This document shows, in pieces, positions 1 through 64,000 of a DNA stretch of 64,000 bases. The DNA is taken from the NCBI GenBank assembly GCA_021324435.1, contig JAJPIZ010000017.1, positions 1 through 64,000 on the forward strand, read 5' to 3'. This DNA is from Anaerolineae bacterium. Lineage in GTDB: Bacteria; Chloroflexota; Anaerolineae; Anaerolineales; Villigracilaceae. Each line of letters opens with the position of its first letter. The stretch's first letter is position 1. Under the pieces are notes generated by a model, which saw only the letters and a program-made list of their open reading frames with translations, ran no database searches and was not told the DNA's origin. The position numbers and the translations under genes are program-made.

Positions 1-108
1 ACCGTGGAGCTGATCGTGCCGGTGGCGCTGGAGCAAGGCTCGAAGTTCGCCATCCGCGAAGGCGGCCTGACCGTCGGCGCAGGCGTCATCACCAAGATTA
101 TCGAGTAA
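1..108 (+). CDS. tuf: Elongation factor Tu, C-terminal end (partial)
   Basis: Only the last 35 codons are in the window; the gene continues to the left. The visible tail reads [10 protein letters not shown], then [12 protein letters not shown] and [12 protein letters not shown], which is the signature end of domain 3 of EF-Tu, the GTPase that delivers aminoacyl-tRNA to the ribosome. It stops at TAA 106-108 and is followed 21 bases later by rpmG, an arrangement common in bacteria where tuf precedes the secE-nusG block. Identity is based on this short but very conserved tail. Confidence 0.93.
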
Positions 109-129
109 AGAAAGTTTGAGTAGGTTAGA

Positions 130-300
130 ATGGCTTCCAAGAAGAAAGATGTTCGCCCTGTGATTACATTTCAGTGCAGTGAATGCAAGAATCGGAACTA
201 TACGACCGAGAAGAACCGTCGCAACGACCCGAACCGACTGGAATTTAATAAATATTGTAATCACTGCAAGAAGCATACGCTTCATCGCGAAACGAAGTAG
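130..300 (+). CDS. rpmG: 50S ribosomal protein L33
   Basis: A 56-residue basic protein of the large ribosomal subunit. Two Cys pairs, CSEC at residues 16-19 and CNHC at 43-46, form the zinc-binding (C+) version of L33. The length is normal for the family. The start ATG at 130 gives the usual [10 protein letters not shown] beginning. It lies between tuf and tRNA-Trp, the standard context, and was missed by length-filtered ORF calling because of its size. Confidence 0.95.
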
Positions 301-305
301 TTTGA

Positions 306-372
306 TGGTTGGGTAGTGGCTTGGTTCGGTCGTTCAACTACTGAACTACGAAACTGGATGACTATCCAACTA
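306..372 (+). repeat. Hairpin element built of TAGTT-type units
   Basis: The stretch between rpmG and tRNA-Trp has complementary ends (306-317 against 361-372, with G-T pairs) and interior pieces such as GTTCAACTAC and TGAACTACGAAAC. Its look and unit sequence resemble the hairpin at 24757-24838 inside the glycine riboswitch, so I treat it as one copy of a dispersed repeat family. It could fold as a processing or termination hairpin after rpmG. Confidence 0.5.
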
Positions 373-376
373 ATTT

Positions 377-449
377 AGGCCAGTAGCTCAATTGGTAGAG
401 CACTCGTCTCCAAAACGAGCGGTTGTGGGTTCGATTCCTGCCTGGCCTG
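377..449 (+). tRNA. trnW: tRNA-Trp (anticodon CCA)
   Basis: A 73-base cloverleaf. The 7-bp acceptor stem AGGCCAG (377-383) pairs with CTGGCCT (442-448), followed by discriminator G at 449. The anticodon stem CTCGT/ACGAG encloses loop CTCCAAA with anticodon CCA at 410-412. The T-loop TTCGATT is present. The 3' CCA is not encoded (GTCA follows). tRNA-Trp directly before secE-nusG is a classical bacterial arrangement. Confidence 0.96.
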
Positions 450-460
450 TCATGGCAAGG

Positions 461-508
461 ACGCCGCCTGCCCTTTGTCGTTTGAGGGTCGTCAGTGGCG
501 GCGTTTTA
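461..508 (+). terminator. Possible hairpin between tRNA-Trp and secE
   Basis: ACGCCGCC (461-468) can pair with GGCGGCGT (497-504), followed by TTTTAG. The loop is long (28 bases), so this may be a weak terminator or simply a processing structure downstream of the tRNA. Confidence 0.4.
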
Positions 509-559
509 GCCGTAAAATAATGAAGTGTCAGGGCAATCCCTGATGCAAGGAGATCGGTC

Positions 560-769
560 GTGGCTGAAAGAACGAAAAAGCAAAACGCGATTCAGCGTTA
601 CTTTAGCGAGACCGCAGGCGAGTTGCGCAAAGTCTCCTGGCCTTCCTGGCCGGAAGCGCGCCAGTTGACGATTCTCGTGATTCTCGTCATGGTATTCATG
701 GGCCTCTTTCTCGGGCTTGTGGATTTGGCCGCCAATAAATTGTTAAATCTGGTGCTTGGTATCCAGTAG
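560..769 (+). CDS. secE: Preprotein translocase subunit SecE
   Basis: A 69-residue single-span SecE, the small essential subunit that clamps SecY in the SecYEG channel. The amphipathic segment with ELRKVSWPSWPEARQ (residues about 20-35) is the family signature, followed by one membrane helix (about 37-60). The start is GTG at 560 with AAGGAG at 547-552. Length is typical of the short form outside Enterobacteria. nusG follows after 15 bases, so the two are co-transcribed. Confidence 0.96.
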   Translation: MAERTKKQNAIQRYFSETAGELRKVSWPSWPEARQLTILVILVMVFMGLFLGLVDLAANKLLNLVLGIQ

Positions 770-784
770 TAGATCGAGGTTTTG

Positions 785-1564
785 ATGGACGTGCAGGAAC
801 CGCAAGAGCAGTTCGAAGAAGAACCGCTTGAACCAACTACAGAGTCCACCGAGAAGCCGCAAGCTTCTTTGGCTGATTCAGCGCGGGATGAAACGACTGC
901 TATTGAAACGGAACCAGAGCAACCGGTCCAACAGGAGGCGGAAGAGGAACCTGTTGAGGAATCAAAACCTGCGCCCGCCTCGTCATCTCGACCGAGAACC
1001 AGCCTGCCCATCGAAGGCGAAGTTCCGCCCGAGGCTTCATCCGAACCCGCGTGGTATGTGATCCATTGCTATTCGGGTTATGAAAATAAAGTGCGGCACA
1101 ATCTGGAACAACGCATTGAAACGATGGGTATGAAGGACAAGATTTTCGATGTTGTCATTCCGACACAGGAAGAGATCGAAGTGCGCGATGGAAAGCGCCG
1201 CACGGTGGAGCGCCACATCTTCCCGGGTTATGTGCTCGTCAACATGAGCCTATCGGAAGAATCATGGTATGTCGTGCGTAACACTCCCGGCGTGACCGGC
1301 TTTGTGGGAATGGGCAACCTGCCCACGGCTTTGCGTCCCGAGGAGGTTTCGCAAATTATCAAGCGCATGGAGGCCGAAGCGCCGACGGTGAAGGTGACCT
1401 TCAAAGTGGGCGAGCGCGTCCGCATCATTGATGGACCGTTCAACGATTTCCGCGGCACAGTCGCTGAAATTGATATGGAACGCACCAAGGTGCGCGTGAT
1501 GGTGTCGTTCTTCGGACGCGAGACACCGGTTGAGTTGGACTTCTTGCAAGTAGAGAAGGCGTAA
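785..1564 (+). CDS. nusG: Transcription termination/antitermination protein NusG
   Basis: 259 residues. The NGN domain (about 90-205) starts AWYVIHCYSGYENKV and carries the HIFPGYVLV core that contacts RNA polymerase; the KOW domain (about 208-258) has VGERVRIIDGPFNDFRG. NusG binds elongating polymerase and couples transcription to Rho or to ribosomes. An acidic, Glu/Pro-rich extension of about 88 residues precedes the NGN domain; most bacterial NusG lack it. I chose ATG 785 over TTG 782 because the GAGG at 776-779 fits it better. It sits in the usual secE-nusG-rplK order. Confidence 0.95.
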   Translation: MDVQEPQEQFEEEPLEPTTESTEKPQASLADSARDETTAIETEPEQPVQQEAEEEPVEESKPAPASSSRPRTSLPIEGEVPPEASSEPAWYVIHCYSGYENKVRHNLEQRIETMGMKDKIFDVVIPTQEEIEVRDGKRRTVERHIFPGYVLVNMSLSEESWYVVRNTPGVTGFVGMGNLPTALRPEEVSQIIKRMEAEAPTVKVTFKVGERVRIIDGPFNDFRGTVAEIDMERTKVRVMVSFFGRETPVELDFLQVEKA

Positions 1565-1654
1565 ATATGTGACTTGCATTGGGCTGAAAAGTTCAATGTT
1601 GAGTGGGAGGGCGTCCCGTAAAAATCGCCCGCTAAAACCACGAAGGAGTAAAGA

Positions 1655-2080
1655 ATGGCAAAGAAACTAAAGGCAATCGTTCGCCTCCAGCTCGAAGCTG
1701 GAAAAGCCAACCCCGCGCCGCCTGTCGGCCCGGCGCTGGCGGGCCATGGAATCAACATCATGGCCTTCTGCAAGGAATACAATGCCCGCACGGCCAACCG
1801 CCAGGGAGAGGTGCTTCCTGCAGAGATTACCGTCTATACGGACGGCTCGTTCACGTTTGTGTTGAAGACTCCGCCCGCCGCGGTGTTATTACGCAAGGCC
1901 GCGGGCGTGGAAAAAGGCTCGGGTGTGCCGAACAAGGACAAGGTCGGCAAAGTGACGCGCAAGCAGGTCCGCGAGATCGCCGAACTGAAGATGAAAGACT
2001 TGAACGCGATTGATATCGAAGGCGCGATGAAGCAAGTTGAAGGCACGGCGCGTTCGATGGGAATCAACGTTGTAGATTAA
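1655..2080 (+). CDS. rplK: 50S ribosomal protein L11
   Basis: 141 residues, the normal length. The N-terminal domain has [19 protein letters not shown]-type sequence (here [20 protein letters not shown]) and [15 protein letters not shown]; the C-terminal rRNA-binding domain ends in [11 protein letters not shown]11 forms the GTPase-associated centre with 23S rRNA and the L10-L12 stalk. GAAGGAG at 1642-1648 precedes the ATG. It is followed by rplA after 43 bases. Confidence 0.96.
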
Positions 2081-2123
2081 TTGTGGGAGGGCCTCTCAGC
2101 CCGCTAGCACCACGGAGGATAAA

Positions 2124-2843
2124 ATGGCAAAACCTGGAAAGAAATACAAGGCCGCTTTGGCCAAGGTTGATCTTAATAAACTATATTCGCCGCAAGACGG
2201 CGTTGCGCTGGCGAAGGAAACAGCCTATACAAAATTCGATGCGAGCGTGGAAGTTCACATGCGCACCGCGCTGGATCCTCGTCAGGCCGATCAGCAAGTG
2301 CGCGATGTCGTTGTCCTGCCGCATGGCTTGGGCAAGACCGTGCGTGTGCTGGTCTTCGCGACTGGCGAAGGCGCGTCCGCCGCGCGAGCGGCAGGCGCAG
2401 ATTTGGTCGCCGACGACGATGAAACGTTGAAGAAGATCGAAGGCGGCATGACCGACTTCGATGTGGCGATTGCCACCCCGGATGCAATGGGAAAAGTTGG
2501 CCGCCTCGGTCGCGTGCTTGGACCTCGAGGTTTGATGCCGAATCCGAAGGCTGGTACCGTTGTTCCGCCGCAGGATTTGGAACGAACCATTAAGGAAGCC
2601 AAGGCTGGCCGCGTCGAGTTTCGTCTCGACAAGACTGCCAACATCCATGTTGTGATCGGAAAAGCCTCGTTCGATGCCAAGAAGTTGTATGAAAACTTTG
2701 CGGCATTGATGGATGCGATCAACAAGGCTCGCCCAGCCGGAGCAAAAGGCGCGTACATCAAGCGTATTGTGATCAACTCGACGATGGGCCCCGGGGTCAA
2801 AATTGATCCCAATCAGGCCCTTTCTGTGGAGGCTACCGAGTAG
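2124..2843 (+). CDS. rplA: 50S ribosomal protein L1
   Basis: 239 residues, usual for bacterial L1, the mobile stalk protein that helps release deacylated tRNA. Recognisable pieces are [12 protein letters not shown] at the start, the [19 protein letters not shown] loop in the middle and [18 protein letters not shown] near the end. GGAGG at 2114-2118 gives the ribosome site. The gene ends the rplKA pair; the L10 leader follows. Confidence 0.96.
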
Positions 2844-2875
2844 TAAAATACTCGTTACCTAAATTTAGAAGCCAC

Positions 2876-3058
2876 TACCTATGACGGTGGGTGTCCCTCG
2901 CAAGAGGAACTTAATATCCTGCCCAGGTGGAGACTTAAAGCAAATTTCAGCCCGACGGGTTGATTCTCCTTTTGGAGCCCTCTATGAGGGTAATGCGAAA
3001 AGTCTTTGCCTGCGTGTGTAGGTGATTTTCCTACCAAGAAGTGGCAAAGACTTTTTGA
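2876..3058 (+). promoter_or_regulatory. Ribosomal protein L10 leader RNA
   Basis: The untranslated stretch before rplJ contains TTAATATCCTGCCCAGGTGG (2911-2930), which matches the conserved core of the L10 leader that L10-(L12)4 binds to repress its own synthesis. Upstream there is a GTCCCTCGCAAGAGGAAC hairpin region, and downstream an attenuator-like stem. Position directly before rplJ agrees with the known role. Confidence 0.85.
2998..3056 (+). terminator. Attenuator-like hairpin before rplJ
   Basis: AAAAGTCTTTGCC (2998-3010) pairs perfectly over 13 bp with GGCAAAGACTTTT (3043-3055), with a smaller GTAGG/CCTAC stem (3018-3022 with 3030-3034) inside. It ends in TTTTTG before the rplJ ribosome site. 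It could terminate transcription in the L10-bound state of the leader. Confidence 0.65.
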
Positions 3059-3079
3059 TTGAAAGGAGGTGAATCCCCG

Positions 3080-3610
3080 TTGGCTATTACTAAACAGCGC
3101 AAGGAAGAAGTTCTGGCGACGTATCAGGACTGGTTGAAGCGCAGTCAGGCTGTGATCCTCGTGGAGTACACGGGCGCGAAAATGAAAGACATGGACGCGA
3201 TCCGCGCCAAGGTGCGCGAGACCGGAGGCGAGTTCCATGTGGTGAAAAATACGCTGGCGCGCCGCGTCTTTACGGACCAGGGAATGACTCTGCCTGAAGA
3301 TTATCTTACGAAATCCACAGCAGTGTCGTTCGCGTTCATAGATCCCGCCGCGACCGCCAAGGCGCTTTCCGACGCGACCAAAGGCTTGGAGTTTGTCAAA
3401 GTCAAAGGCGGTTTCCTCGCCGGGCAGCAATTGAACCCGGCGCAGGTCAAGGCGCTGGCTGAACTACCGCCATTACCTATCGTCCGCGCACAATTGCTCG
3501 GTGTTCTGCAAGCCCCGGCCGGCAAATTGGTCCGCACGATTGCCGAACCCGCACGTTCGCTGGCTTCCGTCTTTCGCGCTTTTTCAGAAAAGGCGCAAGC
3601 CGTCGTGTAA
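3080..3610 (+). CDS. rplJ: 50S ribosomal protein L10
   Basis: 176 residues. The N-terminal rRNA-binding domain reads [21 protein letters not shown] and has [15 protein letters not shown] and [12 protein letters not shown]; the C-terminal helix carries the L12 dimer-binding sites. I place the start at TTG 3080, because AAAGGAGGT at 3062-3070 is well spaced for it; the reading frame stays open back to 3059, but that would include the ribosome site itself. L10 also acts as repressor through the leader upstream. Confidence 0.93.
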
Positions 3611-3618
3611 GTTCATTT

Positions 3619-3733
3619 GTCATTGCGAGCGGCGTTTCTGCGCCGCGTGGCAATCTCATGTGCATTTCATTCAAATGCTCGAGGAGATGCCTCTTTGCCC
3701 TCGCTTCGCTCGAAGCAGGCTCCTCGCAACGAC
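3619..3733 (+). repeat. Dispersed GTCATTGCGAG...CTCGCAACGAC repeat
   Basis: The 166-base gap between rplJ and rplL holds an element with inverted ends GTCATTGCGAG (3619-3629) and CTCGCAACGAC (3723-3733) and inner pieces GGCAATCTC and GAGATGCCTC. Related copies occur at 43221-43315 and 45056-45084. This is a short palindromic repeat family, not a gene. Confidence 0.75.
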
Positions 3734-3776
3734 ATCGTTCAAAATCTATCTCAAGGAAAGTAAGGAGTTTTGTACA

Positions 3777-4160
3777 ATGGCTGCAAATATCGAAAATTTG
3801 GTTGAGGAACTGAGCAAACTCTCTGTTCTCGAAGCCGCTGATCTGGTCAAGAAGTTGGAAGAAAAATGGGGCGTCTCCGCCGCCGCTCCGGTGGCCGTGG
3901 CCGCTGTCGGTGGCGGCGCGGCTGGCGCCGCGGAGGCCGTCGAAGAGAAGACTGAATTCGACGTAATTATCAAAGATGCTGGCGCCAAGAAAATTGACGT
4001 CATCAAGGTCATCCGCCAACTGACCAGCCTCGGCTTGGGCGAGGCCAAAGCGCTGGCTGAGACCGCGGGTGGTAAGGTCCTTTCGGCGGTTGGCAAGGAT
4101 GCCGCCATGGACGCCAAGAAGAAATTGGAAGAAGCTGGCGCGCAGGTCGAAGTCAAGTAA
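3777..4160 (+). CDS. rplL: 50S ribosomal protein L7/L12
   Basis: 127 residues. The N-terminal dimerisation helices ([20 protein letters not shown]) are joined by an Ala/Val-rich hinge to a C-terminal domain with [20 protein letters not shown] and [10 protein letters not shown], the factor-binding site of the ribosomal stalk. The start ATG 3777 is preceded by TAAGGAG at 3761-3767; upstream in-frame codons belong to the repeat and are not part of the protein. A strong terminator follows. Confidence 0.96.
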
Positions 4161-4172
4161 TTCACTTCAGCA

Positions 4173-4211
4173 AAATCAAAGAGACGACCCCAACGGTCGT
4201 CTCTTTGATTT
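4173..4211 (+). terminator. Rho-independent terminator after rplL
   Basis: A 17-bp perfect stem, AAATCAAAGAGACGACC (4173-4189) with its complement at 4195-4211, loop CCAAC. It ends the ribosomal operon and separates it from the ubiquitin-like operon. Confidence 0.9.
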
Positions 4212-4280
4212 AAGCCACCCGTTAGTGAATCGTAAGGTGAAATTAGGGGAAAATCGGGCCCACTAGTACTTATTTCCTAG

Positions 4281-4309
4281 TTGACTTTGGGAGGGTGAAT
4301 CCGTATACT
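4281..4309 (+). promoter_or_regulatory. Sigma-70-type promoter of the ubiquitin-like operon
   Basis: TTGACT (4281-4286) and TATACT (4304-4309) are separated by exactly 17 bases. The expected transcription start is near 4316, some 50 bases before the E1 start codon. No other strong promoter is seen inside the seven-gene run that follows. Confidence 0.75.
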
Positions 4310-4319
4310 CGGTGTATCT

Positions 4320-4330
4320 TGGTCTGACCG
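4320..4330 (+). promoter_or_regulatory. Possible GntR/FadR-type operator
   Basis: TGGTCTGACCG matches the TGGTNNNACCA consensus of FadR-subfamily GntR regulators at all but the last base and lies just downstream of the expected transcription start. Because the first gene of the operon begins with a GntR DNA-binding domain, this is a candidate autoregulatory site. This is inference from sequence only. Confidence 0.5.
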
Positions 4331-4365
4331 CCATACCACAGAAAGAGAACAATTTCAGGAAAACC

Positions 4366-6054
4366 ATGAAAATTCAGCCAATTGCACGTAAAACTCTTGC
4401 GGAAACTGTGGCGGGGAAACTAGCCGCTTCCATTTTAGATGGAAGTTTGCAGCCCGGAGCTCACCTTCCTCCGGAGCGCGAACTGATGGGGCAGTTCGGG
4501 ATCAGTCGCTCCACTTTGCGCGAAGCCCTCAAAGGGCTTGAAGAAAATAACCTGATCGAGTCTCGTCCACACGTGGGATGGTTTGCCCGCGCTATAGATG
4601 AGTCAAACATGGCTCAGGCGAAGGAAATGGCTGGAGGAGCGGCGGATACCGCCTCACGTCCCGCGACGAACGAGCCGCCTACCGGACCGTTTCGCGTGCC
4701 CATGGCCGACAAAGCCATCCACATCCCGAACTTGAAAAAAGATCGCCTTGGCACCTTCGAGTTCATCTCGTGGTGGGAGCGCGAGAAAGTTCAGAATGCC
4801 AGAGTGATGGTCATCGGCGCCGGTGCGCTTGGCAATGAAGTTATCAAGAACCTGTCGCTGATGGGCATTGGGAATCTATTTATCGTGGATTTCGACAAAG
4901 TCGAGGCCGCAAATTTGAGCCGCTCCATTTTATTCCGCGAAGGCGACAATAATCGCAGTAAAGCCGAGATCGCCGCGGCCCGCGCCAAATCCATCAACCC
5001 GGATGTACATGTTCAATACTTGAATGGCGATATCACGACTCAATTAGGCCTGGGCATTTTCCGTCGCATGGATGTTGTGATCGGATGTCTCGATAATCGT
5101 GAGGCCCGCCTGGCCGTCAACCGTTTCTGCTATTGGGTCAACAAACCCTGGGTTGACGGAGCGATTCAGGAACTGCTCGGGCTTGTACGCGTCTTTGTGC
5201 CAGGGCAGGGCGCGTGTTACGAATGCACGCTCACCGAGCAGGCTCTGCGCGATCTTTCCATGCGCTATTCGTGCCCATTGCTTGCCCGTCAGAACATTTT
5301 GCTTGGCAAAGTCCCAACCACACCGACCATCGCTTCGATCATCGGCGCAATGCAATCTCAGGAAGCGTTGAAGTTGATCAACGGCATACCGGTCGAGCCG
5401 GGCAAGGTCACGCACTTCAATGGCATGGTCAATGAGATGCACACCACGGCATACTCGCCGCGCGACGACTGTGAAAGCCACTGGACGTACGGCGATATCA
5501 CGGAACTTCCTGCGCGCGCCGAACGCACCACTCTCGCAGATTTGTTGCGCATCGCCCGCGCGGACCTCGGACCGGACGCCATGATCGAGCTTGATCAAGA
5601 GCTGATTACTTCTCTCGAATGCCCGAACTGTCACACGGTCGAGAAAATTCTGCGGCCCTTGAGCGAAGTCACGTTCGAGGCCGGTCATTGCCCGACCTGT
5701 GGCGTGCTTCGCGAATCAACATTGACTCATATCATCACTGGCGAAGAGGACTTCCTGCATCGGACTCTCGCCAGCGTCGGCGTGCCGTCCTTGCATATTC
5801 TGCGCGCACACAATGGCGTTCAATATCGTTTCTATGAATTAACCGGTGACCTCGCCGAAGCTCTTCACTTCCGCCACTTTGAGCCAAAACACGTTGCGCT
5901 GGCTCCTGCAACCCATGAGCCGCAACCCGCCACCAAAAACATACCGACCAGCGGACGCGTACGCATTAAGGGCGAGGCCAAGAGCGACCTAACGATAAAG
6001 CATGTCTCTGCAGAGCCCGTTGGCAGCCGCGTGAAAGTACGTAAATCGAGCTGA
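4366..6054 (+). CDS. GntR-ThiF fusion: E1-like activating enzyme
   Basis: 562 residues in three parts. Residues about 1-75 form a GntR winged helix (LPPERELMGQFGISRSTLREAL, written here only in part: PPERELMGQFGISRSTLREA). Residues about 130-350 form a ThiF/E1 adenylation domain with nucleotide loop GAGALG at 151-156, acidic residue in FIVDFD, the NLSRSILF arginine motif and the GCLDNREAR motif. C284-YE-C287 and later CPNC/CPTC pairs could bind zinc; C303 in RYSC is the best candidate for the thioester cysteine by position relative to MoeB/E1 proteins. The remaining C-terminal part is unassigned. ATG 4366 was chosen for AGGA at 4357-4360. It likely adenylates the C terminus of the ubiquitin-like protein encoded downstream. 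The GntR fusion is unusual. Confidence 0.88.
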   Translation: MKIQPIARKTLAETVAGKLAASILDGSLQPGAHLPPERELMGQFGISRSTLREALKGLEENNLIESRPHVGWFARAIDESNMAQAKEMAGGAADTASRPATNEPPTGPFRVPMADKAIHIPNLKKDRLGTFEFISWWEREKVQNARVMVIGAGALGNEVIKNLSLMGIGNLFIVDFDKVEAANLSRSILFREGDNNRSKAEIAAARAKSINPDVHVQYLNGDITTQLGLGIFRRMDVVIGCLDNREARLAVNRFCYWVNKPWVDGAIQELLGLVRVFVPGQGACYECTLTEQALRDLSMRYSCPLLARQNILLGKVPTTPTIASIIGAMQSQEALKLINGIPVEPGKVTHFNGMVNEMHTTAYSPRDDCESHWTYGDITELPARAERTTLADLLRIARADLGPDAMIELDQELITSLECPNCHTVEKILRPLSEVTFEAGHCPTCGVLRESTLTHIITGEEDFLHRTLASVGVPSLHILRAHNGVQYRFYELTGDLAEALHFRHFEPKHVALAPATHEPQPATKNIPTSGRVRIKGEAKSDLTIKHVSAEPVGSRVKVRKSS

Positions 6055-6058
6055 TGTT

Positions 6059-6970
6059 ATGGCTTATCAAACGACCATGAGTTCATATAACTTCGACCAG
6101 CCCTCTGAGCACTGGCACTTGTTTCGCAAGTTGTCTTTGCTCTTCCTGCTGATTGTTGCGATTGCATTGGGCCTTGTAATTCTGTCCCGTCAGAAGACAG
6201 GTATTCCGTTGTTGTGGTTCAACCTGCTGGCGGACGCCGGTCTCGGGTTGATTGCTGGAGCCGGGTCGCGCATTCTTCTGCGTCAACGGAACGGATTCAT
6301 TCGCGGGCTGGCCTCCGCCGCGATGGCCATCGTTGGCCTGGTAGTGCTTGGCTATTTCACCGACTGGAAAAGCGGTATCGGCCCATTGCAATTTGTGGGG
6401 CGAAACGCGGCGAATTGGAACAGACTGTCTCATGCTGTTTCATCGCTCGATTGGAACAACACTATTCGTTACCTGCGCGTTGATCGATTCGATGTGAATT
6501 GGTTTGCTTTGGCGCACATGATGATCGCCGTTGATGCATCGTGGATCGCATTACGAGCCTGGAATCACTCCAACGCGCGCATGATCGAGCCATCGGTATC
6601 GTCACATGTGCGGAGTCGCAGGCGAGCGGCGCGTACTTCACCGAGTTTGGCCGTGGCTGTGACGCCACATGTCCCAGCGGTGCAGAGAGTCGGTGTGCCA
6701 GCGGCAGGTTCGAGGTCCCGCGTGAAACGCAGAAAGCCCGAACGCGTCAAGTCATCCGGAGGATCATCCCGCTCCAGAGCATGGAATCCATTGCGCCGCA
6801 AACCTGAAGTTCAATTGGCAGTTTACGAGGAACATCGTTGTCCCTATTGTCTTGAACCTGTGAAACGCAACGATCCGCGCGGAACAGTTGAATGCGACAT
6901 TTGCCATACCCTGCATCACAAAGATTGCTGGGATATCACTGGCTCCTGCCAGGTGCCCCATCTCAACTAA
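6059..6970 (+). CDS. Membrane protein with C-terminal RING-like zinc finger (E3-like)
   Basis: 303 residues, starting 4 bases after the E1 stop. Three or four hydrophobic segments lie in the first half (about 24-43, 57-75, 83-100, and a weaker one near 150-165). Then comes a Ser/Arg-rich linker of about 80 residues, and a final treble-clef: CPYC (261-264), CDIC (279-282), H286/H287, C290 and C297, with H301 possible as eighth ligand. This spacing is that of prokaryotic RING-finger domains found beside E1/E2 genes. It would hold an E3-like ligase or adaptor at the membrane with the finger facing the cytoplasm. No enzymatic function can be proven from sequence. Confidence 0.8.
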   Translation: MAYQTTMSSYNFDQPSEHWHLFRKLSLLFLLIVAIALGLVILSRQKTGIPLLWFNLLADAGLGLIAGAGSRILLRQRNGFIRGLASAAMAIVGLVVLGYFTDWKSGIGPLQFVGRNAANWNRLSHAVSSLDWNNTIRYLRVDRFDVNWFALAHMMIAVDASWIALRAWNHSNARMIEPSVSSHVRSRRRAARTSPSLAVAVTPHVPAVQRVGVPAAGSRSRVKRRKPERVKSSGGSSRSRAWNPLRRKPEVQLAVYEEHRCPYCLEPVKRNDPRGTVECDICHTLHHKDCWDITGSCQVPHLN

Positions 6971-6985
6971 TTTTGGAGGAAACCC

Positions 6986-7888
6986 ATGCCTGATTTGAAT
7001 GTAACCCTCGTTTTACCCAGCGGTGGAGCACGTACCGCTGAAGTGCCGGATGATGTTCCGACCAAGGATTTGATGGCGGAATTCATCTCCTTGTTGCAAT
7101 TGCCCACTACGGGTCCGGATGGGCGGCCGATGACATATCGCCTTGACAGCAAAGCGCTCGGCCGCGAGTTAACCGAGGGCGAGACCCTCTCCGCGGCGGG
7201 CATCCCGGACAATGATCGTTTGATGATAACAGCGGACATTACAGCCGGGGCCGGCAACGTTGTGGCCGAAAGTCCGCGCATGAGGCGCCTGAAAGCCGAC
7301 CAAAAATTGATGCAGGAATTGGCCGCGCAGTCCAATTTGATCAGTTTTGTCGCGCACTCGCCGCGCCCCAATCTGCCGCCTGAGCGTTACATCGTGACCT
7401 TTAAGTGCAAGAGTATTGCCAACGTGGATCGGCAGGGTAACCCGCAGTTCAGCGATCATCATCAGGTGGAGATTTATCTCCATAACCAATATCCGCAACG
7501 CTGGCCCGGCATGAAATGGCTGACGCCGATCTGGCATCCGAACATCAATCACTTGAACGGAAGTGTTTGTATTGACGCCGCCTGGTGGACGGCCAGCCGC
7601 TCTTTGGACAGACTGGTGGTTATGCTGGGCGAGATGTTGCAATACAAAAACTATCATGATGATCCCACCAAACCACCGTTCCCATGGGACCCTGAGGCGG
7701 CGCGCTGGAGCCGGGAATATCGCAAGAAACACCCGAACATTTTCCCGGTGGACACGCGAGAGTTGCTCCACGCAGAGCGCGTGAAATTCAGCACTGGCGG
7801 TCAGGACAATAAGAAACCAAAGATTACGCTGACCAGCCCCACTGCTTCCAAGCCCGCCGCCAAGGCGAAAGTCCACATCAAGAAGTAG
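6986..7888 (+). CDS. E2-like ubiquitin-conjugating enzyme with N-terminal ubiquitin-like domain
   Basis: 300 residues. Residues 1-85 are a YukD-like ubiquitin fold almost repeated in the next gene (62 of 83 aligned positions identical by hand count). Residues about 95-245 are a UBC domain: PPERYIVTFKCKS, VEIYLHNQYP, TPIWHPNIN with HPN at 184-186, and active-site C195 in GSVCI, nine residues after the HPN Asn, as in eukaryotic E2s. The tail is Lys-rich. It should receive the ubiquitin-like protein from the E1 as a thioester. GGAGG at 6974-6978 precedes ATG 6986. Confidence 0.9.
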   Translation: MPDLNVTLVLPSGGARTAEVPDDVPTKDLMAEFISLLQLPTTGPDGRPMTYRLDSKALGRELTEGETLSAAGIPDNDRLMITADITAGAGNVVAESPRMRRLKADQKLMQELAAQSNLISFVAHSPRPNLPPERYIVTFKCKSIANVDRQGNPQFSDHHQVEIYLHNQYPQRWPGMKWLTPIWHPNINHLNGSVCIDAAWWTASRSLDRLVVMLGEMLQYKNYHDDPTKPPFPWDPEAARWSREYRKKHPNIFPVDTRELLHAERVKFSTGGQDNKKPKITLTSPTASKPAAKAKVHIKK

Positions 7889-7958
7889 CTATTTTCCCGC
7901 GGTGCAAACCGGTATTGCAGAAAGTCTAGATCGTCAATCTCAGAAAGGAGAATTTACC

Positions 7959-8225
7959 ATGTCAGATGTACCTGTCACCATTGTGCTCCCCTCGGGAGGC
8001 ACCCGCAATGCGGAAGTTCCGGATGATGTGCCGGTGAAGGAATTGATTCCTGAATTGACCACCTCGCTGGAACTGCCTGTCACGGGTCCGGATGGACGCG
8101 CTATGTCTTATCGCTTGGACAGCAAAGCGCTCGGCCGCGAATTGAAAGAGGAAGAAACTCTTTCACAGGCCGGTATCCCGCAGAACGACCGGCTGATGAT
8201 GACGGCAGATGTCACTGCCGGCTAA
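7959..8225 (+). CDS. Free ubiquitin-like modifier (YukD-like), ends in Ala-Gly
   Basis: 88 residues, one beta-grasp domain: VTIVLPSGGTRNAEVPDD, a helix around VKELIPELTTSLEL, YRLDSKALGREL and GIPQNDRLMMTADV. It ends ...VTAG, so the mature C terminus is already Gly and needs no trimming. ATG 7959 is set by AAAGGAG at 7944-7950; the frame is open further up but without a ribosome site. It is the probable substrate of the E1 and E2 encoded upstream and of the JAMM protease downstream. Similar domains occur in type VII secretion (YukD/EsaB), but no such secretion genes are nearby. Confidence 0.85.
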   Translation: MSDVPVTIVLPSGGTRNAEVPDDVPVKELIPELTTSLELPVTGPDGRAMSYRLDSKALGRELKEEETLSQAGIPQNDRLMMTADVTAG

Positions 8226-8243
8226 CCCAGCCCCGATAACCCT

Positions 8244-8285
8244 CCCTCACCTCGTCTTGTTGTCGCTCAACCGGGCGGGTGAGGG
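8244..8285 (+). repeat. CCCTCACC...GGTGAGGG hairpin
   Basis: CCCTCACC (8244-8251) pairs with GGTGAGGG (8278-8285) between the ubiquitin-like gene and the JAMM gene. Similar CCTCACCC/GGGTGAGG elements are at 34380-34420 and 46149-46230, so it looks like a dispersed repeat. It may slow or protect the operon mRNA here. Confidence 0.5.
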
Positions 8286-8296
8286 CGGGACCTCCT

Positions 8297-8950
8297 ATGA
8301 ATTCGCGACTACGCATTAACGTTTTACCTTTCGATATGAACCAGCCTATTGCCATTCCACTTCCTACCAAAACAGCCAGTCGCTGGAACTCGCCTTATGA
8401 CGAAGCAGGGCTGAGTCCATTGGTTTCCGTGTTTATGACTCAGCCGGCGTACAGCCGCATCTGTGTTCACTCTGTGAGCGATATGAAGAATGAGGTGGGC
8501 GGAATCCTTGTGGGGCAATGGTGCATGAATGGGAACGGAGAGCAGTTTGTTGTTGTTGAGCATGCTTTGCCAGCCCGTTACACGCGGCAGGGCAGCGTCT
8601 ATTTGACATTTACCCAGGAAAGCCTGGTTGACATTCACGATCAGATTGATGCCAATTACAAAGGTCAGAAGATCGTAGGGTGGTACCACACACACCCAAG
8701 CATGGGCGTTTTTCTTTCACATTACGACACCTGGTTACATAATAACTTTTTCCCCGAACCCTGGCAGGTGGCGCTTGTCGTTGAACCCGTTTCTGCAACC
8801 GGTGGGTTTTTCATCCGCCAGAAAAATGGCGTGCTTGATCCCACCCGGTATTATGGCTTCTATGAACTGGACGGAAATTATGGCCGTAGCATGGTTTATT
8901 GGACCAACCTCAACCAGTTTGAAGAAGCGGAAGGAGATAATTCCAAATGA
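8297..8950 (+). CDS. JAMM/JAB1-family metalloprotease (deconjugase-like)
   Basis: 217 residues. The JAMM motif is complete: E66 in NEVGGILVG, then H131-T-H133-P, S141 and D144 in the HTHPSMGVFLSHYD stretch, the zinc ligands and catalytic residues of isopeptidases such as AMSH and Rpn11. It could cut the ubiquitin-like protein from targets; since that protein already ends in Gly, a maturation role is less needed. I prefer ATG 8297; GTG 8279 lies in the repeat. The stop overlaps the next start (ATGA at 8947-8950), so translation is coupled. Confidence 0.9.
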   Translation: MNSRLRINVLPFDMNQPIAIPLPTKTASRWNSPYDEAGLSPLVSVFMTQPAYSRICVHSVSDMKNEVGGILVGQWCMNGNGEQFVVVEHALPARYTRQGSVYLTFTQESLVDIHDQIDANYKGQKIVGWYHTHPSMGVFLSHYDTWLHNNFFPEPWQVALVVEPVSATGGFFIRQKNGVLDPTRYYGFYELDGNYGRSMVYWTNLNQFEEAEGDNSK

Positions 8951-9798
8951 GTAGAAGAATGCGTACGTATTTCTACGCCGTGCTCGGCGCGCTGGGCGGT
9001 TTGTTTGCATGGCAAGTCAGCAATGTACTCGGCCTGTCGTTCACTGGCGCCTTTTATATCAATGTGCTGGTCGTTGGCGCCCTGGTCGGTGTTTTGATTG
9101 GCCTGTTCATCGGCATCACGGAAGGCGCTTTAACTCTCAACCCCGTGCTGGCAGTCAAAGCAGGGCTGGTAGGTGGCCTGGTCGGAGCGGCCGGAGGTCT
9201 GGGCCTGGTGCTGGGTGAGTTTCTCTTCCAGAAAGTCGGCGCCGGCGTTCTCGGCCGCGCTCTTGGCTGGGGCGTCTTCGGCGCGATGATCGGTTTAGCG
9301 GAAGGATTCGTTGGTCGAAGTGAGATCTGGAAGCCGACGCTCGGCGGATTTATTGGTGGAGCGTTGGGCGGCGCCTTGCTCGAACTGGCGCGCGTCCAAC
9401 TGAACCTGGTCACCGGCAAGGCCGTTGGCATGGTGGTTTTGGGAGCGGCCATTGGGTTGTTCATCTCGTTGATCGTCGTTACGCTGTCGCGCGCCTGGCT
9501 CGAAGTCACCTCGGGCAAACTGAAAGGCACCGAGTTCATCCTCGATAAATTCATGCACGCCGGTGGACCCGCCATCGCCATTGGCAGTTCGCCTTTGAAA
9601 TCCGAGATCGTTTTGCCTGATCCGGATATTGCCCCTCAACATGCCATGCTTACCGGAGACGGCGCCCAATTTACTGTCAAAGACATGAGCCTCTCAGGCA
9701 CATTCATTAACAACAAGAAGATCGAACGCGCTCAACTTGTTAATGGACAAAAAATCCGCATGGGCAATACTGAGATGGTTTATCACGAAAAGAGGTAG
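8947..9798 (+). CDS. Polytopic membrane protein with C-terminal FHA domain
   Basis: 283 residues. The first 185 or so are a Gly-rich run of about six hydrophobic segments with many GxxxG pairs. The last 90 form an FHA phosphopeptide-binding domain: IAIGSSPLKSEIVLPD, APQHAML (the S/H contact region), VKDMSLSGTFINNKKI and LVNGQKIRMGNTEMVYH. FHA domains bind phosphothreonine. It may gather phosphorylated clients at the membrane for the conjugation machinery, but no kinase is encoded in the operon. It overlaps the JAMM gene by 4 bases and is followed after 2 bases by the VWA gene. Confidence 0.85.
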   Translation: MSRRMRTYFYAVLGALGGLFAWQVSNVLGLSFTGAFYINVLVVGALVGVLIGLFIGITEGALTLNPVLAVKAGLVGGLVGAAGGLGLVLGEFLFQKVGAGVLGRALGWGVFGAMIGLAEGFVGRSEIWKPTLGGFIGGALGGALLELARVQLNLVTGKAVGMVVLGAAIGLFISLIVVTLSRAWLEVTSGKLKGTEFILDKFMHAGGPAIAIGSSPLKSEIVLPDPDIAPQHAMLTGDGAQFTVKDMSLSGTFINNKKIERAQLVNGQKIRMGNTEMVYHEKR

Positions 9799-9800
9799 CC

Positions 9801-10934
9801 ATGCGTAAAATTTTCCGCATCGTTCTGACCCTGAGCCTGTTTCTTGTTCTGACGCTTTGGTCTGCCCCGGCCACTTTTGCTCAGACCGGGGGCACGCAGG
9901 TTCATATTACACAAGTGGATAATTCCCAATTCCCGCAGGTGACGGTCTATGTTTCCGTAACCGACGCGTCCGGCCAACCGGTCGGTGTTGATCCGAACAC
10001 CATTCAGATTTCTGAAAATGGTCAGGTCATGCAACCGACCAATGTGAGCGGTGGCGGCCAAGGCGGCATTGGTCCATTGACAACCATGCTGGTCATGGAT
10101 GTTTCTGGAAGCATGGACAAAAACGGCAAGATTGACGGCGCCAAAGCTGCCGCCAAAGCCTATGTGGATCAAATGCGTCCTGAAGATCAAGCCGGCATCA
10201 TGGTTTACAACACGCGAACGACTTATCTTCAGCCTCTCACCACGGATCATGCTGTTTTGAACAGCGCGATTGATAGCATCAAGACCGGTGGAGACACTGC
10301 AATGTATGACGCGCTGATCGCGGCGGAAGAGGCCCTCAAAGATGTTACAGGCCGCAAGGCGGTAATCGTCGTCACCGACGGGCTGGACAACAGCAGTTCT
10401 CACAAAGCAGATGATGTGATTACTGGAATCGGTCCGGCTGGTCTTTCCATCTCTACCATCGGCTTGGGCGATGCCAGCACAAAATCGCAACAAGGATTGG
10501 ATGAAGCCGGGCTTAAGTCTCTGGCCCAGCAGGCTGGCGGTGCATACAGTTACGCTGGTGACTCTGCCGCTCTTTCTGCCTTGTTCCAATTGTATGGCCG
10601 CGCTTTGCAGAACGAGTATGCCATCACATACACCTCGCCCTCTAATTTGCGCGATGGTGTAAATCGCTCTCTAACTGTATCTCTTGTGAATGCTGGAGTT
10701 TCCGCTAACAGCCAGTACAACCCCGGCGGGGTTCTGCCTGAAGTGTCAACCCAGTCATGGCCGCTGTTTGCGGGTATCTTGGTGATTCTGCTTGCATTGC
10801 TCGCCGTGCCCATGCTGGCGAGTAAAGGATTGCAACTCTTTAGCGGCAGTGGCGGCGGCTTCCGCAAGAAGGGCCGCGTGAAGCTTGGTGAAGCGCCTGG
10901 CAGTTCTGCCAAAGGCCGTGTCAAAATGAGATAG
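9801..10934 (+). CDS. Secreted/anchored VWA-domain protein
   Basis: 377 residues. A signal peptide (1-27, ending TFA) is followed by a beta-rich N-terminal region and a von Willebrand A domain (about 94-275) with an intact metal site D100-x-S102-x-S104 in DVSGSMDKNG and a TDGLDNSSS stretch. One membrane helix near 317-338 and a basic tail with repeated GRVK follow, so the VWA domain should lie outside the cytoplasm. It is the last gene of the operon. Its link to the conjugation proteins is by operon structure only. Confidence 0.85.
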   Translation: MRKIFRIVLTLSLFLVLTLWSAPATFAQTGGTQVHITQVDNSQFPQVTVYVSVTDASGQPVGVDPNTIQISENGQVMQPTNVSGGGQGGIGPLTTMLVMDVSGSMDKNGKIDGAKAAAKAYVDQMRPEDQAGIMVYNTRTTYLQPLTTDHAVLNSAIDSIKTGGDTAMYDALIAAEEALKDVTGRKAVIVVTDGLDNSSSHKADDVITGIGPAGLSISTIGLGDASTKSQQGLDEAGLKSLAQQAGGAYSYAGDSAALSALFQLYGRALQNEYAITYTSPSNLRDGVNRSLTVSLVNAGVSANSQYNPGGVLPEVSTQSWPLFAGILVILLALLAVPMLASKGLQLFSGSGGGFRKKGRVKLGEAPGSSAKGRVKMR

Positions 10935-10940
10935 AAAAAT

Positions 10941-10976
10941 AAAAAATCAGGCTTCAGATCTGAAGCCTGATTTTTT
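10941..10976. terminator. Palindromic terminator shared by the VWA operon and lexA
   Basis: A perfect 36-base palindrome: the 18-base arms 10941-10958 and 10959-10976 are exact complements, with A and T runs on both sides. It can end transcription from both convergent units. Confidence 0.9.
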
Positions 10977-10990
10977 GATTCTTTTCTGAA

Positions 10991-11671
10991 CTAGGACATT
11001 ACTTCCACTTTTCGAATTACCATCACGACCTTACCCTTGATCTCCAAAGGTTCGTCTTTGTTGATGTAGATCGGTTTCATTGTTGGGTTGGCAGGTTGAA
11101 GGCGATAGCGGTCCCTCTCTTTGAAGAAGTATTTCAAAGTCGCCTCGTTATCGCGCGCCAGCCAAACCGCCACCATCTCACCATTGCGTGCTTCTACTGC
11201 GCGTTTCATCACCACAATATCGCCATCATTGATCATAGCGTCAATCATTGAATCTCCCTTGACTTCGAGGGCGAACAGATCATTCCCTTTTTCTTTGGGA
11301 GGCAGAAGACTGCGTGCGACATCCACGGCGTTAGCTTCATTATCGGTCATATAACTTACACCGGGTTGAAGTTCGGGCAGGGGGAGACCTGCCGCGATCG
11401 GGCCGAGAATTGGCACGCGCAATGTATCCGCTGACGCGTTGACGCCGGTGACGCGTAAACCGCGCGAGATCTTTCGGTCGCGTTCAATGTGGCCGGTCTT
11501 CTCCAGTTGATCGAGATAATAATTGACAACCGACGTAGAAGAAATACCGCAATTCTCGCCAATCTCACGGATTGAGGGTGGGTGCTTGTGTTTGCGTTGA
11601 TACTCCTGGATAAAATCCAGGATTTTTTGGTGGCGTTCGCCAAGTCCCTTGCTTTTTCGAACCATCATCAT
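10991..11671 (-). CDS. lexA: LexA repressor
   Basis: 226 residues. The N-terminal winged helix (GLGERHQKILDFIQEYQ to ISRGLRV) is followed by the S24 self-cleavage domain with the scissile A94-G95 in AAGLPLP, catalytic S141 in KGDSM and K180 in ATLKYFF. It represses DNA-repair genes until RecA on single-stranded DNA triggers its cleavage. Three ATG codons overlap the start (11671, 11668, 11665); AGGAGG at 11677-11682 fits the first two. A DinR-type box lies 73 bases upstream. Confidence 0.95.
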   Translation of the reverse strand: MMMVRKSKGLGERHQKILDFIQEYQRKHKHPPSIREIGENCGISSTSVVNYYLDQLEKTGHIERDRKISRGLRVTGVNASADTLRVPILGPIAAGLPLPELQPGVSYMTDNEANAVDVARSLLPPKEKGNDLFALEVKGDSMIDAMINDGDIVVMKRAVEARNGEMVAVWLARDNEATLKYFFKERDRYRLQPANPTMKPIYINKDEPLEIKGKVVMVIRKVEVMS

Positions 11672-11691
11672 TCATGCCTCCTGAGCAAAGT

Positions 11692-11710
11692 GGTTCTGTA
11701 AATCAGAACC
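11692..11710. promoter_or_regulatory. Inverted repeat in the lexA leader
   Basis: GGTTCTG (11692-11698) and CAGAACC (11704-11710) are exact complements around TAAAT. It lies between the SOS box and the lexA start. It may be an operator or an RNA hairpin near the ribosome site; no known consensus fits. Confidence 0.45.
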
Positions 11711-11743
11711 ATAAACCGCTCATTTGTGCTATGAATAATACTT

Positions 11744-11755
11744 GAACATGCGTTC
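11744..11755. promoter_or_regulatory. LexA (DinR-type) SOS box
   Basis: GAACATGCGTTC fits the Gram-positive LexA consensus GAACRNRYGTTC without mismatch. A TATTAT at 11735-11740 on the minus strand could be the lexA -10 element. This supports autoregulation of lexA. Confidence 0.75.
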
Positions 11756-11879
11756 GATGTCAAGCGTTTTGAGGGTCAATTTTTTGTTGATCATCTCTTG
11801 TCTTCCTCTTCAACTTGCAAGGATGCGGAACAAAAGATTGCCTTTTCGAAAGTAAGTATGGAAAATATAAAGGAAACTA

Positions 11880-11907
11880 TTGACAATCCTAAATAAATAT
11901 GTATAAT
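11880..11907 (+). promoter_or_regulatory. Strong sigma-70-type promoter
   Basis: TTGACA (11880-11885) and TATAAT (11902-11907) with a 16-base spacer, both perfect hexamers. It lies in an AT-rich stretch that fills most of the 323-base gap after lexA and drives the DUF2089 operon, with a leader of about 80 bases. Confidence 0.85.
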
Positions 11908-11994
11908 GTATTCATAAATTTAATACCAAAATATAAAATATTAAAGCTCGGAGTATAAATTTAACCCCGATCTGAAAAGGCAAGGAGTGTACTT

Positions 11995-12384
11995 ATGTAC
12001 CCAGCACTTACCCGTTGTCCAGTTTGTAATAGCGAGATGAACGTCACTCGTTTGCATTGTCCATCATGCGACACAGTTGTGGAAGGTCGTTTCACTGCCG
12101 GGCATTTTGCCAATCTTTCGCCCGAACAAATGGATTTTATCTTCACCTTTGTGCGCTGTGAGGGTAAATTGACTCGCATGGAATCAGAACTCAATTTATC
12201 TTATCCAACCATTCGCAACCGTTTGCATGAGGTCATCCGCGCGCTGGGATATGAGCCGGGCAAGGATGAATCGCTCGAAATCAGTGATGAAAAGCGGCGC
12301 GCAGTGCTTGAAGATTTGGACTCCGGCAAGATCTCAGCAGAAAATGCCATGCGCATCTTGCGCGGCGAGGAGGAGAGGGAATGA
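11995..12384 (+). CDS. DUF2089-family regulator
   Basis: 129 residues. An N-terminal zinc ribbon has CPVC (8-11) and CPSC (22-25); a helix-turn-helix like sigma region 4 follows (LTRMESELNLSYPTIRNRL). The last 30 residues are a helical hairpin (KRRAVLEDLDSGKISAENAM) of the kind repeated in the next three genes. This is the DUF2089 layout, thought to be a transcription regulator. GCAAGGAG at 11980-11987 precedes ATG. Its stop overlaps the next start (ATGA, 12381-12384). Confidence 0.85.
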   Translation: MYPALTRCPVCNSEMNVTRLHCPSCDTVVEGRFTAGHFANLSPEQMDFIFTFVRCEGKLTRMESELNLSYPTIRNRLHEVIRALGYEPGKDESLEISDEKRRAVLEDLDSGKISAENAMRILRGEEERE

Positions 12385-13127
12385 CCACTCAAACATTTTC
12401 CACTGGGGCCAATCCCTCGATCCAAATCGGAAATGTTGCGGGCGACCTGATTGTGACCGGTTGGGATCGCTCCGAGGTTGAAGCCCGCGGAGATGAAATC
12501 CGTCAGACCCAAACCGGTAGCGCGCTTTCTTTTTCCTCTTCGGGAGATTTGATTCTTTCCGTACCGCGTGGTTCGACAATCACGCTGGGATATGTGGCTG
12601 GTGATGTGAAACTAGAAGATATGAATGGTGCGATCACAGTATCGTTTGTAGGAGGAGACGCCATCTTGCGGAATCTTAGCGGTCAGGTCTCGATGGCCGG
12701 CGCGATTGGCGGCGATGTTCAAATGGAGAATGTCGGCAAGATCAGTATGAGCGCCGGTAAGAGCGGATTGGACACGGATCTGTCAGAGCGCATTCGAAGC
12801 CGCATGGAGGAAGCCAAACGCCATGCAGAGCGTAAAATGCGCGATGCCGAACAAAAGATTCGCCGCGCGGAAATCAAGATTCAAAATGCAGAACGTAAGC
12901 GCCGCGGTGTCCCGCCCATTCCGCCCGTACCTCCAATCCCACCTATGCCTCCACAAGCAAGAAAATTTGGCCGCTTCCATTTCGCTGTTGATCCATCAGG
13001 CGTTAATGAAACCAGACAAACTGTCTCTGATGAAGAGCGCATGGTCATATTGAAAATGTTGCAGGAAAAGAAAATTAATTCCGAAGAGGCCGAGAAACTG
13101 CTGGCCGCGCTGGAAGGAGGCTCATAA
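12381..13127 (+). CDS. DUF4097-like beta-repeat protein with C-terminal SHOCT-like hairpin
   Basis: 248 residues. The first 115 or so are short beta repeats (GNVAGDLIVTGWD, GYVAGDVKLEDM, GAIGGDVQMENV) like DUF4097 or bactofilin-type helices. Then come a charged coiled segment (ERIRSRMEEAKRHAERK) and a Pro-rich linker of PPIPPVPPIPP type. The final hairpin DEERMVILKMLQEKKINSEE is shared with its neighbours. No signal peptide is visible, so it should be cytoplasmic. Function unknown; the YvlB-type proteins of Firmicutes have a similar combination. Confidence 0.7.
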   Translation: MTTQTFSTGANPSIQIGNVAGDLIVTGWDRSEVEARGDEIRQTQTGSALSFSSSGDLILSVPRGSTITLGYVAGDVKLEDMNGAITVSFVGGDAILRNLSGQVSMAGAIGGDVQMENVGKISMSAGKSGLDTDLSERIRSRMEEAKRHAERKMRDAEQKIRRAEIKIQNAERKRRGVPPIPPVPPIPPMPPQARKFGRFHFAVDPSGVNETRQTVSDEERMVILKMLQEKKINSEEAEKLLAALEGGS

Positions 13128-13768
13128 TGTCTTCTGAAGAACGGACACAGATTCTCAAGATGGTTGAGAATGGGAAGATCAGCGCGGAAGAAGCCATGAA
13201 GCTGATCAAAGTGCTGGATGAGTCTTCCGCCGAGATGGAGATCATCGAAACCGCGCCCGCTTCTTCGTCCGGACCCGAAGCGGATTCTCAATCCAAAAAA
13301 ACTCCCGCTCCCGAATTTGAAAAAGTCGCCAGCCAGGCGCGTCGCTTGTGGCAAATTCCGTTGTGGGCCGGGGTCGGGATCACAATCTTTTCTGCTTATT
13401 GGCTTTACATGCTGGTCAACGCGTCGAATTTTGGATTTTGGTTTTATTGCGCATGGATTCCGCTTCTATTCGGCGTTTTATTGCTGGGATTGTTTGCAAG
13501 TGGTCGGACTGCGCGCTGGCTTTATGTAAAAGTGCAACAGCCGGAGGGCAGTGACGGGCCTCGCAACCTCACCCTCGGATTCCCGCTTCCTCTTGGGTTT
13601 GCGGCCTGGTTCCTGCGTCATTTTGGGCACTATATCGAAGGTATGGATCGCACTGTTGCGGATGAGGTGATACAACTTCTTTCAACCGGGTTTTCATCGA
13701 AGGAACCTTTGATCGTAAATGTGGATGAGGGCGAGCACGGCGAACGCGTGCAGGTTTATATTGGCTAG
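13127..13768 (+). CDS. SHOCT-like hairpin protein with two membrane segments
   Basis: 213 residues. The first 35 form the same helical hairpin (EERTQILKMVENGKISAEEA). Two hydrophobic spans follow (about 82-100 and 107-125), then a soluble tail with VDEGEHGERVQVYIG. It starts on the stop of the previous gene (TAATG). The tail's VNVDEGEHGERV resembles the VTDDEDGEHVEIYVD end of the next gene, so the two probably share the C-terminal domain too. Function unknown. Confidence 0.7.
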   Translation: MSSEERTQILKMVENGKISAEEAMKLIKVLDESSAEMEIIETAPASSSGPEADSQSKKTPAPEFEKVASQARRLWQIPLWAGVGITIFSAYWLYMLVNASNFGFWFYCAWIPLLFGVLLLGLFASGRTARWLYVKVQQPEGSDGPRNLTLGFPLPLGFAAWFLRHFGHYIEGMDRTVADEVIQLLSTGFSSKEPLIVNVDEGEHGERVQVYIG

Positions 13769-13777
13769 GAGGCTGGA

Positions 13778-14161
13778 ATGGCAAATGCAGAAGAACGAAT
13801 GAAAATTTTGAAGATGATCGAGGAGGGAAAGGTCAGCGCGGAGGATGGGGCGAAATTGCTGGCCGCTTTGAACGAGGGACGGCGCGGCTCCGGAGGCTCC
13901 GGCTCGAATCGTCCCTCCGGCGCGGGGCGCTGGCTCCGCATCCGCGTCACCGACATTGCATCGGGCCGTTCAAAGGCTTCGGTCCAAATTCCGATTGGCC
14001 TGATTGACGCCGGCTTGAAGATCGGCGCGCATTTTGCGCCTGAAGTTGAGGGCGTGGATATGTCTTATGTGATGGACGCATTACGGTCCGGTATGACCGG
14101 CAAGATCATTGACGTTACCGACGATGAAGATGGCGAGCACGTCGAGATTTACGTAGATTAG
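13778..14161 (+). CDS. Small cytoplasmic SHOCT-like hairpin protein
   Basis: 127 residues. The N-terminal hairpin EERMKILKMIEEGKVSAEDG is the fourth copy in this operon. A Gly/Ser linker and a domain with IRVTDIASGRSKASVQIPI and a tail DGEHVEIYVD follow. No membrane segment. GGAGG at 13768-13772 precedes ATG. It appears to be the soluble counterpart of the previous protein. Function unknown. Confidence 0.7.
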   Translation: MANAEERMKILKMIEEGKVSAEDGAKLLAALNEGRRGSGGSGSNRPSGAGRWLRIRVTDIASGRSKASVQIPIGLIDAGLKIGAHFAPEVEGVDMSYVMDALRSGMTGKIIDVTDDEDGEHVEIYVD

Positions 14162-14245
14162 TTTTTCAATCCAAGACCGGCTTTCGATGATGAAAGGAGA
14201 GTGCGTGATGTGTTTCTACTATCTTCAGGTCTTTAGAGCGTTGGT

Positions 14246-15583
14246 ATGACCAAACGTCCTGCGGGGATGTTTGGTTTCACCGTTGTCTGGCTGGGGCAGA
14301 TTGTTTCTGTCCTGGCCAGTTCGATGAGCCAGTTTGCGCTGACTATTTTCGTCTTCGAGAAGACGGGTAGTGCGACCGCGTTGGGCTTGATGCAGGTTTT
14401 CTTCATCACTCCTTTTCTTTTGATTTCTCCAATTGCGGGAGTGATGGTGGATCGTCACAATCGTAAACTGATGATGATGGTCAGTGACCTCACGGCAGGA
14501 CTGGCGACGCTGGCCGTGCTCGTTTTACAGGCATTTGGCTTGCTGCACTACTGGCATCTGTACATTGCCTCTGTTGTATATGGGCTGGGAAATGCCTTCC
14601 AGTGGCCTGCTTATTCGGCCGCAATCTCCACCATGGTGTCCAAGGAGCAATACGGCCGCGCCAATGGCATGATGTCCCTGATTGAAGCGGGGCCTGGAGT
14701 GTTGGCTCCGCTGTTGGCTGGCGCATTGTTGCCGCTGATCGGCCTGACCGGTATCCTGTTCTTTGATGTGGCTACTTTTCTCTTGGCTATCGGCGCCTTA
14801 CTGATTGTTCACATTCCACAGCCGCCGCGCACCGAAGAAGGCCAGCAAGGTGCTGGTAGCATTTGGAAGGAAGCGGCCTACGGCTTCAAGTACATTTTTG
14901 CCCGCCCCAGCCTGCTGGGATTGCAACTGATCTTTTTCATGGGAAACCTGTTTTCGGGCATTGCTTTCACACTCGTTTCTCCGATGATCTTGTCTCGCAC
15001 TGCCAACAATAGTTCCACGCTTGGGTTTATCCTGAGTCTCGGCGCAGGCGCGGGCGTGGTTGGCGGAGTCATCATGAGCGCCTGGGGAGGCTTCAGGAAG
15101 CGCGTGCATGGCGTGCTTGGCGGCTGGCTGTGGAGTGGACTCGCGTCCATATTGATCGGCTTGATCGGAGGCGTGCCAGTGTGGGCCGCGGGGATGATTC
15201 TGTCTTCTATCGTTGTGCCGCTGGTCAATGGTTCCAATCAGGCGATCTGGCAGTCTAAAGTCGCGCCGGATTTGCAAGGCCGCGTCTTTTCAGCAAGACG
15301 TTTGATTGCGTGGTTCACCAATCCCATTTCGCCGATCATTGCCGGGACTTTAGCGGACTTCGTGCTTGAACCGGCCATGCGTACTCAAAGCGGTCTTTCC
15401 TTGACCTTTGGCTGGATGGTAGGCACAGGCCCCGGAGCGGGGATGGGACTGATCATTGTTTTCTGTGGTGTGCTCGCGGGCCTCGTCGGCCTGACCGGAT
15501 ATTTTGTCCCCGCCATTCGCAACGCGGAGAGCGTCTTGCCAGATCATGATGTTCTGCCCGCTGCCGAGGCAACACCCGCATAA
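14246..15583 (+). CDS. MFS transporter, drug/macrolide exporter type
   Basis: 445 residues with about 12 membrane helices. The loop between helices 2 and 3 has GVMVDRHNRKLMMMVSD, the MFS signature, and the early VWLGQIVSVLASSMSQFAL is typical of the MFS_3 group that exports macrolides or siderophores. It sits 84 bases after the SHOCT-like genes and may share their transcript. A strong terminator overlaps its stop. Substrate cannot be told from sequence. Confidence 0.85.
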   Translation: MTKRPAGMFGFTVVWLGQIVSVLASSMSQFALTIFVFEKTGSATALGLMQVFFITPFLLISPIAGVMVDRHNRKLMMMVSDLTAGLATLAVLVLQAFGLLHYWHLYIASVVYGLGNAFQWPAYSAAISTMVSKEQYGRANGMMSLIEAGPGVLAPLLAGALLPLIGLTGILFFDVATFLLAIGALLIVHIPQPPRTEEGQQGAGSIWKEAAYGFKYIFARPSLLGLQLIFFMGNLFSGIAFTLVSPMILSRTANNSSTLGFILSLGAGAGVVGGVIMSAWGGFRKRVHGVLGGWLWSGLASILIGLIGGVPVWAAGMILSSIVVPLVNGSNQAIWQSKVAPDLQGRVFSARRLIAWFTNPISPIIAGTLADFVLEPAMRTQSGLSLTFGWMVGTGPGAGMGLIIVFCGVLAGLVGLTGYFVPAIRNAESVLPDHDVLPAAEATPA

Positions 15584-15622
15584 AACAAAATCGCCGATGG
15601 AATTCCATCGGCGATTTTGTTT
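15583..15622. terminator. Terminator after the MFS gene
   Basis: AAACAAAATCGCCGATGG (15583-15600) pairs perfectly with 15605-15622 around AATT. It has A and T runs on both sides, so it can act from either strand. Confidence 0.9.
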
Positions 15623-15683
15623 ACATCAAATCCTGCACCACTTCAATCGGCACCGCCGCCGCGCAGTCTATTACGATTTTCAT
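15621..15683 (-). CDS. Possible 20-residue peptide (uncertain)
   Basis: ATG at 15683 opens a 20-codon frame reading MKIVIDCAAAVPIEVVQDLM, with AAAGG at 15693-15697 upstream and ending at the edge of the terminator. It may be a real small peptide or the remains of a longer gene. Nothing similar is recognised. The rest of this 232-base gap (15684-15768) shows no other feature. Confidence 0.25.
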   Translation of the reverse strand: MKIVIDCAAAVPIEVVQDLM

Positions 15684-15768
15684 TGTTTTTTTCCTTTAGG
15701 GACCTGCCATTCCGAAATTACATCCATTTGACTGGACTGTCAATGGATGGAAGTTAACAATCCGGTTT

Positions 15769-15802
15769 AAAAAATTTCGGCGGCAGAATTCTGCCGCCGA
15801 AA
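15769..15802 (-). terminator. Terminator of the arsenic operon
   Basis: On the minus strand a 12-bp stem (15791-15802 with 15775-15786, loop AATT) is followed by a T run made by the six A at 15769-15774. It lies 13 bases after the Cys-rich peptide stop. Confidence 0.85.
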
Positions 15803-15815
15803 ATCTTGCATGCTT

Positions 15816-15887
15816 TCAGCAACCGCCGCCGCAACAACCACTGTTGCAATCGCAATCGCAGCCCGAGAGTACCGGTAAATCGGTCAT
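15816..15887 (-). CDS. 23-residue Cys-rich peptide downstream of arsM
   Basis: The frame from ATG 15887 encodes MTDLPVLSGCDCDC then NSGCCGGGC. Seven of its last fourteen residues are Cys. AAGGAGGTG at 15896-15904 is a near-perfect ribosome site, 10 bases from the ATG. It is the last gene of the ars operon, directly before the terminator, and begins 33 bases after arsM. It could be a metal(loid)-binding peptide of metallothionein type, or the precursor of a modified peptide. Too short for routine gene callers. Function not known to me. Confidence 0.7.
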   Translation of the reverse strand: MTDLPVLSGCDCDCNSGCCGGGC

Positions 15888-15919
15888 GGCATTTCACCTC
15901 CTTTCGAGATGTTTGTTCC

Positions 15920-16729
15920 TTAAACTGGTTTGTATGCCGTGATCTTCGCGCTGTACACGGCTTTGTACACTTCTTCGCGCGAGATGCTTTTGAGTTCAAC
16001 GATGTCATCCATGTCCTCAATCGCGGCGTCCACAGTTTCCTTGTCGAAGAAAACGGGCGTGATGGCAATATCCGTGAAGCCCGCCACTTTCATCATGCCG
16101 ATGTAATCTTTCGCTTCGACCGCGCCTGCCACACACCCTGCCCATGCGCTCAAACTCTGCTTGATTTGCTCGGGCAATGGACCATCGGTGACAATATCAG
16201 AGACAGCCAGTTTGCCGCCGGGTTTGAGCACGCGGAAGGCTTCGCTGAAAACTTTCGATTTATCAGGCGCGAGGTTGATGACGCAATTTGAAATGATGAC
16301 GTCCACACTGTTTGAATCCACCGGCAAATTTTCAAGATAACCCTCACGGAATTCCACGTTGTCGAGATTCAACCGCTTCGCACTGGACCGGGCGCGGGCG
16401 ATCATTTCGGGAGTCATATCCACGCCGATCACCCGCCCCGCCGCGCCCACTTTCTTGGCGGCAAAGAAGCAATCCAGTCCCGCGCCCGAACCGAGATCGA
16501 GCACGGTCTGGCCGGGTTGCAGGGACGCGAGTGTGATCGGGTCGCCGCAACCGTAGCTGACGGACGATTCGCCGTCGGGCAGGGTGGCAAGCAAATCCGC
16601 AGGGTAGAGACTGCTTTCGGCGCTACAGCAGTTCGCGGGTCCGCAACAAGACGCGGAGTTTTGAATCCGTTTGGCGTAATGCTCGCGTACGCTTTCGTGA
16701 ATGGTATCGGGGCTTTGGATCACGTTCAT
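15920..16729 (-). CDS. arsM: Arsenite methyltransferase ArsM
   Basis: 269 residues. An N-terminal CCGPANCC cluster and SYGCGDP are followed by a SAM-binding fold with VLDLGSGAGLDCFFAA and GVDMTPEMIARAR, then SNCVINLAPDK and the conserved Cys in WAGCVAGA. These Cys residues bind As(III) in ArsM, which methylates arsenite using SAM and thiols. ATG 16729 is the usual start; GTG 16723 is better spaced from AAGGAG (16731-16736) and is an alternative. Upstream arsR and an ATAGA-N6-TCTAT operator indicate arsenic induction. Confidence 0.92.
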   Translation of the reverse strand: MNVIQSPDTIHESVREHYAKRIQNSASCCGPANCCSAESSLYPADLLATLPDGESSVSYGCGDPITLASLQPGQTVLDLGSGAGLDCFFAAKKVGAAGRVIGVDMTPEMIARARSSAKRLNLDNVEFREGYLENLPVDSNSVDVIISNCVINLAPDKSKVFSEAFRVLKPGGKLAVSDIVTDGPLPEQIKQSLSAWAGCVAGAVEAKDYIGMMKVAGFTDIAITPVFFDKETVDAAIEDMDDIVELKSISREEVYKAVYSAKITAYKPV

Positions 16730-16737
16730 CTCCTTAT

Positions 16738-16753
16738 ATAGATGATTGTCTAT
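16738..16753. promoter_or_regulatory. Candidate ArsR operator before arsM
   Basis: ATAGA (16738-16742), six bases, TCTAT (16749-16753). The same arms and spacer occur at 17445-17460 before the first gene of the operon. Two identical layouts around arsR support operator function. Confidence 0.6.
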
Positions 16754-16803
16754 GTGTTTATGCAAAAAGAAAGGACGCAGCGAATCGACTGCATCCCGAT
16801 CTT

Positions 16804-17121
16804 TCAGTTGGAAATGACCTTTACGAATTTCTCTGTGGTCTTCGTCTCGGGCGCGAACTTGATCATCAACTGGCCGCAACAGAATGACACGCGTTCCTGA
16901 TTGAGTGTGTAAAAAGTTTGTTTGCCTTCCTCGCGCGTTTGGACCAGATCGGCCTCGCGCAGAATAGCGAGATGATGCGAGACCGTGGGCTGGGACACGT
17001 TGACCTTCTTGACGATGTCATTGACCGAGAGCCAGGTGCAACAACACAGGCCCATGATCTTCTGGCGGGTTTCATCGGCGATGGCTTTGGCGAACAGAAC
17101 GGGATTAAATGTATTGGTCAT
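16804..17121 (-). CDS. arsR: ArsR-family arsenic-responsive repressor
   Basis: 105 residues with a winged helix (VNDIVKKVNVSQPTVSHHLAIL). Cys triplet C26-C28 in GLCCCTW and pair C81-C82 in SFCCGQ are likely As(III) ligands; binding releases the repressor from DNA. It overlaps the preceding gene by 4 bases (ATGA, 17118-17121), so the two are translationally coupled. The Cys layout differs from the E. coli ELCVCDL-type site but fits the wider family. Confidence 0.92.
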   Translation of the reverse strand: MTNTFNPVLFAKAIADETRQKIMGLCCCTWLSVNDIVKKVNVSQPTVSHHLAILREADLVQTREEGKQTFYTLNQERVSFCCGQLMIKFAPETKTTEKFVKVISN

Positions 17122-17444
17122 GGGATGGCTTCACCAAATTCTGCACGGATAAAATCCTTGATGCCCTCGGCGCCCGCGATTTGCAGCGCCACGGATGTGT
17201 CTTCGGCCTTGACTTGCAGGGTAAAGTCGAAGAACGGACAGCACAATCGCTCCAGCGAAATAAACTCGGCAATCTTGCGAATGATGCGGGTCTCATTCGC
17301 GAAGTGAAGGGAATACCCGTTCGCTTCCTCGCGCACTTCGTGGAGGGTTTTCATCAGTTGCGATGTATTCGCCACGTGCTGAGTTCGTTCCTTCAGCGTG
17401 AGCGCATTCATGTTGCAGGCAAAGACAAGCTGGGTCGAGTTCAT
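17118..17444 (-). CDS. Small conserved protein with LCCPFF motif, ars operon
   Basis: 108 residues, first gene of the arsenic operon. The middle carries SLERLCCPFFDF with C68-C69, and C10 lies near the start. Similar CCPF-containing proteins occur next to arsR-like genes, which suggests a metal(loid)-related job, but the function is not known to me. The start codon follows the operator immediately with no ribosome site, and the promoter predicts a start about 16 bases ahead, so it may be translated from a very short leader. Confidence 0.7.
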   Translation of the reverse strand: MNSTQLVFACNMNALTLKERTQHVANTSQLMKTLHEVREEANGYSLHFANETRIIRKIAEFISLERLCCPFFDFTLQVKAEDTSVALQIAGAEGIKDFIRAEFGEAIP

Positions 17445-17460
17445 ATAGACAGTTTTCTAT
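17445..17460. promoter_or_regulatory. Candidate ArsR operator at the operon start
   Basis: ATAGA (17445-17449), six bases, TCTAT (17456-17460). It spans the predicted transcription start between the -10 box and the first codon, ideal for repression. It matches 16738-16753 in arms and spacing. A further GTCTAT half sits in the promoter spacer (17481-17486). Confidence 0.65.
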
Positions 17461-17465
17461 GTGAA

Positions 17466-17493
17466 ATTATATCGAAGTTTGTCTATTTGTCAA
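17466..17493 (-). promoter_or_regulatory. Promoter of the arsenic operon
   Basis: On the minus strand TTGACA (17488-17493) and TATAAT (17466-17471) are separated by 16 bases, both perfect. Confidence 0.85.
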
Positions 17494-17540
17494 GAGAACA
17501 GATATGACTCTTGATTGGTAAGGAGAGATTTCCGATTCTG

Positions 17541-17569
17541 TTGACGCGTTTATGCACTTGGTGTATCAT
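17541..17569 (+). promoter_or_regulatory. Promoter before the second MFS gene
   Basis: TTGACG (17541-17546) and TATCAT (17564-17569) with a 17-base spacer. It lies about 50 bases before the MFS start and is divergent from the arsenic promoter. Confidence 0.65.
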
Positions 17570-17617
17570 CCGGATTCCTAGAACATACATTCTGGTTCCT
17601 CGCCAAAGGAAACTTTT

Positions 17618-18847
17618 ATGGAAAGCATTCGTTCGCGTTTCTCAACTCTCACCGCTGACCTGCCATCCACGTATTGGTTCATCTGGTTTGGGATTCTAAT
17701 CAACCGCGTAGGCAGTTTTGTTATTCCGTTCCTCACGCTGTATCTCACCAGCCAGCGCGGCATTTCGGTCAGCCAGGCCGCGCTGACCGTTTCGCTGTTT
17801 GGGGCGGGTTCCTTCCTTGCGCAACTGGCAGGCGGAGAGTTGGCGGATCGTTTGGGCCGCCGCCCGGTGCTGTTGATGAGTCTGTTCGTTGCTCCGCTGG
17901 CGATGGTCGCCCTTGGGCTGCTACGGTCTCTTCCGCTGATCGCACTCTTCACTTTCATCCTCGGCTTCTTCACAGATTTATATCGTCCCGCTCAGGCCGC
18001 GGCGGTCGCGGATCTGGTTCCGCCTTCTGCGCGCGTTCGGGCGTTCGGCTATCAAAACTGGGCGGTCAACCTCGGTTTCTCACTGGCCCCCATCCTGGCC
18101 GGGTTCATGGCGCGCTACGATTACTTTCTGCTTTTCATTGGCGATGCACTGACCACCTTCATCTTTGGTTTGATCGTGCTGGCGCGCGTCCCCGAAACGC
18201 GGCCCGCGCAGGTGAGTCATGCCACGCATGTCTCATTCAACGAGCGAATGCAACAGGTGCGGCGCGAGCCGCTTCTTCTGATCTTCAGTTTCATCACCTT
18301 GTTCGTGGGCATCATCTATATGCAGGGTTATGTCACCCTGCCGCTCGACATGCAGACGCATGCCCTCAGCTCTGCCGATTATGGGCTGGCAATCGCCGTC
18401 AACGGAATCTTGATTGTGGCGCTCAGCATCCAGGTCAGCCATGCGGCTACGAACTGGCCGCGTTTTCGCGCCATGGCGGTGGCCGTACTTTTGCTTGGAG
18501 TCGGATTCGGTCTGAATATGTTCGCGGTTAACCTTCTGCCGTTTTATTTCTTCACGGTCGCGGTCTGGACCTTGGGCGAGATCACCGCTGGTGCAGTCGC
18601 TCCAGCCCTGATCGCGGATCTTTCCCCGGTCGAGTTGCGCGGCCTGTATCAGGGCATCTTCGGCTCTGCCTGGGGACTTTCATTTCTTATTGGTCCCATC
18701 CTCGGCGGCTGGGCATATGAGGCCATGGGAGCACAGGCTTTGTGGTTGAGTTGTTTCCTGCTAGGATGCGCTCTCGCGTTAAGTTATCTTTGGATGGGAA
18801 CCCTCGCCAGAGCACGCGCTGCGCATCCGCAAACGCCTCCCGCCTGA
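17618..18847 (+). CDS. MFS transporter, multidrug efflux type
   Basis: 409 residues, about 12 membrane helices. GGELADRLGRRPVLLMS is the MFS loop motif between helices 2 and 3. The N-terminal WFIWFGILINRVGSFVIPFL resembles the group of YttB/YajR-like exporters. It is divergently arranged with the arsenic operon but has its own promoter and no Cys motif, so a role in arsenic export is not supported. Substrate unknown. Confidence 0.85.
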   Translation: MESIRSRFSTLTADLPSTYWFIWFGILINRVGSFVIPFLTLYLTSQRGISVSQAALTVSLFGAGSFLAQLAGGELADRLGRRPVLLMSLFVAPLAMVALGLLRSLPLIALFTFILGFFTDLYRPAQAAAVADLVPPSARVRAFGYQNWAVNLGFSLAPILAGFMARYDYFLLFIGDALTTFIFGLIVLARVPETRPAQVSHATHVSFNERMQQVRREPLLLIFSFITLFVGIIYMQGYVTLPLDMQTHALSSADYGLAIAVNGILIVALSIQVSHAATNWPRFRAMAVAVLLLGVGFGLNMFAVNLLPFYFFTVAVWTLGEITAGAVAPALIADLSPVELRGLYQGIFGSAWGLSFLIGPILGGWAYEAMGAQALWLSCFLLGCALALSYLWMGTLARARAAHPQTPPA

Positions 18848-18862
18848 GCATGGAGATACAAA

Positions 18863-19195
18863 ATGTCAATCCGCGGCGCGGCAGACAAAATCAAACAGAC
18901 ACTTTTATCCTGGGAACAGGTCGAGGCGCATCCGCATCGCTTCGGCGGGATCGAATACACGATCGGCAAACGCGAGATCGGTCATGTCCACGGCGATACT
19001 TTGGTGGATATTCCCTTCCCGAAGAAGATGCGCGATGAAATCGTCGCGGCGGGGGAGGCCGAGCCGCATCATGTCTTGCCCGAGACGGGCTGGATCAGTT
19101 TTTATATTCGTGAACAGGGCGATGTGGACAAGGCCGTAGAACTATTGAAACGATCGTATGAAGTCGCGCTCAGGCAACGCTCTGTGAAACCCTAA
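18863..19195 (+). CDS. DUF5519 (luciferase-domain) protein
   Basis: 110 residues with a compact basic/acidic fold: EAHPHRFGGIEYTIGKREIGHVHGD, given here in part as HRFGGIEYTIGKREIGHVHG, and DIPFPKKMRDE, then HHVLPETGWISFYI. These match the domain named luciferase/DUF5519, whose biochemical role is not settled. It starts 15 bases after the MFS stop and may be co-transcribed. Its end overlaps the convergent DUF1786 gene by 4 bases. Confidence 0.75.
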   Translation: MSIRGAADKIKQTLLSWEQVEAHPHRFGGIEYTIGKREIGHVHGDTLVDIPFPKKMRDEIVAAGEAEPHHVLPETGWISFYIREQGDVDKAVELLKRSYEVALRQRSVKP

Positions 19196-20376
19196 ACATC
19201 CCACGGCGCGACGCCATGCCCGCGCTCGCCTCGCAATGACCCCTGAATGGCCTCCGCTAAATTGGGCATGATCTCCGCTGTGGCCGCCAGCAGACCGAAG
19301 CAACCCGCGATCATCATGTCGCCAAACGGTACAGCAAAATACGGACGGATGACCGTGGACGGTGGACCGTGATTCTCGGTCAACGGTCTGCCGTCCATGG
19401 TCTGGAACATCGAGCGCCGCGGGCCGGTGACCACCACATCAAATTTATCTTTTCCAAATTCAAACTTCTCAGTTGAATACATCAACGCGCCGTGGCCCAT
19501 GTCGTTGAAGACATCTTCATGTTTGAGCGAACCATCCGCCAGCGCGCGCAAAAGCGACTCGAGTTTGGGTAAATCAATTTCTCCAGTGTGATGCTCAAAG
19601 ACTCCTTCGATTCCATTTTTCCCGAGTCGAAACGCCAGCGTGTGAAAGTTGCCGACGTTTGCAATGATTTTTCTTTCCAGCCCTGCAACGACCGGATCGA
19701 ACGTCGCGCCGAGCACCGCGGCGGGCGCGGTGTCCATCACGATGAGCGGGCAATCGAGTCCGCGCGCTGAGTCCGCGACGGATTGCAGTCGCGACATGAT
19801 GGGAGGGATGTCCTCGGAGAGAAAAGCAAAGGAAGTGAGAGAGTTCTTCTTTCTGATTTGCGCGTCGAGATAATCGAAGCGGAACTGCCGGTCGGAGACG
19901 CCCGCAGGCGCCGCGCCGTGATCGAAAACGGCGACCGCTACCGCGTCCAGATGCCGAAGCGAAACGCCAAAACGGGCAAAGGCCTCGGAGATCGCGTCGA
20001 AGTCGAAGTCCTTCAATTCCAGACGATGGACTGTGGACAATAGACCATGTGCTTCATCTTCGGAGATAATTTTGATTCCGAGTGTTTCGACTTTTTCCAA
20101 TTCGTCATTGATAGTAGTCGCGGCATCCGGTGTCATATAAACAGGGATGCCGGCTTTTGCGTGGGCTTCGATGGCCCATGCCGACGGGCCTCCGCCCATC
20201 TGATGGCCGGTGAGCAGGATCGGAGTCCGCGAACGAGTTGCTTCCTTGACCTGGCGATGGATGATCATGGTGGGCGAGGGCAGAATTAACTTGAAGCCGT
20301 TTTCGAGGTCGAGGCGCGAGTCGTAGAGGAAAATGTCCTGAGTTCCTGTGCCGATATCCACCGTGAGAATTTTCAA
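19192..20376 (-). CDS. DUF1786-family protein
   Basis: 394 residues. The start LTVDIGTGTQDIFLYD looks like the phosphate-binding loop of the actin/sugar-kinase (ASKHA) fold, and IANVGNFHTLAF may be the second one. The family has been labelled pyruvate-formate-lyase-activating-like, without evidence of a radical SAM motif here. Start is TTG 20376 with GGAGC upstream. It stands alone on the minus strand, convergent with the DUF5519 gene. Function unknown. Confidence 0.7.
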   Translation of the reverse strand: MKILTVDIGTGTQDIFLYDSRLDLENGFKLILPSPTMIIHRQVKEATRSRTPILLTGHQMGGGPSAWAIEAHAKAGIPVYMTPDAATTINDELEKVETLGIKIISEDEAHGLLSTVHRLELKDFDFDAISEAFARFGVSLRHLDAVAVAVFDHGAAPAGVSDRQFRFDYLDAQIRKKNSLTSFAFLSEDIPPIMSRLQSVADSARGLDCPLIVMDTAPAAVLGATFDPVVAGLERKIIANVGNFHTLAFRLGKNGIEGVFEHHTGEIDLPKLESLLRALADGSLKHEDVFNDMGHGALMYSTEKFEFGKDKFDVVVTGPRRSMFQTMDGRPLTENHGPPSTVIRPYFAVPFGDMMIAGCFGLLAATAEIMPNLAEAIQGSLRGERGHGVAPWDV

Positions 20377-20417
20377 ATCTGCTCCGTTTGTAAGCGGGAA
20401 TTTGTAACGAAAATCTG

Positions 20418-20446
20418 TTGAAAAACCATGTGATTAGGTGTATTAT
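20418..20446 (+). promoter_or_regulatory. Promoter of the lipoprotein gene
   Basis: TTGAAA (20418-20423) and TATTAT (20441-20446), 17-base spacer, about 58 bases ahead of the lipoprotein start and divergent from DUF1786. Confidence 0.65.
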
Positions 20447-20503
20447 ATTCTCAACTGCACCGGGGGTCACGCATTCCCCCGAAATCCAAAAGAGGAGAAT
20501 GAA

Positions 20504-21286
20504 ATGAATACGAAGTCGTTCAGGCCCGTTTTTATGGCAAGTGTTGTTTTGATTCTGGTTTCGCTTGCCTGTAGCACCTCTGCCACGCCTACCGTTGTGC
20601 CCACGGATACGCCCATCCCAGCCACTGCCACCGCGACGCCCAGGCCCACCTCCACGCCGCGCCCGACCGCCACGCCGAACATTGCCAAGACCAAAGAAGC
20701 GGAAGCCGACCAGGCTGCGCTTCAGAAGTATGTTGACAGCGGATATTTGTCCTCCACCGAAGGAAAGATTTATTCTTTGGATGCGGCGAGCTTCGAGATG
20801 GCCCAAAAGAATTATCTAAACATCGAGGATTCAGGCTATCATGATCAAGTGTTGAACTTTGCGTTTTGGGGCGACTTTAAATGGTCCAGCGCGGGAAAGG
20901 TGAATTATCCCGAGTATTCCGGATGCGGGATTGCCTTCCGGGTCGGAGATAATTTCATTGACGAGTATACTGCGATGATCACGAATGACTCTGTGCTGGT
21001 CACGTGGTGTTTTGCCGCCCTCGGCAACCGTTGCGGACGAGTCGGCGTTACGCGCGGCAAGGGGAGGGTTCAATTTGGCAACCCTGCCGAAGCGCATTTT
21101 GAATTCATCACCAATGGCGGTCATTCTTACGCGTTGGTGAATGGAGAGTTCATCGGCGAATATACACTCTTCCAGGATCGTCTGACGAATCCGGGATATT
21201 TCACGTACAGCATCATCTCGGGAACGAACAAAGATTACGGCACGCGTTGCTCGGTGGATAATGCCAAGTTGTGGGTGCCGAAGTAA
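20504..21286 (+). CDS. Secreted lipoprotein, Pro/Thr-rich linker
   Basis: 260 residues. A lipoprotein signal peptide ends LVSLAC with the lipid-carrying Cys at about residue 25. A Thr/Pro-rich linker of roughly 40 residues (PTSTPRPTATP) spans out from the membrane, then a globular domain with DFKWSSAGKVNYPEYSG and GHSYALVNGEFIGEY that resembles laminin-G/concanavalin-like folds. Start set at ATG 20504 by AGAGGAG at 20491-20497. A single-gene unit with its own promoter and terminator. Binding target unknown. Confidence 0.75.
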   Translation: MNTKSFRPVFMASVVLILVSLACSTSATPTVVPTDTPIPATATATPRPTSTPRPTATPNIAKTKEAEADQAALQKYVDSGYLSSTEGKIYSLDAASFEMAQKNYLNIEDSGYHDQVLNFAFWGDFKWSSAGKVNYPEYSGCGIAFRVGDNFIDEYTAMITNDSVLVTWCFAALGNRCGRVGVTRGKGRVQFGNPAEAHFEFITNGGHSYALVNGEFIGEYTLFQDRLTNPGYFTYSIISGTNKDYGTRCSVDNAKLWVPK

Positions 21287-21312
21287 TTTTGTTCTTGTCA
21301 AGGAAAGAATCG

Positions 21313-21340
21313 ACAAGGACGAGCGGCTGCTCGTCCTTGT
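21313..21340. terminator. Terminator between the lipoprotein and gcvPB
   Basis: ACAAGGACGAGC (21313-21324) pairs with 21329-21340 over 12 bp, loop GGCT. It lies between two convergent genes. Confidence 0.85.
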
Positions 21341-21353
21341 TTGTTATCGCACA

Positions 21354-22856
21354 CTAAACTTTTTCCGCGTAATCTTCCGGCAGCCAGCAACACAGGACGA
21401 GTTCTCTTGCCGCTTTCACTTCGTCCATGCGGCCGAATTGAGTGGTGCTCGGCGCGTTGTGGAGCAGGTCGGGTTGAGTCTTGGCTTCGTCCGCGATCTT
21501 GATCAACGCGTCGGCGAAAGCGTCCAGCGTGTCCTTGTTCTCCGTCTCAGTTGGCTCGATCATCAGCGCTTCATGTACGATGAGCGGGAAGTAATTCGTC
21601 GGCGGGTGGAAGTTGTAATCCATCAGACGCTTGGCAATGTCGAGAGCGCGCACATCTGAACCTGCGAACTGTCCCTCGGCGACGAACTCGTGCATACAGA
21701 TGCGGTCGAACGGAACGTGATAGGTCTTCCGCAATCGTGCCAGCAAGTAATTTGCATTCAGCACCGCGTATTGCGAAATATCTTTCAGTCCATCGGGGCC
21801 ATGCATGGCAATGTAGGTGAAAGCGCGCACATGCCCACCGCCGAAATGTCCGTGGAAGGCTTTCATGCGACCGATGGACTTCGCAGGCTTGATAAACCCA
21901 AACAGCGGAGGCTCATCATCTGTGGCTTCTTCGAGGATGCCGACCAGCGGCTCAGGCAGGAAATCCGCGAGATGCGCGACGACTCCCACCGGACCCGAAC
22001 CTGGGCCGCCGCCTCCATGCGGGACCGAAAACGTTTTGTGCAGGTTGAAGTGCATCACGTCGAAGCCAAGATCGCCGGGGCGGACGATGCCGAGGAGCGC
22101 GTTCAGGTTGGCGCCATCGCCGTACATCAGGCCGCCGCAATCGTGAACGAGTTTGATCACTTCCTCGATGTGCTCGTCGAACAGGCCGAGCGTGTTCGGG
22201 TTGGTGAGCATCATACCGACAACCGTGTCGTCGCACTGTTCTTTGAGCGCCTTCAAATCCACGTTGCCGCGCGCGTCGGAGGGGATTTGAACGACTTGCA
22301 GGCCGATCATGCCCGAGGAAGCGGGGTTTGTTCCATGCGCCGAATCAGGGATGAGCATCTTGACGCGTTTCGAGTCACCGCGGGACTTGTGATAGGCGCG
22401 CATGATCAGCACGCCGGTGAATTCACCGTGCGCGCCGGCCGCGGGTTGAAGCGTCACGGCCGCGAAGCCGCTGATCTCTTTCAACCATTCCTGCAATTGA
22501 TACATCAACGCCAGGTTGCCTTGCACCGTCTCAATCGGCTGAAGTGGATGTGTGAACAAAAATCCCGGAAGCCGACAAGTATCTTCGTTGATCTTTGGGT
22601 TGTACTTCATCGTGCAGGAGCCGAGCGGATAATAACCGCCGTCCACGCTGTAGTTGAATTTGCTGAGATGCATATAGTGACGGACAACATCCACTTCGGC
22701 GAGTTCAGGGAGGGGCAGGTCCTTTCTCAGCATGGACTCGGGCAATTTGGCGCGCGGCACATCCGGGTCCGGGAAAGAGACGCCCTTGCGTCCGGGCGAG
22801 GATAAATCGAAGACAGTCGGTTCGACAATCTTTGGTGCAGTCGTCGCGTTAGCCAT
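21354..22856 (-). CDS. gcvPB: Glycine dehydrogenase (decarboxylating) subunit 2
   Basis: 500 residues, the C-terminal half of the split P-protein. It carries the PLP lysine in NLHKTFSVPHGGGGPG and the SAHGTNPASSG stretch. With subunit 1 it decarboxylates glycine and passes the aminomethyl group to lipoyl-GcvH. It overlaps gcvPA by 8 bases. Last gene of the gcvH-gcvPA-gcvPB unit; gcvT is not in the window. Confidence 0.96.
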   Translation of the reverse strand: MANATTAPKIVEPTVFDLSSPGRKGVSFPDPDVPRAKLPESMLRKDLPLPELAEVDVVRHYMHLSKFNYSVDGGYYPLGSCTMKYNPKINEDTCRLPGFLFTHPLQPIETVQGNLALMYQLQEWLKEISGFAAVTLQPAAGAHGEFTGVLIMRAYHKSRGDSKRVKMLIPDSAHGTNPASSGMIGLQVVQIPSDARGNVDLKALKEQCDDTVVGMMLTNPNTLGLFDEHIEEVIKLVHDCGGLMYGDGANLNALLGIVRPGDLGFDVMHFNLHKTFSVPHGGGGPGSGPVGVVAHLADFLPEPLVGILEEATDDEPPLFGFIKPAKSIGRMKAFHGHFGGGHVRAFTYIAMHGPDGLKDISQYAVLNANYLLARLRKTYHVPFDRICMHEFVAEGQFAGSDVRALDIAKRLMDYNFHPPTNYFPLIVHEALMIEPTETENKDTLDAFADALIKIADEAKTQPDLLHNAPSTTQFGRMDEVKAARELVLCCWLPEDYAEKV

Positions 22857-24204
22857 GATCCACCTCCGAGAGAACTTCGACCAGCGAGTCGATTTCTTCT
22901 TTTGTGTTCATTTCAGTGACGGCTATCAATAGATTATTTTTCAGCGAGGGATAATCCTGCCCGAGATCGTATCCGCCGAGGATGCCGTGTTCGAGCAGGT
23001 GCGCGTTGACATCTTTCGCCGGGCGGTCGAGGCACAACGCGAACTCGTGGAAGAACGGCTCCCTGAAGCACAACTCCATGCCTTTGATCTTGCTGAGTTG
23101 CTCGGCGGCGTAATGCGCCTTGTGATAACAAAGTTCGGCCACCTGCCTCATGCCGCTCTTGCCAAGCAATGACATATACACCGCAGAAGCCAGCGCCAGC
23201 AAACCTTGATTGGTGCAAATGTTGGAGGTGGCGCGTTCGCGTTTGATGTGTTGTTCGCGCGCAGTGAGGGTGAGCACGTAGGCGCGCTGGCCGCGCGAGT
23301 CAACCGTTTCGCCGACGAGTCGCCCCGCCATTTTGTGGACATACGATTTCTTCGTGGTGAAGAATCCCAGCGATGGGCCGCCGTACCACATCGGGATGCC
23401 AAGCGGCTGGCCGTCGCCGACGACGATATCCGCGTCCATTTCGCCGGGCGTCTTGAACAAAGCCAGCGCGGTGGGATTCGCCACAACGCAGACGAGCGCA
23501 CCTTTGCCGTGCGCCCCCGCGATGAGTTTGGTGTAATCGTAGATGCGACCGAAGAAATCCGGATACTGAACGATGAGCAGCATTGTGTTGTCATCAATGA
23601 GACTCATCAACGCTTCGGGGCCGGACCCGAGGTCGGCGTTCGGGTCGTCTCCGGCTAATTCCAGTTCCATGCCTTGGGTGTACGTGCGGATGACGGCACG
23701 GTATTGCGGATGGACGGTCGGCGAGATCACGACCTTTTTGCGTTTGCCGCGGAATTGCGCCCAAGCCATGTTCACAGCCTCGGCCGCGGCAGTCGCGCCG
23801 TCGTAGTGCGAGGCGTTGGACACTTCCATGCCGGTCAGCGCGGCCATCAATGATTGATATTCAAAGATGGCTTGCAATGTGCCTTGTGAAATCTCCGGCT
23901 GATATGGGGTGTATGCGGTATAGAATTCGCCGCGGCGCAGAACGTGATCCACTACTGAGGGAATGTAGTGGTTGTACATGCCCGCGCCGAGGAAGGAAAT
24001 CAAATCGCCGCGCACATTCTCGTTGCTGGCAGCGATGTCTGCCAGTTCGGCCGCGGCTTCCATTTCGGTCAGCGCGGGTGGCAGGTCAAGTTTGGGAAAG
24101 CGATGTCTGGCGGGCACATCTTTGAAAAGATCATCGAGCGTCTTGACGCCGATGGTCGCCAGCATCGCATCCCGTTCTTTGGGGCTGATGGGAATGTAAG
24201 TCAT
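22849..24204 (-). CDS. gcvPA: Glycine dehydrogenase (decarboxylating) subunit 1
   Basis: 451 residues, the N-terminal half of the split P-protein: FLGAGMYNHYIPSVVDH, YTAYTPYQPEISQGTLQ, and SNASHYDGATAAAEA. It forms a heterotetramer with GcvPB. AAGGAGC just upstream of ATG 24204 marks the start. The 84-base gap to gcvH contains a CAGT-type repeat. Confidence 0.96.
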   Translation of the reverse strand: MTYIPISPKERDAMLATIGVKTLDDLFKDVPARHRFPKLDLPPALTEMEAAAELADIAASNENVRGDLISFLGAGMYNHYIPSVVDHVLRRGEFYTAYTPYQPEISQGTLQAIFEYQSLMAALTGMEVSNASHYDGATAAAEAVNMAWAQFRGKRKKVVISPTVHPQYRAVIRTYTQGMELELAGDDPNADLGSGPEALMSLIDDNTMLLIVQYPDFFGRIYDYTKLIAGAHGKGALVCVVANPTALALFKTPGEMDADIVVGDGQPLGIPMWYGGPSLGFFTTKKSYVHKMAGRLVGETVDSRGQRAYVLTLTAREQHIKRERATSNICTNQGLLALASAVYMSLLGKSGMRQVAELCYHKAHYAAEQLSKIKGMELCFREPFFHEFALCLDRPAKDVNAHLLEHGILGGYDLGQDYPSLKNNLLIAVTEMNTKEEIDSLVEVLSEVDHG

Positions 24205-24221
24205 AGATGCTCCTTCGGAGC

Positions 24222-24290
24222 AGTCATCAGTGACCAGTATTCAGTTGCCAGTTTTACTGTTTACTGCCTACCGGTTACTGAACACTGATT
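24222..24290 (+). repeat. CAGT-type low-complexity repeat
   Basis: Runs such as CAGTCATCAGTGACCAGTATTCAGT and TACTGAACACTGATTAG (each shown only in part) make a string of CAGT/ACTG units between gcvPA and gcvH. Related strings are at 51610-51628, 54087-54112 and inside the DUF92 gene at 58699-58740. It adds a weak hairpin inside the operon. Confidence 0.55.
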
Positions 24291-24666
24291 AGTTCGTTCT
24301 CTCTGCACAATACTTCTCATATGCGGCGGCATCCATCACTTCGCCGGTCTTGCCGCCCTCGACCTTGATCATCCAGGCCGCGCCGTATGGATCGGAGTTC
24401 AGCGTCTCAGGCTTTTGGCTGAGATCTTTATTGACGGCGGTGACTTTGCCGGCCGCGGCGGCATAAATCTCTGCCGAGGCCTTGACCGACTCAACGGAAG
24501 CAATGGCCTTGCCGACCTCGACGGTATCGCCTTCGTCCACCAGGATTTCAACGAAGACGATGTCCGAGAGTTGCGACTGGGCGTAATCGGTGATGCCCAT
24601 CGCGCCCGACGCCGGGTCGAACCATTCATCGGACTTGGTGTACTTGAGATTGGAGGGAGTGTTCAT
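24289..24666 (-). CDS. gcvH: Glycine cleavage system H protein
   Basis: 125 residues. The lipoyl-attachment lysine lies in SVESVKASAEIYA, inside a normal biotinyl-lipoyl fold with DEWFDPASGAMGITDYAQ and SDPYGAAWMIKV. GcvH shuttles the aminomethyl group between P, T and L proteins. ATG 24666 is set by GAGGAG at 24675-24680; earlier in-frame Met codons lie in the riboswitch. First gene of the operon. Confidence 0.95.
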   Translation of the reverse strand: MNTPSNLKYTKSDEWFDPASGAMGITDYAQSQLSDIVFVEILVDEGDTVEVGKAIASVESVKASAEIYAAAAGKVTAVNKDLSQKPETLNSDPYGAAWMIKVEGGKTGEVMDAAAYEKYCAERTN

Positions 24667-24702
24667 CTTTTGTTCTCCTCGTGAGGGAAGATTTGGCGAA
24701 TC

Positions 24703-24733
24703 AAAAAGGCGCACGATAAAACCATCGCGCGCC
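24703..24733 (-). terminator. Terminator of the glycine riboswitch
   Basis: On the minus strand GGCGCGCGAT (24724-24733) pairs with ATCGTGCGCC (24708-24717), loop GGTTTT, then a T run (24703-24707). It directly follows the aptamers and is the likely expression platform that glycine binding switches. Confidence 0.75.
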
Positions 24734-24734
24734 T

Positions 24735-25022
24735 CTGTAATTTGACCTGAGAGATTCATTTAGTTTGATAGTTACATAGTTTTGTAGTTACGTAGTTCAA
24801 CTATCTAAACTACCCAGCTATCAAACTACCGAACTAAATTTTCACCGTCGGTGTCTCGTGTGAGACTTTCCAGAGTGATTCGGAGACAGGGTCCTTTTGC
24901 CTGAGAGTTTCGTCCGGTTTCGCCTGTTCCGGATTTGCACCTTCGGCGCTCTGATCGTAGTGACGACTTCGGTCGTCTACGAGCGACCAACGTCGCTACT
25001 ACCATCTACGAGTCTCTTCCCT
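24735..25022 (-). promoter_or_regulatory. Tandem glycine riboswitch
   Basis: Read on the minus strand, two aptamers follow each other. The first has GAAGAGACTC, GCGCCGAAGGTGCAAATCC and ACTCTCAGGCAAAAGGACC; the second has CTCTGGAAAGTCTC, ACACCGACGGTGAAAA and TCTCTCAGGTCAAATTACAG. These are the conserved blocks of the glycine aptamer pair. Both carry large extra hairpins (see separate entry and finding). Position before gcvH is classical. Confidence 0.88.
24757..24838 (-). repeat. TAGTT-type hairpin inside the second glycine aptamer
   Basis: About 80 bases with ends ATTTAGTT and AACTAAAT, inner TAGTTTGATAG matching CTATCAAACTA, and units such as GTAACTAC. It sits in the third helix of aptamer 2 and resembles 306-372. 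Confidence 0.6.
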
Positions 25023-25046
25023 GCCGTCCGTTCAATTGTTGCTTCC

Positions 25047-25076
25047 ATTCTACGGTTGAGGGGGAGCAAACGTCAA
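25047..25076 (-). promoter_or_regulatory. Promoter of the gcv operon
   Basis: Minus strand TTGACG (25071-25076) and TAGAAT (25047-25052), 18-base spacer, about 25 bases ahead of the first aptamer. Confidence 0.6.
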
Positions 25077-25106
25077 GAGGATAAAGTTCCTGAATTTGAT
25101 GCCGGC

Positions 25107-26438
25107 TCACGGTCCCGGAGTGGAAGCGCCCGCCTGCTTTTGGAGCTGGCGGAGTTTTTGTTGGAGTCCCTGGATGATTTCCCGATACGCCGGATTGTCA
25201 ATCTGGTTTTGGAGTTCGTACGGGTCGGTTTGCAGGTCGTAGAACTCGGATATGTCGCCGATGGTTTCGGAGTAGACGTAGCGATCGGTGTGGGCGGACG
25301 AATAGTAGCCGCGCGGCGGCCAGCCTTCGATGAGCAGGGTATCCCGCCAGGGCCCGCCGTTGAACAGATTGACCATGGACAGGCCGTCCATGTTGGAGGG
25401 GATCGGGATGCCGGCGAGTTGCAGGACGGTCGGAGCGATGTCAATGTTAGCAACGAGGCGATTTTCTGTGTAGGGTTTTGGCACGAGCGGCGGGTAGCGC
25501 ATCGCGAAGGGGACCTTGGTGGCCTCCTCATAAAAACTATTCTTCGACGTGATGCGGTGTTCGCCCCACAACATTCCGTTATCGGAAAGGTAAAGGATGA
25601 CGGTGTTGTCGAGTTGGCCGTTTCGTTTTAGGGCCTCGAAGACCTTTGCGTTGCTCCTGTCAAGCGAGATCAAAGTTAGCAGTTGTTTGCGGCGGAAATT
25701 ATCTACATGTTGTATTGCCTGATCGTCCATGACGTTGTCTTGTATCCATGAAGGCTTGTCGGAGACATCCGCCTCGTTGAAACTGGGCGGACGGAACGCA
25801 GGCAGGTCTTGCAATTTATTGGCGTCTTCATGGGCGGGTGTGGCGGGTTGATGAGGGGCATTGGGCGCGTACAGAAGCACGAACGGCCGCGGATTTTTTG
25901 CCGCTTGATCCAGAAATTGAATGACATAGTCGCCCAGGATGTCGGTGATGTATCCGTTGTGCACGGACCAGATTCCATTGTCGTTGAGATAAGGGTCGTA
26001 ATAATCACTCTCGCCTTTGAAGAAGGACACCCAATAATCAAATTCTGGACGGATTTCTCCCTTCCAGGAATTGAGATATTTCCCCACTAATCCAGTGTAG
26101 TAACCATTCTCGTGCAGGGTGTAGATGAAAGTTGGTTTTTTCAGCGGATCGTCGTTCGTGTGCACGCCGGTGTTGTGGGCATACATTCCTGTCAAAATGC
26201 TGGCGCGGGCGGGACAGCACAGCGGCGTCGTGATAAATCCGTTGGTGAAGGTCACGCCCTGATCGAAGATCACAGATTTTGTCACAGGCATGTAGTCCAT
26301 GGTATCGAAGCGCTGGTCATCGCTGACGATGATCAGAAAGTTTGGGCGTTTCTCATTGAATCGGGGAAGTGTGGCGCAGGACTGTGAAAAAACAAGACCA
26401 ATAAGTACAAGAATCGAAAAAAATTTTCTGCCGGGCAT
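25107..26438 (-). CDS. Sulfatase-family hydrolase, lipoprotein
   Basis: 443 residues. The signal peptide ends GLVFSQSC with a lipobox Cys. The alkaline-phosphatase/sulfatase fold begins FLIIVSDDQRFDTM (metal-binding Asp pair) and has the formylglycine motif CCPARASILTGMYAHN, where the first Cys of C-x-P-x-R would be converted, plus SDNGMLWGEH. It would hydrolyse sulfate esters outside the membrane. ATG 26438 is set by AAGGAG. No maturase gene is in the window. Single gene between the riboswitch promoter and a terminator. Confidence 0.88.
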   Translation of the reverse strand: MPGRKFFSILVLIGLVFSQSCATLPRFNEKRPNFLIIVSDDQRFDTMDYMPVTKSVIFDQGVTFTNGFITTPLCCPARASILTGMYAHNTGVHTNDDPLKKPTFIYTLHENGYYTGLVGKYLNSWKGEIRPEFDYWVSFFKGESDYYDPYLNDNGIWSVHNGYITDILGDYVIQFLDQAAKNPRPFVLLYAPNAPHQPATPAHEDANKLQDLPAFRPPSFNEADVSDKPSWIQDNVMDDQAIQHVDNFRRKQLLTLISLDRSNAKVFEALKRNGQLDNTVILYLSDNGMLWGEHRITSKNSFYEEATKVPFAMRYPPLVPKPYTENRLVANIDIAPTVLQLAGIPIPSNMDGLSMVNLFNGGPWRDTLLIEGWPPRGYYSSAHTDRYVYSETIGDISEFYDLQTDPYELQNQIDNPAYREIIQGLQQKLRQLQKQAGASTPGP

Positions 26439-26505
26439 TATTCTCTCCTTATGAAGTGCGGACAGATTGTACCAGCGGTTTTTCTTTTTCGGTTTCTGTA
26501 AAAAT

Positions 26506-26537
26506 AAAAGAGCCTGCTGAAAACAGCAGGCTCTTTT
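26506..26537. terminator. Terminator downstream of the DUF4870 gene
   Basis: AAAAGAGCCTGCTG (26506-26519) pairs with CAGCAGGCTCTTTT (26524-26537), loop AAAA. A/T runs on both sides. Confidence 0.88.
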
Positions 26538-26553
26538 CAAACGGAGAAATAAA

Positions 26554-26889
26554 CTAGACCCAGCCCTGATTCTTGATGAAGTTTGTAATGACCGGGATTT
26601 CGAACATCTGGCCTTGATACGCAAGATAGGCCCAATAGAAGAAAACAAGCCAGAGCAAAGGCACGCACAGACCGCCGAAGCCAATCGTCACAGCTGTGAT
26701 GATCGTGGAAAGAATGATAAAGACCACGTTCGCGGCGATGGACTGTACGGCATGGAACTTGATGAATGGGCGGTTTTTCTTATCTTCCATGAAGAGAACG
26801 ATGATGGCAACCAGAACGATCGGGTAGCCGAGGGCGGCCCAGAGTTTATCGTCGCTGGTGACATCAGTGGACATAGGTGCTTGGGACAT
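26554..26889 (-). CDS. DUF4870-family membrane protein
   Basis: 111 residues with three or four membrane segments: LWAALGYPIVLVAIIVLFM, then the cytoplasmic RPFIKFHAVQSI typical of DUF4870, then two more hydrophobic runs. ATG 26889 is set by AGGAGGA. Function unknown. Confidence 0.8.
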   Translation of the reverse strand: MSQAPMSTDVTSDDKLWAALGYPIVLVAIIVLFMEDKKNRPFIKFHAVQSIAANVVFIILSTIITAVTIGFGGLCVPLLWLVFFYWAYLAYQGQMFEIPVITNFIKNQGWV

Positions 26890-26929
26890 AGGTTGTTCCT
26901 CCTGAACTGGTCTGATTGAGATTTCGGCT

Positions 26930-26958
26930 ATTGTACAACCAATCCAATCAAAGCGCAA
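26930..26958 (-). promoter_or_regulatory. Likely promoter of the DUF4870 gene
   Basis: Minus strand TTGCGC (26953-26958) and TACAAT (26930-26935), spacer 17. Confidence 0.5.
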
Positions 26959-27091
26959 CAAATTGCAAATGGACAAGAGTACTACTGTGCTACCGCGCAC
27001 TGCGGAAAGTTCTGAATGGCACGAATGCAACCGCCCTGATTTTGTAAATTCAAAATTATGAGTTCAAGCAAAAAGCAGTAAAATGCACTTG

Positions 27092-28000
27092 ATGACTCGT
27101 ATCGTTTTTATGGGCTCGCCTGATTTTGCCGCGCCCAGTCTGCAGGCCCTGGCGCGGCACTATCACATTGTGGGTGTGGTGACTCAACCAGATCGTCAGG
27201 CGGGACGCGGCCGCGAGATGAAATCCCCTCCGATCAAGAAGCTGGCGCTTGAGCTCGGACTTCCCATCATTCAACCGGAAAAACTGCGCGACCCTTCTGC
27301 CATGGACCAACTCCGCCTCTGGGCCCCGGACCTGATCGTGGTCGCCGCGTTCGGGCAGATTCTTCGTCCCGAAGTTCTCGCTCTCCCCCCGCGCGGATGC
27401 GTCAATGTTCACGCGTCGTTATTGCCGCGCTGGCGCGGCGCGGCTCCGATTCAGGCCGCACTCCTTGCAGGCGATTCACAAACAGGCGTGACTATCATGC
27501 TGATGGACAAAGGCGTGGATACCGGCGCGATCATCTCGCAATCGGCCATTCCAATTGAAACTGATGATACTGGTGGATCGTTGTTCGAAAAATTGTCGCG
27601 CCTCGGCGCGGATCTGTTGATCGAGACTCTGCCGCGTTACATCTCCGGCGAGTTGCGGCCACAGCCGCAGAACGACAGTGAGGCAACGTATGCTCCCATG
27701 TTGAAAAAAGAAGACGGCCTGCTCGATTTCACACTTTCCGCGGGAGAGCTGGCGCGGCGCGTGCGGGCATTTAATCCGTGGCCGGGCGCGTTCATGAATT
27801 TTGACGGAACCCTGCTGAAAATTCATCGCGCGCACGCGGAGGCAGGAGAGGCCTCGGTAGGGCGGAGGCTGATTGTTCGAGGGCAGGCCGCGGTCGGCGC
27901 GCGAGGCGGGGTTCTTATCCTGGATGAGGTGCAACCCGCCGGGAAGAAGCCTATGAGCGGTACGTCCTTCTTATCCGGCGCGCGCAATTGGGAAAGTTAG
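27092..28000 (+). CDS. fmt: Methionyl-tRNA formyltransferase
   Basis: 302 residues. RIVFMGSPDFAAPSL starts the 10-formyl-THF-binding fold; NVHASLLPRWRGAAPIQ is the catalytic signature (Asn, His) and MDKGVDTGAI follows; the C-terminal OB-like part begins near 205. It formylates initiator Met-tRNA. I prefer ATG 27092, matching the family start; ATG 27083 is in frame. No clear ribosome site. def, its usual partner, is not adjacent. Confidence 0.95.
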   Translation: MTRIVFMGSPDFAAPSLQALARHYHIVGVVTQPDRQAGRGREMKSPPIKKLALELGLPIIQPEKLRDPSAMDQLRLWAPDLIVVAAFGQILRPEVLALPPRGCVNVHASLLPRWRGAAPIQAALLAGDSQTGVTIMLMDKGVDTGAIISQSAIPIETDDTGGSLFEKLSRLGADLLIETLPRYISGELRPQPQNDSEATYAPMLKKEDGLLDFTLSAGELARRVRAFNPWPGAFMNFDGTLLKIHRAHAEAGEASVGRRLIVRGQAAVGARGGVLILDEVQPAGKKPMSGTSFLSGARNWES

Positions 28001-28058
28001 TATCCAATTTCGCCAGGCGGGGTTTTGATAGGCGTACTCAAATTTGCAAGGAGGATCA

Positions 28059-28763
28059 ATGTTTAATTTCAAAGTATTTCTGGCTGAATTGATCGGAACA
28101 TTTGCACTTGTTTTTGTTGGTTCGGCCTCTGCTGTATATGGCGCGACTTTGCTGGGGGTGGCATTGGCGCATGGCATTGTAGTGTTGGTCTTTGTTTATG
28201 CATTTGGGCATATCTCAGGCACACATGTAAATCCTGCGGTCACGTTTGGTCTCGCGTTGAACGGAACAGTGAAATGGAGTGAAGCGATTGTTTATTGGAT
28301 CGCACAATTCCTGGGCGCGATCATTGCCGCATTCCTGCTTCGTCAGTTGATTGTTTTGGTGAGCGCTGATGCCTTTAGCAAGAGCGCGACGTCGGGCCTT
28401 CTTACGGCTCAATATCCCTATTACGCGATGGGCGTCGAGGCTCTATTGACTTTCTTCCTGGTCAATACGGTCCTGCATACTGCGGTGGCCGGTAGAGGCG
28501 GCGCCCTTGCCGGCGTGGCCATTGGTTTGACGCTGACGCTCAACATTCTCGCAGGCGGCCCATTGACTGGCGCGTCCTTCAACCCGGCGCGCACCTTTGG
28601 CCCGGCGTTGTTCACCGGTGATTTCACTCACCCCATGACCTATTTGATTTATTTCCTTGGCCCAATCGCCGGGTCTGTGGTGGCTGTGGGAACGTTCCGA
28701 TATTTGAACGCCCACGAAGTAGATGAGGTTGACGCAAAGAAAAAGGCGCCTCGCCGCAAGTGA
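28059..28763 (+). CDS. MIP-family channel (aquaporin type)
   Basis: 234 residues with six membrane helices and both half-helix motifs: HVNPAVTFG (first NPA) and FNPARTFGPAL (second NPA). Glycerol facilitators usually have Asp after the second NPAR; here it is Thr, as in water channels. Gene context (glpK, glpD downstream) would suggest glycerol uptake, so substrate is open. AAGGAGGA at 28048-28055 sets ATG 28059. A terminator separates it from glpK. Confidence 0.9.
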   Translation: MFNFKVFLAELIGTFALVFVGSASAVYGATLLGVALAHGIVVLVFVYAFGHISGTHVNPAVTFGLALNGTVKWSEAIVYWIAQFLGAIIAAFLLRQLIVLVSADAFSKSATSGLLTAQYPYYAMGVEALLTFFLVNTVLHTAVAGRGGALAGVAIGLTLTLNILAGGPLTGASFNPARTFGPALFTGDFTHPMTYLIYFLGPIAGSVVAVGTFRYLNAHEVDEVDAKKKAPRRK

Positions 28764-28780
28764 CAGCAATCCGCGTTGCG

Positions 28781-28809
28781 AACAGGACTGACCTGATGTC
28801 AGTCCTGTT
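28781..28809 (+). terminator. Terminator after the aquaporin gene
   Basis: AACAGGACTGAC (28781-28792) pairs with GTCAGTCCTGTT (28798-28809), loop CTGAT, then TTGTTTT. Confidence 0.88.
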
Positions 28810-28841
28810 TTGTTTTACAATATGACTGCAAAGGAGGCGTG

Positions 28842-30347
28842 ATGCCCAAATACGTCGCCGCGATTGATCAAGGCACGACCAGCACTCGTTTCATTATTTT
28901 TGATCATGGGGGAAATGTCGTTGCCGTGGACCAGAAGGAACATCGGCAAATTTATCCCAAACCGGGTTGGGTGGAACATGATCCGCTGGAGGTTTGGAAA
29001 CGGACTCAAGAGGTAATCGCAGGTGCATTGAATAAAGTATTCAGCGATCAATTATCAGTGTCCGGTGACATCGCCGCGATTGGCGTCACAAATCAACGTG
29101 AGACGACGGTCGTTTGGGAAAAAGAAACGGGGCGGCCAATCTACAATGCCATTGTCTGGCAGGACACGCGCACGGATTCAATCTGCGCTGAACTTGCAAA
29201 AGACGGGGGTCAGGATCGTCTCCGCACGAAGACCGGTTTGCCCCTCGCGACATATTTCTCCGGCCCGAAGATCAAATGGATTTTGGACAACGTGCCCGGC
29301 GCGCGGGCGAGGGCTGAAAACGGCGAATTGCTTTTTGGAAATATGGATACGTGGATCATTTGGAATCTGACCGGCGCACACGTCACGGATGTGACCAACG
29401 CCTCGCGCACGCTGTTGATGAATCTCAACACTTTAGATTGGGATGATGAGATTTTGAAGTTGCTCGATATTCCACGCGCCATTCTTCCCGAAATTAAATC
29501 TTCTTCCGAAATTTATGGCCGCGTAGAGGTGAAGCATGCTTCACCTCTACAAAATATCCCTGTTTGCGGCGACCTCGGCGATCAACAGGCCGCGTTGTTC
29601 GGTCAGACCTGCTATTCAGCGGGCGAGGCCAAGAACACGTATGGCACTGGCTGTTTCATGCTCTTGAACACCGGTGAAAAACCTGTGCCGTCGAAATCCG
29701 GTCTGCTCACGACGCTCGGATACAAGATTGGAGGCCGGAAAGCCGTCTACGCCCTCGAGGGTTCGATTGCAATCACGGGCGCGCTGGTTCAGTGGCTGAG
29801 AGATAATTTGGGCCTCATCCGTCAATCGTCCGAGATTGAGGCGTTGGCGAGAACGGTCGAAGATAACGGCGGCATTTATTTTGTCCCGGCCTTTTCCGGT
29901 CTGTTTGCGCTGTATTGGAGGTCCGATGCGCGCGGTGTAATCGTCGGCTTGACGCGTTACGTCAACAAGGGGCACATTGCCCGCGCCGCGCTGGAAGCGA
30001 CCGCGTTCCAAACGCGTGAAGTGCTCGACGCGATGGAAAAAGATTCGGGCGTCAGACTCACCACGTTGAAGGTGGATGGCGGCATGGTCTTCGATGAATT
30101 GCTGATGCAATTTCAATCGGATATTTTGAATGTGCCGGTTGTACGGCCCAAGGTGGCGGAGACCACTGCGCTCGGCGCCGCCTACGCCGCGGGGCTGGCC
30201 ATCGGCTTTTGGAAAGACTTTGATGAATTGCGCGCTAACTGGGGCAAAGATAAAGAGTGGAAACCTAAAATGAACACGGGTGTTCGCGAGCGACTGTATA
30301 ATGAATGGAAGAAGGCGGTGACACGTACATTCGATTGGGTCGAATAA
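28842..30347 (+). CDS. glpK: Glycerol kinase
   Basis: 501 residues, FGGY carbohydrate-kinase family. [16 protein letters not shown] is the ATP-phosphate loop, AIVWQDTRT follows, and [10 protein letters not shown] and [14 protein letters not shown] are family signatures. It makes sn-glycerol 3-phosphate from glycerol and ATP. ATG 28842 follows AAGGAGG (28831-28837). An exact 28-base palindrome is embedded in frame at 29523-29550, in a loop before the [12 protein letters not shown] motif. glpD follows directly. Confidence 0.96.
29523..29550. repeat. Perfect 28-base palindrome inside glpK
   Basis: GTAGAGGTGAAGCA and TGCTTCACCTCTAC are exact complements with no loop. In frame it encodes [10 protein letters not shown]-type residues at a place where other glycerol kinases have a short variable loop. 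It looks like an inserted repeat unit. Confidence 0.7.
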
Positions 30348-30372
30348 CGAGTATCGAATATCGAAAACCAAA
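30344..30372 (+). repeat. TATCGA-type repeat between glpK and glpD
   Basis: ATAACGAGTATCGAATATCG is a short string of TATCGA units that fills the gap. A related string is at 53238-53279. No ribosome site for glpD is visible in it. Confidence 0.5.
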
Positions 30373-30373
30373 C

Positions 30374-32065
30374 ATGAACCGTAATGAAACTCTTTCTGCT
30401 TTGAAAAACGAGCCTGATGTCTCCGTGCTGATCGTCGGAGGGGGGATCAACGGCATTGGCGCGTTTCGCGATCTGGCTCTCAACGGCGTGGACGTGCTTC
30501 TGATTGACCGCGCCGATTTTTGTTCGGGGGCGAGCGCGGCTTCGTCACATATGGCACACGGTGGGATTCGCTATCTTGAAAATGGCGAGTTCCGTCTTGT
30601 GCGTGAGGCAGTAGGCGAACGCAACCGCCTGATTCAAAATGCGCCGCATCTCGTTCGTCCTTTGCCGACCACGGTTCCCATTTTTAAGTTTTTCTCCGGT
30701 CTGTTCAACGCGCCGTTGAAATTTTTACATTTGCTGGACAAGCCCTCAGAACGCGGCGCGCTTGTGATCAAAGTTGGCCTGATGTTGTATGATGCTTACA
30801 CGGGGAAAAATCGTATCGTGCCGCGCCATCAATTTCTCAATCGCGCCGACTCGCTGACGCGTTGGAAAGAACTCAATCCGCACATCATCAACACGGCCAC
30901 TTATTATGACGGCGCGATCCTTCAACCCGAACGTCTCGGCCTCGAATTGATTCTGGATGCGGAAGCGGAGAACCCGAATGCGCGCGCGATCAATTATATG
31001 AGCCTCGTCAGCGGAAGCGGTGATACGCTTCTTCTTCGGGACGAGTTGGCGGATACCGTTTACGAAGTGAGACCGCGTCTGGTCGTCAACGCCGCGGGCC
31101 CGTGGATTGACTTTGCGAATCACAGTCTCGGGCTCTCCACGCGCTTCATTGGCGGCACGAAAGGTTCGCATCTCGTTCTCGACCATCCCGAATTGCGCGC
31201 GGCAATTGGCGATCACGAATTCTTTTTCGAGAATAAGGATGGCCGCATCGTATTGATCTTTCCGTTGTATGACCGCGTGCTGATTGGCACGTCGGATATT
31301 CCCATCGAGAATCCTGATGAAGCGCGGTGTACTGATGAGGAAGTGGACTATTTCCTCGAGATGGTGGCGCGCGTCTTTCCATCCATGAAAGTGACGCGCG
31401 ACCACATCGTCTTCCGTTTTAGCGGAGTCCGGCCGCTGGCGGCCAGCCACGCGAAAACGACCGGTCAGATCACGCGCGATCACACTATCGAAGTTATCAG
31501 CGGCGAGTGGACCGGGCTAACCTTTCCAGTCTACTCGCTGATCGGCGGCAAGTGGACTTCGTTCCGCGCCTTCTCGGAACAAGTGACGGACAAGGCTCTA
31601 ACCTTTCTGGGCAGGACGCGGCAGAAAGATACACGGTCTCTGCCCATCGGCGGCGGGCGCGGTTATCCGTCAACGTCGGAAGGCATAAAACGTTTTGTGG
31701 ACGGCGTCGCGGCGTGGACTGGCTTGCCTGTTGAGCGTGTGCAGACCTTGTTCGAACGATACGGTACGCGCGTTGAACAGATTGCAGGCTTCATCAGCCG
31801 CGGCACAGACAGCCCATTGAAATCATTGCCTGATTACAGCCGCCGCGAGATTGGCTTCCTTGCTCAAAATGAAAAAATCATTCATTTGGATGATCTGCTT
31901 TTGCGGCGCTCCATGCTGGCGATGCTCGGAAAGTTGACGCGCGAAATCGTTGATGAAATTGCAGACGCGTTGGCCGAGTCGCTCAATTGGGAGGGAGGGC
32001 GGCGAAAGACCGAAGTGGAGCGAACGCTCCAGATATTGGCAGACCGGCACGGGGTCCGGCTGTGA
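30374..32065 (+). CDS. glpD: Aerobic glycerol-3-phosphate dehydrogenase
   Basis: 563 residues. SVLIVGGGINGIGAFRDLA is the FAD-binding loop; SHMAHGGIRYLE, VVNAAGPW and RFSGVRPLA are GlpD signatures. It oxidises glycerol 3-phosphate to dihydroxyacetone phosphate at the membrane, feeding electrons to quinone. ATG 30374 matches the usual family start; the frame is open into the end of glpK. Ends with a strong terminator. Confidence 0.95.
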   Translation: MNRNETLSALKNEPDVSVLIVGGGINGIGAFRDLALNGVDVLLIDRADFCSGASAASSHMAHGGIRYLENGEFRLVREAVGERNRLIQNAPHLVRPLPTTVPIFKFFSGLFNAPLKFLHLLDKPSERGALVIKVGLMLYDAYTGKNRIVPRHQFLNRADSLTRWKELNPHIINTATYYDGAILQPERLGLELILDAEAENPNARAINYMSLVSGSGDTLLLRDELADTVYEVRPRLVVNAAGPWIDFANHSLGLSTRFIGGTKGSHLVLDHPELRAAIGDHEFFFENKDGRIVLIFPLYDRVLIGTSDIPIENPDEARCTDEEVDYFLEMVARVFPSMKVTRDHIVFRFSGVRPLAASHAKTTGQITRDHTIEVISGEWTGLTFPVYSLIGGKWTSFRAFSEQVTDKALTFLGRTRQKDTRSLPIGGGRGYPSTSEGIKRFVDGVAAWTGLPVERVQTLFERYGTRVEQIAGFISRGTDSPLKSLPDYSRREIGFLAQNEKIIHLDDLLLRRSMLAMLGKLTREIVDEIADALAESLNWEGGRRKTEVERTLQILADRHGVRL

Positions 32066-32070
32066 AGCGG

Positions 32071-32105
32071 AAACGGCGAGACATACCGACGTCTCGCCGT
32101 TTTTG
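32071..32105 (+). terminator. Terminator after glpD
   Basis: AAACGGCGAGAC (32071-32082) pairs with GTCTCGCCGTTT (32091-32102), followed by a T run. Confidence 0.88.
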
Positions 32106-32126
32106 TCGCATGGTAAAATCCCAACG

Positions 32127-33053
32127 ATGAATTGCTCGGTTGTGATCCCTGTGTATCGCGGCGAGGCCACTCTAATTCCACTGGTCGAACGCCTGGCAAA
32201 AGTCCTGCCAGCGATCTCGGATTCCTATGAAGCCGTTTTGGTAAATGATGGTAGTCCCGATAATAGTTGGGCGGTGATCGAGGGACTTGCAAAACAGTAT
32301 TCGTGGGTGCGCGGCATTGATTTAATGCGGAATTACGGCCAGCACAATGCCACATTGTGCGGTATCCGTTCAGCGCGCTATGAGGTCATCTTCACCATGG
32401 ATGATGATTTGCAAAACCTGCCTGAAGAAATGCCGAAGTTAATTGCCAAGTTGAATGAAGGTTATGATGTGGTGTATGGCGTGGCGCGCAAACGCCAGCA
32501 AGGTTGGTTCAAAAATCTTGTCTCTGTTTTTCTCAAGCGCGCCATTGCTTATGTGATGGGGCAACACACTGTGCGCGACATCGGCGCGTTCAAGGCCTTT
32601 CGCGCTGACCTGCGAAAGTCGTTCGAATCCTTTAACGGCCCGGACGTGCTGGTGGATGTTTTGCTTTCGTGGGGAACGAACCGTTTTGCTTCGGTGATCG
32701 TGGAAGAGTCGCCGCGTGTAGTGGGAAAGTCAAATTACAATTTCATGAAACTGGTCAAGGTATCTTTGTTGGTGCTCACGAGTTATACGACTCTGCCCCT
32801 GCGCCTTGCCAGTGTGATCGGTTTCATTTTTACGTTTTTCGGCTTCTTTGTTTTGATGTATGTGCTGACGACATATTTTTCGGCAGGCTCGATTCAAGGT
32901 TTTCCATTCCTTGCTTCCATCATTGCCATCTTCAGCGGTGTGCAGTTGTTCGCGTTGGGAATCATGGGCGAATATCTGGCGCGCTTGTTTGAGCGTTCGA
33001 GTGGGCGCAGGACATATGCGATTGGTCAAACAACCTTCGGGGGAGAGAAATGA
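32127..33053 (+). CDS. Family 2 glycosyltransferase, polyprenyl-phosphate type
   Basis: 308 residues. A GT-A fold with SVVIPVYRGEATL, VNDGSPDNSW and the metal-binding TMDDDLQN, then two membrane helices (about 230-275), as in ArnC/DPM1/GtrB proteins that load a sugar onto undecaprenyl phosphate. It opens the glycan cluster. ATG 32127; an extended -10 TGGTAAAAT lies at 32111-32119. It overlaps the next gene by 4 bases (ATGA). Confidence 0.88.
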   Translation: MNCSVVIPVYRGEATLIPLVERLAKVLPAISDSYEAVLVNDGSPDNSWAVIEGLAKQYSWVRGIDLMRNYGQHNATLCGIRSARYEVIFTMDDDLQNLPEEMPKLIAKLNEGYDVVYGVARKRQQGWFKNLVSVFLKRAIAYVMGQHTVRDIGAFKAFRADLRKSFESFNGPDVLVDVLLSWGTNRFASVIVEESPRVVGKSNYNFMKLVKVSLLVLTSYTTLPLRLASVIGFIFTFFGFFVLMYVLTTYFSAGSIQGFPFLASIIAIFSGVQLFALGIMGEYLARLFERSSGRRTYAIGQTTFGGEK

Positions 33054-33745
33054 AAGTCGGCATCATCCAATCGAACTTTCTGCCGTGGCGCGGTTATTTT
33101 GATTTCATCCGCGAAGTGGACTTGTTCATCATTCACGATGATTTGCAATACACAAAGGGCGACTGGCGCAATCGCAACAAAATCAAAACGCCGCGCGGCT
33201 CGGAGTGGATCACAGTTCCGGTCAATTACAAACGCACCAGTCAATTGATCGAGGAGACGACGATTGATTATTCCACGCCGTGGGCGCAGAAAATGCTCAA
33301 TCGGATCAAGGACTCCTACCGTCACGCCCCGCGCTTTGATGTCTATTTTCCCGAATTGAGCGACCTGCTCCTCGAACCCGCCGCTTCCATCTCCGACCTG
33401 AACGTACGTCTCATCCATTGGGCTTGTGCCCATCTGAAAATTGATACGCCGATTCGCTTCTCGCGCGAGTTTCATCCGCAGGGCGCGAAGACCGAGCGGT
33501 TGGTCGGAATCCTCAAACAGGTCAAAGCTGATGCGTATCTATCCGGCCCAGCCGCGCAAGCGTATCTTGTCCCTGAATTACTGGAGCGCGAGGGGATTAG
33601 GTTAGAATACAAAAAATATAATTATGCCGAATATCATCAGCTCTACCCTCCCTTCGATCCATTTGTCAGCATCATTGACCTGTTCTTCATGATGGGAGAG
33701 AATTCGAGACTGTATTTGGAACCTTCCGAGGAGATGCAAACGTGA
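33050..33745 (+). CDS. WbqC-family protein
   Basis: 231 residues. KVGIIQSNFLPWRGYFDFI, IHDDLQYTKGDWRNRNKIK and WITVPVNYK are hallmarks of WbqC, a family found in O-antigen and amino-sugar clusters, probably an acyl- or aminotransfer-related enzyme whose exact reaction is unsettled. Overlaps both neighbours by 4 bases, so it is tightly coupled to the glycan operon. Confidence 0.88.
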   Translation: MKVGIIQSNFLPWRGYFDFIREVDLFIIHDDLQYTKGDWRNRNKIKTPRGSEWITVPVNYKRTSQLIEETTIDYSTPWAQKMLNRIKDSYRHAPRFDVYFPELSDLLLEPAASISDLNVRLIHWACAHLKIDTPIRFSREFHPQGAKTERLVGILKQVKADAYLSGPAAQAYLVPELLEREGIRLEYKKYNYAEYHQLYPPFDPFVSIIDLFFMMGENSRLYLEPSEEMQT

Positions 33746-34377
33746 GCATTGACGAAACGCAGAAAAAACTGAACGATTATTTCACCGAAAAACTGGAAAC
33801 CTTCGGCGCGACCGCCAAAGGCGTGGACTACAACGGCGAGCAGGCGCAACAGATTCGCTTTGCGGAGTTGGTGAAAATCATTCGGCCTGCAAGTAAATTT
33901 TCGATCATTGACTATGGAAGCGGCTACGGCGCGATGTTCGACTTTCTCCGTGCCCGCGGCTGGGACTTTGAATATTACGGCGTTGATTTGATCGAAAAGA
34001 TGGTGAGTGCCGGGCGCGAGAAGTACAAGAATTTCCCCAATGCCCATTTCACCACGAATGAAAAGGAATTGCCTATCGCGGATTATCTGGTCGCGGCAGG
34101 CATCTTCAATATCAAACTTGATTCACCGTATTCTGACTGGCAGAATTTTGTTTGTGAGACGTTGCCGCGCATGAATGCGCTGTGCTCGAAAGGTTTTTCC
34201 TTCAACATGCTCACGAAATATTCCGATGCAGATCGCATGGCGCAACGCCCTGATTTGTTCTACGGCGACCCGCTGTTTTTCTTCGATTTCTGCAAGCGGA
34301 ATTTTTCGCGCAACGTGGCTTTGCTCCACGATTACGGCTTGTATGATTTTACGATCCTTGTCCGCAAGGATGTGTGA
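33742..34377 (+). CDS. SAM-dependent methyltransferase
   Basis: 211 residues, class I fold. FSIIDYGSGYGAMFDFL is the SAM loop, YYGVDLIEKMV follows as motif II. The rest has FSFNMLTKYSDADRM and FDFCKRNFS. GTG start overlapping the WbqC stop. In this cluster it may methylate a sugar or a glycan precursor. Substrate is not evident. Confidence 0.8.
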   Translation: MSIDETQKKLNDYFTEKLETFGATAKGVDYNGEQAQQIRFAELVKIIRPASKFSIIDYGSGYGAMFDFLRARGWDFEYYGVDLIEKMVSAGREKYKNFPNAHFTTNEKELPIADYLVAAGIFNIKLDSPYSDWQNFVCETLPRMNALCSKGFSFNMLTKYSDADRMAQRPDLFYGDPLFFFDFCKRNFSRNVALLHDYGLYDFTILVRKDV

Positions 34378-34379
34378 CC

Positions 34380-34420
34380 CCTCACCCTTTGAGAAAGGGG
34401 CGCGAAGGGCGGGTGAGGGA
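34380..34420 (+). repeat. CCCTCACCC...GGGTGAGGG hairpin
   Basis: CCCTCACCC near 34380 pairs with GGGTGAGGG ending at 34419. It fills the only gap (45 bases) in this otherwise overlapping operon. Same family as 8244-8285. Confidence 0.6.
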
Positions 34421-34422
34421 TA

Positions 34423-35361
34423 ATGCAGATCGTTCAGGCTCCGCGTGCTTCGGCCATTTTATACAGCCTTCTTATTCAGCGCACAGATTCGCGTCCGTGG
34501 CTTTTGCCGGCCAATATTTGTCCGATCGTTCCCATCACATTTTTGAAAGCCCGCGTCCCGTTTGAGTTTGTGGATATTTCGGCCGCGACCCTCCATATGG
34601 ATCTGGAGCAGGCAGAGGGGCGGATCAAGACGCGCAAGTTCGGCGGATTGCTGTACGCGCACACCTATGGTGAGCCATCCACGCCGCGCGACTTCTTTGC
34701 GCTGCTCAAAAATCTTGACCCCGAACTTGTCATTGTAGATGATCGCTGTCTCTGCGTCCCTGATTTTGAGCCAGTCTCTTCGGCTGATATTATTTTATAT
34801 AGCACGGGCTATGCCAAAATTGTGGAGCTCAATTTTGGCGGCTACGCTTTCATCAATGACAATTTTGATTATCAACCCGCGCATCTGCCTTTTAGACCAA
34901 ATGATTACCGCGAGCTAGAAAAGCGATACAAAGAATCTATTGAAAGCCGTTCTGTTTTTTCTTATCACGATAACAACTGGCTGGAAACAGATGCACCCTT
35001 GCCCGCATGGTATGATTATCGCCAGCAAATTGAAAGCGGACAAAAATCTTCGCTTGAACATCGCGCAGTGCTAAATCAAATTTATGCTTCTTGTTTGCCG
35101 AAAGAAATACAGCTGTCTGAGCCGTATCAAACCTGGCGATTCAATATTCGAGTCAAAGACAAGATGCGGATTTTGAACGCGATCTTCAAAGCGGGTTTGT
35201 TTGCAAGTTCGCATTACGCGTCTCTGGCTGGCATCATGGCTGGCAGCATGGCTCGGCAGGCTGAGTTACTTGCCGACGAAGTCATCAACTTATTCAACGA
35301 CCATCATTTCGATGAAAACAAAGCGCAACACATCTGTGAAGTCATTTTGGAGAATGTATGA
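34423..35361 (+). CDS. Divergent DegT/DnrJ/EryC1-like PLP protein
   Basis: 312 residues, shorter than the usual 370-390. A stretch IILYSTGYAKIVELNFGG aligns with the [17 protein letters not shown]-lysine motif of the next gene, with the Lys kept but the GEGG changed to NFGG. VIVDDRCLCV may match the IEDNAHG Asp motif. The N-terminal third is reduced. It may be an aminotransferase with altered substrate or a non-catalytic partner. Overlaps the next gene by 4 bases. Confidence 0.6.
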   Translation: MQIVQAPRASAILYSLLIQRTDSRPWLLPANICPIVPITFLKARVPFEFVDISAATLHMDLEQAEGRIKTRKFGGLLYAHTYGEPSTPRDFFALLKNLDPELVIVDDRCLCVPDFEPVSSADIILYSTGYAKIVELNFGGYAFINDNFDYQPAHLPFRPNDYRELEKRYKESIESRSVFSYHDNNWLETDAPLPAWYDYRQQIESGQKSSLEHRAVLNQIYASCLPKEIQLSEPYQTWRFNIRVKDKMRILNAIFKAGLFASSHYASLAGIMAGSMARQAELLADEVINLFNDHHFDENKAQHICEVILENV

Positions 35362-36494
35362 TCAAGGTTGATTTCAATCGCCCGATCACGGTGGGCAATG
35401 AATTTGAATACATGCGGCAGGCGGTTGAGAACGCGCACATCTCGGGTGACGGGCCATTCACGAAAAAATGCCACGCGTTCCTCGAGCGTGAACTCGGCGT
35501 GCCAAAGGCTTTGCTTACGACTTCGTGCACGCACGCGCTGGAAATGTCCGCATTGTTACTGGATATCCAGCCCGGCGATGAAGTTATCATCCCAGACTTT
35601 ACCTTCGTCTCAACGGTCAATGCGTTTGTGTTGAGGGGCGCCAAGCCGGTCTTTCTGGACGTCAGGCCGGACACCCTTAATCTCGATGAATCCAAACTGG
35701 AAGCGGCCATCACGCCGCGCACGAAGGCTGTCGTCCCCGTGCATTACGCGGGCGTCGGCTGTGAAATGGATAAGATTCTCGCGGTTGCTTATCAACATAA
35801 TATCGCAGTTATCGAAGATAATGCTCACGGACTCTTCGGCAAATATAGAGGCAAATATCTTGGCACGTTTGGCTCACTGGCTTCCCAATCCTTTCATGAG
35901 ACCAAGAACTTTTCCTGTGGGGAAGGCGGTGCGTTGCTGATCAACGACCCGGCTTTGGCAGAGCGCGCTGAAATCATCCGCGAAAAAGGGACCAATCGTT
36001 CGCGCTTCTTTCGCGGTCAGGTGGATAAATATACGTGGGTGGACATTGGCTCATCCTACTTGCCGTCCGATATTCTGGCCGCGTTTTTATATGCCCAGTT
36101 CGAACAACGCGAGAAAATCCAAACCCATCGCAAGCAGGTTTGGGAAATGTACGCGGTGGGCCTCAAAGACTGGGCCGCCGCGCATGATGTCCGATTGCCA
36201 TACGTGCCTGAAGATTGTGAACAGGCGTATCACATGTTTTATATGTTACTGCCCGATCTTGAATTGCGGCAGAAACTCATTATGTATTTGCGCGAGCGCG
36301 GCATTTACAGCGTTTTTCATTACCTGCCTTTGCATCTCTCCGACATGGGACGCGGCTTCGGCGGACGGGAGGGCGATTGCCCCGTCACAGAACGCATCAG
36401 CGACCAGTTAATCCGCCTGCCGTTTCATAATGCGTTGACCAGCAACGATCAGGAAATGGTCATCGAGGCAATTCGGGAATTCAGGTTCTCATGA
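35358..36494 (+). CDS. rffA: dTDP-4-amino-4,6-dideoxygalactose transaminase
   Basis: 378 residues. A close match to RffA/WecE by eye: [51 protein letters not shown] with the PLP lysine, and [19 protein letters not shown]. It transfers an amino group from Glu to dTDP-4-keto-6-deoxyglucose, the product of RfbB, giving dTDP-4-amino-4,6-dideoxygalactose. rfbB and rfbA follow, so the pathway is complete to this point. Confidence 0.93.
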
Positions 36495-37552
36495 AAAATG
36501 TTCTTGTCACCGGCGGCGCGGGATTTATCGGCTCGAACTTTGTGCGCTATTTGCTCAAGGTGGAGCCGAATGTGCACATCTTCAATCTCGACGCACTGAC
36601 CTACGCGGGCAGTCTCGAAAACCTGAAAAATTTGCCCGATGAAACACGGCACACGTTCATTCAAGGTGATATTTGCAATGAACAGCTGATTGGCAAATTA
36701 TTTCACGAGCATCAAATTGACACAGTCGTGCACTTTGCGGCGGAGTCGCATGTGGATCGCTCCATCCTCGGACCGGCGCCCTTCGTGCAGACCAATGTCA
36801 TCGGGACGTTCACGCTCCTCGAAACGGCGCGGCAGGCTTGGGGTCCGGATGGAAGCGGAAAGAGATTCCATCATGTTTCAACAGATGAAGTGTTCGGGTC
36901 GTTGAGTCCGGATGATCCGGCATTCACTGAATCTACATCCTATGAGCCGCGCTCGCCGTACTCCGCGTCGAAGGCCGCGTCGGATCATTTGGCGCGGGCC
37001 TATTTCCACACCTATGGTCTGCCAGTGACTATCACGAATTGTTCAAATAACTATGGCCCGTATCAATTCCCAGAGAAGTTGATTCCGTTAATGATCCTGA
37101 ATGCTCTGCAGAGAAAACCTTTGCCAGTCTATGGGGATGGCAAACAAATCCGCGATTGGTTGTTTGTGGAAGATCACTGCGAAGCGATTTATCTTGTTTT
37201 GAAAAATGGAAGACTCGGCGAGACCTACAACATCGGCGGTGGCAATCAGCCTTACAACATTGATCTTGTAAAAGAGATTTGTTCGATTCTCGATGAATTG
37301 AAACCCGCCGCAAAATCTTATACAGAATTGATCACATATGTTGTGGATCGCCCCGGCCATGATCGCCGCTACGCGATGGACATCACAAAGATTCGTAATG
37401 AACTTGGCTGGATGCCGAAACATGATATTGAAAGCGGCTTGCGCGAAACGGTGAAATGGTATCTCGATCATGTGAATTGGGTCTCAGCCATCTCGAAACA
37501 AGCCGGGTATAACGATTGGCTTGAGAAGAATTATGCGCGGAGGGAAAAGTGA
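36491..37552 (+). CDS. rfbB: dTDP-glucose 4,6-dehydratase
   Basis: 353 residues, extended [21 protein letters not shown] is the NAD loop, [13 protein letters not shown] and [11 protein letters not shown] follow, and [15 protein letters not shown] has the catalytic Tyr-x3-Lys. It converts dTDP-glucose to dTDP-4-keto-6-deoxyglucose. Overlaps rffA by 4 bases and rfbA by 4 (GTG start). Confidence 0.96.
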
Positions 37553-38421
37553 AAGGCATCATCCTCGCGGGCGGACGCGGTACGCGCCTCTATCCATTGA
37601 CCCTGGGCGTGAGCAAACAAATTCTTCCGGTCTACAACAAGCCGATGATCTATTATCCGCTCTCGATGTTGATGCTGGCGGGCATTCGCGAGATTCTCGT
37701 CATCAGTTCTCCGGAAGATTTGCCTCCGTTTCAGCGTTTGCTCGGCGATGGAAAGAAGTGGGGTCTTTCGTTTTCGTATGCAGAACAGGCCGAGCCGCGC
37801 GGTCTGGCCGAAGCTTTTATCATTGGAAAAAGTTTCGTTGATACGGATTCGGTCAGTTTGATTCTTGGCGATAATATTTTCTTCGGCACAGGTCTGTGGG
37901 ATCGTTTGCGTGAAGCCGCGTCGCTGCAGAGCGGTGCGCGCATTTTTGCGTACCCGGTGCGTGAGCCGCAACATTACGGCGTGATCGAATTTGATTCAGA
38001 TGGCAAGGCGCTCAGCCTCGAAGAGAAGCCTGCCAAGCCGCGCTCGCATTTTGCCGTACCCGGATTGTATTTTTACGATAACCAGGTCATGGACTTTGCC
38101 GCGCATCTCAAGCCCTCACCGCGCGGCGAAATCGAAATCACCGACATCAACCGCCTCTATCTGGACCGTGGACTCTTGCACGTGACTCAATTGGGGCGCG
38201 GCATCGCCTGGCTTGACGCCGGCACACACGAGACTCTCCTGCAGGCCGCGAACTTTGTCCAAACCGTGGAAGAACGGCAGGGATTGATGATCGGTTGTCC
38301 GGAGGAAGTGGCTTACCGCGTAGGATTTATCAACCGCGAGCAATTAATTGAACTGGCTTTGCCTTTGAAGCAAAACAGTTACGGGGACTATTTGCTGAAA
38401 TTGGCCGACGAACCGCTCTGA
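37549..38421 (+). CDS. rfbA: Glucose-1-phosphate thymidylyltransferase
   Basis: 290 residues. [20 protein letters not shown] is the nucleotide-binding signature; [17 protein letters not shown] and [10 protein letters not shown] follow. It makes dTDP-glucose from dTTP and glucose 1-phosphate, the first step of the pathway. GTG start coupled to rfbB. rfbC and rfbD are absent, so rhamnose is not the product here. Confidence 0.96.
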
Positions 38422-38469
38422 TTCGCCTCGTTTGCCTGCATGGTACAATTTCAGCGCGAAGAGGAAATT

Positions 38470-39423
38470 GTGCCGCGCAAATCCAAACTTTCAATTGATC
38501 TTGTCATCCCGGTTTTCAATGAGGCTGGCGTCGTCGAGCAGATGCACCAGCGCATCTGTAATGCGATTGACGCTCTGCCATATGAGTTTCATTTTCTTTA
38601 CGTGAATGATGGCTCCAGTGACGGGACGTCCGATTCGCTGGCCGCGCTCGCCAAAAGAGATCGCCGCGTGCAAGTCATCGAACTCAGCCGCAACTTTGGT
38701 CATCAGGCCGCGCTCACGGCAGGCTTGGACGCTTCGCACAGTGACGTGGTCATCACCATGGACAGCGATGGACAGCATCCGCCGGAGATGATCGGGCAAA
38801 TGCTTGATCTGGTCAAACAAGGTTATGACATCGTCCAGACTCAACGGCTGGACGAGGCTCAGCCCTCTTCGTTCAAAAAGTGGACTTCTAGCGGATTCTA
38901 CAAATTCATCAACACCATCAGCGGGACGCATATCATCCCCGGCGCGGCAGATTTCCGCGCGCTCACGCGCCAGGCTGTAGACGCGCTCAAGTCCATGCCG
39001 GAGTACCATCGTTTCCTGCGCGGCATGGTGGCGTGGATTGGCTTCCCGATGGTGATTCTGCCGTATCAACCCGGCGAACGCATCGGCGGAATATCGAAGT
39101 ATTCAGTTGGCAAGATGATACGCCTTGCCATGGACGCTATCTTTTCCTTTTCATTAGTTCCTCTTTATATCGGACTAAGCATAGGCGGGTTGTTATTGTG
39201 TTTGGCTGTTTGGGAAATGATTTATGTTCTTTTCTTCTGGGTCACTGGTCAATCATCAAAACTTGCGCCAGGGTGGAGTTCACTAATGTTTATCATTCTG
39301 ATCGTCGGCGGAATGTTGATGGTCCTGCTGGGATTCATCGGCGTGTATGTCGGTTATATTTTTCAGGAAGTCAAGCGGCGGCCGGTTTATCTGGTCAAGC
39401 AGAAAGGGGAAGGGTCAAATTAA
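38470..39423 (+). CDS. Family 2 glycosyltransferase, GtrB-like
   Basis: About 317 residues. SIDLVIPVFNEAGVVEQM, YVNDGSSDGTSDSL and ITMDSDGQHPPEMI make the GT-A site; two membrane helices follow near the end. Like GtrB it would transfer a sugar to undecaprenyl phosphate. I prefer GTG 38470 with GAGGA upstream, since an extended -10 TGGTACAAT lies at 38441-38449; ATG 38440 is in frame. It begins a second transcript of the glycan region. Confidence 0.85.
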   Translation: MPRKSKLSIDLVIPVFNEAGVVEQMHQRICNAIDALPYEFHFLYVNDGSSDGTSDSLAALAKRDRRVQVIELSRNFGHQAALTAGLDASHSDVVITMDSDGQHPPEMIGQMLDLVKQGYDIVQTQRLDEAQPSSFKKWTSSGFYKFINTISGTHIIPGAADFRALTRQAVDALKSMPEYHRFLRGMVAWIGFPMVILPYQPGERIGGISKYSVGKMIRLAMDAIFSFSLVPLYIGLSIGGLLLCLAVWEMIYVLFFWVTGQSSKLAPGWSSLMFIILIVGGMLMVLLGFIGVYVGYIFQEVKRRPVYLVKQKGEGSN

Positions 39424-39425
39424 AA

Positions 39426-41534
39426 ATGAAACGGTTTGATGTATGTGAGAAAGTTTTTCGTTTTCAAGCTTGGACTATCCCAGTTGCTCTTCTTGTCATG
39501 ACATTCCTCGCATATGGACTCTTCGCGCTTCAACAAGGGTTTCATTGGGACGATTGGGGCTTCGCGTGGATGCCGGTTACGTATGGTTTGCCAGGACTGG
39601 TCAAATACTATTCGTATGATCGTCCATTTCTCGCATATTTCGTTTATTTGACAACCTCATTGCTCGGCCCGCACCCATTTGCATGGCAGATATTTGGGCT
39701 GCTTGCTCGCTGGGCTTCGGCTGTAACTCTTTGGTGGGTAATTCGCATAACTCTGCCAAATTGCCGGCGTCTTGCTTTCTGGACTTCGGCCTTTTTCTTA
39801 CTTTACCCAGGCTTTCGCCAACAAACAATTGCCAATGCCTACGGACACTATTTGTGGATCGAAACCTGTTTCTTTATCTCGCTTGCATTGATGATGAAGG
39901 CGGTTGAGTCAAACCGATATCGCTGGCCTTTGATACTTGCCTCGTTCATTCTTACTTTGCCGAATCTTTTCCTGACTGAATATTTCGCGGGCTTCGAAAT
40001 CGTGCGACCATTCTTGCTTTGGTTTGCGCTTAGAAAGGAAAATCTTAATACTCTTCAACATATCAAGCGATTTGCCTTATATTATCTTCCGTTTGTTTTT
40101 ATCTTTGCCGCCTTTCTTTACTGGCGATTCTTTGTTGCCCGTTCACTTCGCTATGGCATTGACGTAATAAGCCCAACGGAAGTTGCCTCCATGACCACAC
40201 TGAGCGAATTGATTGCAACCATTTTGGATCAATGGCTGACTGTAAGCATCAATGCCTGGTTGCAGATTTTCCAACTTCCTAGTCTCCAAGACTTTGGAAT
40301 GAGGCTGATGCTTCTCCATTCGTTAATTTTGATCGCAGTGCTTGAAAGCTGGGTCTATTTTTCCAAGCAGTTGACGCATTCCGAAGAAATCAACTCGCAT
40401 GTAAATTCACGTCTCTTGATTTTGCGGCTTTGGTTGATTGTTGGTTTTATTGCCGTCCTCGGCGCTCAGATTCCTTTTTTGCTCAGCCACTTGACAATCA
40501 AACTTCAATTTCCGTATGATCGCTTTACGCTTCCATTTGCGCTGGGCGTGTCTTTGCTTTTAGCTGGTGTTCTTGAATTCATCCCAAATCTGACGCGCCG
40601 TTCGTTGATTGCTGGCTTGCTTGCAGTTCTCGCAATTGGATTCCAGATCCAAACCAGTTTTTCGTTTCGCGCTGATTGGAATCTGGTCAGATATTACCTC
40701 TGGCAATTAAGCTGGCGTATGCCGGGGCTTCAACCGGGGACAGTTCTGCTTTCGAGCGATATGCCGTTCCAGTTTTCTAGTGATAACTCATTAACCGCCC
40801 CAATCAATTGGATGTACAATCCGGGCTCTCATTCCGGCCCCCTGCAATACTTGAATTGGGATCTTGATGTCCGCACCAAAACCGGTCAGCTTACTCTTGT
40901 TTCAGGGGAGCCAATCAGGAGTGATTTCCGGGTTACAAACTTCGCCAGCACAACCGATCATATGATTGTGATCGCGTATCGGCCACCAGGATGCGTGCGT
41001 GTTTTGAATCCGCAATACGATGAGGACATATGGGTCGCGCCAAAATCAGTGACCGATGCGTCAAAGATTACAACACTGCCAATTTTGGATATTCCATATT
41101 TAACCGCGCAAGCCATGCCGTTGTCGAATATGGGACAAATTATTCCAGACCCGGCTCAACCAGCCCAGCCCATGGATTTTCTATATCCCGAACCATCGCA
41201 TAGTTGGTGCTTTTATTTTGAAAAGGCAGATCTGGAGCGCCAACTTGGAGACTGGAGGGCGGTTGCTAAAATCGGGGATCAAGTCTTTGCCATTCCATAT
41301 TACGCGGACGACTTATCTGAATATTTGCTGTTTATCGAAGCTTATGCCCGACTCGGTCGCTGGAAGGACGCACACGATCTGACAAGTAAAATATCTGCTT
41401 CGATGCCTTTGCTTAATCCTGAACTTTGCTCGCTCTGGAGACGGCTTCAAAAAGATTCGTCCATGGTTGCAGATCAAGCTGCAAGTGATCGAATTTTAAA
41501 TGAATTATCTAATGCGCAATGTTTTGGCAAATGA
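39426..41534 (+). CDS. Polytopic membrane protein, possible GT-C glycosyltransferase
   Basis: 702 residues with about 10-12 membrane helices in the first 500 and a soluble C-terminal part. FHWDDWGFAW after the first helix recalls the acidic motif in the first loop of GT-C enzymes, which use polyprenyl-phosphate sugars. The preceding gene would make such a donor. It is visibly richer in A/T than its neighbours, which may mean later arrival. Its stop overlaps the next start (ATGA). Confidence 0.7.
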   Translation: MKRFDVCEKVFRFQAWTIPVALLVMTFLAYGLFALQQGFHWDDWGFAWMPVTYGLPGLVKYYSYDRPFLAYFVYLTTSLLGPHPFAWQIFGLLARWASAVTLWWVIRITLPNCRRLAFWTSAFFLLYPGFRQQTIANAYGHYLWIETCFFISLALMMKAVESNRYRWPLILASFILTLPNLFLTEYFAGFEIVRPFLLWFALRKENLNTLQHIKRFALYYLPFVFIFAAFLYWRFFVARSLRYGIDVISPTEVASMTTLSELIATILDQWLTVSINAWLQIFQLPSLQDFGMRLMLLHSLILIAVLESWVYFSKQLTHSEEINSHVNSRLLILRLWLIVGFIAVLGAQIPFLLSHLTIKLQFPYDRFTLPFALGVSLLLAGVLEFIPNLTRRSLIAGLLAVLAIGFQIQTSFSFRADWNLVRYYLWQLSWRMPGLQPGTVLLSSDMPFQFSSDNSLTAPINWMYNPGSHSGPLQYLNWDLDVRTKTGQLTLVSGEPIRSDFRVTNFASTTDHMIVIAYRPPGCVRVLNPQYDEDIWVAPKSVTDASKITTLPILDIPYLTAQAMPLSNMGQIIPDPAQPAQPMDFLYPEPSHSWCFYFEKADLERQLGDWRAVAKIGDQVFAIPYYADDLSEYLLFIEAYARLGRWKDAHDLTSKISASMPLLNPELCSLWRRLQKDSSMVADQAASDRILNELSNAQCFGK

Positions 41535-42154
41535 TTCATCAGTCATCTAATTTTGACTTTACATTTTTGCGTCATGGCGAATCTGTAGGCAATGCCGAAG
41601 AGCGTTACCAGGGCCGCGCCGACTACCCGCTGACAGACGCGGGCCGCGCCCAGGCGCGAGCATTGGCGGAGCGCTGGCTGAAGGACGGGATGAAATTCGA
41701 TTTGGCGGTGACCAGCCCACTGGTCCGCGCGAAAGAGACGGCGCAGATCATCGCAGATATTTTGAACGTTCCAATCGAGGAAGATCCAATTTGGATGGAA
41801 CGTGACAACGGCGCGATGTCCGGCTTGACGCGGGAAGAAGTCATGAAACTGTTTCCGGAACCCGAATTCTACACGCCATACGATTCTTTCGGCGAAAGCG
41901 GCGAAGGTGATTGGGAGCTTTACTTGCGCGCTGGGCGCGCTGTGCATGAATTGCTAAAACGACCGGCAGGCAGGTATCTTATCGTCACGCATGGCGGTCT
42001 GCTCAATAAAGTGATGTATGCGATTCTTGGAATTCCTGTGCAGGCCAATTCAAACGGGCCGAGCTTTCGTTTCGACAACACCGGTTTCGCTATGTTCCGT
42101 TATGTGCCGTCCCGCCATCAATGGCGTTTCCTGCGACTCGAATCTCCCGCTTGA
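41531..42154 (+). CDS. Histidine phosphatase (phosphoglycerate mutase-like)
   Basis: 207 residues. FTFLRHGESVGNAEERYQGR holds the catalytic RHG, and VTSPLVRAKETAQI and IVTHGGLLNKVMY complete the site. Members include phosphatases of sugar phosphates, cobalamin precursors and others; substrate is not evident. ATG 41531 overlaps the previous stop; ATG 41519 is in frame too. Confidence 0.9.
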   Translation: MIHQSSNFDFTFLRHGESVGNAEERYQGRADYPLTDAGRAQARALAERWLKDGMKFDLAVTSPLVRAKETAQIIADILNVPIEEDPIWMERDNGAMSGLTREEVMKLFPEPEFYTPYDSFGESGEGDWELYLRAGRAVHELLKRPAGRYLIVTHGGLLNKVMYAILGIPVQANSNGPSFRFDNTGFAMFRYVPSRHQWRFLRLESPA

Positions 42155-42163
42155 GGACTCATC

Positions 42164-43219
42164 ATGGCAAATTTGAAAATTCTATCGTTCGGCGCGGGGG
42201 CGATTGGAACATATATCGGCGGTTCACTGGCTTTGGCCGGTGAACAACTTGTATTTGTAGAACAGTCTGCAGTGGCGGATGATCTGCGTCAGCGCGGCAT
42301 GAGACTTGACCTGACGATAGACAGACGGAGAAACACGAAGCAAGCCTTCATTATTCACCCTTCATCGTTTGTGATTGCTCCCTCGCTTGAAGATGCGTTG
42401 CGTTACGGGCCTTTCGACGTCGCGCTCTTTGCTTTGAAATCGTATGATACTGCCGCGGCCGTCGAGGGCATGAAGCCGTTTGCAGAAAAACTTCCGCCGA
42501 TTTTGTGTTTATCGAACGGCGTGGACAACGAACCGATTCTTGCCAACGCCCTCGGCGTGGAGAAAGTGATTCCCGGCACGGTGACCAGCGCGATCGGACG
42601 CCGCGGCGCGGGCGACATTGTGTTGGAACGCCTGCGCGGCATCGGTATTGCTACCTCGCATCCTCTCTCGGACCGATTGCTGGCCGCGGCCAATGCAGCT
42701 CTTCTAAACGCTCAGGCCTTTTCCAACGCGGCGGCGATGAAGTGGTCCAAAATGCTAACCAACCTCATTGCCAATCCAACTTCCGCCATTCTCGACATGA
42801 CCGCCGCGGAAGTCTTTGCGAATCCAAAACTTTATCAACTCGAGATCGAAATGTTGCGCGAATGCCTCGCCGTGATGGACGCGCAACATATTCCCGTAGT
42901 GGACCTGCCCGGGACGCCTGCGCGCGCACTTGCGTTTGCCACGCGCTTGCCATTGTGGCTTTCAAAGCCTTTACTCGCGCGCGCCGCGGGCGCAGGACGC
43001 GGCGGCAAAATGCCCTCCTTCCACATTGACCTGCATTCGGGCCGCGGCAAATCAGAAGTGGAATTTTTGCATGGCGCGGTGGTGAGGGCAGGGGAGAAAT
43101 TTGGCGTGCCGACGCCGGTTAACAAGATGCTGACCGAGACGCTGATGAAGTTGACGCGCGGCGAAACTCCGCTCGAAGAGTTTGCGCATCAACCGGAGAA
43201 ACTGCTGAAGCTTCTATGA
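42164..43219 (+). CDS. panE: Ketopantoate reductase-like (2-dehydropantoate 2-reductase)
   Basis: 351 residues. ILSFGAGAIGTYIGGSLALAG is the NADPH loop, FALKSYDT and LSNGVDNEPIL are family signatures, KMLTNLIANPTSAI contains the catalytic Lys region. It may reduce ketopantoate to pantoate for CoA; several paralogues with other substrates exist, so panE is tentative. A low-complexity in-frame insert (IIHPSSFVI region, 42325-42375) lies between the NADPH loop and the next strand. Confidence 0.75.
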   Translation: MANLKILSFGAGAIGTYIGGSLALAGEQLVFVEQSAVADDLRQRGMRLDLTIDRRRNTKQAFIIHPSSFVIAPSLEDALRYGPFDVALFALKSYDTAAAVEGMKPFAEKLPPILCLSNGVDNEPILANALGVEKVIPGTVTSAIGRRGAGDIVLERLRGIGIATSHPLSDRLLAAANAALLNAQAFSNAAAMKWSKMLTNLIANPTSAILDMTAAEVFANPKLYQLEIEMLRECLAVMDAQHIPVVDLPGTPARALAFATRLPLWLSKPLLARAAGAGRGGKMPSFHIDLHSGRGKSEVEFLHGAVVRAGEKFGVPTPVNKMLTETLMKLTRGETPLEEFAHQPEKLLKLL

Positions 43220-43220
43220 T

Positions 43221-43315
43221 GTCGTTGCCAGCGCCGCTTTTTGGCGCGAAACAATCTCCGCGCGAATGGGGGATTGTTTTGCGGAACAACACCGCCCGCA
43301 ACGACATAATCATCG
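43221..43315 (+). repeat. Dispersed GTCGTTGC...GCAACGAC repeat
   Basis: Ends GTCGTTGC (43221-43228) and GCAACGAC (43308-43315) with inner ACAATCTCC and GGATTGTTTTGC arms. Same family as 3619-3733. Confidence 0.65.
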
Positions 43316-43343
43316 GTGATACAATACGCCTCCTTGTAAGCCT

Positions 43344-45050
43344 ATGAACGCAAAATCGAAATTCAATATCGTCTCGCCGCGCCCGGAAGTGGAGATTCAC
43401 CTCCCTGACGGGCGCGTGCTGTCCGGTCCGCGTAATGCACAGGTGGGTGATTTTCTCAAAGCTGTGGACAGCCCCGCGCCGGTCGTTGCCGCGGAGGTGG
43501 ACAATGAACTTCGTGAACTGACCTATTCCATCCAAATGGATTCGCGCGTGCGGCCTGTGACCATGTCCGACCCGGATGGCGCGCTCATCTATCGCCGCTC
43601 GCTGAACTTTTTGCTCGAGATGGCGTTTGCCGATCTTTTTCCCAATGCGCAATTGACCATTGACCACTCCATCTCGTTCGGCGGATATTATTGTCAGGTT
43701 CGGGGGCGCAAACCGCTTTCAGAAAAAGAGTTGACCGCCCTCAGGTCCCGCATGAACGAACTGATCGCGGCGGATCTGCCGTTCGAGAAAAAAGAAGTCC
43801 CTTTGCAGGAGGCGATTGATTACTTCAAATCCATCGGCTATGAAGATAAGGTCCATTTGCTCAATTATCGCCGCAAAGACTATTTGACTCTGTATCGCCT
43901 CGGCCAGCGCATGGACTATCATCACGGTTACATGGTTCCGTCCACGGGCTATCTCAAGTGGTTCGATCTGCTGGCGACCAACGGCGGCTTTACGTTGCGT
44001 TTCCCGCGCCGCCACGCGCCGACGGAATTGCAACCTGTCGCGGAATATCCAAAGTTGCTTGCGGCCTTTCGTCAGTATGGCGACTGGCTCGAACATCTTG
44101 GCATCAACAACGTGGGCGCGTTGAACGATGCGATTCAATCGGGGCGCGCGCACGAAGTGGTGTTGGTCTCTGAAGCATTGCATGAACAAAATGTTGCCGA
44201 TGTTGCGCGTCAAATTGCAGAACGCGAATCGCAGATGGTTCTCATCGCAGGCCCATCGTCTTCGGGTAAGACCACTTTTTCGCGGCGACTCACCGTTCAA
44301 TTGCTCGCGCTGGGCATCTCGCCATATCCGCTTGAATTGGATAATTATTTTTTGGCGCGCGATAAAACGCCGCGCGGTGATGACGGCCAGCCTGATTTTG
44401 AATCCCTCGAGGCTCTTGATCTCGCATTGCTTGCCGAGCATCTGCATCAATTATTGGCAGGCAAAGAAGTTCAATTGCCGCGTTACAACTTCAAGACCGG
44501 GAATCCGGAACCGGGTGATCACATTCAACTGAAACGCGGACAGCCGATCATCATGGAGGGGATTCACGGACTCGATCCCCGCCTCCTGCCCTCGACGTTG
44601 GCCGGGCGCGCGTTTAAGATCTATGCCTCCGCCCTGACTCAACTCAACCTCGACCGCCACAACCGCGTCTCCACCACGGACACTCGCTTGATTCGCCGCA
44701 TCGTGCGCGATGCGCGCGAGCGCGGCTACACAGCCAAAGATACGATTTCGCGCTGGCAGTCTGTGCGGCGCGGCGAGAAACGACATATCTTCCCGTATCA
44801 GGAAAACGCGGACGTGATGTTCAACTCCGCGCTGGTGTATGAACTTTCCGCGCTCAAGCCGTTTGCCGAGCCTTTATTGAGACAAGTTCAATATGGAAAC
44901 TCTGAGTTCATCGAGGCTAAACGTTTGCTGGCTTTTCTTGAATGGTTCCTGCCGATTGATGTGGATATGATCCCTGAAAACTCCATCGTGCGCGAATTCA
45001 TCGGCGGCTCGGTGCTGAAGGACTTTACGATCTGGAAGAATAAAAGTTAA
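43344..45050 (+). CDS. Nucleoside (uridine) kinase with ThrRS-like N-terminal domains
   Basis: 568 residues. Residues 1-75 look like a TGS domain (VEIHLPDGRVLSGPRNAQVG), followed by a second-additional-domain (SAD) region of threonyl-tRNA synthetase type (about 80-240: DHSISFGGYYCQV). The C-terminal half is a P-loop kinase with GPSSSGKTTFSRRL near 300 and ELDNYFLARDKTPRG. This is a recognised fusion family usually labelled nucleoside kinase. Substrate probably a pyrimidine nucleoside, by family. Confidence 0.88.
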   Translation: MNAKSKFNIVSPRPEVEIHLPDGRVLSGPRNAQVGDFLKAVDSPAPVVAAEVDNELRELTYSIQMDSRVRPVTMSDPDGALIYRRSLNFLLEMAFADLFPNAQLTIDHSISFGGYYCQVRGRKPLSEKELTALRSRMNELIAADLPFEKKEVPLQEAIDYFKSIGYEDKVHLLNYRRKDYLTLYRLGQRMDYHHGYMVPSTGYLKWFDLLATNGGFTLRFPRRHAPTELQPVAEYPKLLAAFRQYGDWLEHLGINNVGALNDAIQSGRAHEVVLVSEALHEQNVADVARQIAERESQMVLIAGPSSSGKTTFSRRLTVQLLALGISPYPLELDNYFLARDKTPRGDDGQPDFESLEALDLALLAEHLHQLLAGKEVQLPRYNFKTGNPEPGDHIQLKRGQPIIMEGIHGLDPRLLPSTLAGRAFKIYASALTQLNLDRHNRVSTTDTRLIRRIVRDARERGYTAKDTISRWQSVRRGEKRHIFPYQENADVMFNSALVYELSALKPFAEPLLRQVQYGNSEFIEAKRLLAFLEWFLPIDVDMIPENSIVREFIGGSVLKDFTIWKNKS

Positions 45051-45055
45051 CCGCC

Positions 45056-45084
45056 GTCGCGAGGAGATTGCCGCTCGCAACGAC
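45056..45084 (+). repeat. Short copy of the GTCG..CGAG repeat
   Basis: GTCGCGAGGAGATTGCCGCT is followed by CGCAACGAC. It looks like the two ends of the 3619-3733 family joined together. The rest of the gap to 45304 has a lone TATAAT at 45241-45246 and nothing else I can support. Confidence 0.55.
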
Positions 45085-45304
45085 GTTGAATCTTATGCCC
45101 CTCTGCGAGATACTTCTCATTTTCCTCAGAAAGGCCATGGATGCTTTCGCCGTCTGCCTGGCCGCGCGGCATTGGAAGAGACTCATGGCTCGCGCCCCGC
45201 GTTCGGGCTGTCATTTCATTTTGGTTTCATGAAAAAGTCATATAATTCAGGCACTCAATCGAGATGGTGCGCATCCGAGCATGTGTCACTTTTACAGGTG
45301 AACA

Positions 45305-46144
45305 TTGGAAGAGAGAAAGAATGGTCCATCTGAAGCGCGGCAGACGAGGTGGGACCATCTGCAAAAAGGGGTGAAACAGGCCGCGCCGTTTGCGGGGGGT
45401 GTGCTGGCCGCGCTGTTGGCTGTTCTGCTCTACAACATTTTATTTCCCCAACCCCATCAACTAACTGAACGAGAAGTGAATGACAAAGTGGCGCAGGCTC
45501 TGGCTTCGACGACGCCCGCGCCCGCGTTCTCCGCGCAAGTGTATGAGATCATTCAGCCTTCGCTGGTGCTGATCGAAACGAAACTCGCGGACGCGGAGAA
45601 CGAATCCCAGCATGGATTGGGGAGCGGTGTGGTCATTGATGATGCCGCTGACATCCTGACCAGCCTGCATGTGGTCGCGGATGCCAGCGAGATTCGAGTG
45701 ACGTTTGCCGATGGAACGGAATCCAGCGCGCAGATCATCGTTAAACAACCGGAGCATGACATCGCAGTTCTGCGCCCGGACAATCTGCCGAAATTGCTTG
45801 TCCCGGCCGTGCTTGGAAATCCCAACGTGATGCGTGTGGGGGATGAAGCTTTTGTGGTTGGCAACCCGTTTGGTTTGTACAGCTCGATGAGCGCAGGTGT
45901 CATCTCCGGTTTCGACCGCACCTTTCAGCCGCCGAATTCGAATCAAAAATTGCAAGGTATGATTCAAGTTGACGCGGCGGTCAACCCCGGCAATTCGGGC
46001 GGACCACTGCTCAATCGCTACGGTGAAGTCATCGGGATCGTGACCGGAATTGTGAATCCCACCGACCAGAATTTTTTTATTGGAATAGGTTTTGCAGTCC
46101 CAATTGATGTGGCGGCGGCCGCGGCTGGTTCGCCGCCGTATTGA
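45305..46144 (+). CDS. HtrA/DegP-type serine protease without PDZ domain
   Basis: 279 residues. One membrane helix (about 27-47) anchors a trypsin-like domain with the triad His in LTSLHVVAD, Asp in EHDIAVLR and Ser in NPGNSGGPLL. HtrA proteins normally continue into one or two PDZ domains; here the protein ends soon after the protease. It should act outside the membrane on damaged proteins. TTG start with AGGTGA upstream. Confidence 0.85.
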   Translation: MEERKNGPSEARQTRWDHLQKGVKQAAPFAGGVLAALLAVLLYNILFPQPHQLTEREVNDKVAQALASTTPAPAFSAQVYEIIQPSLVLIETKLADAENESQHGLGSGVVIDDAADILTSLHVVADASEIRVTFADGTESSAQIIVKQPEHDIAVLRPDNLPKLLVPAVLGNPNVMRVGDEAFVVGNPFGLYSSMSAGVISGFDRTFQPPNSNQKLQGMIQVDAAVNPGNSGGPLLNRYGEVIGIVTGIVNPTDQNFFIGIGFAVPIDVAAAAAGSPPY

Positions 46145-46148
46145 CAAA

Positions 46149-46230
46149 GGGGCCTTCATCCCCAGCCCTTTCCCCTTTGGGGGAAGGCAGCCCCCTCGTC
46201 TTCGGGGAAGGGTCAGGGTGTGAGGGTGAT
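46149..46230 (+). repeat. CCTCACC-type repeat before moxR
   Basis: Pieces such as CCCTTTCCCCTTTGGGGG, CCCCTCGTCTTCGGGG and GGGTGTGAGGG make several small hairpins between the protease and moxR. Related to 8244-8285 and 34380-34420. Confidence 0.5.
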
Positions 46231-46253
46231 GAGAAGAGCAAAGGAGAATGTCC

Positions 46254-47264
46254 ATGGATCAAAAATCGAATCCCGAAAATGCCAAGCCGATGGAGCGCGT
46301 GCTCTACGAGGTGAAAAAGATCATCGTCGGGCAGGACCATTTGCTTGAACGATTGGTCGTTGCTTTGCTGGCGCGCGGACATATCCTCGTTGAGGGCGTG
46401 CCGGGGCTGGCGAAGACGATGGCGATCAAGACTCTGGCTGAGGCTATCGGCGGTGAATTCAAACGCATCCAGTTCACACCCGATCTTGTCCCCGCGGATT
46501 TGATCGGCACGCGCATCTACAATCAGAAAACCGGCGAGTTCAATACGTCGCTTGGTCCGGTCTTCACCAACTTACTGCTGGCTGATGAAATCAACCGCGC
46601 GCCGGCCAAGGTGCAGAGCGCGCTCCTCGAAGTGATGCAAGAGCGACAGGTCACGATTGGACGCGAGACGTTCAAGGTGCCGAATCCATTTTTGGTGTTG
46701 GCGACGCAAAATCCCATCGAGACCGAGGGCACATACGCATTGCCCGAAGCGCAAGTAGACCGCTTCATGTTAAAGGTGCTGGTCGGTTACCCCAACTCGA
46801 CCGAAGAGTTTGTGATCGTTGAGCGCATGACGAACACGTTGCAGGCCGTTCAAAAAGTGCTAACCACCGAACAGTTGTTGGATTTGCAAAAAGAAGTTGA
46901 TAACATCTTTGTAGAACCCGCGCTGATCGAATATGCTGTGCGGATGGTCACGGCCACGCGCCAGCCGAAGCAAGTGGGCCTGCCAGAGTTGGAACGCTAC
47001 ATCATGTTCGGCGCGAGTCCGCGCGCTTCGATCAATTTGATTCTCACAGCACGCGCGCTGGCTTTCGTGCGCGGCCGCGATTATGCCCTGCCGCAGGATG
47101 TCCTCGACATGGCCCTGGATGTCATGCGGCATCGCATTGTGCTGTCATACGAAGCGCTTTCCGATAACATGACCGGTGACGATTTGTTGAAGAAGATTCT
47201 CGACCGAATTCCGATCCCGGTCGTACCGTTGCGGGAGCACGCCAATGACCGTCTCAACGCCTGA
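46254..47264 (+). CDS. MoxR-family AAA ATPase
   Basis: 336 residues. GVPGLAKTMAIKTLAE is the Walker A region, LLLADEINRAPAKVQSALLE the Walker B, and LATQNPIETEGTYALPEAQ the sensor 1, all classic MoxR. MoxR ATPases act as chaperones together with VWA proteins. ATG 46254 is better spaced from AAGGAG (46241-46246) than ATG 46248. The next three genes are the usual partners. Confidence 0.94.
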   Translation: MDQKSNPENAKPMERVLYEVKKIIVGQDHLLERLVVALLARGHILVEGVPGLAKTMAIKTLAEAIGGEFKRIQFTPDLVPADLIGTRIYNQKTGEFNTSLGPVFTNLLLADEINRAPAKVQSALLEVMQERQVTIGRETFKVPNPFLVLATQNPIETEGTYALPEAQVDRFMLKVLVGYPNSTEEFVIVERMTNTLQAVQKVLTTEQLLDLQKEVDNIFVEPALIEYAVRMVTATRQPKQVGLPELERYIMFGASPRASINLILTARALAFVRGRDYALPQDVLDMALDVMRHRIVLSYEALSDNMTGDDLLKKILDRIPIPVVPLREHANDRLNA

Positions 47265-48138
47265 GAGGATTCTGCAACGCCTCGACTGGCAGGTCATCCG
47301 CAGACTCGATGGCCTCCTGCAAGGCGACTATCGTAGTCTGTTCTATGGCTACGGCGTGGACTTCGCCGATCTGCGCGAATATCAACCCGGCGACGATATT
47401 CGTTACATAGATTGGAACGTCACGGCGCGCATGGACGCGCCCTACATCCGTCAGTATGTGGAGGATCGCGAGATTATCGCCTGGTTCCTGCTCGATCTGA
47501 GCCCCTCGATGGATTTCGGCACAACGCAGACTCAAAACCTGAAGCGGACGATGCTGATTGATTTCGTCGCGACGCTGGCGCGTTTGTTGACGCGGCATGG
47601 CAACCGCGTCGGCGCGATGTTTTACGCTTCGCGCGTCGACGGGGTGATTCCCGCGCGCGGCGGGCGGATCCAGGTCCTGCGCCTGATCCACGAACTGCTC
47701 GAGCAGCCGCGCTTGCCGCGCGCCGCGTTCACCGATCTGAATCCGCTGATCAAAGCCGGACTGAATTCCATCCGCAAACGCGCCCTGATCTTCCTCATCT
47801 CCGATTTCATCAGTGCGCCCGGCTGGGAGCAATCCTTGAGTCTGCTCAATCAGCGGCACGAAGTGCTGGCTGTCCGTTTGTGGGACCCGCGCGAAGTTCA
47901 ATTGCCCGACGTCGGCCCAATCATCATGGAAGACGCGGAGACCGGCGAACAGTTGTACGTGGACACACACGACAAGCGGTTCCGCCAGCGATTTGCCGAG
48001 TCCGCGCGGCGGCGCGAGGCGGAATTGAATCAAGCCTTCAAACGCGCGGGCGTGGATTCGTTGTCGCTTTCGACAGAGGATGATTTGGTCCGCGCCATCC
48101 TCGGCTTCGCGGGGATGCGGCGTCAGCGTCGCAGGTGA
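47245..48138 (+). CDS. DUF58-family protein
   Basis: 297 residues. DFADLREYQPGDDIRYIDWN is the DUF58 signature; a VWA-like domain follows with LLDLSPSMDFG (D-x-S-x-S). It overlaps moxR by 20 bases. MoxR-DUF58-VWA clusters are thought to assist envelope or metal-enzyme assembly. Confidence 0.92.
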   Translation: MTVSTPERILQRLDWQVIRRLDGLLQGDYRSLFYGYGVDFADLREYQPGDDIRYIDWNVTARMDAPYIRQYVEDREIIAWFLLDLSPSMDFGTTQTQNLKRTMLIDFVATLARLLTRHGNRVGAMFYASRVDGVIPARGGRIQVLRLIHELLEQPRLPRAAFTDLNPLIKAGLNSIRKRALIFLISDFISAPGWEQSLSLLNQRHEVLAVRLWDPREVQLPDVGPIIMEDAETGEQLYVDTHDKRFRQRFAESARRREAELNQAFKRAGVDSLSLSTEDDLVRAILGFAGMRRQRRR

Positions 48139-48151
48139 TGGCGAAATTGTC

Positions 48152-49162
48152 ATGAACTTCATCTGGCCCGGAATGCTTTGGGTTCTCGTCCTGCTTCCGT
48201 TGTTTGTAATTTTTTATCTCATTCAGCAGGGACGACGGAGGCGCATCGCCGCGCAATATAGCGGTTTTGGAGTCGCGGGACAAAACGATTCAAAAGGAGC
48301 CGGCCTCCGCCGTCATCTGCCTCCACTTCTCTTTTTGGCCGCGCTGACAATTCTGATTCTCGCCTCGGCCCGCCCACAGACTGTGGTCAGTTTGCCAACG
48401 CAAGATGGCATCATCATGCTGGCGTTCGATGTCTCTGGAAGTATGGCCGCTGATGATTTGAAGCCGACGCGCATGGAAGCCGCCAAGGCCGCGGCGCGTG
48501 ACTTTATTGATAAACAGCCGTCCACTGTGCAGATTGGAATTGTGGCGTTCAGTGATGGCGGGCTTTCCGTCCGCCCGCCGACCAACGACAAAGATGCTTT
48601 GTATACTTCGATGGATCAACTTGCACCGCAACGCGGCACATCGCTTGGAAGCGGTATTCTGGTTTCATTGAATGCCATTGCAGTCAGCCGCGCAGGCGAT
48701 ACGACACATTTTTACAGCAATCTCACGCCCGCGCCCACAGCCGCTCCAACACCTGTTCCGCAAGGCGCGTATATTCCCGCGGTCATCATCCTGCTGACGG
48801 ACGGTGAGAACAACGAGAATCCAAATCCACTCGCCGCCGCGCAGGCCGCGGCGAATCAGGGCGTTCGCATTTACACGGTCGGCATTGGCAGTGCGGCGGG
48901 CACGACCTTGCACGTCAATGGTTTTACGGTTCACACCCAACTTGATGAGGCTCTGCTCAAACAAATCTCGCAGATGACCGGCGGCAGTTATTACAACGCG
49001 GAAAGCGCACAGGATTTGAAAAATATTTATGATGACCTCGATCCGCAGTTGACCATCAAGCCGCAAAAGATGGAAGTGACTTCGCTCTTCGCGGGCGCGG
49101 GCATCATCGTGCTGATGCTCGGCGGCTTGTACTCGCTGTTGTGGTTTGGCCGTTTGATTTGA
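48152..49162 (+). CDS. BatA-like VWA membrane protein
   Basis: 336 residues. Two membrane helices near the N terminus (WVLVLLPLFVIFYLI and about 65-80), a VWA domain with metal site DVSGSMAADD near residue 95, and a final helix (about 310-330). Such proteins are called BatA/BatB after the Bacteroides aerotolerance genes. ATG 48152. Acts with MoxR and DUF58. Confidence 0.88.
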   Translation: MNFIWPGMLWVLVLLPLFVIFYLIQQGRRRRIAAQYSGFGVAGQNDSKGAGLRRHLPPLLFLAALTILILASARPQTVVSLPTQDGIIMLAFDVSGSMAADDLKPTRMEAAKAAARDFIDKQPSTVQIGIVAFSDGGLSVRPPTNDKDALYTSMDQLAPQRGTSLGSGILVSLNAIAVSRAGDTTHFYSNLTPAPTAAPTPVPQGAYIPAVIILLTDGENNENPNPLAAAQAAANQGVRIYTVGIGSAAGTTLHVNGFTVHTQLDEALLKQISQMTGGSYYNAESAQDLKNIYDDLDPQLTIKPQKMEVTSLFAGAGIIVLMLGGLYSLLWFGRLI

Positions 49163-49173
49163 ATGGAGGCCGT

Positions 49174-50232
49174 ATGAGTCTGCTTTGGCCTGAGTTCCTT
49201 TACTTGTTGGGGATCGTCCCTCTGCTGATCGGAGTTTACATTTGGATTCTGCGACGCCGACGACGATTCGCCGTGCGTTATTCGAGTCTTGCTCTCGTGC
49301 GCGACGCCATCCCGCGGCATTCGGCTCTGCGCCGCCACTTTCCCTTTGCTCTGTTTCTTTTAACGGTAGCCAGCCTGACGGTCGCATTGACGCGGCCGGT
49401 GTCCATCGTCAGCGTGCCGGCGAATCAAACGTCCATCATCCTTGCCATTGATGTCTCGAGGAGCATGTGTTCCACCGACATCGCGCCCAATCGTTTGGAA
49501 GCAGCGAAGAACGCGGCGCTGTCTTTCGTTGAACATCAAGGCGCGAACACGCAGATCGGTGTGGTGGCGTTCTCCGGCTTCGCGGAAATTGTGCAAGCGC
49601 CAACCACCGATCAGGAAATTCTAGAAACGGCGATCAACAGTCTGGTCACAGGCCATCGCACCGCGATTGGCAGCGGCATCCTAAAAGCCATTGATGCCAT
49701 CGCCGCCATTGATAAAAACGTCGCGCCGAGTGTGATAAGTTCATCCGCCAATCTCCCGCCAACGCCCGTGCCGCAGGGCGCGTACGCGCCGGACATCATT
49801 GTTTTGTTGACCGATGGAGTCAGCAACGCGGGGCCGCTGCCGTTGGATGCCGCGCAACAAGCCGCGGACCGCGGCGTACGCGTGTACACGATCGGGTTCG
49901 GAACTGCGAACGGCGGCGAGTTTCCGAATTGCGGCATTCAATTGCAAGGCAATGAACCATTCGGTGGAGGTCAATTCGGCGGCGGCCCGGGCTTTGGAGG
50001 TTTCCGTCGCGGCATTGACGAGGTCACGTTGAAACAAGTTGCTGAATTAACGGGCGGTGAATATTATCCTGCCGAAAGTGCCAGCGAACTGGAACATGTC
50101 TTCCAGAGTCTGCCGCTGTATTTGATCACGCGGCACGAAACCACGGAGATCAGTTTCATTTTTGTTGCGATTGGCGCGGCGCTGGCCGCATTGGCGATGC
50201 TGCTCTCGTGGACGTGGCATCCAATGAATTGA
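49174..50232 (+). CDS. BatB-like VWA membrane protein
   Basis: 352 residues, the same layout as the previous gene: two N-terminal helices, VWA metal site DVSRSMCSTD near 95, a Gly/Phe-rich loop FGGGQFGGGPGFGG, and a final helix. GGAGG at 49165-49169 sets ATG 49174. The two VWA genes appear to be a tandem duplication. Confidence 0.88.
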   Translation: MSLLWPEFLYLLGIVPLLIGVYIWILRRRRRFAVRYSSLALVRDAIPRHSALRRHFPFALFLLTVASLTVALTRPVSIVSVPANQTSIILAIDVSRSMCSTDIAPNRLEAAKNAALSFVEHQGANTQIGVVAFSGFAEIVQAPTTDQEILETAINSLVTGHRTAIGSGILKAIDAIAAIDKNVAPSVISSSANLPPTPVPQGAYAPDIIVLLTDGVSNAGPLPLDAAQQAADRGVRVYTIGFGTANGGEFPNCGIQLQGNEPFGGGQFGGGPGFGGFRRGIDEVTLKQVAELTGGEYYPAESASELEHVFQSLPLYLITRHETTEISFIFVAIGAALAALAMLLSWTWHPMN

Positions 50233-50246
50233 TGTCGCACCGCTGG

Positions 50247-50280
50247 CAAACCCGCCGCTAACCGGCGAGTTTGTTTTTTT
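50247..50280 (+). terminator. Terminator after the bat genes
   Basis: CAAAC..CGCCG pairs with CGGCG.GTTTG (50247-50273, one mismatch) and a run of seven T follows. Confidence 0.8.
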
Positions 50281-50372
50281 CATCTGCCTTTTGTTGTTAT
50301 AATGATTTCAAATCAAAGCAAGATCAGCAGTCCTTTGTCCTTTCTGTTTGACTTCTGAAGAATAGGAACTTT

Positions 50373-51608
50373 GTGAACTTTACTCAATTCAATCTGGATT
50401 CCCGCCTCATGCAGGGAATCAAAAAGGCGGGCTACGAAACCGCCACACCGATTCAGGAAGCGGCCATTCCCGCCGCCCTGCGCGGACGTGACCTGATCGG
50501 CACCGCACAGACGGGGACAGGCAAGACCGCCGCCTTCGTGTTGCCGATTTTGAATAAACTGCTCAATGGTCAACGCGGCGTGCCGCGCGCGTTGATCGTC
50601 ACGCCGACGCGTGAACTGGCCGAACAGATCAACGATGTGATCCGCGTGCTCTCAGGGGGGACGAGGCTGAGAAGTGTGACCATTTACGGCGGAGTCGGAG
50701 CCGGTCCACAAATCCAGGCCTTGAGAAACGGCGCGGAGATTCTGGTCGCGTGTCCCGGACGTTTGCTCGATCTCATCAATCAGCGCCAGGCGCGCATGGA
50801 GAAGATCGAAATTCTGGTGCTTGACGAAGCCGACCGCATGTTCGACATGGGTTTTCTGCCCGATGTGCGACGCATCGTCAAAGCCGTGCCGGTGCACAGA
50901 CAAACCATGCTGTTCTCGGCCACTTTCCCGGCGGATGTTGAACTGCTTGCTTCGCAAACTCTCAAGCAACCCCAACGTATCGCGATGGGCATCAGCCGAC
51001 CGGCGTATACGGTGACTCACGCGCTGTATCCCGTGCCTCCGCATTTGAAATCGTCGCTCTTGATCGAATTGCTCAAACGCACCAAGACCGAATCAGTGCT
51101 GGTGTTCACGCGCACGAAATATCGCGCGCAGAAAGTGGCGCATCAAATCCAGCGCGCAGGATTCAAAGTCACCAGCCTGCACGGAGATCGCACGCAGGGA
51201 CAACGCCAGGCCGCGCTCAAGGGTTTCAAAAGCGGATATCATGACATCATGGTCGCCACCGACATCGCGGCGCGCGGCCTGGATGTGGAAAGTATTTCGC
51301 ACGTCATCAACTACGATATGCCCGACACCGCCGATGCCTACATCCATCGTATCGGCCGCACCGGCCGCGCCGAACGCACCGGAGACGCATTCACCCTCGT
51401 CACGCCGGAAGACAACGATATGATTCGGACTCTCGAGCGCATCATGGGCGGACCCATCAAGCGCGAGATGCTCGAGGGATTCAACTACACGGTTCCCGCG
51501 CCGCCGCGGTCGGCTCCTGTTTCGAGAGGCGGTCATCGTCCCCCGCGCCCGGCTCCCACGCCGTCGCATTATGGACGCAATCGTCTCGCGCCGAGGCGGA
51601 GAAAGTAA
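50373..51608 (+). CDS. rhlE: DEAD-box RNA helicase, RhlE-like
   Basis: 411 residues. The Q motif region (FTQFNLDSRLMQGIKKAGY), Walker A AQTGTGKTAAF, DEAD in VLDEADRMFDMGF, SAT motif and HRIGRTGRAERTG are all present; a basic Pro-rich tail follows. Such helicases unwind RNA in ribosome assembly and cold response. GTG start. Confidence 0.93.
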   Translation: MNFTQFNLDSRLMQGIKKAGYETATPIQEAAIPAALRGRDLIGTAQTGTGKTAAFVLPILNKLLNGQRGVPRALIVTPTRELAEQINDVIRVLSGGTRLRSVTIYGGVGAGPQIQALRNGAEILVACPGRLLDLINQRQARMEKIEILVLDEADRMFDMGFLPDVRRIVKAVPVHRQTMLFSATFPADVELLASQTLKQPQRIAMGISRPAYTVTHALYPVPPHLKSSLLIELLKRTKTESVLVFTRTKYRAQKVAHQIQRAGFKVTSLHGDRTQGQRQAALKGFKSGYHDIMVATDIAARGLDVESISHVINYDMPDTADAYIHRIGRTGRAERTGDAFTLVTPEDNDMIRTLERIMGGPIKREMLEGFNYTVPAPPRSAPVSRGGHRPPRPAPTPSHYGRNRLAPRRRK

Positions 51609-51628
51609 TCAGTGTTCAGTAATCAGTG

Positions 51629-51655
51629 ACCCGTCTTGATGAGAGACGGGTTTTT
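51629..51655 (+). terminator. Terminator after rhlE
   Basis: ACCCGTCT (51629-51636) pairs with AGACGGGT (51644-51651), then a T run. A CAGT-type repeat (51610-51628) precedes it. Confidence 0.8.
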
Positions 51656-51683
51656 GATTCGGAAAGTGTATAATCGTTCTCAT

Positions 51684-52613
51684 ATGAACTTCTTAATCAC
51701 AGGAGCCGCGGGATTCCTCGGCTCTTCTCTTGCCAATCATCTCGCCCGCGAAGGACACCAGGTGCGCGGCCTCGACGATCTCTCCACCGGCGATCCACAG
51801 GCGCTCGCGCCGGATGTGCATTTCACGCGCGGCGATGTCAATGACCGGCCCAAGTTATGGACTCTGCTTCAGGAAGTGGATGTGGTCTATCATCTGGCGG
51901 CGCGCGTCTCGGTGCCGGAATCGGTTTTGTATCCACGCGACTACAACGCGGTCAACGTGGGAGGCACCGTGGCGTTGATGGAAGCCATGCGCGACGTGGG
52001 TGTGCGGCGGGTGGTGCTGGCCTCCTCCGGCGCGGTCTACGGCGACCTTGGCCCCGAAGCGCAGCCTCTGCGCGAATCGGTCACACCGAATCCGCGTTCG
52101 CCGTACGCGGTTTCAAAACTGGCCGCCGAGTTTTACGTCCGCACGATTGGCCGATTGTGGGGCATCGAAACGGTCAGTTTGAGAATCTTCAACGCGTACG
52201 GACCCGGTCAGCATTTGCCGCCTTCGCATCCGCCGGTCGTGCCGTATTATTTGCGGCAGGCCCTGCGCGGGGGGACGCTTGTCGTGCACGGCGATGGCAA
52301 CCAGACGCGCGATTATGTCTATGTGGACGATGTGGTCAGCGCGATGGTCGCGGCCGCAACCGCGCCAAACATTGATGGACTGGTCATCAACGTTGGCTCC
52401 GGGATGGAGACCAGCGTGCGCGATTTGGTCAAATGTGTTTTGGATGTAACCGGCGGCAAGCCGGAGGTGATCTACAACTCGCAGACTTCCAGCGGCGTCT
52501 CGCGCATGCGAGCGGATTTGACCCTCGCGCAGGATAAACTGAGTTACCGCCCTTCGATCAAATTGGAAGATGGCTTGAGGCTGACGCTTCAACGCGACCC
52601 GAGATTTAGATGA
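51684..52613 (+). CDS. NAD-dependent sugar epimerase/dehydratase
   Basis: 309 residues, extended SDR. FLITGAAGFLGSSLANHLA is the NAD loop, GLDDLSTGD binds the adenosine end, VYGDLGPEAQPL and YAVSKLAAEFY (Tyr-x3-Lys) form the active site. It resembles UDP-glucose 4-epimerases (GalE). ATG 51684; a TATAAT lies at 51669-51674. Sugar substrate not certain. Confidence 0.88.
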   Translation: MNFLITGAAGFLGSSLANHLAREGHQVRGLDDLSTGDPQALAPDVHFTRGDVNDRPKLWTLLQEVDVVYHLAARVSVPESVLYPRDYNAVNVGGTVALMEAMRDVGVRRVVLASSGAVYGDLGPEAQPLRESVTPNPRSPYAVSKLAAEFYVRTIGRLWGIETVSLRIFNAYGPGQHLPPSHPPVVPYYLRQALRGGTLVVHGDGNQTRDYVYVDDVVSAMVAAATAPNIDGLVINVGSGMETSVRDLVKCVLDVTGGKPEVIYNSQTSSGVSRMRADLTLAQDKLSYRPSIKLEDGLRLTLQRDPRFR

Positions 52614-52621
52614 TTAAACAT

Positions 52622-52663
52622 AAAGGGCACGAAGGACTCAAAGAGAAAACCTTTGTGCCCTTT
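52622..52663 (+). repeat. AAAGGGCAC...GTGCCCTTT hairpin
   Basis: AAAGGGCAC (52622-52630) with GTGCCCTTT (52655-52663) plus an inner AAGG/CCTT. Related to 61969-62010. May end the epimerase transcript. Confidence 0.6.
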
Positions 52664-52674
52664 GCAGTTCAAAA

Positions 52675-53253
52675 ATGCTTTTATCTCGCAACTTCTACAA
52701 TCGCCCTACCCTGACCGTTGCACGCGAACTGATCGGCGCGCGGCTGGTGCGGATTCTGGATGGCGTCAAACTGGTTGGCATCATCACCGAGACCGAGGCC
52801 TACATCGGTGAAAAGGATTTGGGCTGTCACGCCAAAGCGGGGCTCACGCCGCGCACACAAGTCATGTATGGTCCGCCGGGTCACGCGTACGTGTATTTCA
52901 CATATGGCAATCACTGGATGTTGAACGCGGTCACTGAGCGCGAGGGCTTTCCCGCCGCGGTGTTGATCCGCGCCATTCAGCCGGTCGAGGGAATCGAAAT
53001 CATGTTGAAGCGGCGGAGCGGGCGTGACACGTTGGGTCCCGGCAAACTGACGCAGGCGATGGGAATCGCCAAAAGCGAGAACGGCGCTGATTTAACGGCG
53101 GCCGATTCAAGTCTGAGGATTGAAGCGGGAGTTTATGTCCCAGATTCATTCGTGACGAAAGGCCCGCGCGTGGGTTTATATACAGTACCAGAGCCATGGA
53201 AGTCGAAGCCGTGGCGATTCGTTGTCCAACAGCCGATACTCGATCTTCGATAA
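52675..53253 (+). CDS. mpg: 3-methyladenine DNA glycosylase (AAG/MPG)
   Basis: 192 residues. LVGIITETEAYIGEKDLGCHA has the catalytic Glu, VMYGPPGHAYVYFTYGNHW is the MPG signature, and LGPGKLTQAMGI follows. It removes alkylated purines in base excision repair. Normal length. No clear ribosome site. Confidence 0.94.
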   Translation: MLLSRNFYNRPTLTVARELIGARLVRILDGVKLVGIITETEAYIGEKDLGCHAKAGLTPRTQVMYGPPGHAYVYFTYGNHWMLNAVTEREGFPAAVLIRAIQPVEGIEIMLKRRSGRDTLGPGKLTQAMGIAKSENGADLTAADSSLRIEAGVYVPDSFVTKGPRVGLYTVPEPWKSKPWRFVVQQPILDLR

Positions 53254-53279
53254 TCGAGTATCCAATAACGAATATCGAG
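53238..53279 (+). repeat. TATCGA-type repeat before fabI
   Basis: ACTCGATCTTCGATAATCGAGT is an inverted repeat (shown in part) followed by AACGAATATCGAG. It begins inside the last codons of mpg. Related to 30344-30372. Confidence 0.55.
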
Positions 53280-53288
53280 GAGTCAGAC

Positions 53289-54089
53289 ATGGGATTACTT
53301 GAAGGTAAAAACGCTTTGATCTTTGGTCTCGCCAATGAGCGCTCGATAGCGTGGGGCATCACGCAGGCGTTCAAACGCGAGGGCGCGAATTTGGGAATCA
53401 GTTACGCGGGCGAAGCATTGGAGCGACGCGTCAAACCGCTGGCCGAACAGGTGGACTGCAAATGGGTCGAAGAATGTGACGTGACGAAGGATGACCAGAT
53501 CGCGGCTGTGGCTGAAAAGGCCGCGAAACATTTTGGCAAGATTGATGTGCTGGTGCATTCGATTGCCTTCGCAGGCCGCGACGAACTGAGCAAGCCGTAT
53601 TATCAGACCAGCCGCGAGGGATTCAAGAATGCCCTCGACATCAGCGTGTTCTCGTTCGTTGCCTTGACCAATGCCTTTGTCCCGATTTTGAACCCAAACG
53701 CGTCCATCATGTGTCTCACATATTATGGCTCAGTAAAGGTCGCGCCGCATTACAACGTAATGGGCGTAGCGAAAGCGGCGCTCGAATCTTCGACTCGCTA
53801 TCTGGCGTATGACCTTGGCCCGCAGAAAATTCGCGTGAACGCCATCTCGGCTGGTCCGATTCGCACGCTGGCCGCGGCGGGCGTCGGCGGCTTCCGCGAT
53901 ATGTACAAGCATTTTGCAGACATCTCGCCTCTGCGCGAGAACGTGACCATCGAAGACGTGGGCAACGCGGCGGTCTTTCTGGCCTCCGATCTCTCGACTC
54001 GTATCACGGGCGAAGTGCTCTATGTTGACTCGGGCTTCAATGCGGTGGGCGTGCAGTTGAATCCGGAAGCGAAGGAAAATAGCGAGTAA
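53289..54089 (+). CDS. fabI: Enoyl-[acyl-carrier-protein] reductase FabI
   Basis: 266 residues, SDR fold. NALIFGLANERSIAWGITQA is the FabI form of the NADH loop, and the Tyr-x6-Lys pair lies in YNVMGVAKAALE. It reduces enoyl-ACP in the last step of each fatty acid elongation cycle. GAGGAG at 53276-53281 sets ATG 53289. Confidence 0.95.
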   Translation: MGLLEGKNALIFGLANERSIAWGITQAFKREGANLGISYAGEALERRVKPLAEQVDCKWVEECDVTKDDQIAAVAEKAAKHFGKIDVLVHSIAFAGRDELSKPYYQTSREGFKNALDISVFSFVALTNAFVPILNPNASIMCLTYYGSVKVAPHYNVMGVAKAALESSTRYLAYDLGPQKIRVNAISAGPIRTLAAAGVGGFRDMYKHFADISPLRENVTIEDVGNAAVFLASDLSTRITGEVLYVDSGFNAVGVQLNPEAKENSE

Positions 54090-54124
54090 TCAGTAAATAG
54101 TGACCAGTGTTCAATGAACCGGTG

Positions 54125-54240
54125 TCACCCTGCCGTCTCGCACCATCGTGCTCGCGGCACGAACGGTGAGCGTAGCGAAGGGTCTCCGCCGCTTTGCGGC
54201 GAGATTCTTCGGTTGCTTCGCTCCCTCAGAATGACACATA
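54125..54240 (+). repeat. Large palindromic repeat with CAGAATGACA end
   Basis: Contains GTGCTCGCGGCACGA, AGCGTAGCGAAGGGTCTC, CGCCGCTTTGCGGCG, GAGATTCTTCGG and CCTCAGAATGACAC, the look of a family of mobile palindromic repeats common in many bacteria. A second family beside 3619-3733. Confidence 0.65.
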
Positions 54241-54261
54241 TCCTTGATGATAGGCACTCCC

Positions 54262-54294
54262 GACGCTGATGAGCAATCAGCGTCTCTTTCTTTT
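54262..54294 (+). terminator. Terminator after fabI
   Basis: GACGCTGAT (54262-54270) pairs with ATCAGCGTC (54276-54284), then TCTTTCTTTT. Confidence 0.85.
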
Positions 54295-54313
54295 AGGGTA
54301 AAATAATCCCATC

Positions 54314-54838
54314 ATGTTTAAACGTAGTACAACTCCAACGGAAACGACACCGGCTATTCAGGCCGTCGAACGCATCACGTCCGTGCTTGGGCCGGGTGTG
54401 ATCTGGCATGGCGCGATCAACGGTTCGGGCGGCGTGCGCATCGAGGGCGCGTTCGAGGGCGAGATCGCTTTGCGCGGCATGTTGGTCGTCGGCGAGACCG
54501 GACGCGTCACCTGTCAGAATGTGCGCGCCAACACCGTCATCGTGGCGGGCGCGGTGCGCGGCAACATCACGACTCAAAAATTGGAAATCCGCTCCACGGG
54601 CCGCGTGTGGGGCGATGTGGTCACGACTGCGTTCGTGACGGATGAAGGCGCGTTCCTGCGCGGTCAAATTCGGATGGAAGAAACGGTCGAGCTGGACCTC
54701 GAAGCGGCTCCCGAAACCACGCCTTCCGAGGCGGCTCAGGCCGAAGCCATTGCGCAGACTCCGATCCCCGTGCCCCAGCCTCAACCGAAACCTGACCTGG
54801 GCACGACGGTGGTCAGAAAGAAAAAGAGTGCGACTTAA
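54314..54838 (+). CDS. Bactofilin
   Basis: 174 residues. The beta-helix core (about 25-125) has VIWHGAINGSGGVRIEGAFEGE (in part: GSGGVRIEGAFEGEI), LVVGETGRV and TQKLEIRSTGRVWGDV, the bactofilin repeat. Such proteins polymerise into cytoskeletal filaments near the membrane. A Pro-rich tail ends KKKSAT. Single gene before the ProRS-like gene. Confidence 0.9.
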   Translation: MFKRSTTPTETTPAIQAVERITSVLGPGVIWHGAINGSGGVRIEGAFEGEIALRGMLVVGETGRVTCQNVRANTVIVAGAVRGNITTQKLEIRSTGRVWGDVVTTAFVTDEGAFLRGQIRMEETVELDLEAAPETTPSEAAQAEAIAQTPIPVPQPQPKPDLGTTVVRKKKSAT

Positions 54839-54862
54839 TTTTCGAGAAGAGGGGGAGGAAGG

Positions 54863-56056
54863 ATGAGATTCCGCGAACTGGGCATCGAAACACAACGGCA
54901 ATCTCCGTCCAACGTGCGGACGGAAGGCTTTGCTTTTCTTGTTCGCGCGGGTTATCTCACGCGGGAAGGTCAACCGACGTGTTTGGGAGAATCGGCACTG
55001 GCGCGCTTGAAAGAATTGAGTCAATCTGATTCGTTTTTTGCAAAACTCAAAATTCCCACCATCAAAACCGGTGACGAAACATTTTTTGCGATTTCCACTG
55101 GTGACGTAGAAATTTTGCATTGTCCAGTTTGCAACTATGCGGCTCGACACGAGGTAGCTTTATTCAAAAAGCAAGCTTTGCCTGCAGAACCTGTTCTGCC
55201 GTTAGAGAAGGTCCTGACGCCAGATTGCAACACGATTGAGTCGCTGGCGAATTTCCTCGGCGTTCCAAAAGAAAAAACAGCCAAAGCCCTGATGTTCACA
55301 CGGTTAGCGGACAGCAAATTTGTCTTCGTGGTCGTGCGCGGCGATATGACCTTGAGCCAGGCCAAACTCAAAAAGCATGTGGGCGAGGTCCGCCCGGCAA
55401 CGGCAGATGAAATTGCCAAAGCCGGCGCGGCGGCGGGGTATGCCTCACCGATGGGTCTGAAGGATGCGCTGATTGTTGTGGATGATTTGATTCCGCAATC
55501 CGCGAATCTCGTAGCGGGCGCGAATGAAGCGGGCTATCATTTCAAGAATACGAACTACGGGCGCGACTATTCTGCTGAAATCGTTGCGGACCTTGTCCTT
55601 GCCGAGGCAGGCGATCCATGCCCGGAATGTGGAAAGCCAATGATCGCGTTCGATGCTGACTTGCTTGCCGACCAAACCGGTTATTCTTTTGAAAATATTC
55701 TAGGCGCGTTGGCGGAAGTCCATCACGATGGCAAAGGCTTGATGTTTCCATCATCAGTTGCGCCGTTTGATGTTTATCTCATGCAACTGCCCGGCAAAGA
55801 GCTCGATACGCACGCCAAGGCCGAAGAAATTTACACAACGTTGCAAAGTGCGGGCATTTCGGTCTTATTCGATGACCGCGACGAACGCGCCGGGGTCAAA
55901 TTCAATGACGCAGACTTGATCGGCTGTCCATTGCGTGTGACGGTGGGGGAGAAGAATCTTGCGAATGGGATGGTAGAATTGAAACGGCGCGTTGATGCGC
56001 CAAGCAAGAGCATAAAGATCGAGGACGTCGTTAAAGAAACAAAGACGATCATCTGA
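54863..56056 (+). CDS. ProRS-like protein lacking the catalytic core
   Basis: 397 residues against about 570 in bacterial prolyl-tRNA synthetase. Present: a short ProRS-like beginning (LGIETQRQSP, FLVRAGYL), the CPVCNYAARHEVAL stretch before the insertion, a YbaK/INS editing-type domain (about 112-240: TPDCNTIESLANFLGVPKEK), and an anticodon-binding domain from about 290 (FPSSVAPFDVYLMQL). Missing: the region of motifs 1 and 2. Motif 3 is altered: the GYGIGVSR Arg is not found in QTGYSFENILGALAEVHHD. It should not form Pro-AMP. A trans-editing or tRNA-binding job is possible. GGAGGAAGG at 54851-54859 sets ATG. Confidence 0.75.
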   Translation: MRFRELGIETQRQSPSNVRTEGFAFLVRAGYLTREGQPTCLGESALARLKELSQSDSFFAKLKIPTIKTGDETFFAISTGDVEILHCPVCNYAARHEVALFKKQALPAEPVLPLEKVLTPDCNTIESLANFLGVPKEKTAKALMFTRLADSKFVFVVVRGDMTLSQAKLKKHVGEVRPATADEIAKAGAAAGYASPMGLKDALIVVDDLIPQSANLVAGANEAGYHFKNTNYGRDYSAEIVADLVLAEAGDPCPECGKPMIAFDADLLADQTGYSFENILGALAEVHHDGKGLMFPSSVAPFDVYLMQLPGKELDTHAKAEEIYTTLQSAGISVLFDDRDERAGVKFNDADLIGCPLRVTVGEKNLANGMVELKRRVDAPSKSIKIEDVVKETKTII

Positions 56057-56080
56057 TAAAAGCCTCTTGACAGGAAAATT

Positions 56081-57262
56081 ATGCCTTTCAAAATCCCGAT
56101 GTCTTCTCCTGATCTAACCGATGTCGAACGCCAGGCTGTGATGGACGTGTTGAACACGCCTTATCTCAGCATGGGCGAACAGACCCCCGCGTTTGAACAA
56201 ACGTTTTGTGAACTCACCGGTGTGAAACATTCCGTGGCTGTGAATTCGGGGACGGCGGGTTTGCACTTGTGCGTGCGCGCGGCGGAGATCGGTGAAGGCG
56301 ATTTGGTCATCACCACACCGTTCTCGTTTGTCGCGTCAACGAATGTTTTGTTGTACGAGAACGCTGTCCCGGTCTATGTGGATATTGATCCGCGCACGGG
56401 GAACATTGATCCGCAACTCGTGGCGCAGGCCGCCAGCGATCTGGCCGAGGGCGGGAAGAAGGCTCAGAAATGGTTACCCAGAAAAGGGTCCGAGAAGAAG
56501 CGGACGTTGAAAGCACTTCTGCCGGTGGATGTCTTTGGTCAGCCCGCGGATTATGCGTCGCTTCTAAAAGTCGCGAGGGAATTCAAACTGGAAGTGATCG
56601 AAGATTCCTGTGAAGCATTGGGCGCGACGTACAAAGAGAAACAGGCCGGAACATTCGGCGATTTGGCGGTTTTTGCGTTTTATCCGAACAAGCAAATGAC
56701 GACGGGCGAGGGCGGGGTCATCATCACCAACGATGACAAAGCCGCCGACGTCATGCGCGCTCTTCGCAATCAGGGACGCGCGCCGGGCGATACATGGTTG
56801 CAACACACGTATCTCGGTTACAACTATCGCATTGACGAAATGTCTGCCGCGCTGGGCGTTGTGCAGATGAAGCGGCTGGATGAATTGATGAACAAACGCG
56901 ATCGCGTGGCGGGCTGGTACAACGAACGCTTGAGCGAAATTCCCGGCGTGGAAATTCCGTTCGTGGAAAAGACCACCACGCGCATGTCGTGGTTTGTGTA
57001 TGTGGTGCGCTTCGACGCGAAGATTGACCGCGATGATTTGATCAAGCGGCTCGAGGCGCAGGGCATTCCGGCGCGTCCGTATTTCGCGCCGATCCATTTG
57101 CAACCTTACATGGTCGAGCGCTTTGGTTATCAACCCGGCGACTTCCCCGTGACCGAAGATGTAGGCAAACGCAGTCTGGCTCTGCCGTTCTCCGGTGTGA
57201 TGAGCGAGGAACAGGTGGACACGGTCTGCACCGCGATTCGGGAAGAATTGACAAAGGTTTGA
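56081..57262 (+). CDS. DegT/DnrJ/EryC1/StrS-family aminotransferase
   Basis: 393 residues. AVNSGTAGLHLCV, IEDSCEALGATYK and FAFYPNKQMTTGEGG (PLP lysine) are family motifs. A family of sugar-nucleotide aminotransferases. It lies away from the rfb cluster, so its sugar is unknown. A Lys/Arg-rich insert (KKAQKWLPRKGSEKKRT) lies at about 127-145. Its stop overlaps the next TTG start. Confidence 0.9.
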   Translation: MPFKIPMSSPDLTDVERQAVMDVLNTPYLSMGEQTPAFEQTFCELTGVKHSVAVNSGTAGLHLCVRAAEIGEGDLVITTPFSFVASTNVLLYENAVPVYVDIDPRTGNIDPQLVAQAASDLAEGGKKAQKWLPRKGSEKKRTLKALLPVDVFGQPADYASLLKVAREFKLEVIEDSCEALGATYKEKQAGTFGDLAVFAFYPNKQMTTGEGGVIITNDDKAADVMRALRNQGRAPGDTWLQHTYLGYNYRIDEMSAALGVVQMKRLDELMNKRDRVAGWYNERLSEIPGVEIPFVEKTTTRMSWFVYVVRFDAKIDRDDLIKRLEAQGIPARPYFAPIHLQPYMVERFGYQPGDFPVTEDVGKRSLALPFSGVMSEEQVDTVCTAIREELTKV

Positions 57263-58164
57263 ACACCCGCCTCTTTCCTCCCTCCAAGCGTCGCGGACTC
57301 CTGTTGCATGGAGTCCTGCTTGTCATATTGCTGGTCATTTCTGCGTGGGGATTCTATAACTTTGCACAGGCCAATGTCGGACCGAACTTCGTGCTCTATC
57401 TGTTGGTTGGGCTGATCGCATTCGCTCCCGTTCCTTTGTTTGGCTATCGCGCCTACGCGCTTTTGCGCGCCGAATACATTCTTGATCGTAACAGCCTTGA
57501 AATCCGCTGGGGCCTGCGCGATGAGAATATTCCTCTGACTGACATCGAATGGATTCGCTCTGCTCATGACTTGACCAATCCGCTTCAACCGCCGCCCATG
57601 CCAATGCCGGGCGCGGTGCTGGGTTTGCGGCGGCACTCCGACCTGGGCGTGGTCGAATACATTGCCAGCGACACGAAGAATCTTTTGCTGGTGGCAACGG
57701 CCAAGCGCGTCTATGCCATTTCACCGGCGGATCCGGCTGAATTTACGCAGACCTTTGCGCGCTCCATTGAACTGGGGAGCCTGACTCCCGCCAAGCCAAA
57801 GTCTGTTTATCCATCCTTCATCGTTGCACAAGCATGGAACTCAGGATTGATTCGTTACCTCTGGCTCGCGGCGTTATTTTTGAATCTCGGTTTGTTTGTG
57901 TGGGTCAGTTTTCTGATCCCGGCCTTCTCGCGCGTGGCTCTCGGCTTTCGCCCCGACCGCACGCCCGACCCGGCTCCGTCGGTGCAACTCATCATCCTGC
58001 CGCTGATCAGCACCTTTCTCGCGCTGTCGGGTTGGGGAGCGGGTTTGTATTTTTATCGCTGGGACAAACAACGCATTTTGTCCGTCATCATCTGGGCTTC
58101 CAGCGCGCTCTCGAGTTTGATATTTTTGATCGCGGTGCTGTTCATCATCACTACGCCGATTTAG
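57259..58164 (+). CDS. Membrane protein with bacterial PH-like domain
   Basis: 301 residues. Two helices (about 15-33 and 42-62), then a PH-like beta region (YILDRNSLEIRWGLRDENIPL to VYAISPADPAEF, given in part), then three helices in the last third. Function unknown. TTG start coupled to the previous stop (TTGA). Confidence 0.7.
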   Translation: MNTRLFPPSKRRGLLLHGVLLVILLVISAWGFYNFAQANVGPNFVLYLLVGLIAFAPVPLFGYRAYALLRAEYILDRNSLEIRWGLRDENIPLTDIEWIRSAHDLTNPLQPPPMPMPGAVLGLRRHSDLGVVEYIASDTKNLLLVATAKRVYAISPADPAEFTQTFARSIELGSLTPAKPKSVYPSFIVAQAWNSGLIRYLWLAALFLNLGLFVWVSFLIPAFSRVALGFRPDRTPDPAPSVQLIILPLISTFLALSGWGAGLYFYRWDKQRILSVIIWASSALSSLIFLIAVLFIITTPI

Positions 58165-58166
58165 TC

Positions 58167-58967
58167 ATGCAATTATTTTTTGGATTCATTTTTGCAATCA
58201 TCATTGCATATCTTGCCTATGGCGCTCATAGCCTGAGTCGAAGCGGCGCGGTCGCGGCGACCATTGCTGGCACAATTATCTTTGGTCTTGGCGGCTGGCA
58301 ATGGGCGGCCCTGCTGTTGACATTTTTTATCTCATCTACGTTGCTCACGCGCGCATTCAAGAATCGAAAGCAGGGCCTCGACGAAAAATTTTCAAAGGGC
58401 GGTGAACGCGACGCCGGTCAGGTTTTAGGCAACGGTGCGATTGCGACCGTCTTCGCTTTTCTGCATCTGATCTTTCCCGCCTCATCCTGGACCTGGATCG
58501 GTTTCACCGCGGCTTTGGCCTCGGTCAACGCCGACACATGGGCGACCGAACTCGGCGTGTTGAATCCAACTCCGCCGCGCATGATCACGGATTTGAGCAG
58601 GCGCGTCGAAAAAGGGACCTCGGGCGGGGTCTCGCTATTTGGAACGCTCGCGGCCCTGTTGGGTTCCGCCGTGATTGCCTCGCTTGCGGCTCTTTTCTCA
58701 CTCACTGATCACTGGTCACTCTTCTTACTGATTACTGTGAGCGGTCTCCTCGGCTCGCTGTTTGATTCCCTGCTGGGCGCGACGGTGCAGGCCATGTATT
58801 ATTGCCCGACTGATAAAAGGGAAACGGAGAAGCACCCGCTTCATTCGTGCGGCACACAGACGGTTCACATCCGCGGCTGGAAGTGGCTGAACAATGATTG
58901 GGTCAATTTTGCGTGTGGGACGTTTGGGGTTTTGGTTGCTTTACTAGCGTCGTTTACTTTGGTGTAA
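58167..58967 (+). CDS. DUF92-family membrane protein
   Basis: 266 residues, about six helices. DEKFSKGGERDAGQVLGNG and ASVNADTWATELGVL are DUF92 signatures; homologues include a plant phytol-phosphate kinase (VTE6), but a role here is inference. A CAGT-type repeat is embedded in frame at 58699-58740 (LTDHWSLFLLITVSG). It meets the minus-strand glycosyltransferase tail to tail, overlapping by 14 bases. Confidence 0.85.
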   Translation: MQLFFGFIFAIIIAYLAYGAHSLSRSGAVAATIAGTIIFGLGGWQWAALLLTFFISSTLLTRAFKNRKQGLDEKFSKGGERDAGQVLGNGAIATVFAFLHLIFPASSWTWIGFTAALASVNADTWATELGVLNPTPPRMITDLSRRVEKGTSGGVSLFGTLAALLGSAVIASLAALFSLTDHWSLFLLITVSGLLGSLFDSLLGATVQAMYYCPTDKRETEKHPLHSCGTQTVHIRGWKWLNNDWVNFACGTFGVLVALLASFTLV

Positions 58968-60057
58968 TCAGCTGCAACAAAAAATCACGAATAGTCTTGG
59001 CCGACCGCTCCCACGTCGGAAATTGGTCGAATCGTTTGCGCGCGTTGAGTGACATCCGCGTGAGCAGTTCGCGGTCGGACGCGAGTTGCGTTAGTCTTCG
59101 AGCCAGCATTTTTGAATCGCCCGGCTGAATCAAGAATCCGTTTTCGCCGTCTTTGATAAGTTGGGGAATCGCGCCCGCCGTCGTTCCGATGACGGGCAGA
59201 CCGAAAGCCATCCCTTCGAGAAAAGAAATCCCAAAGCCTTCATAAAAAGATGGGATGACCAGAACGTGCGCCTGTTGAAGTTTTTCGATCAGGGCGTCGC
59301 CATCCAATATGCCGTGGAAATGGACGATGGACGACACCTGCACTTGCGCCAGGTGCAAGTGTAGACCATGGACCATCACAAATTCTTGCATTTGTCTCGC
59401 ATATTTGGAATCAACTGTGAGCGATCCGATTACATCCAAGCTGAAAGCTGACGGCTGACTGCTGAAAGTGGTTTGTTCTTTGACCACCGCTTTCAACAGA
59501 ACATGCAATCCCTTCAAAGGCGTGACGCTGGCGAGAAACAGCACGCGCAAAGGCGTGGATTCTGCTGTTCGTGCGCGAATCCGGTCCTCGGTCAATGTGC
59601 CGAAGCGGTCACCGCCGGGTGTTGCGATGACGTGCGGCTTCGAGTCCCCGATCAGCGCGTGGACCGAGTCGCGCGTCGTTGTCGAGTTGAAGATAAAGCC
59701 GTCCACTGAGCGGAGATAGCGTTCTTCAACGGCGCGATAAAGGTTGTTTTGCCGCGCAGGTCTTCGCTCGGATGAACGCAAATTATGGACGAGGCTGATG
59801 ACAGGATACGGATGCGGTTTTGAATTTGCGATCAGCAGAGATGGATGATTGAGTTCGTCTTGAATCAAAATATCGAAATCGGGTGGGAGACGAAAGAGAA
59901 AGTTGTCGGTGAAATGTGAAAAATAATTGCGCCATGGAAGCGAGATGATTTCGACTGTATCGCCTTGCTCGCGAAGATACTCGACCAGTTTGCGGTCGTA
60001 AAGATAACCGCCGCTCATCGTGTCGAGCGAGCCGTAGATGAGGAGACCGATTTTCAT
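58954..60057 (-). CDS. Family 4 glycosyltransferase
   Basis: 367 residues, GT-B fold. VLFLASVTPLKGLHVLLKA and VIPSFYEGFGISFLEGMAFG with the E-x7-E motif are GT4 signatures. It transfers a sugar from a nucleotide donor, acceptor unknown. A small in-frame repeat-like insert (TFSSQPSAFSLD) lies near residue 205. First in line after the PTPS-like gene on the minus strand (9-base gap). Confidence 0.88.
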   Translation of the reverse strand: MKIGLLIYGSLDTMSGGYLYDRKLVEYLREQGDTVEIISLPWRNYFSHFTDNFLFRLPPDFDILIQDELNHPSLLIANSKPHPYPVISLVHNLRSSERRPARQNNLYRAVEERYLRSVDGFIFNSTTTRDSVHALIGDSKPHVIATPGGDRFGTLTEDRIRARTAESTPLRVLFLASVTPLKGLHVLLKAVVKEQTTFSSQPSAFSLDVIGSLTVDSKYARQMQEFVMVHGLHLHLAQVQVSSIVHFHGILDGDALIEKLQQAHVLVIPSFYEGFGISFLEGMAFGLPVIGTTAGAIPQLIKDGENGFLIQPGDSKMLARRLTQLASDRELLTRMSLNARKRFDQFPTWERSAKTIRDFLLQLITPK

Positions 60058-60066
60058 TTCATGGAA

Positions 60067-60444
60067 CTAGCGCGTGATATAAAAAGAAGTCCACGCCGAT
60101 TCGTTCTCCCACAAGACCACACGCAGACCGGAAATATTTTTGGCTTTGATGCGTTCATTCAATGACGTAGCAAGAATGCGCGAGAAATGTTCGATGCTCG
60201 GGTTCAAGCCTTTGAACTCAGGCAGTTCATTCAGCATGTTCTCTTTGTAATAATGGACAATTTCATCCAGGTGCTTTTCAACGTCCACGATGTCAACGAG
60301 ATAACCGTGTTGATCCAACTCTTTTCCTTCAAGTTGGAGTTCGAGAATGTAGTGATGAGAATTAGGAAGATTCTCCGGGCCCCAATCTCCGCCGATCAAA
60401 AAGTGGCGGGCGATGAAATCGCGGCGAACGGCGAGGGTGTACAT
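60067..60444 (-). CDS. 6-pyruvoyl-tetrahydropterin synthase (QueD)-like protein
   Basis: 125 residues, T-fold. RRDFIARHFLIGG holds H14, and NSHHYILELQLEG aligns with the HGHxY motif but with Asn at the first His; the catalytic Cys between them is absent. EHFSRILA near the end matches the family's later part. The changed ligands suggest altered chemistry or a non-enzymatic role. Lies between a glycosyltransferase and a dehydrogenase. Confidence 0.75.
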   Translation of the reverse strand: MYTLAVRRDFIARHFLIGGDWGPENLPNSHHYILELQLEGKELDQHGYLVDIVDVEKHLDEIVHYYKENMLNELPEFKGLNPSIEHFSRILATSLNERIKAKNISGLRVVLWENESAWTSFYITR

Positions 60445-60471
60445 GAACGCTCCTGTGTGAAGTGTCAGATG

Positions 60472-61521
60472 TCAAGTTTGGTGGTTGAAGATAACCTGGA
60501 TTGCATCTTGCGGATTCTGATCGAGGAGTTGATAGGCATCACAGGCTTTTTCGAATGAGTAATGATGCGTGATCCATTTCTGCGGCTGGACGCGCTTCAG
60601 CGCCTCCCACGCGACTTCGAAGCGGCGCGACTTGTCCCAGCGCGCGCTCAACTCCGGCGCGATGGTGCTGACCTGCGATGAGATTAATTTGATGCGCGAA
60701 CGATGGAACGCGCCGCCCAAATCAATCGGTGCGCGCTTCTCGCCGTACCACGAGCCGATCATGATGCGTCCGCTGAAGGCGGTGAGAGCCAGCGCATCGT
60801 TGAGGGCGTTGGGGTTGCCGCTCAATTCAAAGGCGAGGTCAAAGCCGCCGCGCTGAGGCAGTGATTCGATCTCGCGATGCGGCACAAGTTTTCGGCAATG
60901 ACTCAGCGCAATGTCACAAAAGTCGGGAGCGTCCGAGTCGAGCGAAGCGGTCACGCCGATGGCAAGCGAGGCCTCGCGTCGAAGTGAATAGCAATCGGAG
61001 GTGACGAGAGTCTCAAGCGGAAATTCTTGGAGCAAGGCCGTGACGAGCAGGCCGACAATACCCTGTCCCAAAACCAGAACGCGCTCACCTAAAATCGGCG
61101 CCGCATCCTGAACCAGATTGACCGCGGTTTCCATGTTGGGGAGGAAGCAGGCGGATTCGGGGGAAAGATCGAGGGGTAAAGGAATAAGGGAAGAGGGGAG
61201 GGAGGTAAAGTGGGAAGTGTGCGGTTGAAAAGAAAAGACAAGGCGGTCTCGCCATTCCCTGTTCACTGATTTTCCTATTTCCTTCACTTGCCCCACGCTG
61301 GCGTAACCGTATGGAGTTGGGTATTGCAATCCACTGCTGATGGAATCGACGGCATCGGTTTCTTTTGGGAATTGTCCGCGGTAGATCAGCATCTCGGTCC
61401 CCGCGCTGATGGCGGAGCAGAGCGTCTCGACCAGAACATCCTCCGCGCCGAGGGCAGGCAGAGGCTCCTCGCGGAGTTCCACCTGGCGCGGCGCGGTGAA
61501 GTAAAGCGTTTTGCGATTCAC
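60472..61521 (-). CDS. MDR-family dehydrogenase, BchC-like
   Basis: 349 residues. LCSAISAGTEMLIYRGQFP and YPTPYGYASVGQV resemble BchC-type MDR enzymes, which lack the catalytic zinc ligands of classic alcohol dehydrogenases. VLVLGQGIVGLLVTAL is the NAD loop. A low-complexity stretch (HFTSLPSSLIPLPLDLS) near residue 105 looks like a repeat taken into the frame. Substrate unknown; with its PTPS and glycosyltransferase neighbours a pterin-type substrate can be imagined. Confidence 0.8.
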   Translation of the reverse strand: MNRKTLYFTAPRQVELREEPLPALGAEDVLVETLCSAISAGTEMLIYRGQFPKETDAVDSISSGLQYPTPYGYASVGQVKEIGKSVNREWRDRLVFSFQPHTSHFTSLPSSLIPLPLDLSPESACFLPNMETAVNLVQDAAPILGERVLVLGQGIVGLLVTALLQEFPLETLVTSDCYSLRREASLAIGVTASLDSDAPDFCDIALSHCRKLVPHREIESLPQRGGFDLAFELSGNPNALNDALALTAFSGRIMIGSWYGEKRAPIDLGGAFHRSRIKLISSQVSTIAPELSARWDKSRRFEVAWEALKRVQPQKWITHHYSFEKACDAYQLLDQNPQDAIQVIFNHQT

Positions 61522-61536
61522 AAGTCTATTGTAATG

Positions 61537-61902
61537 CTAGGGCTTGTCGGACCACAGGAAGCCGAGCAGAATCACTTCGACGGTCTTGGCCGCGTAGCCT
61601 GTCATGCGATCCAGGTCGCTGACTTCGGTGTGGTTGATAAAGCGGAGCAGGGTGATGAAGGCCCAGGCGACGATGGTCAGGATGACATAACCGAACAAGA
61701 CGCGCCAAACCAGTTTGTGACGTCCCTGGAAAAACGGGATGGGCAGGAAGTACGCGCCGAGCAGACCGAGATAGCCAAGTCCGTTCAAAGTGAACAGGAG
61801 ATCGGGCTTGATCTCGACGACATAAAAAGCCGCGTAGAAGTGGAGGGCGGCGGTGGCGAGCAGGAGCAGGATGATCGCGAAGTGACGGGGTTTCAGTTGC
61901 AT
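61537..61902 (-). CDS. Small four-helix membrane protein
   Basis: 121 residues with four hydrophobic segments: FAIILLLLATAALHFYAAFY, FTLNGLGYLGLLGAYFLP, VLFGYVILTIVAWAFITLL and a last one near 100-115. ATG 61902 set by AAGGAGAG. Not recognised. Confidence 0.7.
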   Translation of the reverse strand: MQLKPRHFAIILLLLATAALHFYAAFYVVEIKPDLLFTLNGLGYLGLLGAYFLPIPFFQGRHKLVWRVLFGYVILTIVAWAFITLLRFINHTEVSDLDRMTGYAAKTVEVILLGFLWSDKP

Positions 61903-61953
61903 GTCTCTCTCCTTTGATAAAAGCGACGGTCTGATTTTTAGCGAAGAAAAGAT

Positions 61954-62010
61954 TAAACACGAAGGATGCAAAGGACACGAAAAAAAACCTGCTGCACTTC
62001 GTGTCCTTTG
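61954..62010. repeat. CACGAAGG/CAAAGGACACGAA hairpin
   Basis: CAAAGGACACGAA (61969-61981) pairs over 13 bp with TTCGTGTCCTTTG (61998-62010). On the minus strand it lies 13 bases after ribA and may terminate it. Related to 52622-52663. Confidence 0.65.
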
Positions 62011-62023
62011 TGTTTATGAAATT

Positions 62024-62656
62024 TTACGCGTGATCTTCCGAGAACTGCAAACGTCCGCTGAGTTGCAGAAGGTGATTCATGCGCTTGACTTTCGTCCGCA
62101 GGTAGTTGAAGTTTTCGGGATGCGCGGGGATTTCAATCGGCACGCGCTGGTTGACGGCGATGCCGAGGCCGCGCAGTTCGGTGATCTTTTTCGGGTTGTT
62201 GGTGATCAATTTAACGGAACGGATTCCCAGGTCCCGGAGGATGAGCGCCGCGACCGTGTAATCGCGTTCATCGGCCTGATGTCCCAATTCGAGATTCGCT
62301 TCGACTGTGTCGTAGCCTTCATCCTGCAAATTGTAAGCGCGCAGTTTGTCGAGCAGACCGATGCCGCGGCCTTCCTGACGAAGATACAACAGCGCGCCGC
62401 GTTTGGCGCGGGCGATCATGTGAAGCGATCGGTCGAGTTGCTGGCCGCAGTCACATCGCAGAGAGCCGAGCACATCACCGGTAAAACATTCAGAATGCAC
62501 ACGCACCAGCAAGTTCTCGCTGCCGTTGACGTCGCCCATCACAAAGGCGAGATGTTGTTTGTCATCGTGTTTGCCGGTGAACAGCATGAGTTGGAACGTG
62601 CCGTAATGCGTGGGGATGCGAGTGGTGACTTTACGTTGAATGGTCCAGTCTGTCAT
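62024..62656 (-). CDS. ribA: GTP cyclohydrolase II
   Basis: 210 residues. The zinc site lies in SECFTGDVLGSLRCDCGQQL and the GTP site in RQEGRGIGLLDKLRAY; TNNPKKI is the RibA tail signature. It opens GTP for riboflavin synthesis. ATG 62656; the long upstream open frame overlaps the next gene antisense-free stretch and is not conserved. It stands alone, without ribB or ribD, and lies near the PTPS-like gene. Confidence 0.94.
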   Translation of the reverse strand: MTDWTIQRKVTTRIPTHYGTFQLMLFTGKHDDKQHLAFVMGDVNGSENLLVRVHSECFTGDVLGSLRCDCGQQLDRSLHMIARAKRGALLYLRQEGRGIGLLDKLRAYNLQDEGYDTVEANLELGHQADERDYTVAALILRDLGIRSVKLITNNPKKITELRGLGIAVNQRVPIEIPAHPENFNYLRTKVKRMNHLLQLSGRLQFSEDHA

Positions 62657-62754
62657 GGCGTTTTCCAATCTCTGGTTGGTTGTAATAACACACGAACGTG
62701 AGCAAAGACACTGTGTTATACAAACCAATACGCCGCAGGCAAACGGATTGGATT

Positions 62755-63792
62755 TCAGTTTCGCCGCGCCGCGTTTCCGGCCAGCAAGACTCCGAGACCC
62801 CCAATCAAAATGTCGCGCCCGCGCATCAGCAGAACCACGCTGATCGCCGATGCCGGCAGGATGCCAAAGAATCCCAGCGCGAAAACCTGGCTGGCTTCCA
62901 GCGTCCCCAGCCCGCCGGGCAGAGGCACGAGGAACGACAGCCACCCCCACGCCCACGCGGAAACTGTGGACCAGAACGGCAAATGAATTTCGAGAAACGT
63001 GATCATCAAAAAATATTCGGCCACCATGCCGAAGGCCGCCAGCAACGAGACGCCGATGGCAGACATCAACGCGCCGAAATGTCTACGGCAGAATGTGCCT
63101 GCCATCCATTCGGCGGCGCGGATGAAGCGAACGACTTTCGCATCTTTTCGGATGAAGGGCAGGCGGCGCAAAATAACCGTGATCGGATATTTGCCGCGCA
63201 TCATCAACAGGATGTGAACGAACGGCCAGATCAACAGAATGACCAGCCCGATCAGACTCAGGAGAGGCGGGTTGCCGTTTCGCGAGAGAATCCCCGCTTG
63301 AAGCAAAGCCGTTAATCCAAAAGCCAGCAAAACAAAGTTGGCGAGGAACTCAAGCAGTTTGTCCATGATGACGGAGGCGGTGGCGCGCGTAAACGTCAGG
63401 CCATATTTTCTTTGCAGATACAAAACCTGAAGCGGCTCCCCGCCCACCTGCGGACCGAGCGTGAAGTAACTGACTCCGAACACGGAGACGCGCACGGGAA
63501 TCAGTGAAAAGTATTTCACGTTTTTATTCTCGGCATGGACGATGAACCACCAGCGCGCGCTCGTGCAGAGATAAATCAGCGCGTTGAGGCCGAGGATCAC
63601 AACGATCTGCCAGAGTTGAAGTTTCTTGAGCGCGGCCCAAATTTCAATCAGCGGCGCGTTGCGGAGGGCGAAATAAAGCAAAGTGAGAAGTAAAACGAAA
63701 CCAGCAAAACGCAAAGCCTTATCCCTTATCCCTTTGGGTAAAGGGGAGAGGGGATAAGGGATAAAGGAATCTTGCTGATTCGAATCGCTCAT
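62755..63792 (-). CDS. Flippase-like membrane protein (UPF0104/LPG synthase TM-type)
   Basis: 345 residues, about eight helices. FTLGPQVGGEPLQVLYL and FLVPLPGGLGTLEAS are signatures of the lysylphosphatidylglycerol synthase TM/UPF0104 family, which includes lipid flippases. A low-complexity beginning (SFIPYPLSPLPKGIR) again looks repeat-derived. Start overlaps the stop of the next minus-strand gene (ATGA). Confidence 0.88.
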   Translation of the reverse strand: MSDSNQQDSFIPYPLSPLPKGIRDKALRFAGFVLLLTLLYFALRNAPLIEIWAALKKLQLWQIVVILGLNALIYLCTSARWWFIVHAENKNVKYFSLIPVRVSVFGVSYFTLGPQVGGEPLQVLYLQRKYGLTFTRATASVIMDKLLEFLANFVLLAFGLTALLQAGILSRNGNPPLLSLIGLVILLIWPFVHILLMMRGKYPITVILRRLPFIRKDAKVVRFIRAAEWMAGTFCRRHFGALMSAIGVSLLAAFGMVAEYFLMITFLEIHLPFWSTVSAWAWGWLSFLVPLPGGLGTLEASQVFALGFFGILPASAISVVLLMRGRDILIGGLGVLLAGNAARRN

Positions 63793-64000
63793 AACGCAGA
63801 TACCCCTTCACCCTCGGGCGGATTCTCGATCAGCCGTTTCATCTCAACCAGCACGGCCTGATGAATGACCCGTGTATCCGTCGTGCCGAGGTCTTTGACG
63901 GTTATCGGCCTCCCGATCTGCACGTTGACTGTCACCGGGCGAGTCTTCAGGACGAGATGCGAAAGAAGTTGAAGGGCGGAGGCGAACAGTTGCTGATCGT
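63789..64000 (-). CDS. PlsC-like acyltransferase, C-terminal end (partial)
   Basis: The last 70 codons of a gene that starts beyond the right edge. It reads LQLLSHLVLKTRPVTVNVQI then GRPITVKDLG, like the end of 1-acyl-glycerol-3-phosphate acyltransferases with their late V-x-IGxPI strand. The catalytic HxxxxD motif is outside the window, so the call is tentative. Overlaps the flippase start by 4 bases, indicating one operon. Confidence 0.55.
   Translation of the reverse strand, partial: DQQLFASALQLLSHLVLKTRPVTVNVQIGRPITVKDLGTTDTRVIHQAVLVEMKRLIENPPEGEGVSAL

Follow-up and report, generated by a model that had tools for sequence, protein, structure and literature searches.

An Anaerolineae operon of seven genes resembling a complete ubiquitin-tagging system, with its E1 fused to a GntR-type domain

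In a 64,000-nucleotide stretch of an Anaerolineae genome (contig JAJPIZ010000017.1; hereafter the window), a seven-gene set looks, judging by its sequence, like a complete ubiquitin-tagging system. The predicted proteins carry the marks of ubiquitin-type conjugation, namely an E1 motif with its cysteine, a UBC-type E2, a ubiquitin-like protein (Ubl) with C-terminal glycine and RING zinc ligands. Comparison shows the predicted parts, their conserved residues, the putative operator, a shared motif and mostly vertical descent, and we regard a self-contained, autoregulated and membrane-anchored ubiquitin-like conjugation pathway as the probable reading. ORFs and signals at 4281-10977 were read as seven genes on one strand, preceded by a promoter and followed by a terminator, beyond which lexA is the convergent neighbour:

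4281..4309, + strand: promoter TTGACT-17-TATACT (sequence reading)
4320..4338, + strand: putative GntR-type operator TGGTCTGACCGCCATACCA, immediately 3' of the -10 (pattern comparison)
4366..6054, + strand: E1, with GntR winged helix, ThiF, C-terminal domain and tail (Pfam, alignment, fold and sequence comparison)
6059..6970, + strand: RING-type protein; two hydrophobic segments, probably TM; zinc-binding C-terminus (Pfam, alignment)
6986..7888, + strand: Ubl-E2 fusion, with YukD-like Ubl, UBC domain and basic disordered tail (Pfam, alignment, fold comparison)
7959..8225, + strand: free Ubl, 88 aa, C-terminal TAG (Pfam, alignment)
8297..8950, + strand: JAMM/MPN+ metalloprotease, E66/H131/H133/S141/D144 (Pfam, alignment, PDB match)
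8947..9798, + strand: FHA protein; three hydrophobic segments, probably TM; FHA at the C-terminus (Pfam, alignment)
9801..10934, + strand: VWA protein with probable signal peptide, VWA, one probable TM and basic tail (Pfam, alignment)
10940..10977, + strand: intrinsic terminator between VWA and convergent lexA (17-bp stem)

An earlier sequence-only reading had placed these seven genes in this order between a single promoter and a single terminator; all seven ORFs were found there, enclosed by the promoter and the 17-bp stem listed above. The active-site motifs that it had called intact are indeed so in E1 (GAGALG 151-156 and C303, numbered from the ATG at 4366), E2 (HPN 184-186, C195) and JAMM (E66, H131, H133, D144). 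The HMM check that it had proposed, run with Pfam, bore out ThiF, UBC, JAB, FHA and VWA, but Prok-RING_1 (2.4e-6) fell short of the Pfam cut-off (27.8 vs. 29.1 bits).

The E1 matches both GntR (2.8e-19) and ThiF (5e-56) in Pfam, with a GntR-type winged helix (aa 11-73) as fusion partner of a ThiF adenylation domain (133-369) that includes C303, a C-terminal domain (about 375-495) whose cysteines are of the zinc-ribbon type, and a disordered, basic tail (497-562). Across 44 aligned E1s, neither GAGALG nor C303 varies, and the GntR recognition residues E37, R38, R48 and R52 are invariant. UBA7, UBA1 and SAE2 are its closest solved relatives by sequence, while its fold matches MoeB, ThiF, UBA3 and SAE2 (Z 27-30), best of all MoeB and ThiF. 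Some full-length fold rows reach model residue 494-495 at rmsd 3.8-8.0 and make the C-terminal domain a candidate E1 ubiquitin-fold domain; a sequence search of the isolated domain against the PDB gave 0 matches.

In the Ubl-E2 fusion (UQ_con 4.6e-11, YukD 2.2e-9), HPN and C195 are invariant across 45 proteins and align with the corresponding residues of UBE2K structures, its best solved sequence relatives. (One set of alignments left out frameshifted L079, L053, and divergent L080/L081 and L043/L044.) The fused Ubl, residues 1-88, ends in TAG, as do 77 of 78 such copies, the remaining one having no readable translation; in L051/L153 the E2 carries no fused Ubl. The free Ubl (YukD 2.3e-12) likewise ends in TAG in 75 of 76 complete copies and in TAGGR in the other. 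The Ubl fold resembles EccD, ubiquitin and ISG15 (Z 11-12; closest EccD), a comparison that hardly tests the E2 part. With a mean divergence of 8.9% over 20 genomes, about that of ribosomal L11 (9.5%), Ubl diverges least of all operon proteins, as expected for a modifier with many partners. The JAMM protein (JAB 3.8e-9), of which Caldiarchaeum Rpn11 is the best solved relative, keeps E66, H131, H133, S141 and D144 in 76/76.

As to the membrane proteins, whose TM segments were predicted with a simple hydropathy window, nine Cys/His columns, the RING zinc ligands, are without change in 77/77 RING-type proteins. The VWA protein (VWA_2 1.5e-18) has an intact MIDAS, a hydrophobic N-terminus (probable signal peptide), one probable TM at 322-340 and a basic tail terminating in GRVKMR. 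Phosphothreonine-binding FHA domains have a conserved Arg in a GR motif. The FHA protein here (FHA 8.1e-13) has GS in place of the usual GR, Ser for Arg, in 73/73, which gives no support to phosphothreonine sensing. A short motif of the GRVKLK type is common to the basic tails of E1 (58/69), E2 (78/79) and VWA (56/66), vs. an average of 8-11 in shuffled tails; it occurs in 0/75 JAMM tails and 0/70 Ubl tails. FHA tails contain it in 28/72 (shuffled 4.8), which we put down to the FHA fold.

The neighbourhood survey suggested by the earlier reading, carried out on the best 80 of 321 relatives, revealed no departure from the gene order as far as the contigs extend, and the family loci examined also kept it. 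In 67 of these 80 the full set of seven stands in this order, and in 12 of the 13 others the contig stops inside the operon; in L123, tblastn missed the RING, yet an ORF of the RING cluster is present there. Because the order is conserved, chance is excluded, and since the flanking genes vary, the unit runs from E1 to VWA. This conservation among the best 80 of 321 agrees with the earlier proposal that activating, conjugating, ligase-like and removing functions are predicted to share one transcript, and makes FHA and VWA true operon members as had been supposed. The further suggestion that this may be a distinct type holds, except for a sister lineage lacking several parts (see below) and for L223, a GntR-E1 locus without FHA or VWA match where the sequence continues for about 8 kb. 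The GntR nature of the E1 fusion partner, the putative operator at the promoter, the motif common to the tails and the rplL-lexA slot go beyond that earlier reading.

Within its own family, the operon usually lies between rplL and lexA, and clean losses were seen. Of the 152 genomes in the family, 112 lack the E2, as do 62 of the 88 of good quality, so the system is dispensable; five family genomes with an E2 match (G458, G466, G479, G517 and G526) were left out of the loci. Distances for the unlinked rpoB followed those of the operon (r=0.91; 0/5000 permutations as high) in 19 rather than 20 genomes, G461 being without rpoB, and 4 of 13 well-supported rpoB splits were absent from the operon tree. 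By these sequence comparisons, descent of the operon in its own family is mostly vertical. The operon is also found in Pelolinea submarina MO-CFX1 and Leptolinea tardivitalis YMTK-2. In five loci, the flanking genes included an iron alcohol dehydrogenase, GGDEF, BtpA, GH57, a helicase and others, among which no functional hint was found.

A dyad with consensus TGGTCTGACCAnCATACCA overlaps the operon promoter. Upstream regions were compared for 66 relatives, leaving out L126, whose upstream sequence was too short, and L153, which shares its contig with L051, where an operator site is present; one further operator analysis also left out L163. A promoter of the form TTGAY-(16-19)-TAnnnT precedes E1 in 48/66, and the operator pattern GGTCNGACC occurs in 56/66 (4.06 per kb vs. 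0.023 elsewhere in the same loci); the 10 regions without an exact dyad include those of L084-L086, which are closely related to the window and carry GGTCTGACT. Scanned in 400 genomes, the exact consensus, from which the window's own operator is one base off, gave 4 matches, each directly 5' of a GntR-E1 gene; 3 of these 4 genomes overlap the loci from which the pattern was drawn, making this a test of specificity more than a fresh discovery. The same reading applies to further loci, where 4 of 9 with GntR overlap the source loci and the dyad was found in 8/9 with GntR vs. 1/16 without (Fisher p 7e-5): L219 has GntR and no exact dyad, and in L233 a dyad precedes, by about 190 nt, an E1 match without GntR. 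At up to one mismatch in 20 genomes, the dyad marks E1 promoters, plus a single one-mismatch site in operon-free G112. In those 20 genomes, two-mismatch sites away from E1 (14) were fewer than the matches of a reversed control pattern (20), and a wider operator regulon was rejected. A separate element, GTAC-(5-8)-CCTA, lies 5' of the -35 in 22/66 relatives. With both a winged helix bearing conserved recognition residues and a promoter dyad, as would befit a GntR/FadR-type regulator, E1 probably regulates its own operon through this domain and dyad.

From these comparisons we infer conjugation, the direction of regulation, membrane substrates and a motif partner as follows. In keeping with the conserved residues, the free Ubl would be adenylated by E1 at its C-terminal Gly88, form a thioester on E1 C303 and move to C195 of Ubl-E2, with the membrane RING steering it onto lysines of membrane-near proteins. 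JAMM would remove it, and may also free Ubl from the E2 fusion by a cut after TAG. FHA and VWA would provide a membrane scaffold and an outward-facing sensor. Since the E1, E2 and VWA tails share a strand motif, a single partner probably binds all three, and this may be the acidic Ubl. Through its GntR domain, E1 would bind the 4320-4338 dyad over the transcription start and repress the operon, such that the level or loading of E1 controls its own synthesis. More tentatively, and at somewhat less than even chance, we surmise that E1 is a promoter-bound repressor by which Ubl loading is read as transcription, that a VWA receptor recruits E1 and E2 by the tail motif, that the fused Ubl is a JAMM-releasable source, and that the whole is a mostly vertical, non-defence signalling system. 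Tagging linked to a proteasome was rejected, since the window's genome, 97% complete, gave 0 matches to 20S proteasome/HslV (PF00227), while the control was found in 10/14 genomes.

Bil operons have a phage role. A comparable anti-phage defence, like Bil or type II CBASS Cap2/Cap3, in which Ubl would be put on a phage or host protein at infection, is the strongest competing explanation, and we consider it unlikely. It draws on experimentally studied bacterial E1-E2-JAB sets that are reported to be anti-phage (PMC10097602, PMC11153139), on Bil operons (PMC11354881), on PADLOC E1-E2 and JAB models that match the ThiF and JAB domains, and on the patchy distribution of the operon. However, 1) the PADLOC matches are to single domains, with zero for RING, Ubl-E2, Ubl, FHA and VWA, and among flanking proteins in five loci only 1 of 10, the helicase, matched PADLOC; 2) NCBIfam 6A-MBL cap2_3 scored 42 bits vs. 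a cut-off of 320, and no whole-protein match with Bil, CBASS or 6A-MBL models was obtained; 3) Pfam finds no nucleotidyltransferase or known effector family among the seven genes; 4) the mostly vertical signal and usual rplL-lexA slot, together with the lack of an E2 match in 72,556 plasmid and 50,697 phage records, led us to reject a mobile defence element; 5) in 32 phage records the E1 query picked up stretches resembling ThiF, but no such match spans 80% of E1.

Far less probable is a non-covalent role of Ubl, as for YukD of type VII secretion, with the set building a membrane complex without protein tagging. Both Ubl copies are YukD-like with a fold closest to EccD, and YukD is not conjugated according to experiments cited in Iyer 2006 (PMC1779556); however, no catalytic residue of E1, E2 or JAMM varies in the aligned sets, the Ubl keeps its TAG end, and the own genome (97% complete) has no other YukD and 0 matches to the WXG100 partner (PF06013), by which a part in type VII secretion was rejected. 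That E1 performs MoeB/ThiF-like sulfur transfer for a cofactor, with the remaining genes accessory, is scarcely credible: MoeB and ThiF are its best fold matches, but the operon also encodes a JAMM, a RING-type protein and a UBC-type E2 carrying both HPN and Cys, and some of its full-length fold rows extend to 494-495.

The favored reading, a self-contained conjugation pathway, would place a predicted bacterial E1-E2-RING-deconjugase route, together with the Ubl dedicated to it, within a defined unit of seven genes, named strains included, which makes a role of complete bacterial systems outside phage defence testable. We know of no ubiquitin system whose E1 is fused to its own transcription regulator. 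If true, such a fusion would represent a new form of control for ubiquitin systems.

At title level, literature on GntR with ThiF, Anaerolineae ubiquitin and Prok-RING with FHA/VWA gave no title on the present operon. Grau-Bove 2014 reports no complete ubiquitin toolkit among the bacteria analysed (PMC4327156), James 2017 mentions examples of complete bacterial operons (PMC5654768), and Chloroflexi occurs in one reference of PMC9192718. The operon of Caldiarchaeum subterraneum also has Ubl, E1, E2, RING and Rpn11-like JAMM (PMC5654768; CsRpn11 is reported in PMC6043591). Its pro-ubiquitin has a C-terminal extension that is cut to GG (PMC5654768), whereas the Ubl here already terminates in one Gly (TAG), and the present operon adds the E2-fused Ubl, FHA and VWA. 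Bil (BilABCD) and CBASS Cap2/Cap3 likewise have bacterial E1, E2-type and JAB proteins, BilA with two Ubl domains and CBASS as a defence operon (excerpts of PMC11354881 and PMC10097602); as described in the former excerpt, they are without RING, FHA, VWA and GntR, all present here.

A sister system of the same class (f9 genomes L043, L044, L226, L228, L230-L233, L236 and L237) keeps an E1 46-57% identical, an E2, a Ubl with TAG end in 9/10, a zinc-finger protein and, wherever the contig extends far enough, two JAMM genes. In contrast to the present operon, it has no GntR, no E2-fused Ubl, no tail motif (E1 0/12, E2 0/10) and no FHA/VWA match. Prokaryotic neighbourhoods with E1, E2, Prok-RING_1, JAB and YukD-like Ubl were reportedly described by Burroughs, Iyer and Aravind in 2011, and the present operon has all of these in common with them. 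Its core is thus of a known kind, and the GntR operator, the tail motif, the fixed FHA/VWA and the lineage history may go beyond it.

The sequence-only reading had described a complete ubiquitin-type conjugation operon of seven genes in tight order, and this order has held up in the Chloroflexota neighbourhood survey: all seven genes recur in identical order in 67 of the 80 relatives surveyed (the best 80 of 321 from the genome scan). Among the other 13, contigs stop within the operon in 12, and L123 has an ORF of the RING cluster that was overlooked by tblastn. In the window, the spacing between operon genes is at most 71 bases:

4281-10977, seven-gene operon
4320-4338, dyad TGGTCTGACCGCCATACCA, just downstream of the -10, a putative operator
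4366-6054, E1
6059-6970, membrane RING protein
6986-7888, Ubl-E2 fusion
7959-8225, free Ubl
8297-8950, JAMM
8947-9798, membrane FHA protein
9801-10934, membrane VWA protein
11995-13765, DUF2089 gene, then SHOCT-like genes, beyond lexA
24879-25031, minus strand, glycine riboswitch (Rfam, 44.6 bits)

The operon is preceded by nusG, rplK, rplA, rplJ and rplL (named by position; nusG also by separate annotation) and followed by a convergent lexA.

Record titles of the best 80 of 321 relatives read Anaerolineae, Anaerolineales, Anaerolineaceae, Anaerolinea, Pelolinea, Leptolinea, Candidatus Villigracilaceae or just Chloroflexi/Chloroflexota, and strains among them are Pelolinea submarina MO-CFX1, Leptolinea tardivitalis YMTK-2 and Leptolinea sp. 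HRD-7; neighbours beyond the stretch from E1 to VWA differ between groups of relatives. Outside the window's own family (f1), identical order is found in L052 (f3) and L051 (f24), and four f118/f122 loci (L218, L220, L221 and L222) have the same order plus a second JAMM gene, with FHA and VWA kept; a single JAMM was seen in L219. An exception is L223 (f118), with GntR-E1, RING, Ubl-E2, Ubl and JAMM present and no FHA or VWA match. L153, on the same contig as L051, has an E2 without fused Ubl, and L224 (7875-18177) carries an E1 without GntR, two RING-like matches, adjoining Ubl and E2 matches and two JAMMs, with no FHA or VWA match. The family search found E2 in 40 of 152 genomes, or in 26 of the 88 good ones; G481 and G485, both among the 40, carry only a divergent system. 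Across the phylum, 12 of 400 genomes had a UQ_con match, 11 of them above cut-off. Divergent E2 and JAMM-JAMM sets were seen in two same-family genomes without the seven-gene operon (L080 1-6000 and L081 1-3312), the former additionally with two E2s and an E1 at 35% identity. In L079 (4901-8984; genome G486, 78% complete) E2, FHA and VWA are broken into pieces, from sequencing errors or decay.

Within the family, 20 of 33 copies (the window and 32 loci) lie between rplL and lexA; contig ends truncate some of the remaining copies, four (L048, L063, L068 and L072) show neither gene, and in L045 lexA adjoins the operon and the rplL region is located elsewhere. In a hand-picked sample of 20 operon-free family genomes, 19 have lexA after rplL and no operon gene in the interval, and one contig stops before lexA. 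Relatives of the DUF2089/SHOCT cluster lie past lexA in 16 of 20 operon-free family loci. Distances of five operon proteins track those of the linked ribosomal proteins (r=0.79, 0/5000 permutations, 20 genomes), operon distances also track unlinked rpoB (r=0.91, 0/5000 permutations, 19 genomes), and of the 13 rpoB splits supported at 0.9 or more, 9 reappear in the operon tree, the same number as in the linked ribosomal tree. By these operon-free loci, correlations and recurring splits, the operon was mostly inherited within the family and often cleanly lost. It is dispensable yet unlike a mobile element in its behaviour: searches of plasmid and phage records found no E2 match, and the 32 phage records hit by the E1 query show no more than ThiF-like stretches.

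The E1 begins with a GntR winged helix (residues 11-73), which is matched by the GntR relative NanR, followed by ThiF (133-369). Within 200 bases upstream of E1, GGTCNGACC is present in 56 of 66 relatives (4.06 per kb vs. 0.023 per kb in the rest of the loci) and the looser GGTNNNACC in 62 of 66; GGT and AC hold constant positions in 66/66 (the window and 65) of an alignment anchored on the best dyad match, a count thereby biased towards the dyad. In a further set of loci the dyad accompanies 8 of 9 GntR-E1s vs. 1 of 16 E1s without GntR; four of the nine (L051, L052, L218 and L220) overlap the main relative set, and the dyad is found in 4 of the 5 others. Scanning 400 phylum genomes for the exact consensus yielded 4 matches, all directly upstream of GntR-E1 (G005, G232, G290 and G392, all except G005 overlapping the main set), and the reversed-pattern control gave 0; the window's dyad, one base off consensus and therefore absent from these four, is the only such site in the window, detected on both strands. 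NanR binds GGTATA repeats (PMC8012715), and these resemble the outer half-sites of the dyad in many relatives. Given this specificity to GntR-E1 loci and the likeness to the NanR site, the operon is very probably under the control of its own E1, and we infer repression because the dyad sits over the expected transcription start. A second motif, GTAC-(5-8)-CCTA, lies before the -35 (window 4266-4279; 22 of 66 relatives, 1.85 per kb vs. 0.013 background).

AlphaFold models of E1 (mean pLDDT 78.9, pTM 0.65) and Ubl-E2 (78.8, 0.56), built from alignments of 44 and 45 sequences, are confident in their folded parts, with low-confidence tails at 497-562 and 265-300, respectively. A fold search with the E1 model retrieved MoeB, ThiF, UBA3 and SAE2 (Z 27-30, ~220 residues); alignments with several full-length E1 structures extend to residue 494-495 of the model at rmsd 3.8-8.0, a hint, short of proof, that residues 375-495 form an E1-type ubiquitin-fold domain. 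Among solved structures, E2 is closest in sequence to those of UBE2K, with HPN and the catalytic Cys in register, and JAMM to Caldiarchaeum Rpn11, then RPN11, AMSH and CSN5. From these protein families and their invariant residues, the chemistry in all likelihood runs from E1 to E2 to substrate and is reversed by JAMM.

As for the modifier, mean divergence over 20 genomes is 8.9% for free Ubl; L11 stands at 9.5%, L1 at 19.4%, E1 at 21.6% and the RING protein at 60%. Free Ubl ends exactly in TAG in 75 of 76 copies; TAG is kept in 77 of 78 fused Ubls (the last copy being unreadable), though not C-terminal there, and the next residue is A, G or S in 76/77, as would be expected of either a precursor cleaved by JAMM or a chargeable decoy. 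Lys56, the sole lysine invariant across all 74 full-length free copies, is a candidate chain site. Ubls of the sister system (f9) end in TAG in 9 of 10, L230 having an extension.

Basic tails bearing [KR][VIL][KRH][VILM], e.g. GRVKLK, end E1, E2 and VWA. The last 45 residues hold the motif in 58 of 69 E1s, 78 of 79 E2s (often including an RVKL where the UBC part ends) and 56 of 66 VWAs vs. 8-11 expected by shuffling, and in 0/75 JAMMs and 0/70 Ubls; counts are 28/72 for FHA (4.8 expected), where in our opinion the matches fall inside the FHA fold, and 20/76 for the RING linker (10 expected). A stricter pattern occupies the last 11 residues in 36/69 E1s, 59/79 E2s and 45/66 VWAs and in none of the remaining four operon proteins, and the tail motif is found in 0/12 E1s and 0/10 E2s of the sister system. 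The VWA tail should be cytosolic because a hydrophobic N-terminus and one probable transmembrane segment precede it. The simplest reading of these sequences is that the three tails may have a common partner; our guess is free Ubl, with a mean net charge of -8.

VWA has an intact MIDAS (D100, S102, S104, T166 and D193 in 67/67). The FHA domain has GS in place of GR in 73/73 copies and is probably not a classic phosphothreonine reader. We lean towards membrane substrates, reached via RING, FHA and VWA; a role in defence is a rival reading of low probability, and neither proteasome nor HslV was found in the window's genome, making tagging for a 20S-type protease unlikely.

Our literature search, mostly of titles and parts of papers, found no account of an operator for E1, a motif common to the tails, the conserved TAG in free as well as fused Ubl, or the history of the rplL-lexA slot. 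The core set of the operon is reportedly of the kind described by Burroughs, Iyer and Aravind in 2011. Parts of Iyer 2006 (PMC1779556) assign YukD to secretion and, at face value, treat RING E3s as apparently eukaryotic; in passages of James 2017 (PMC5654768), the archaeal counterpart is reconstituted and complete operons in bacteria are mentioned.
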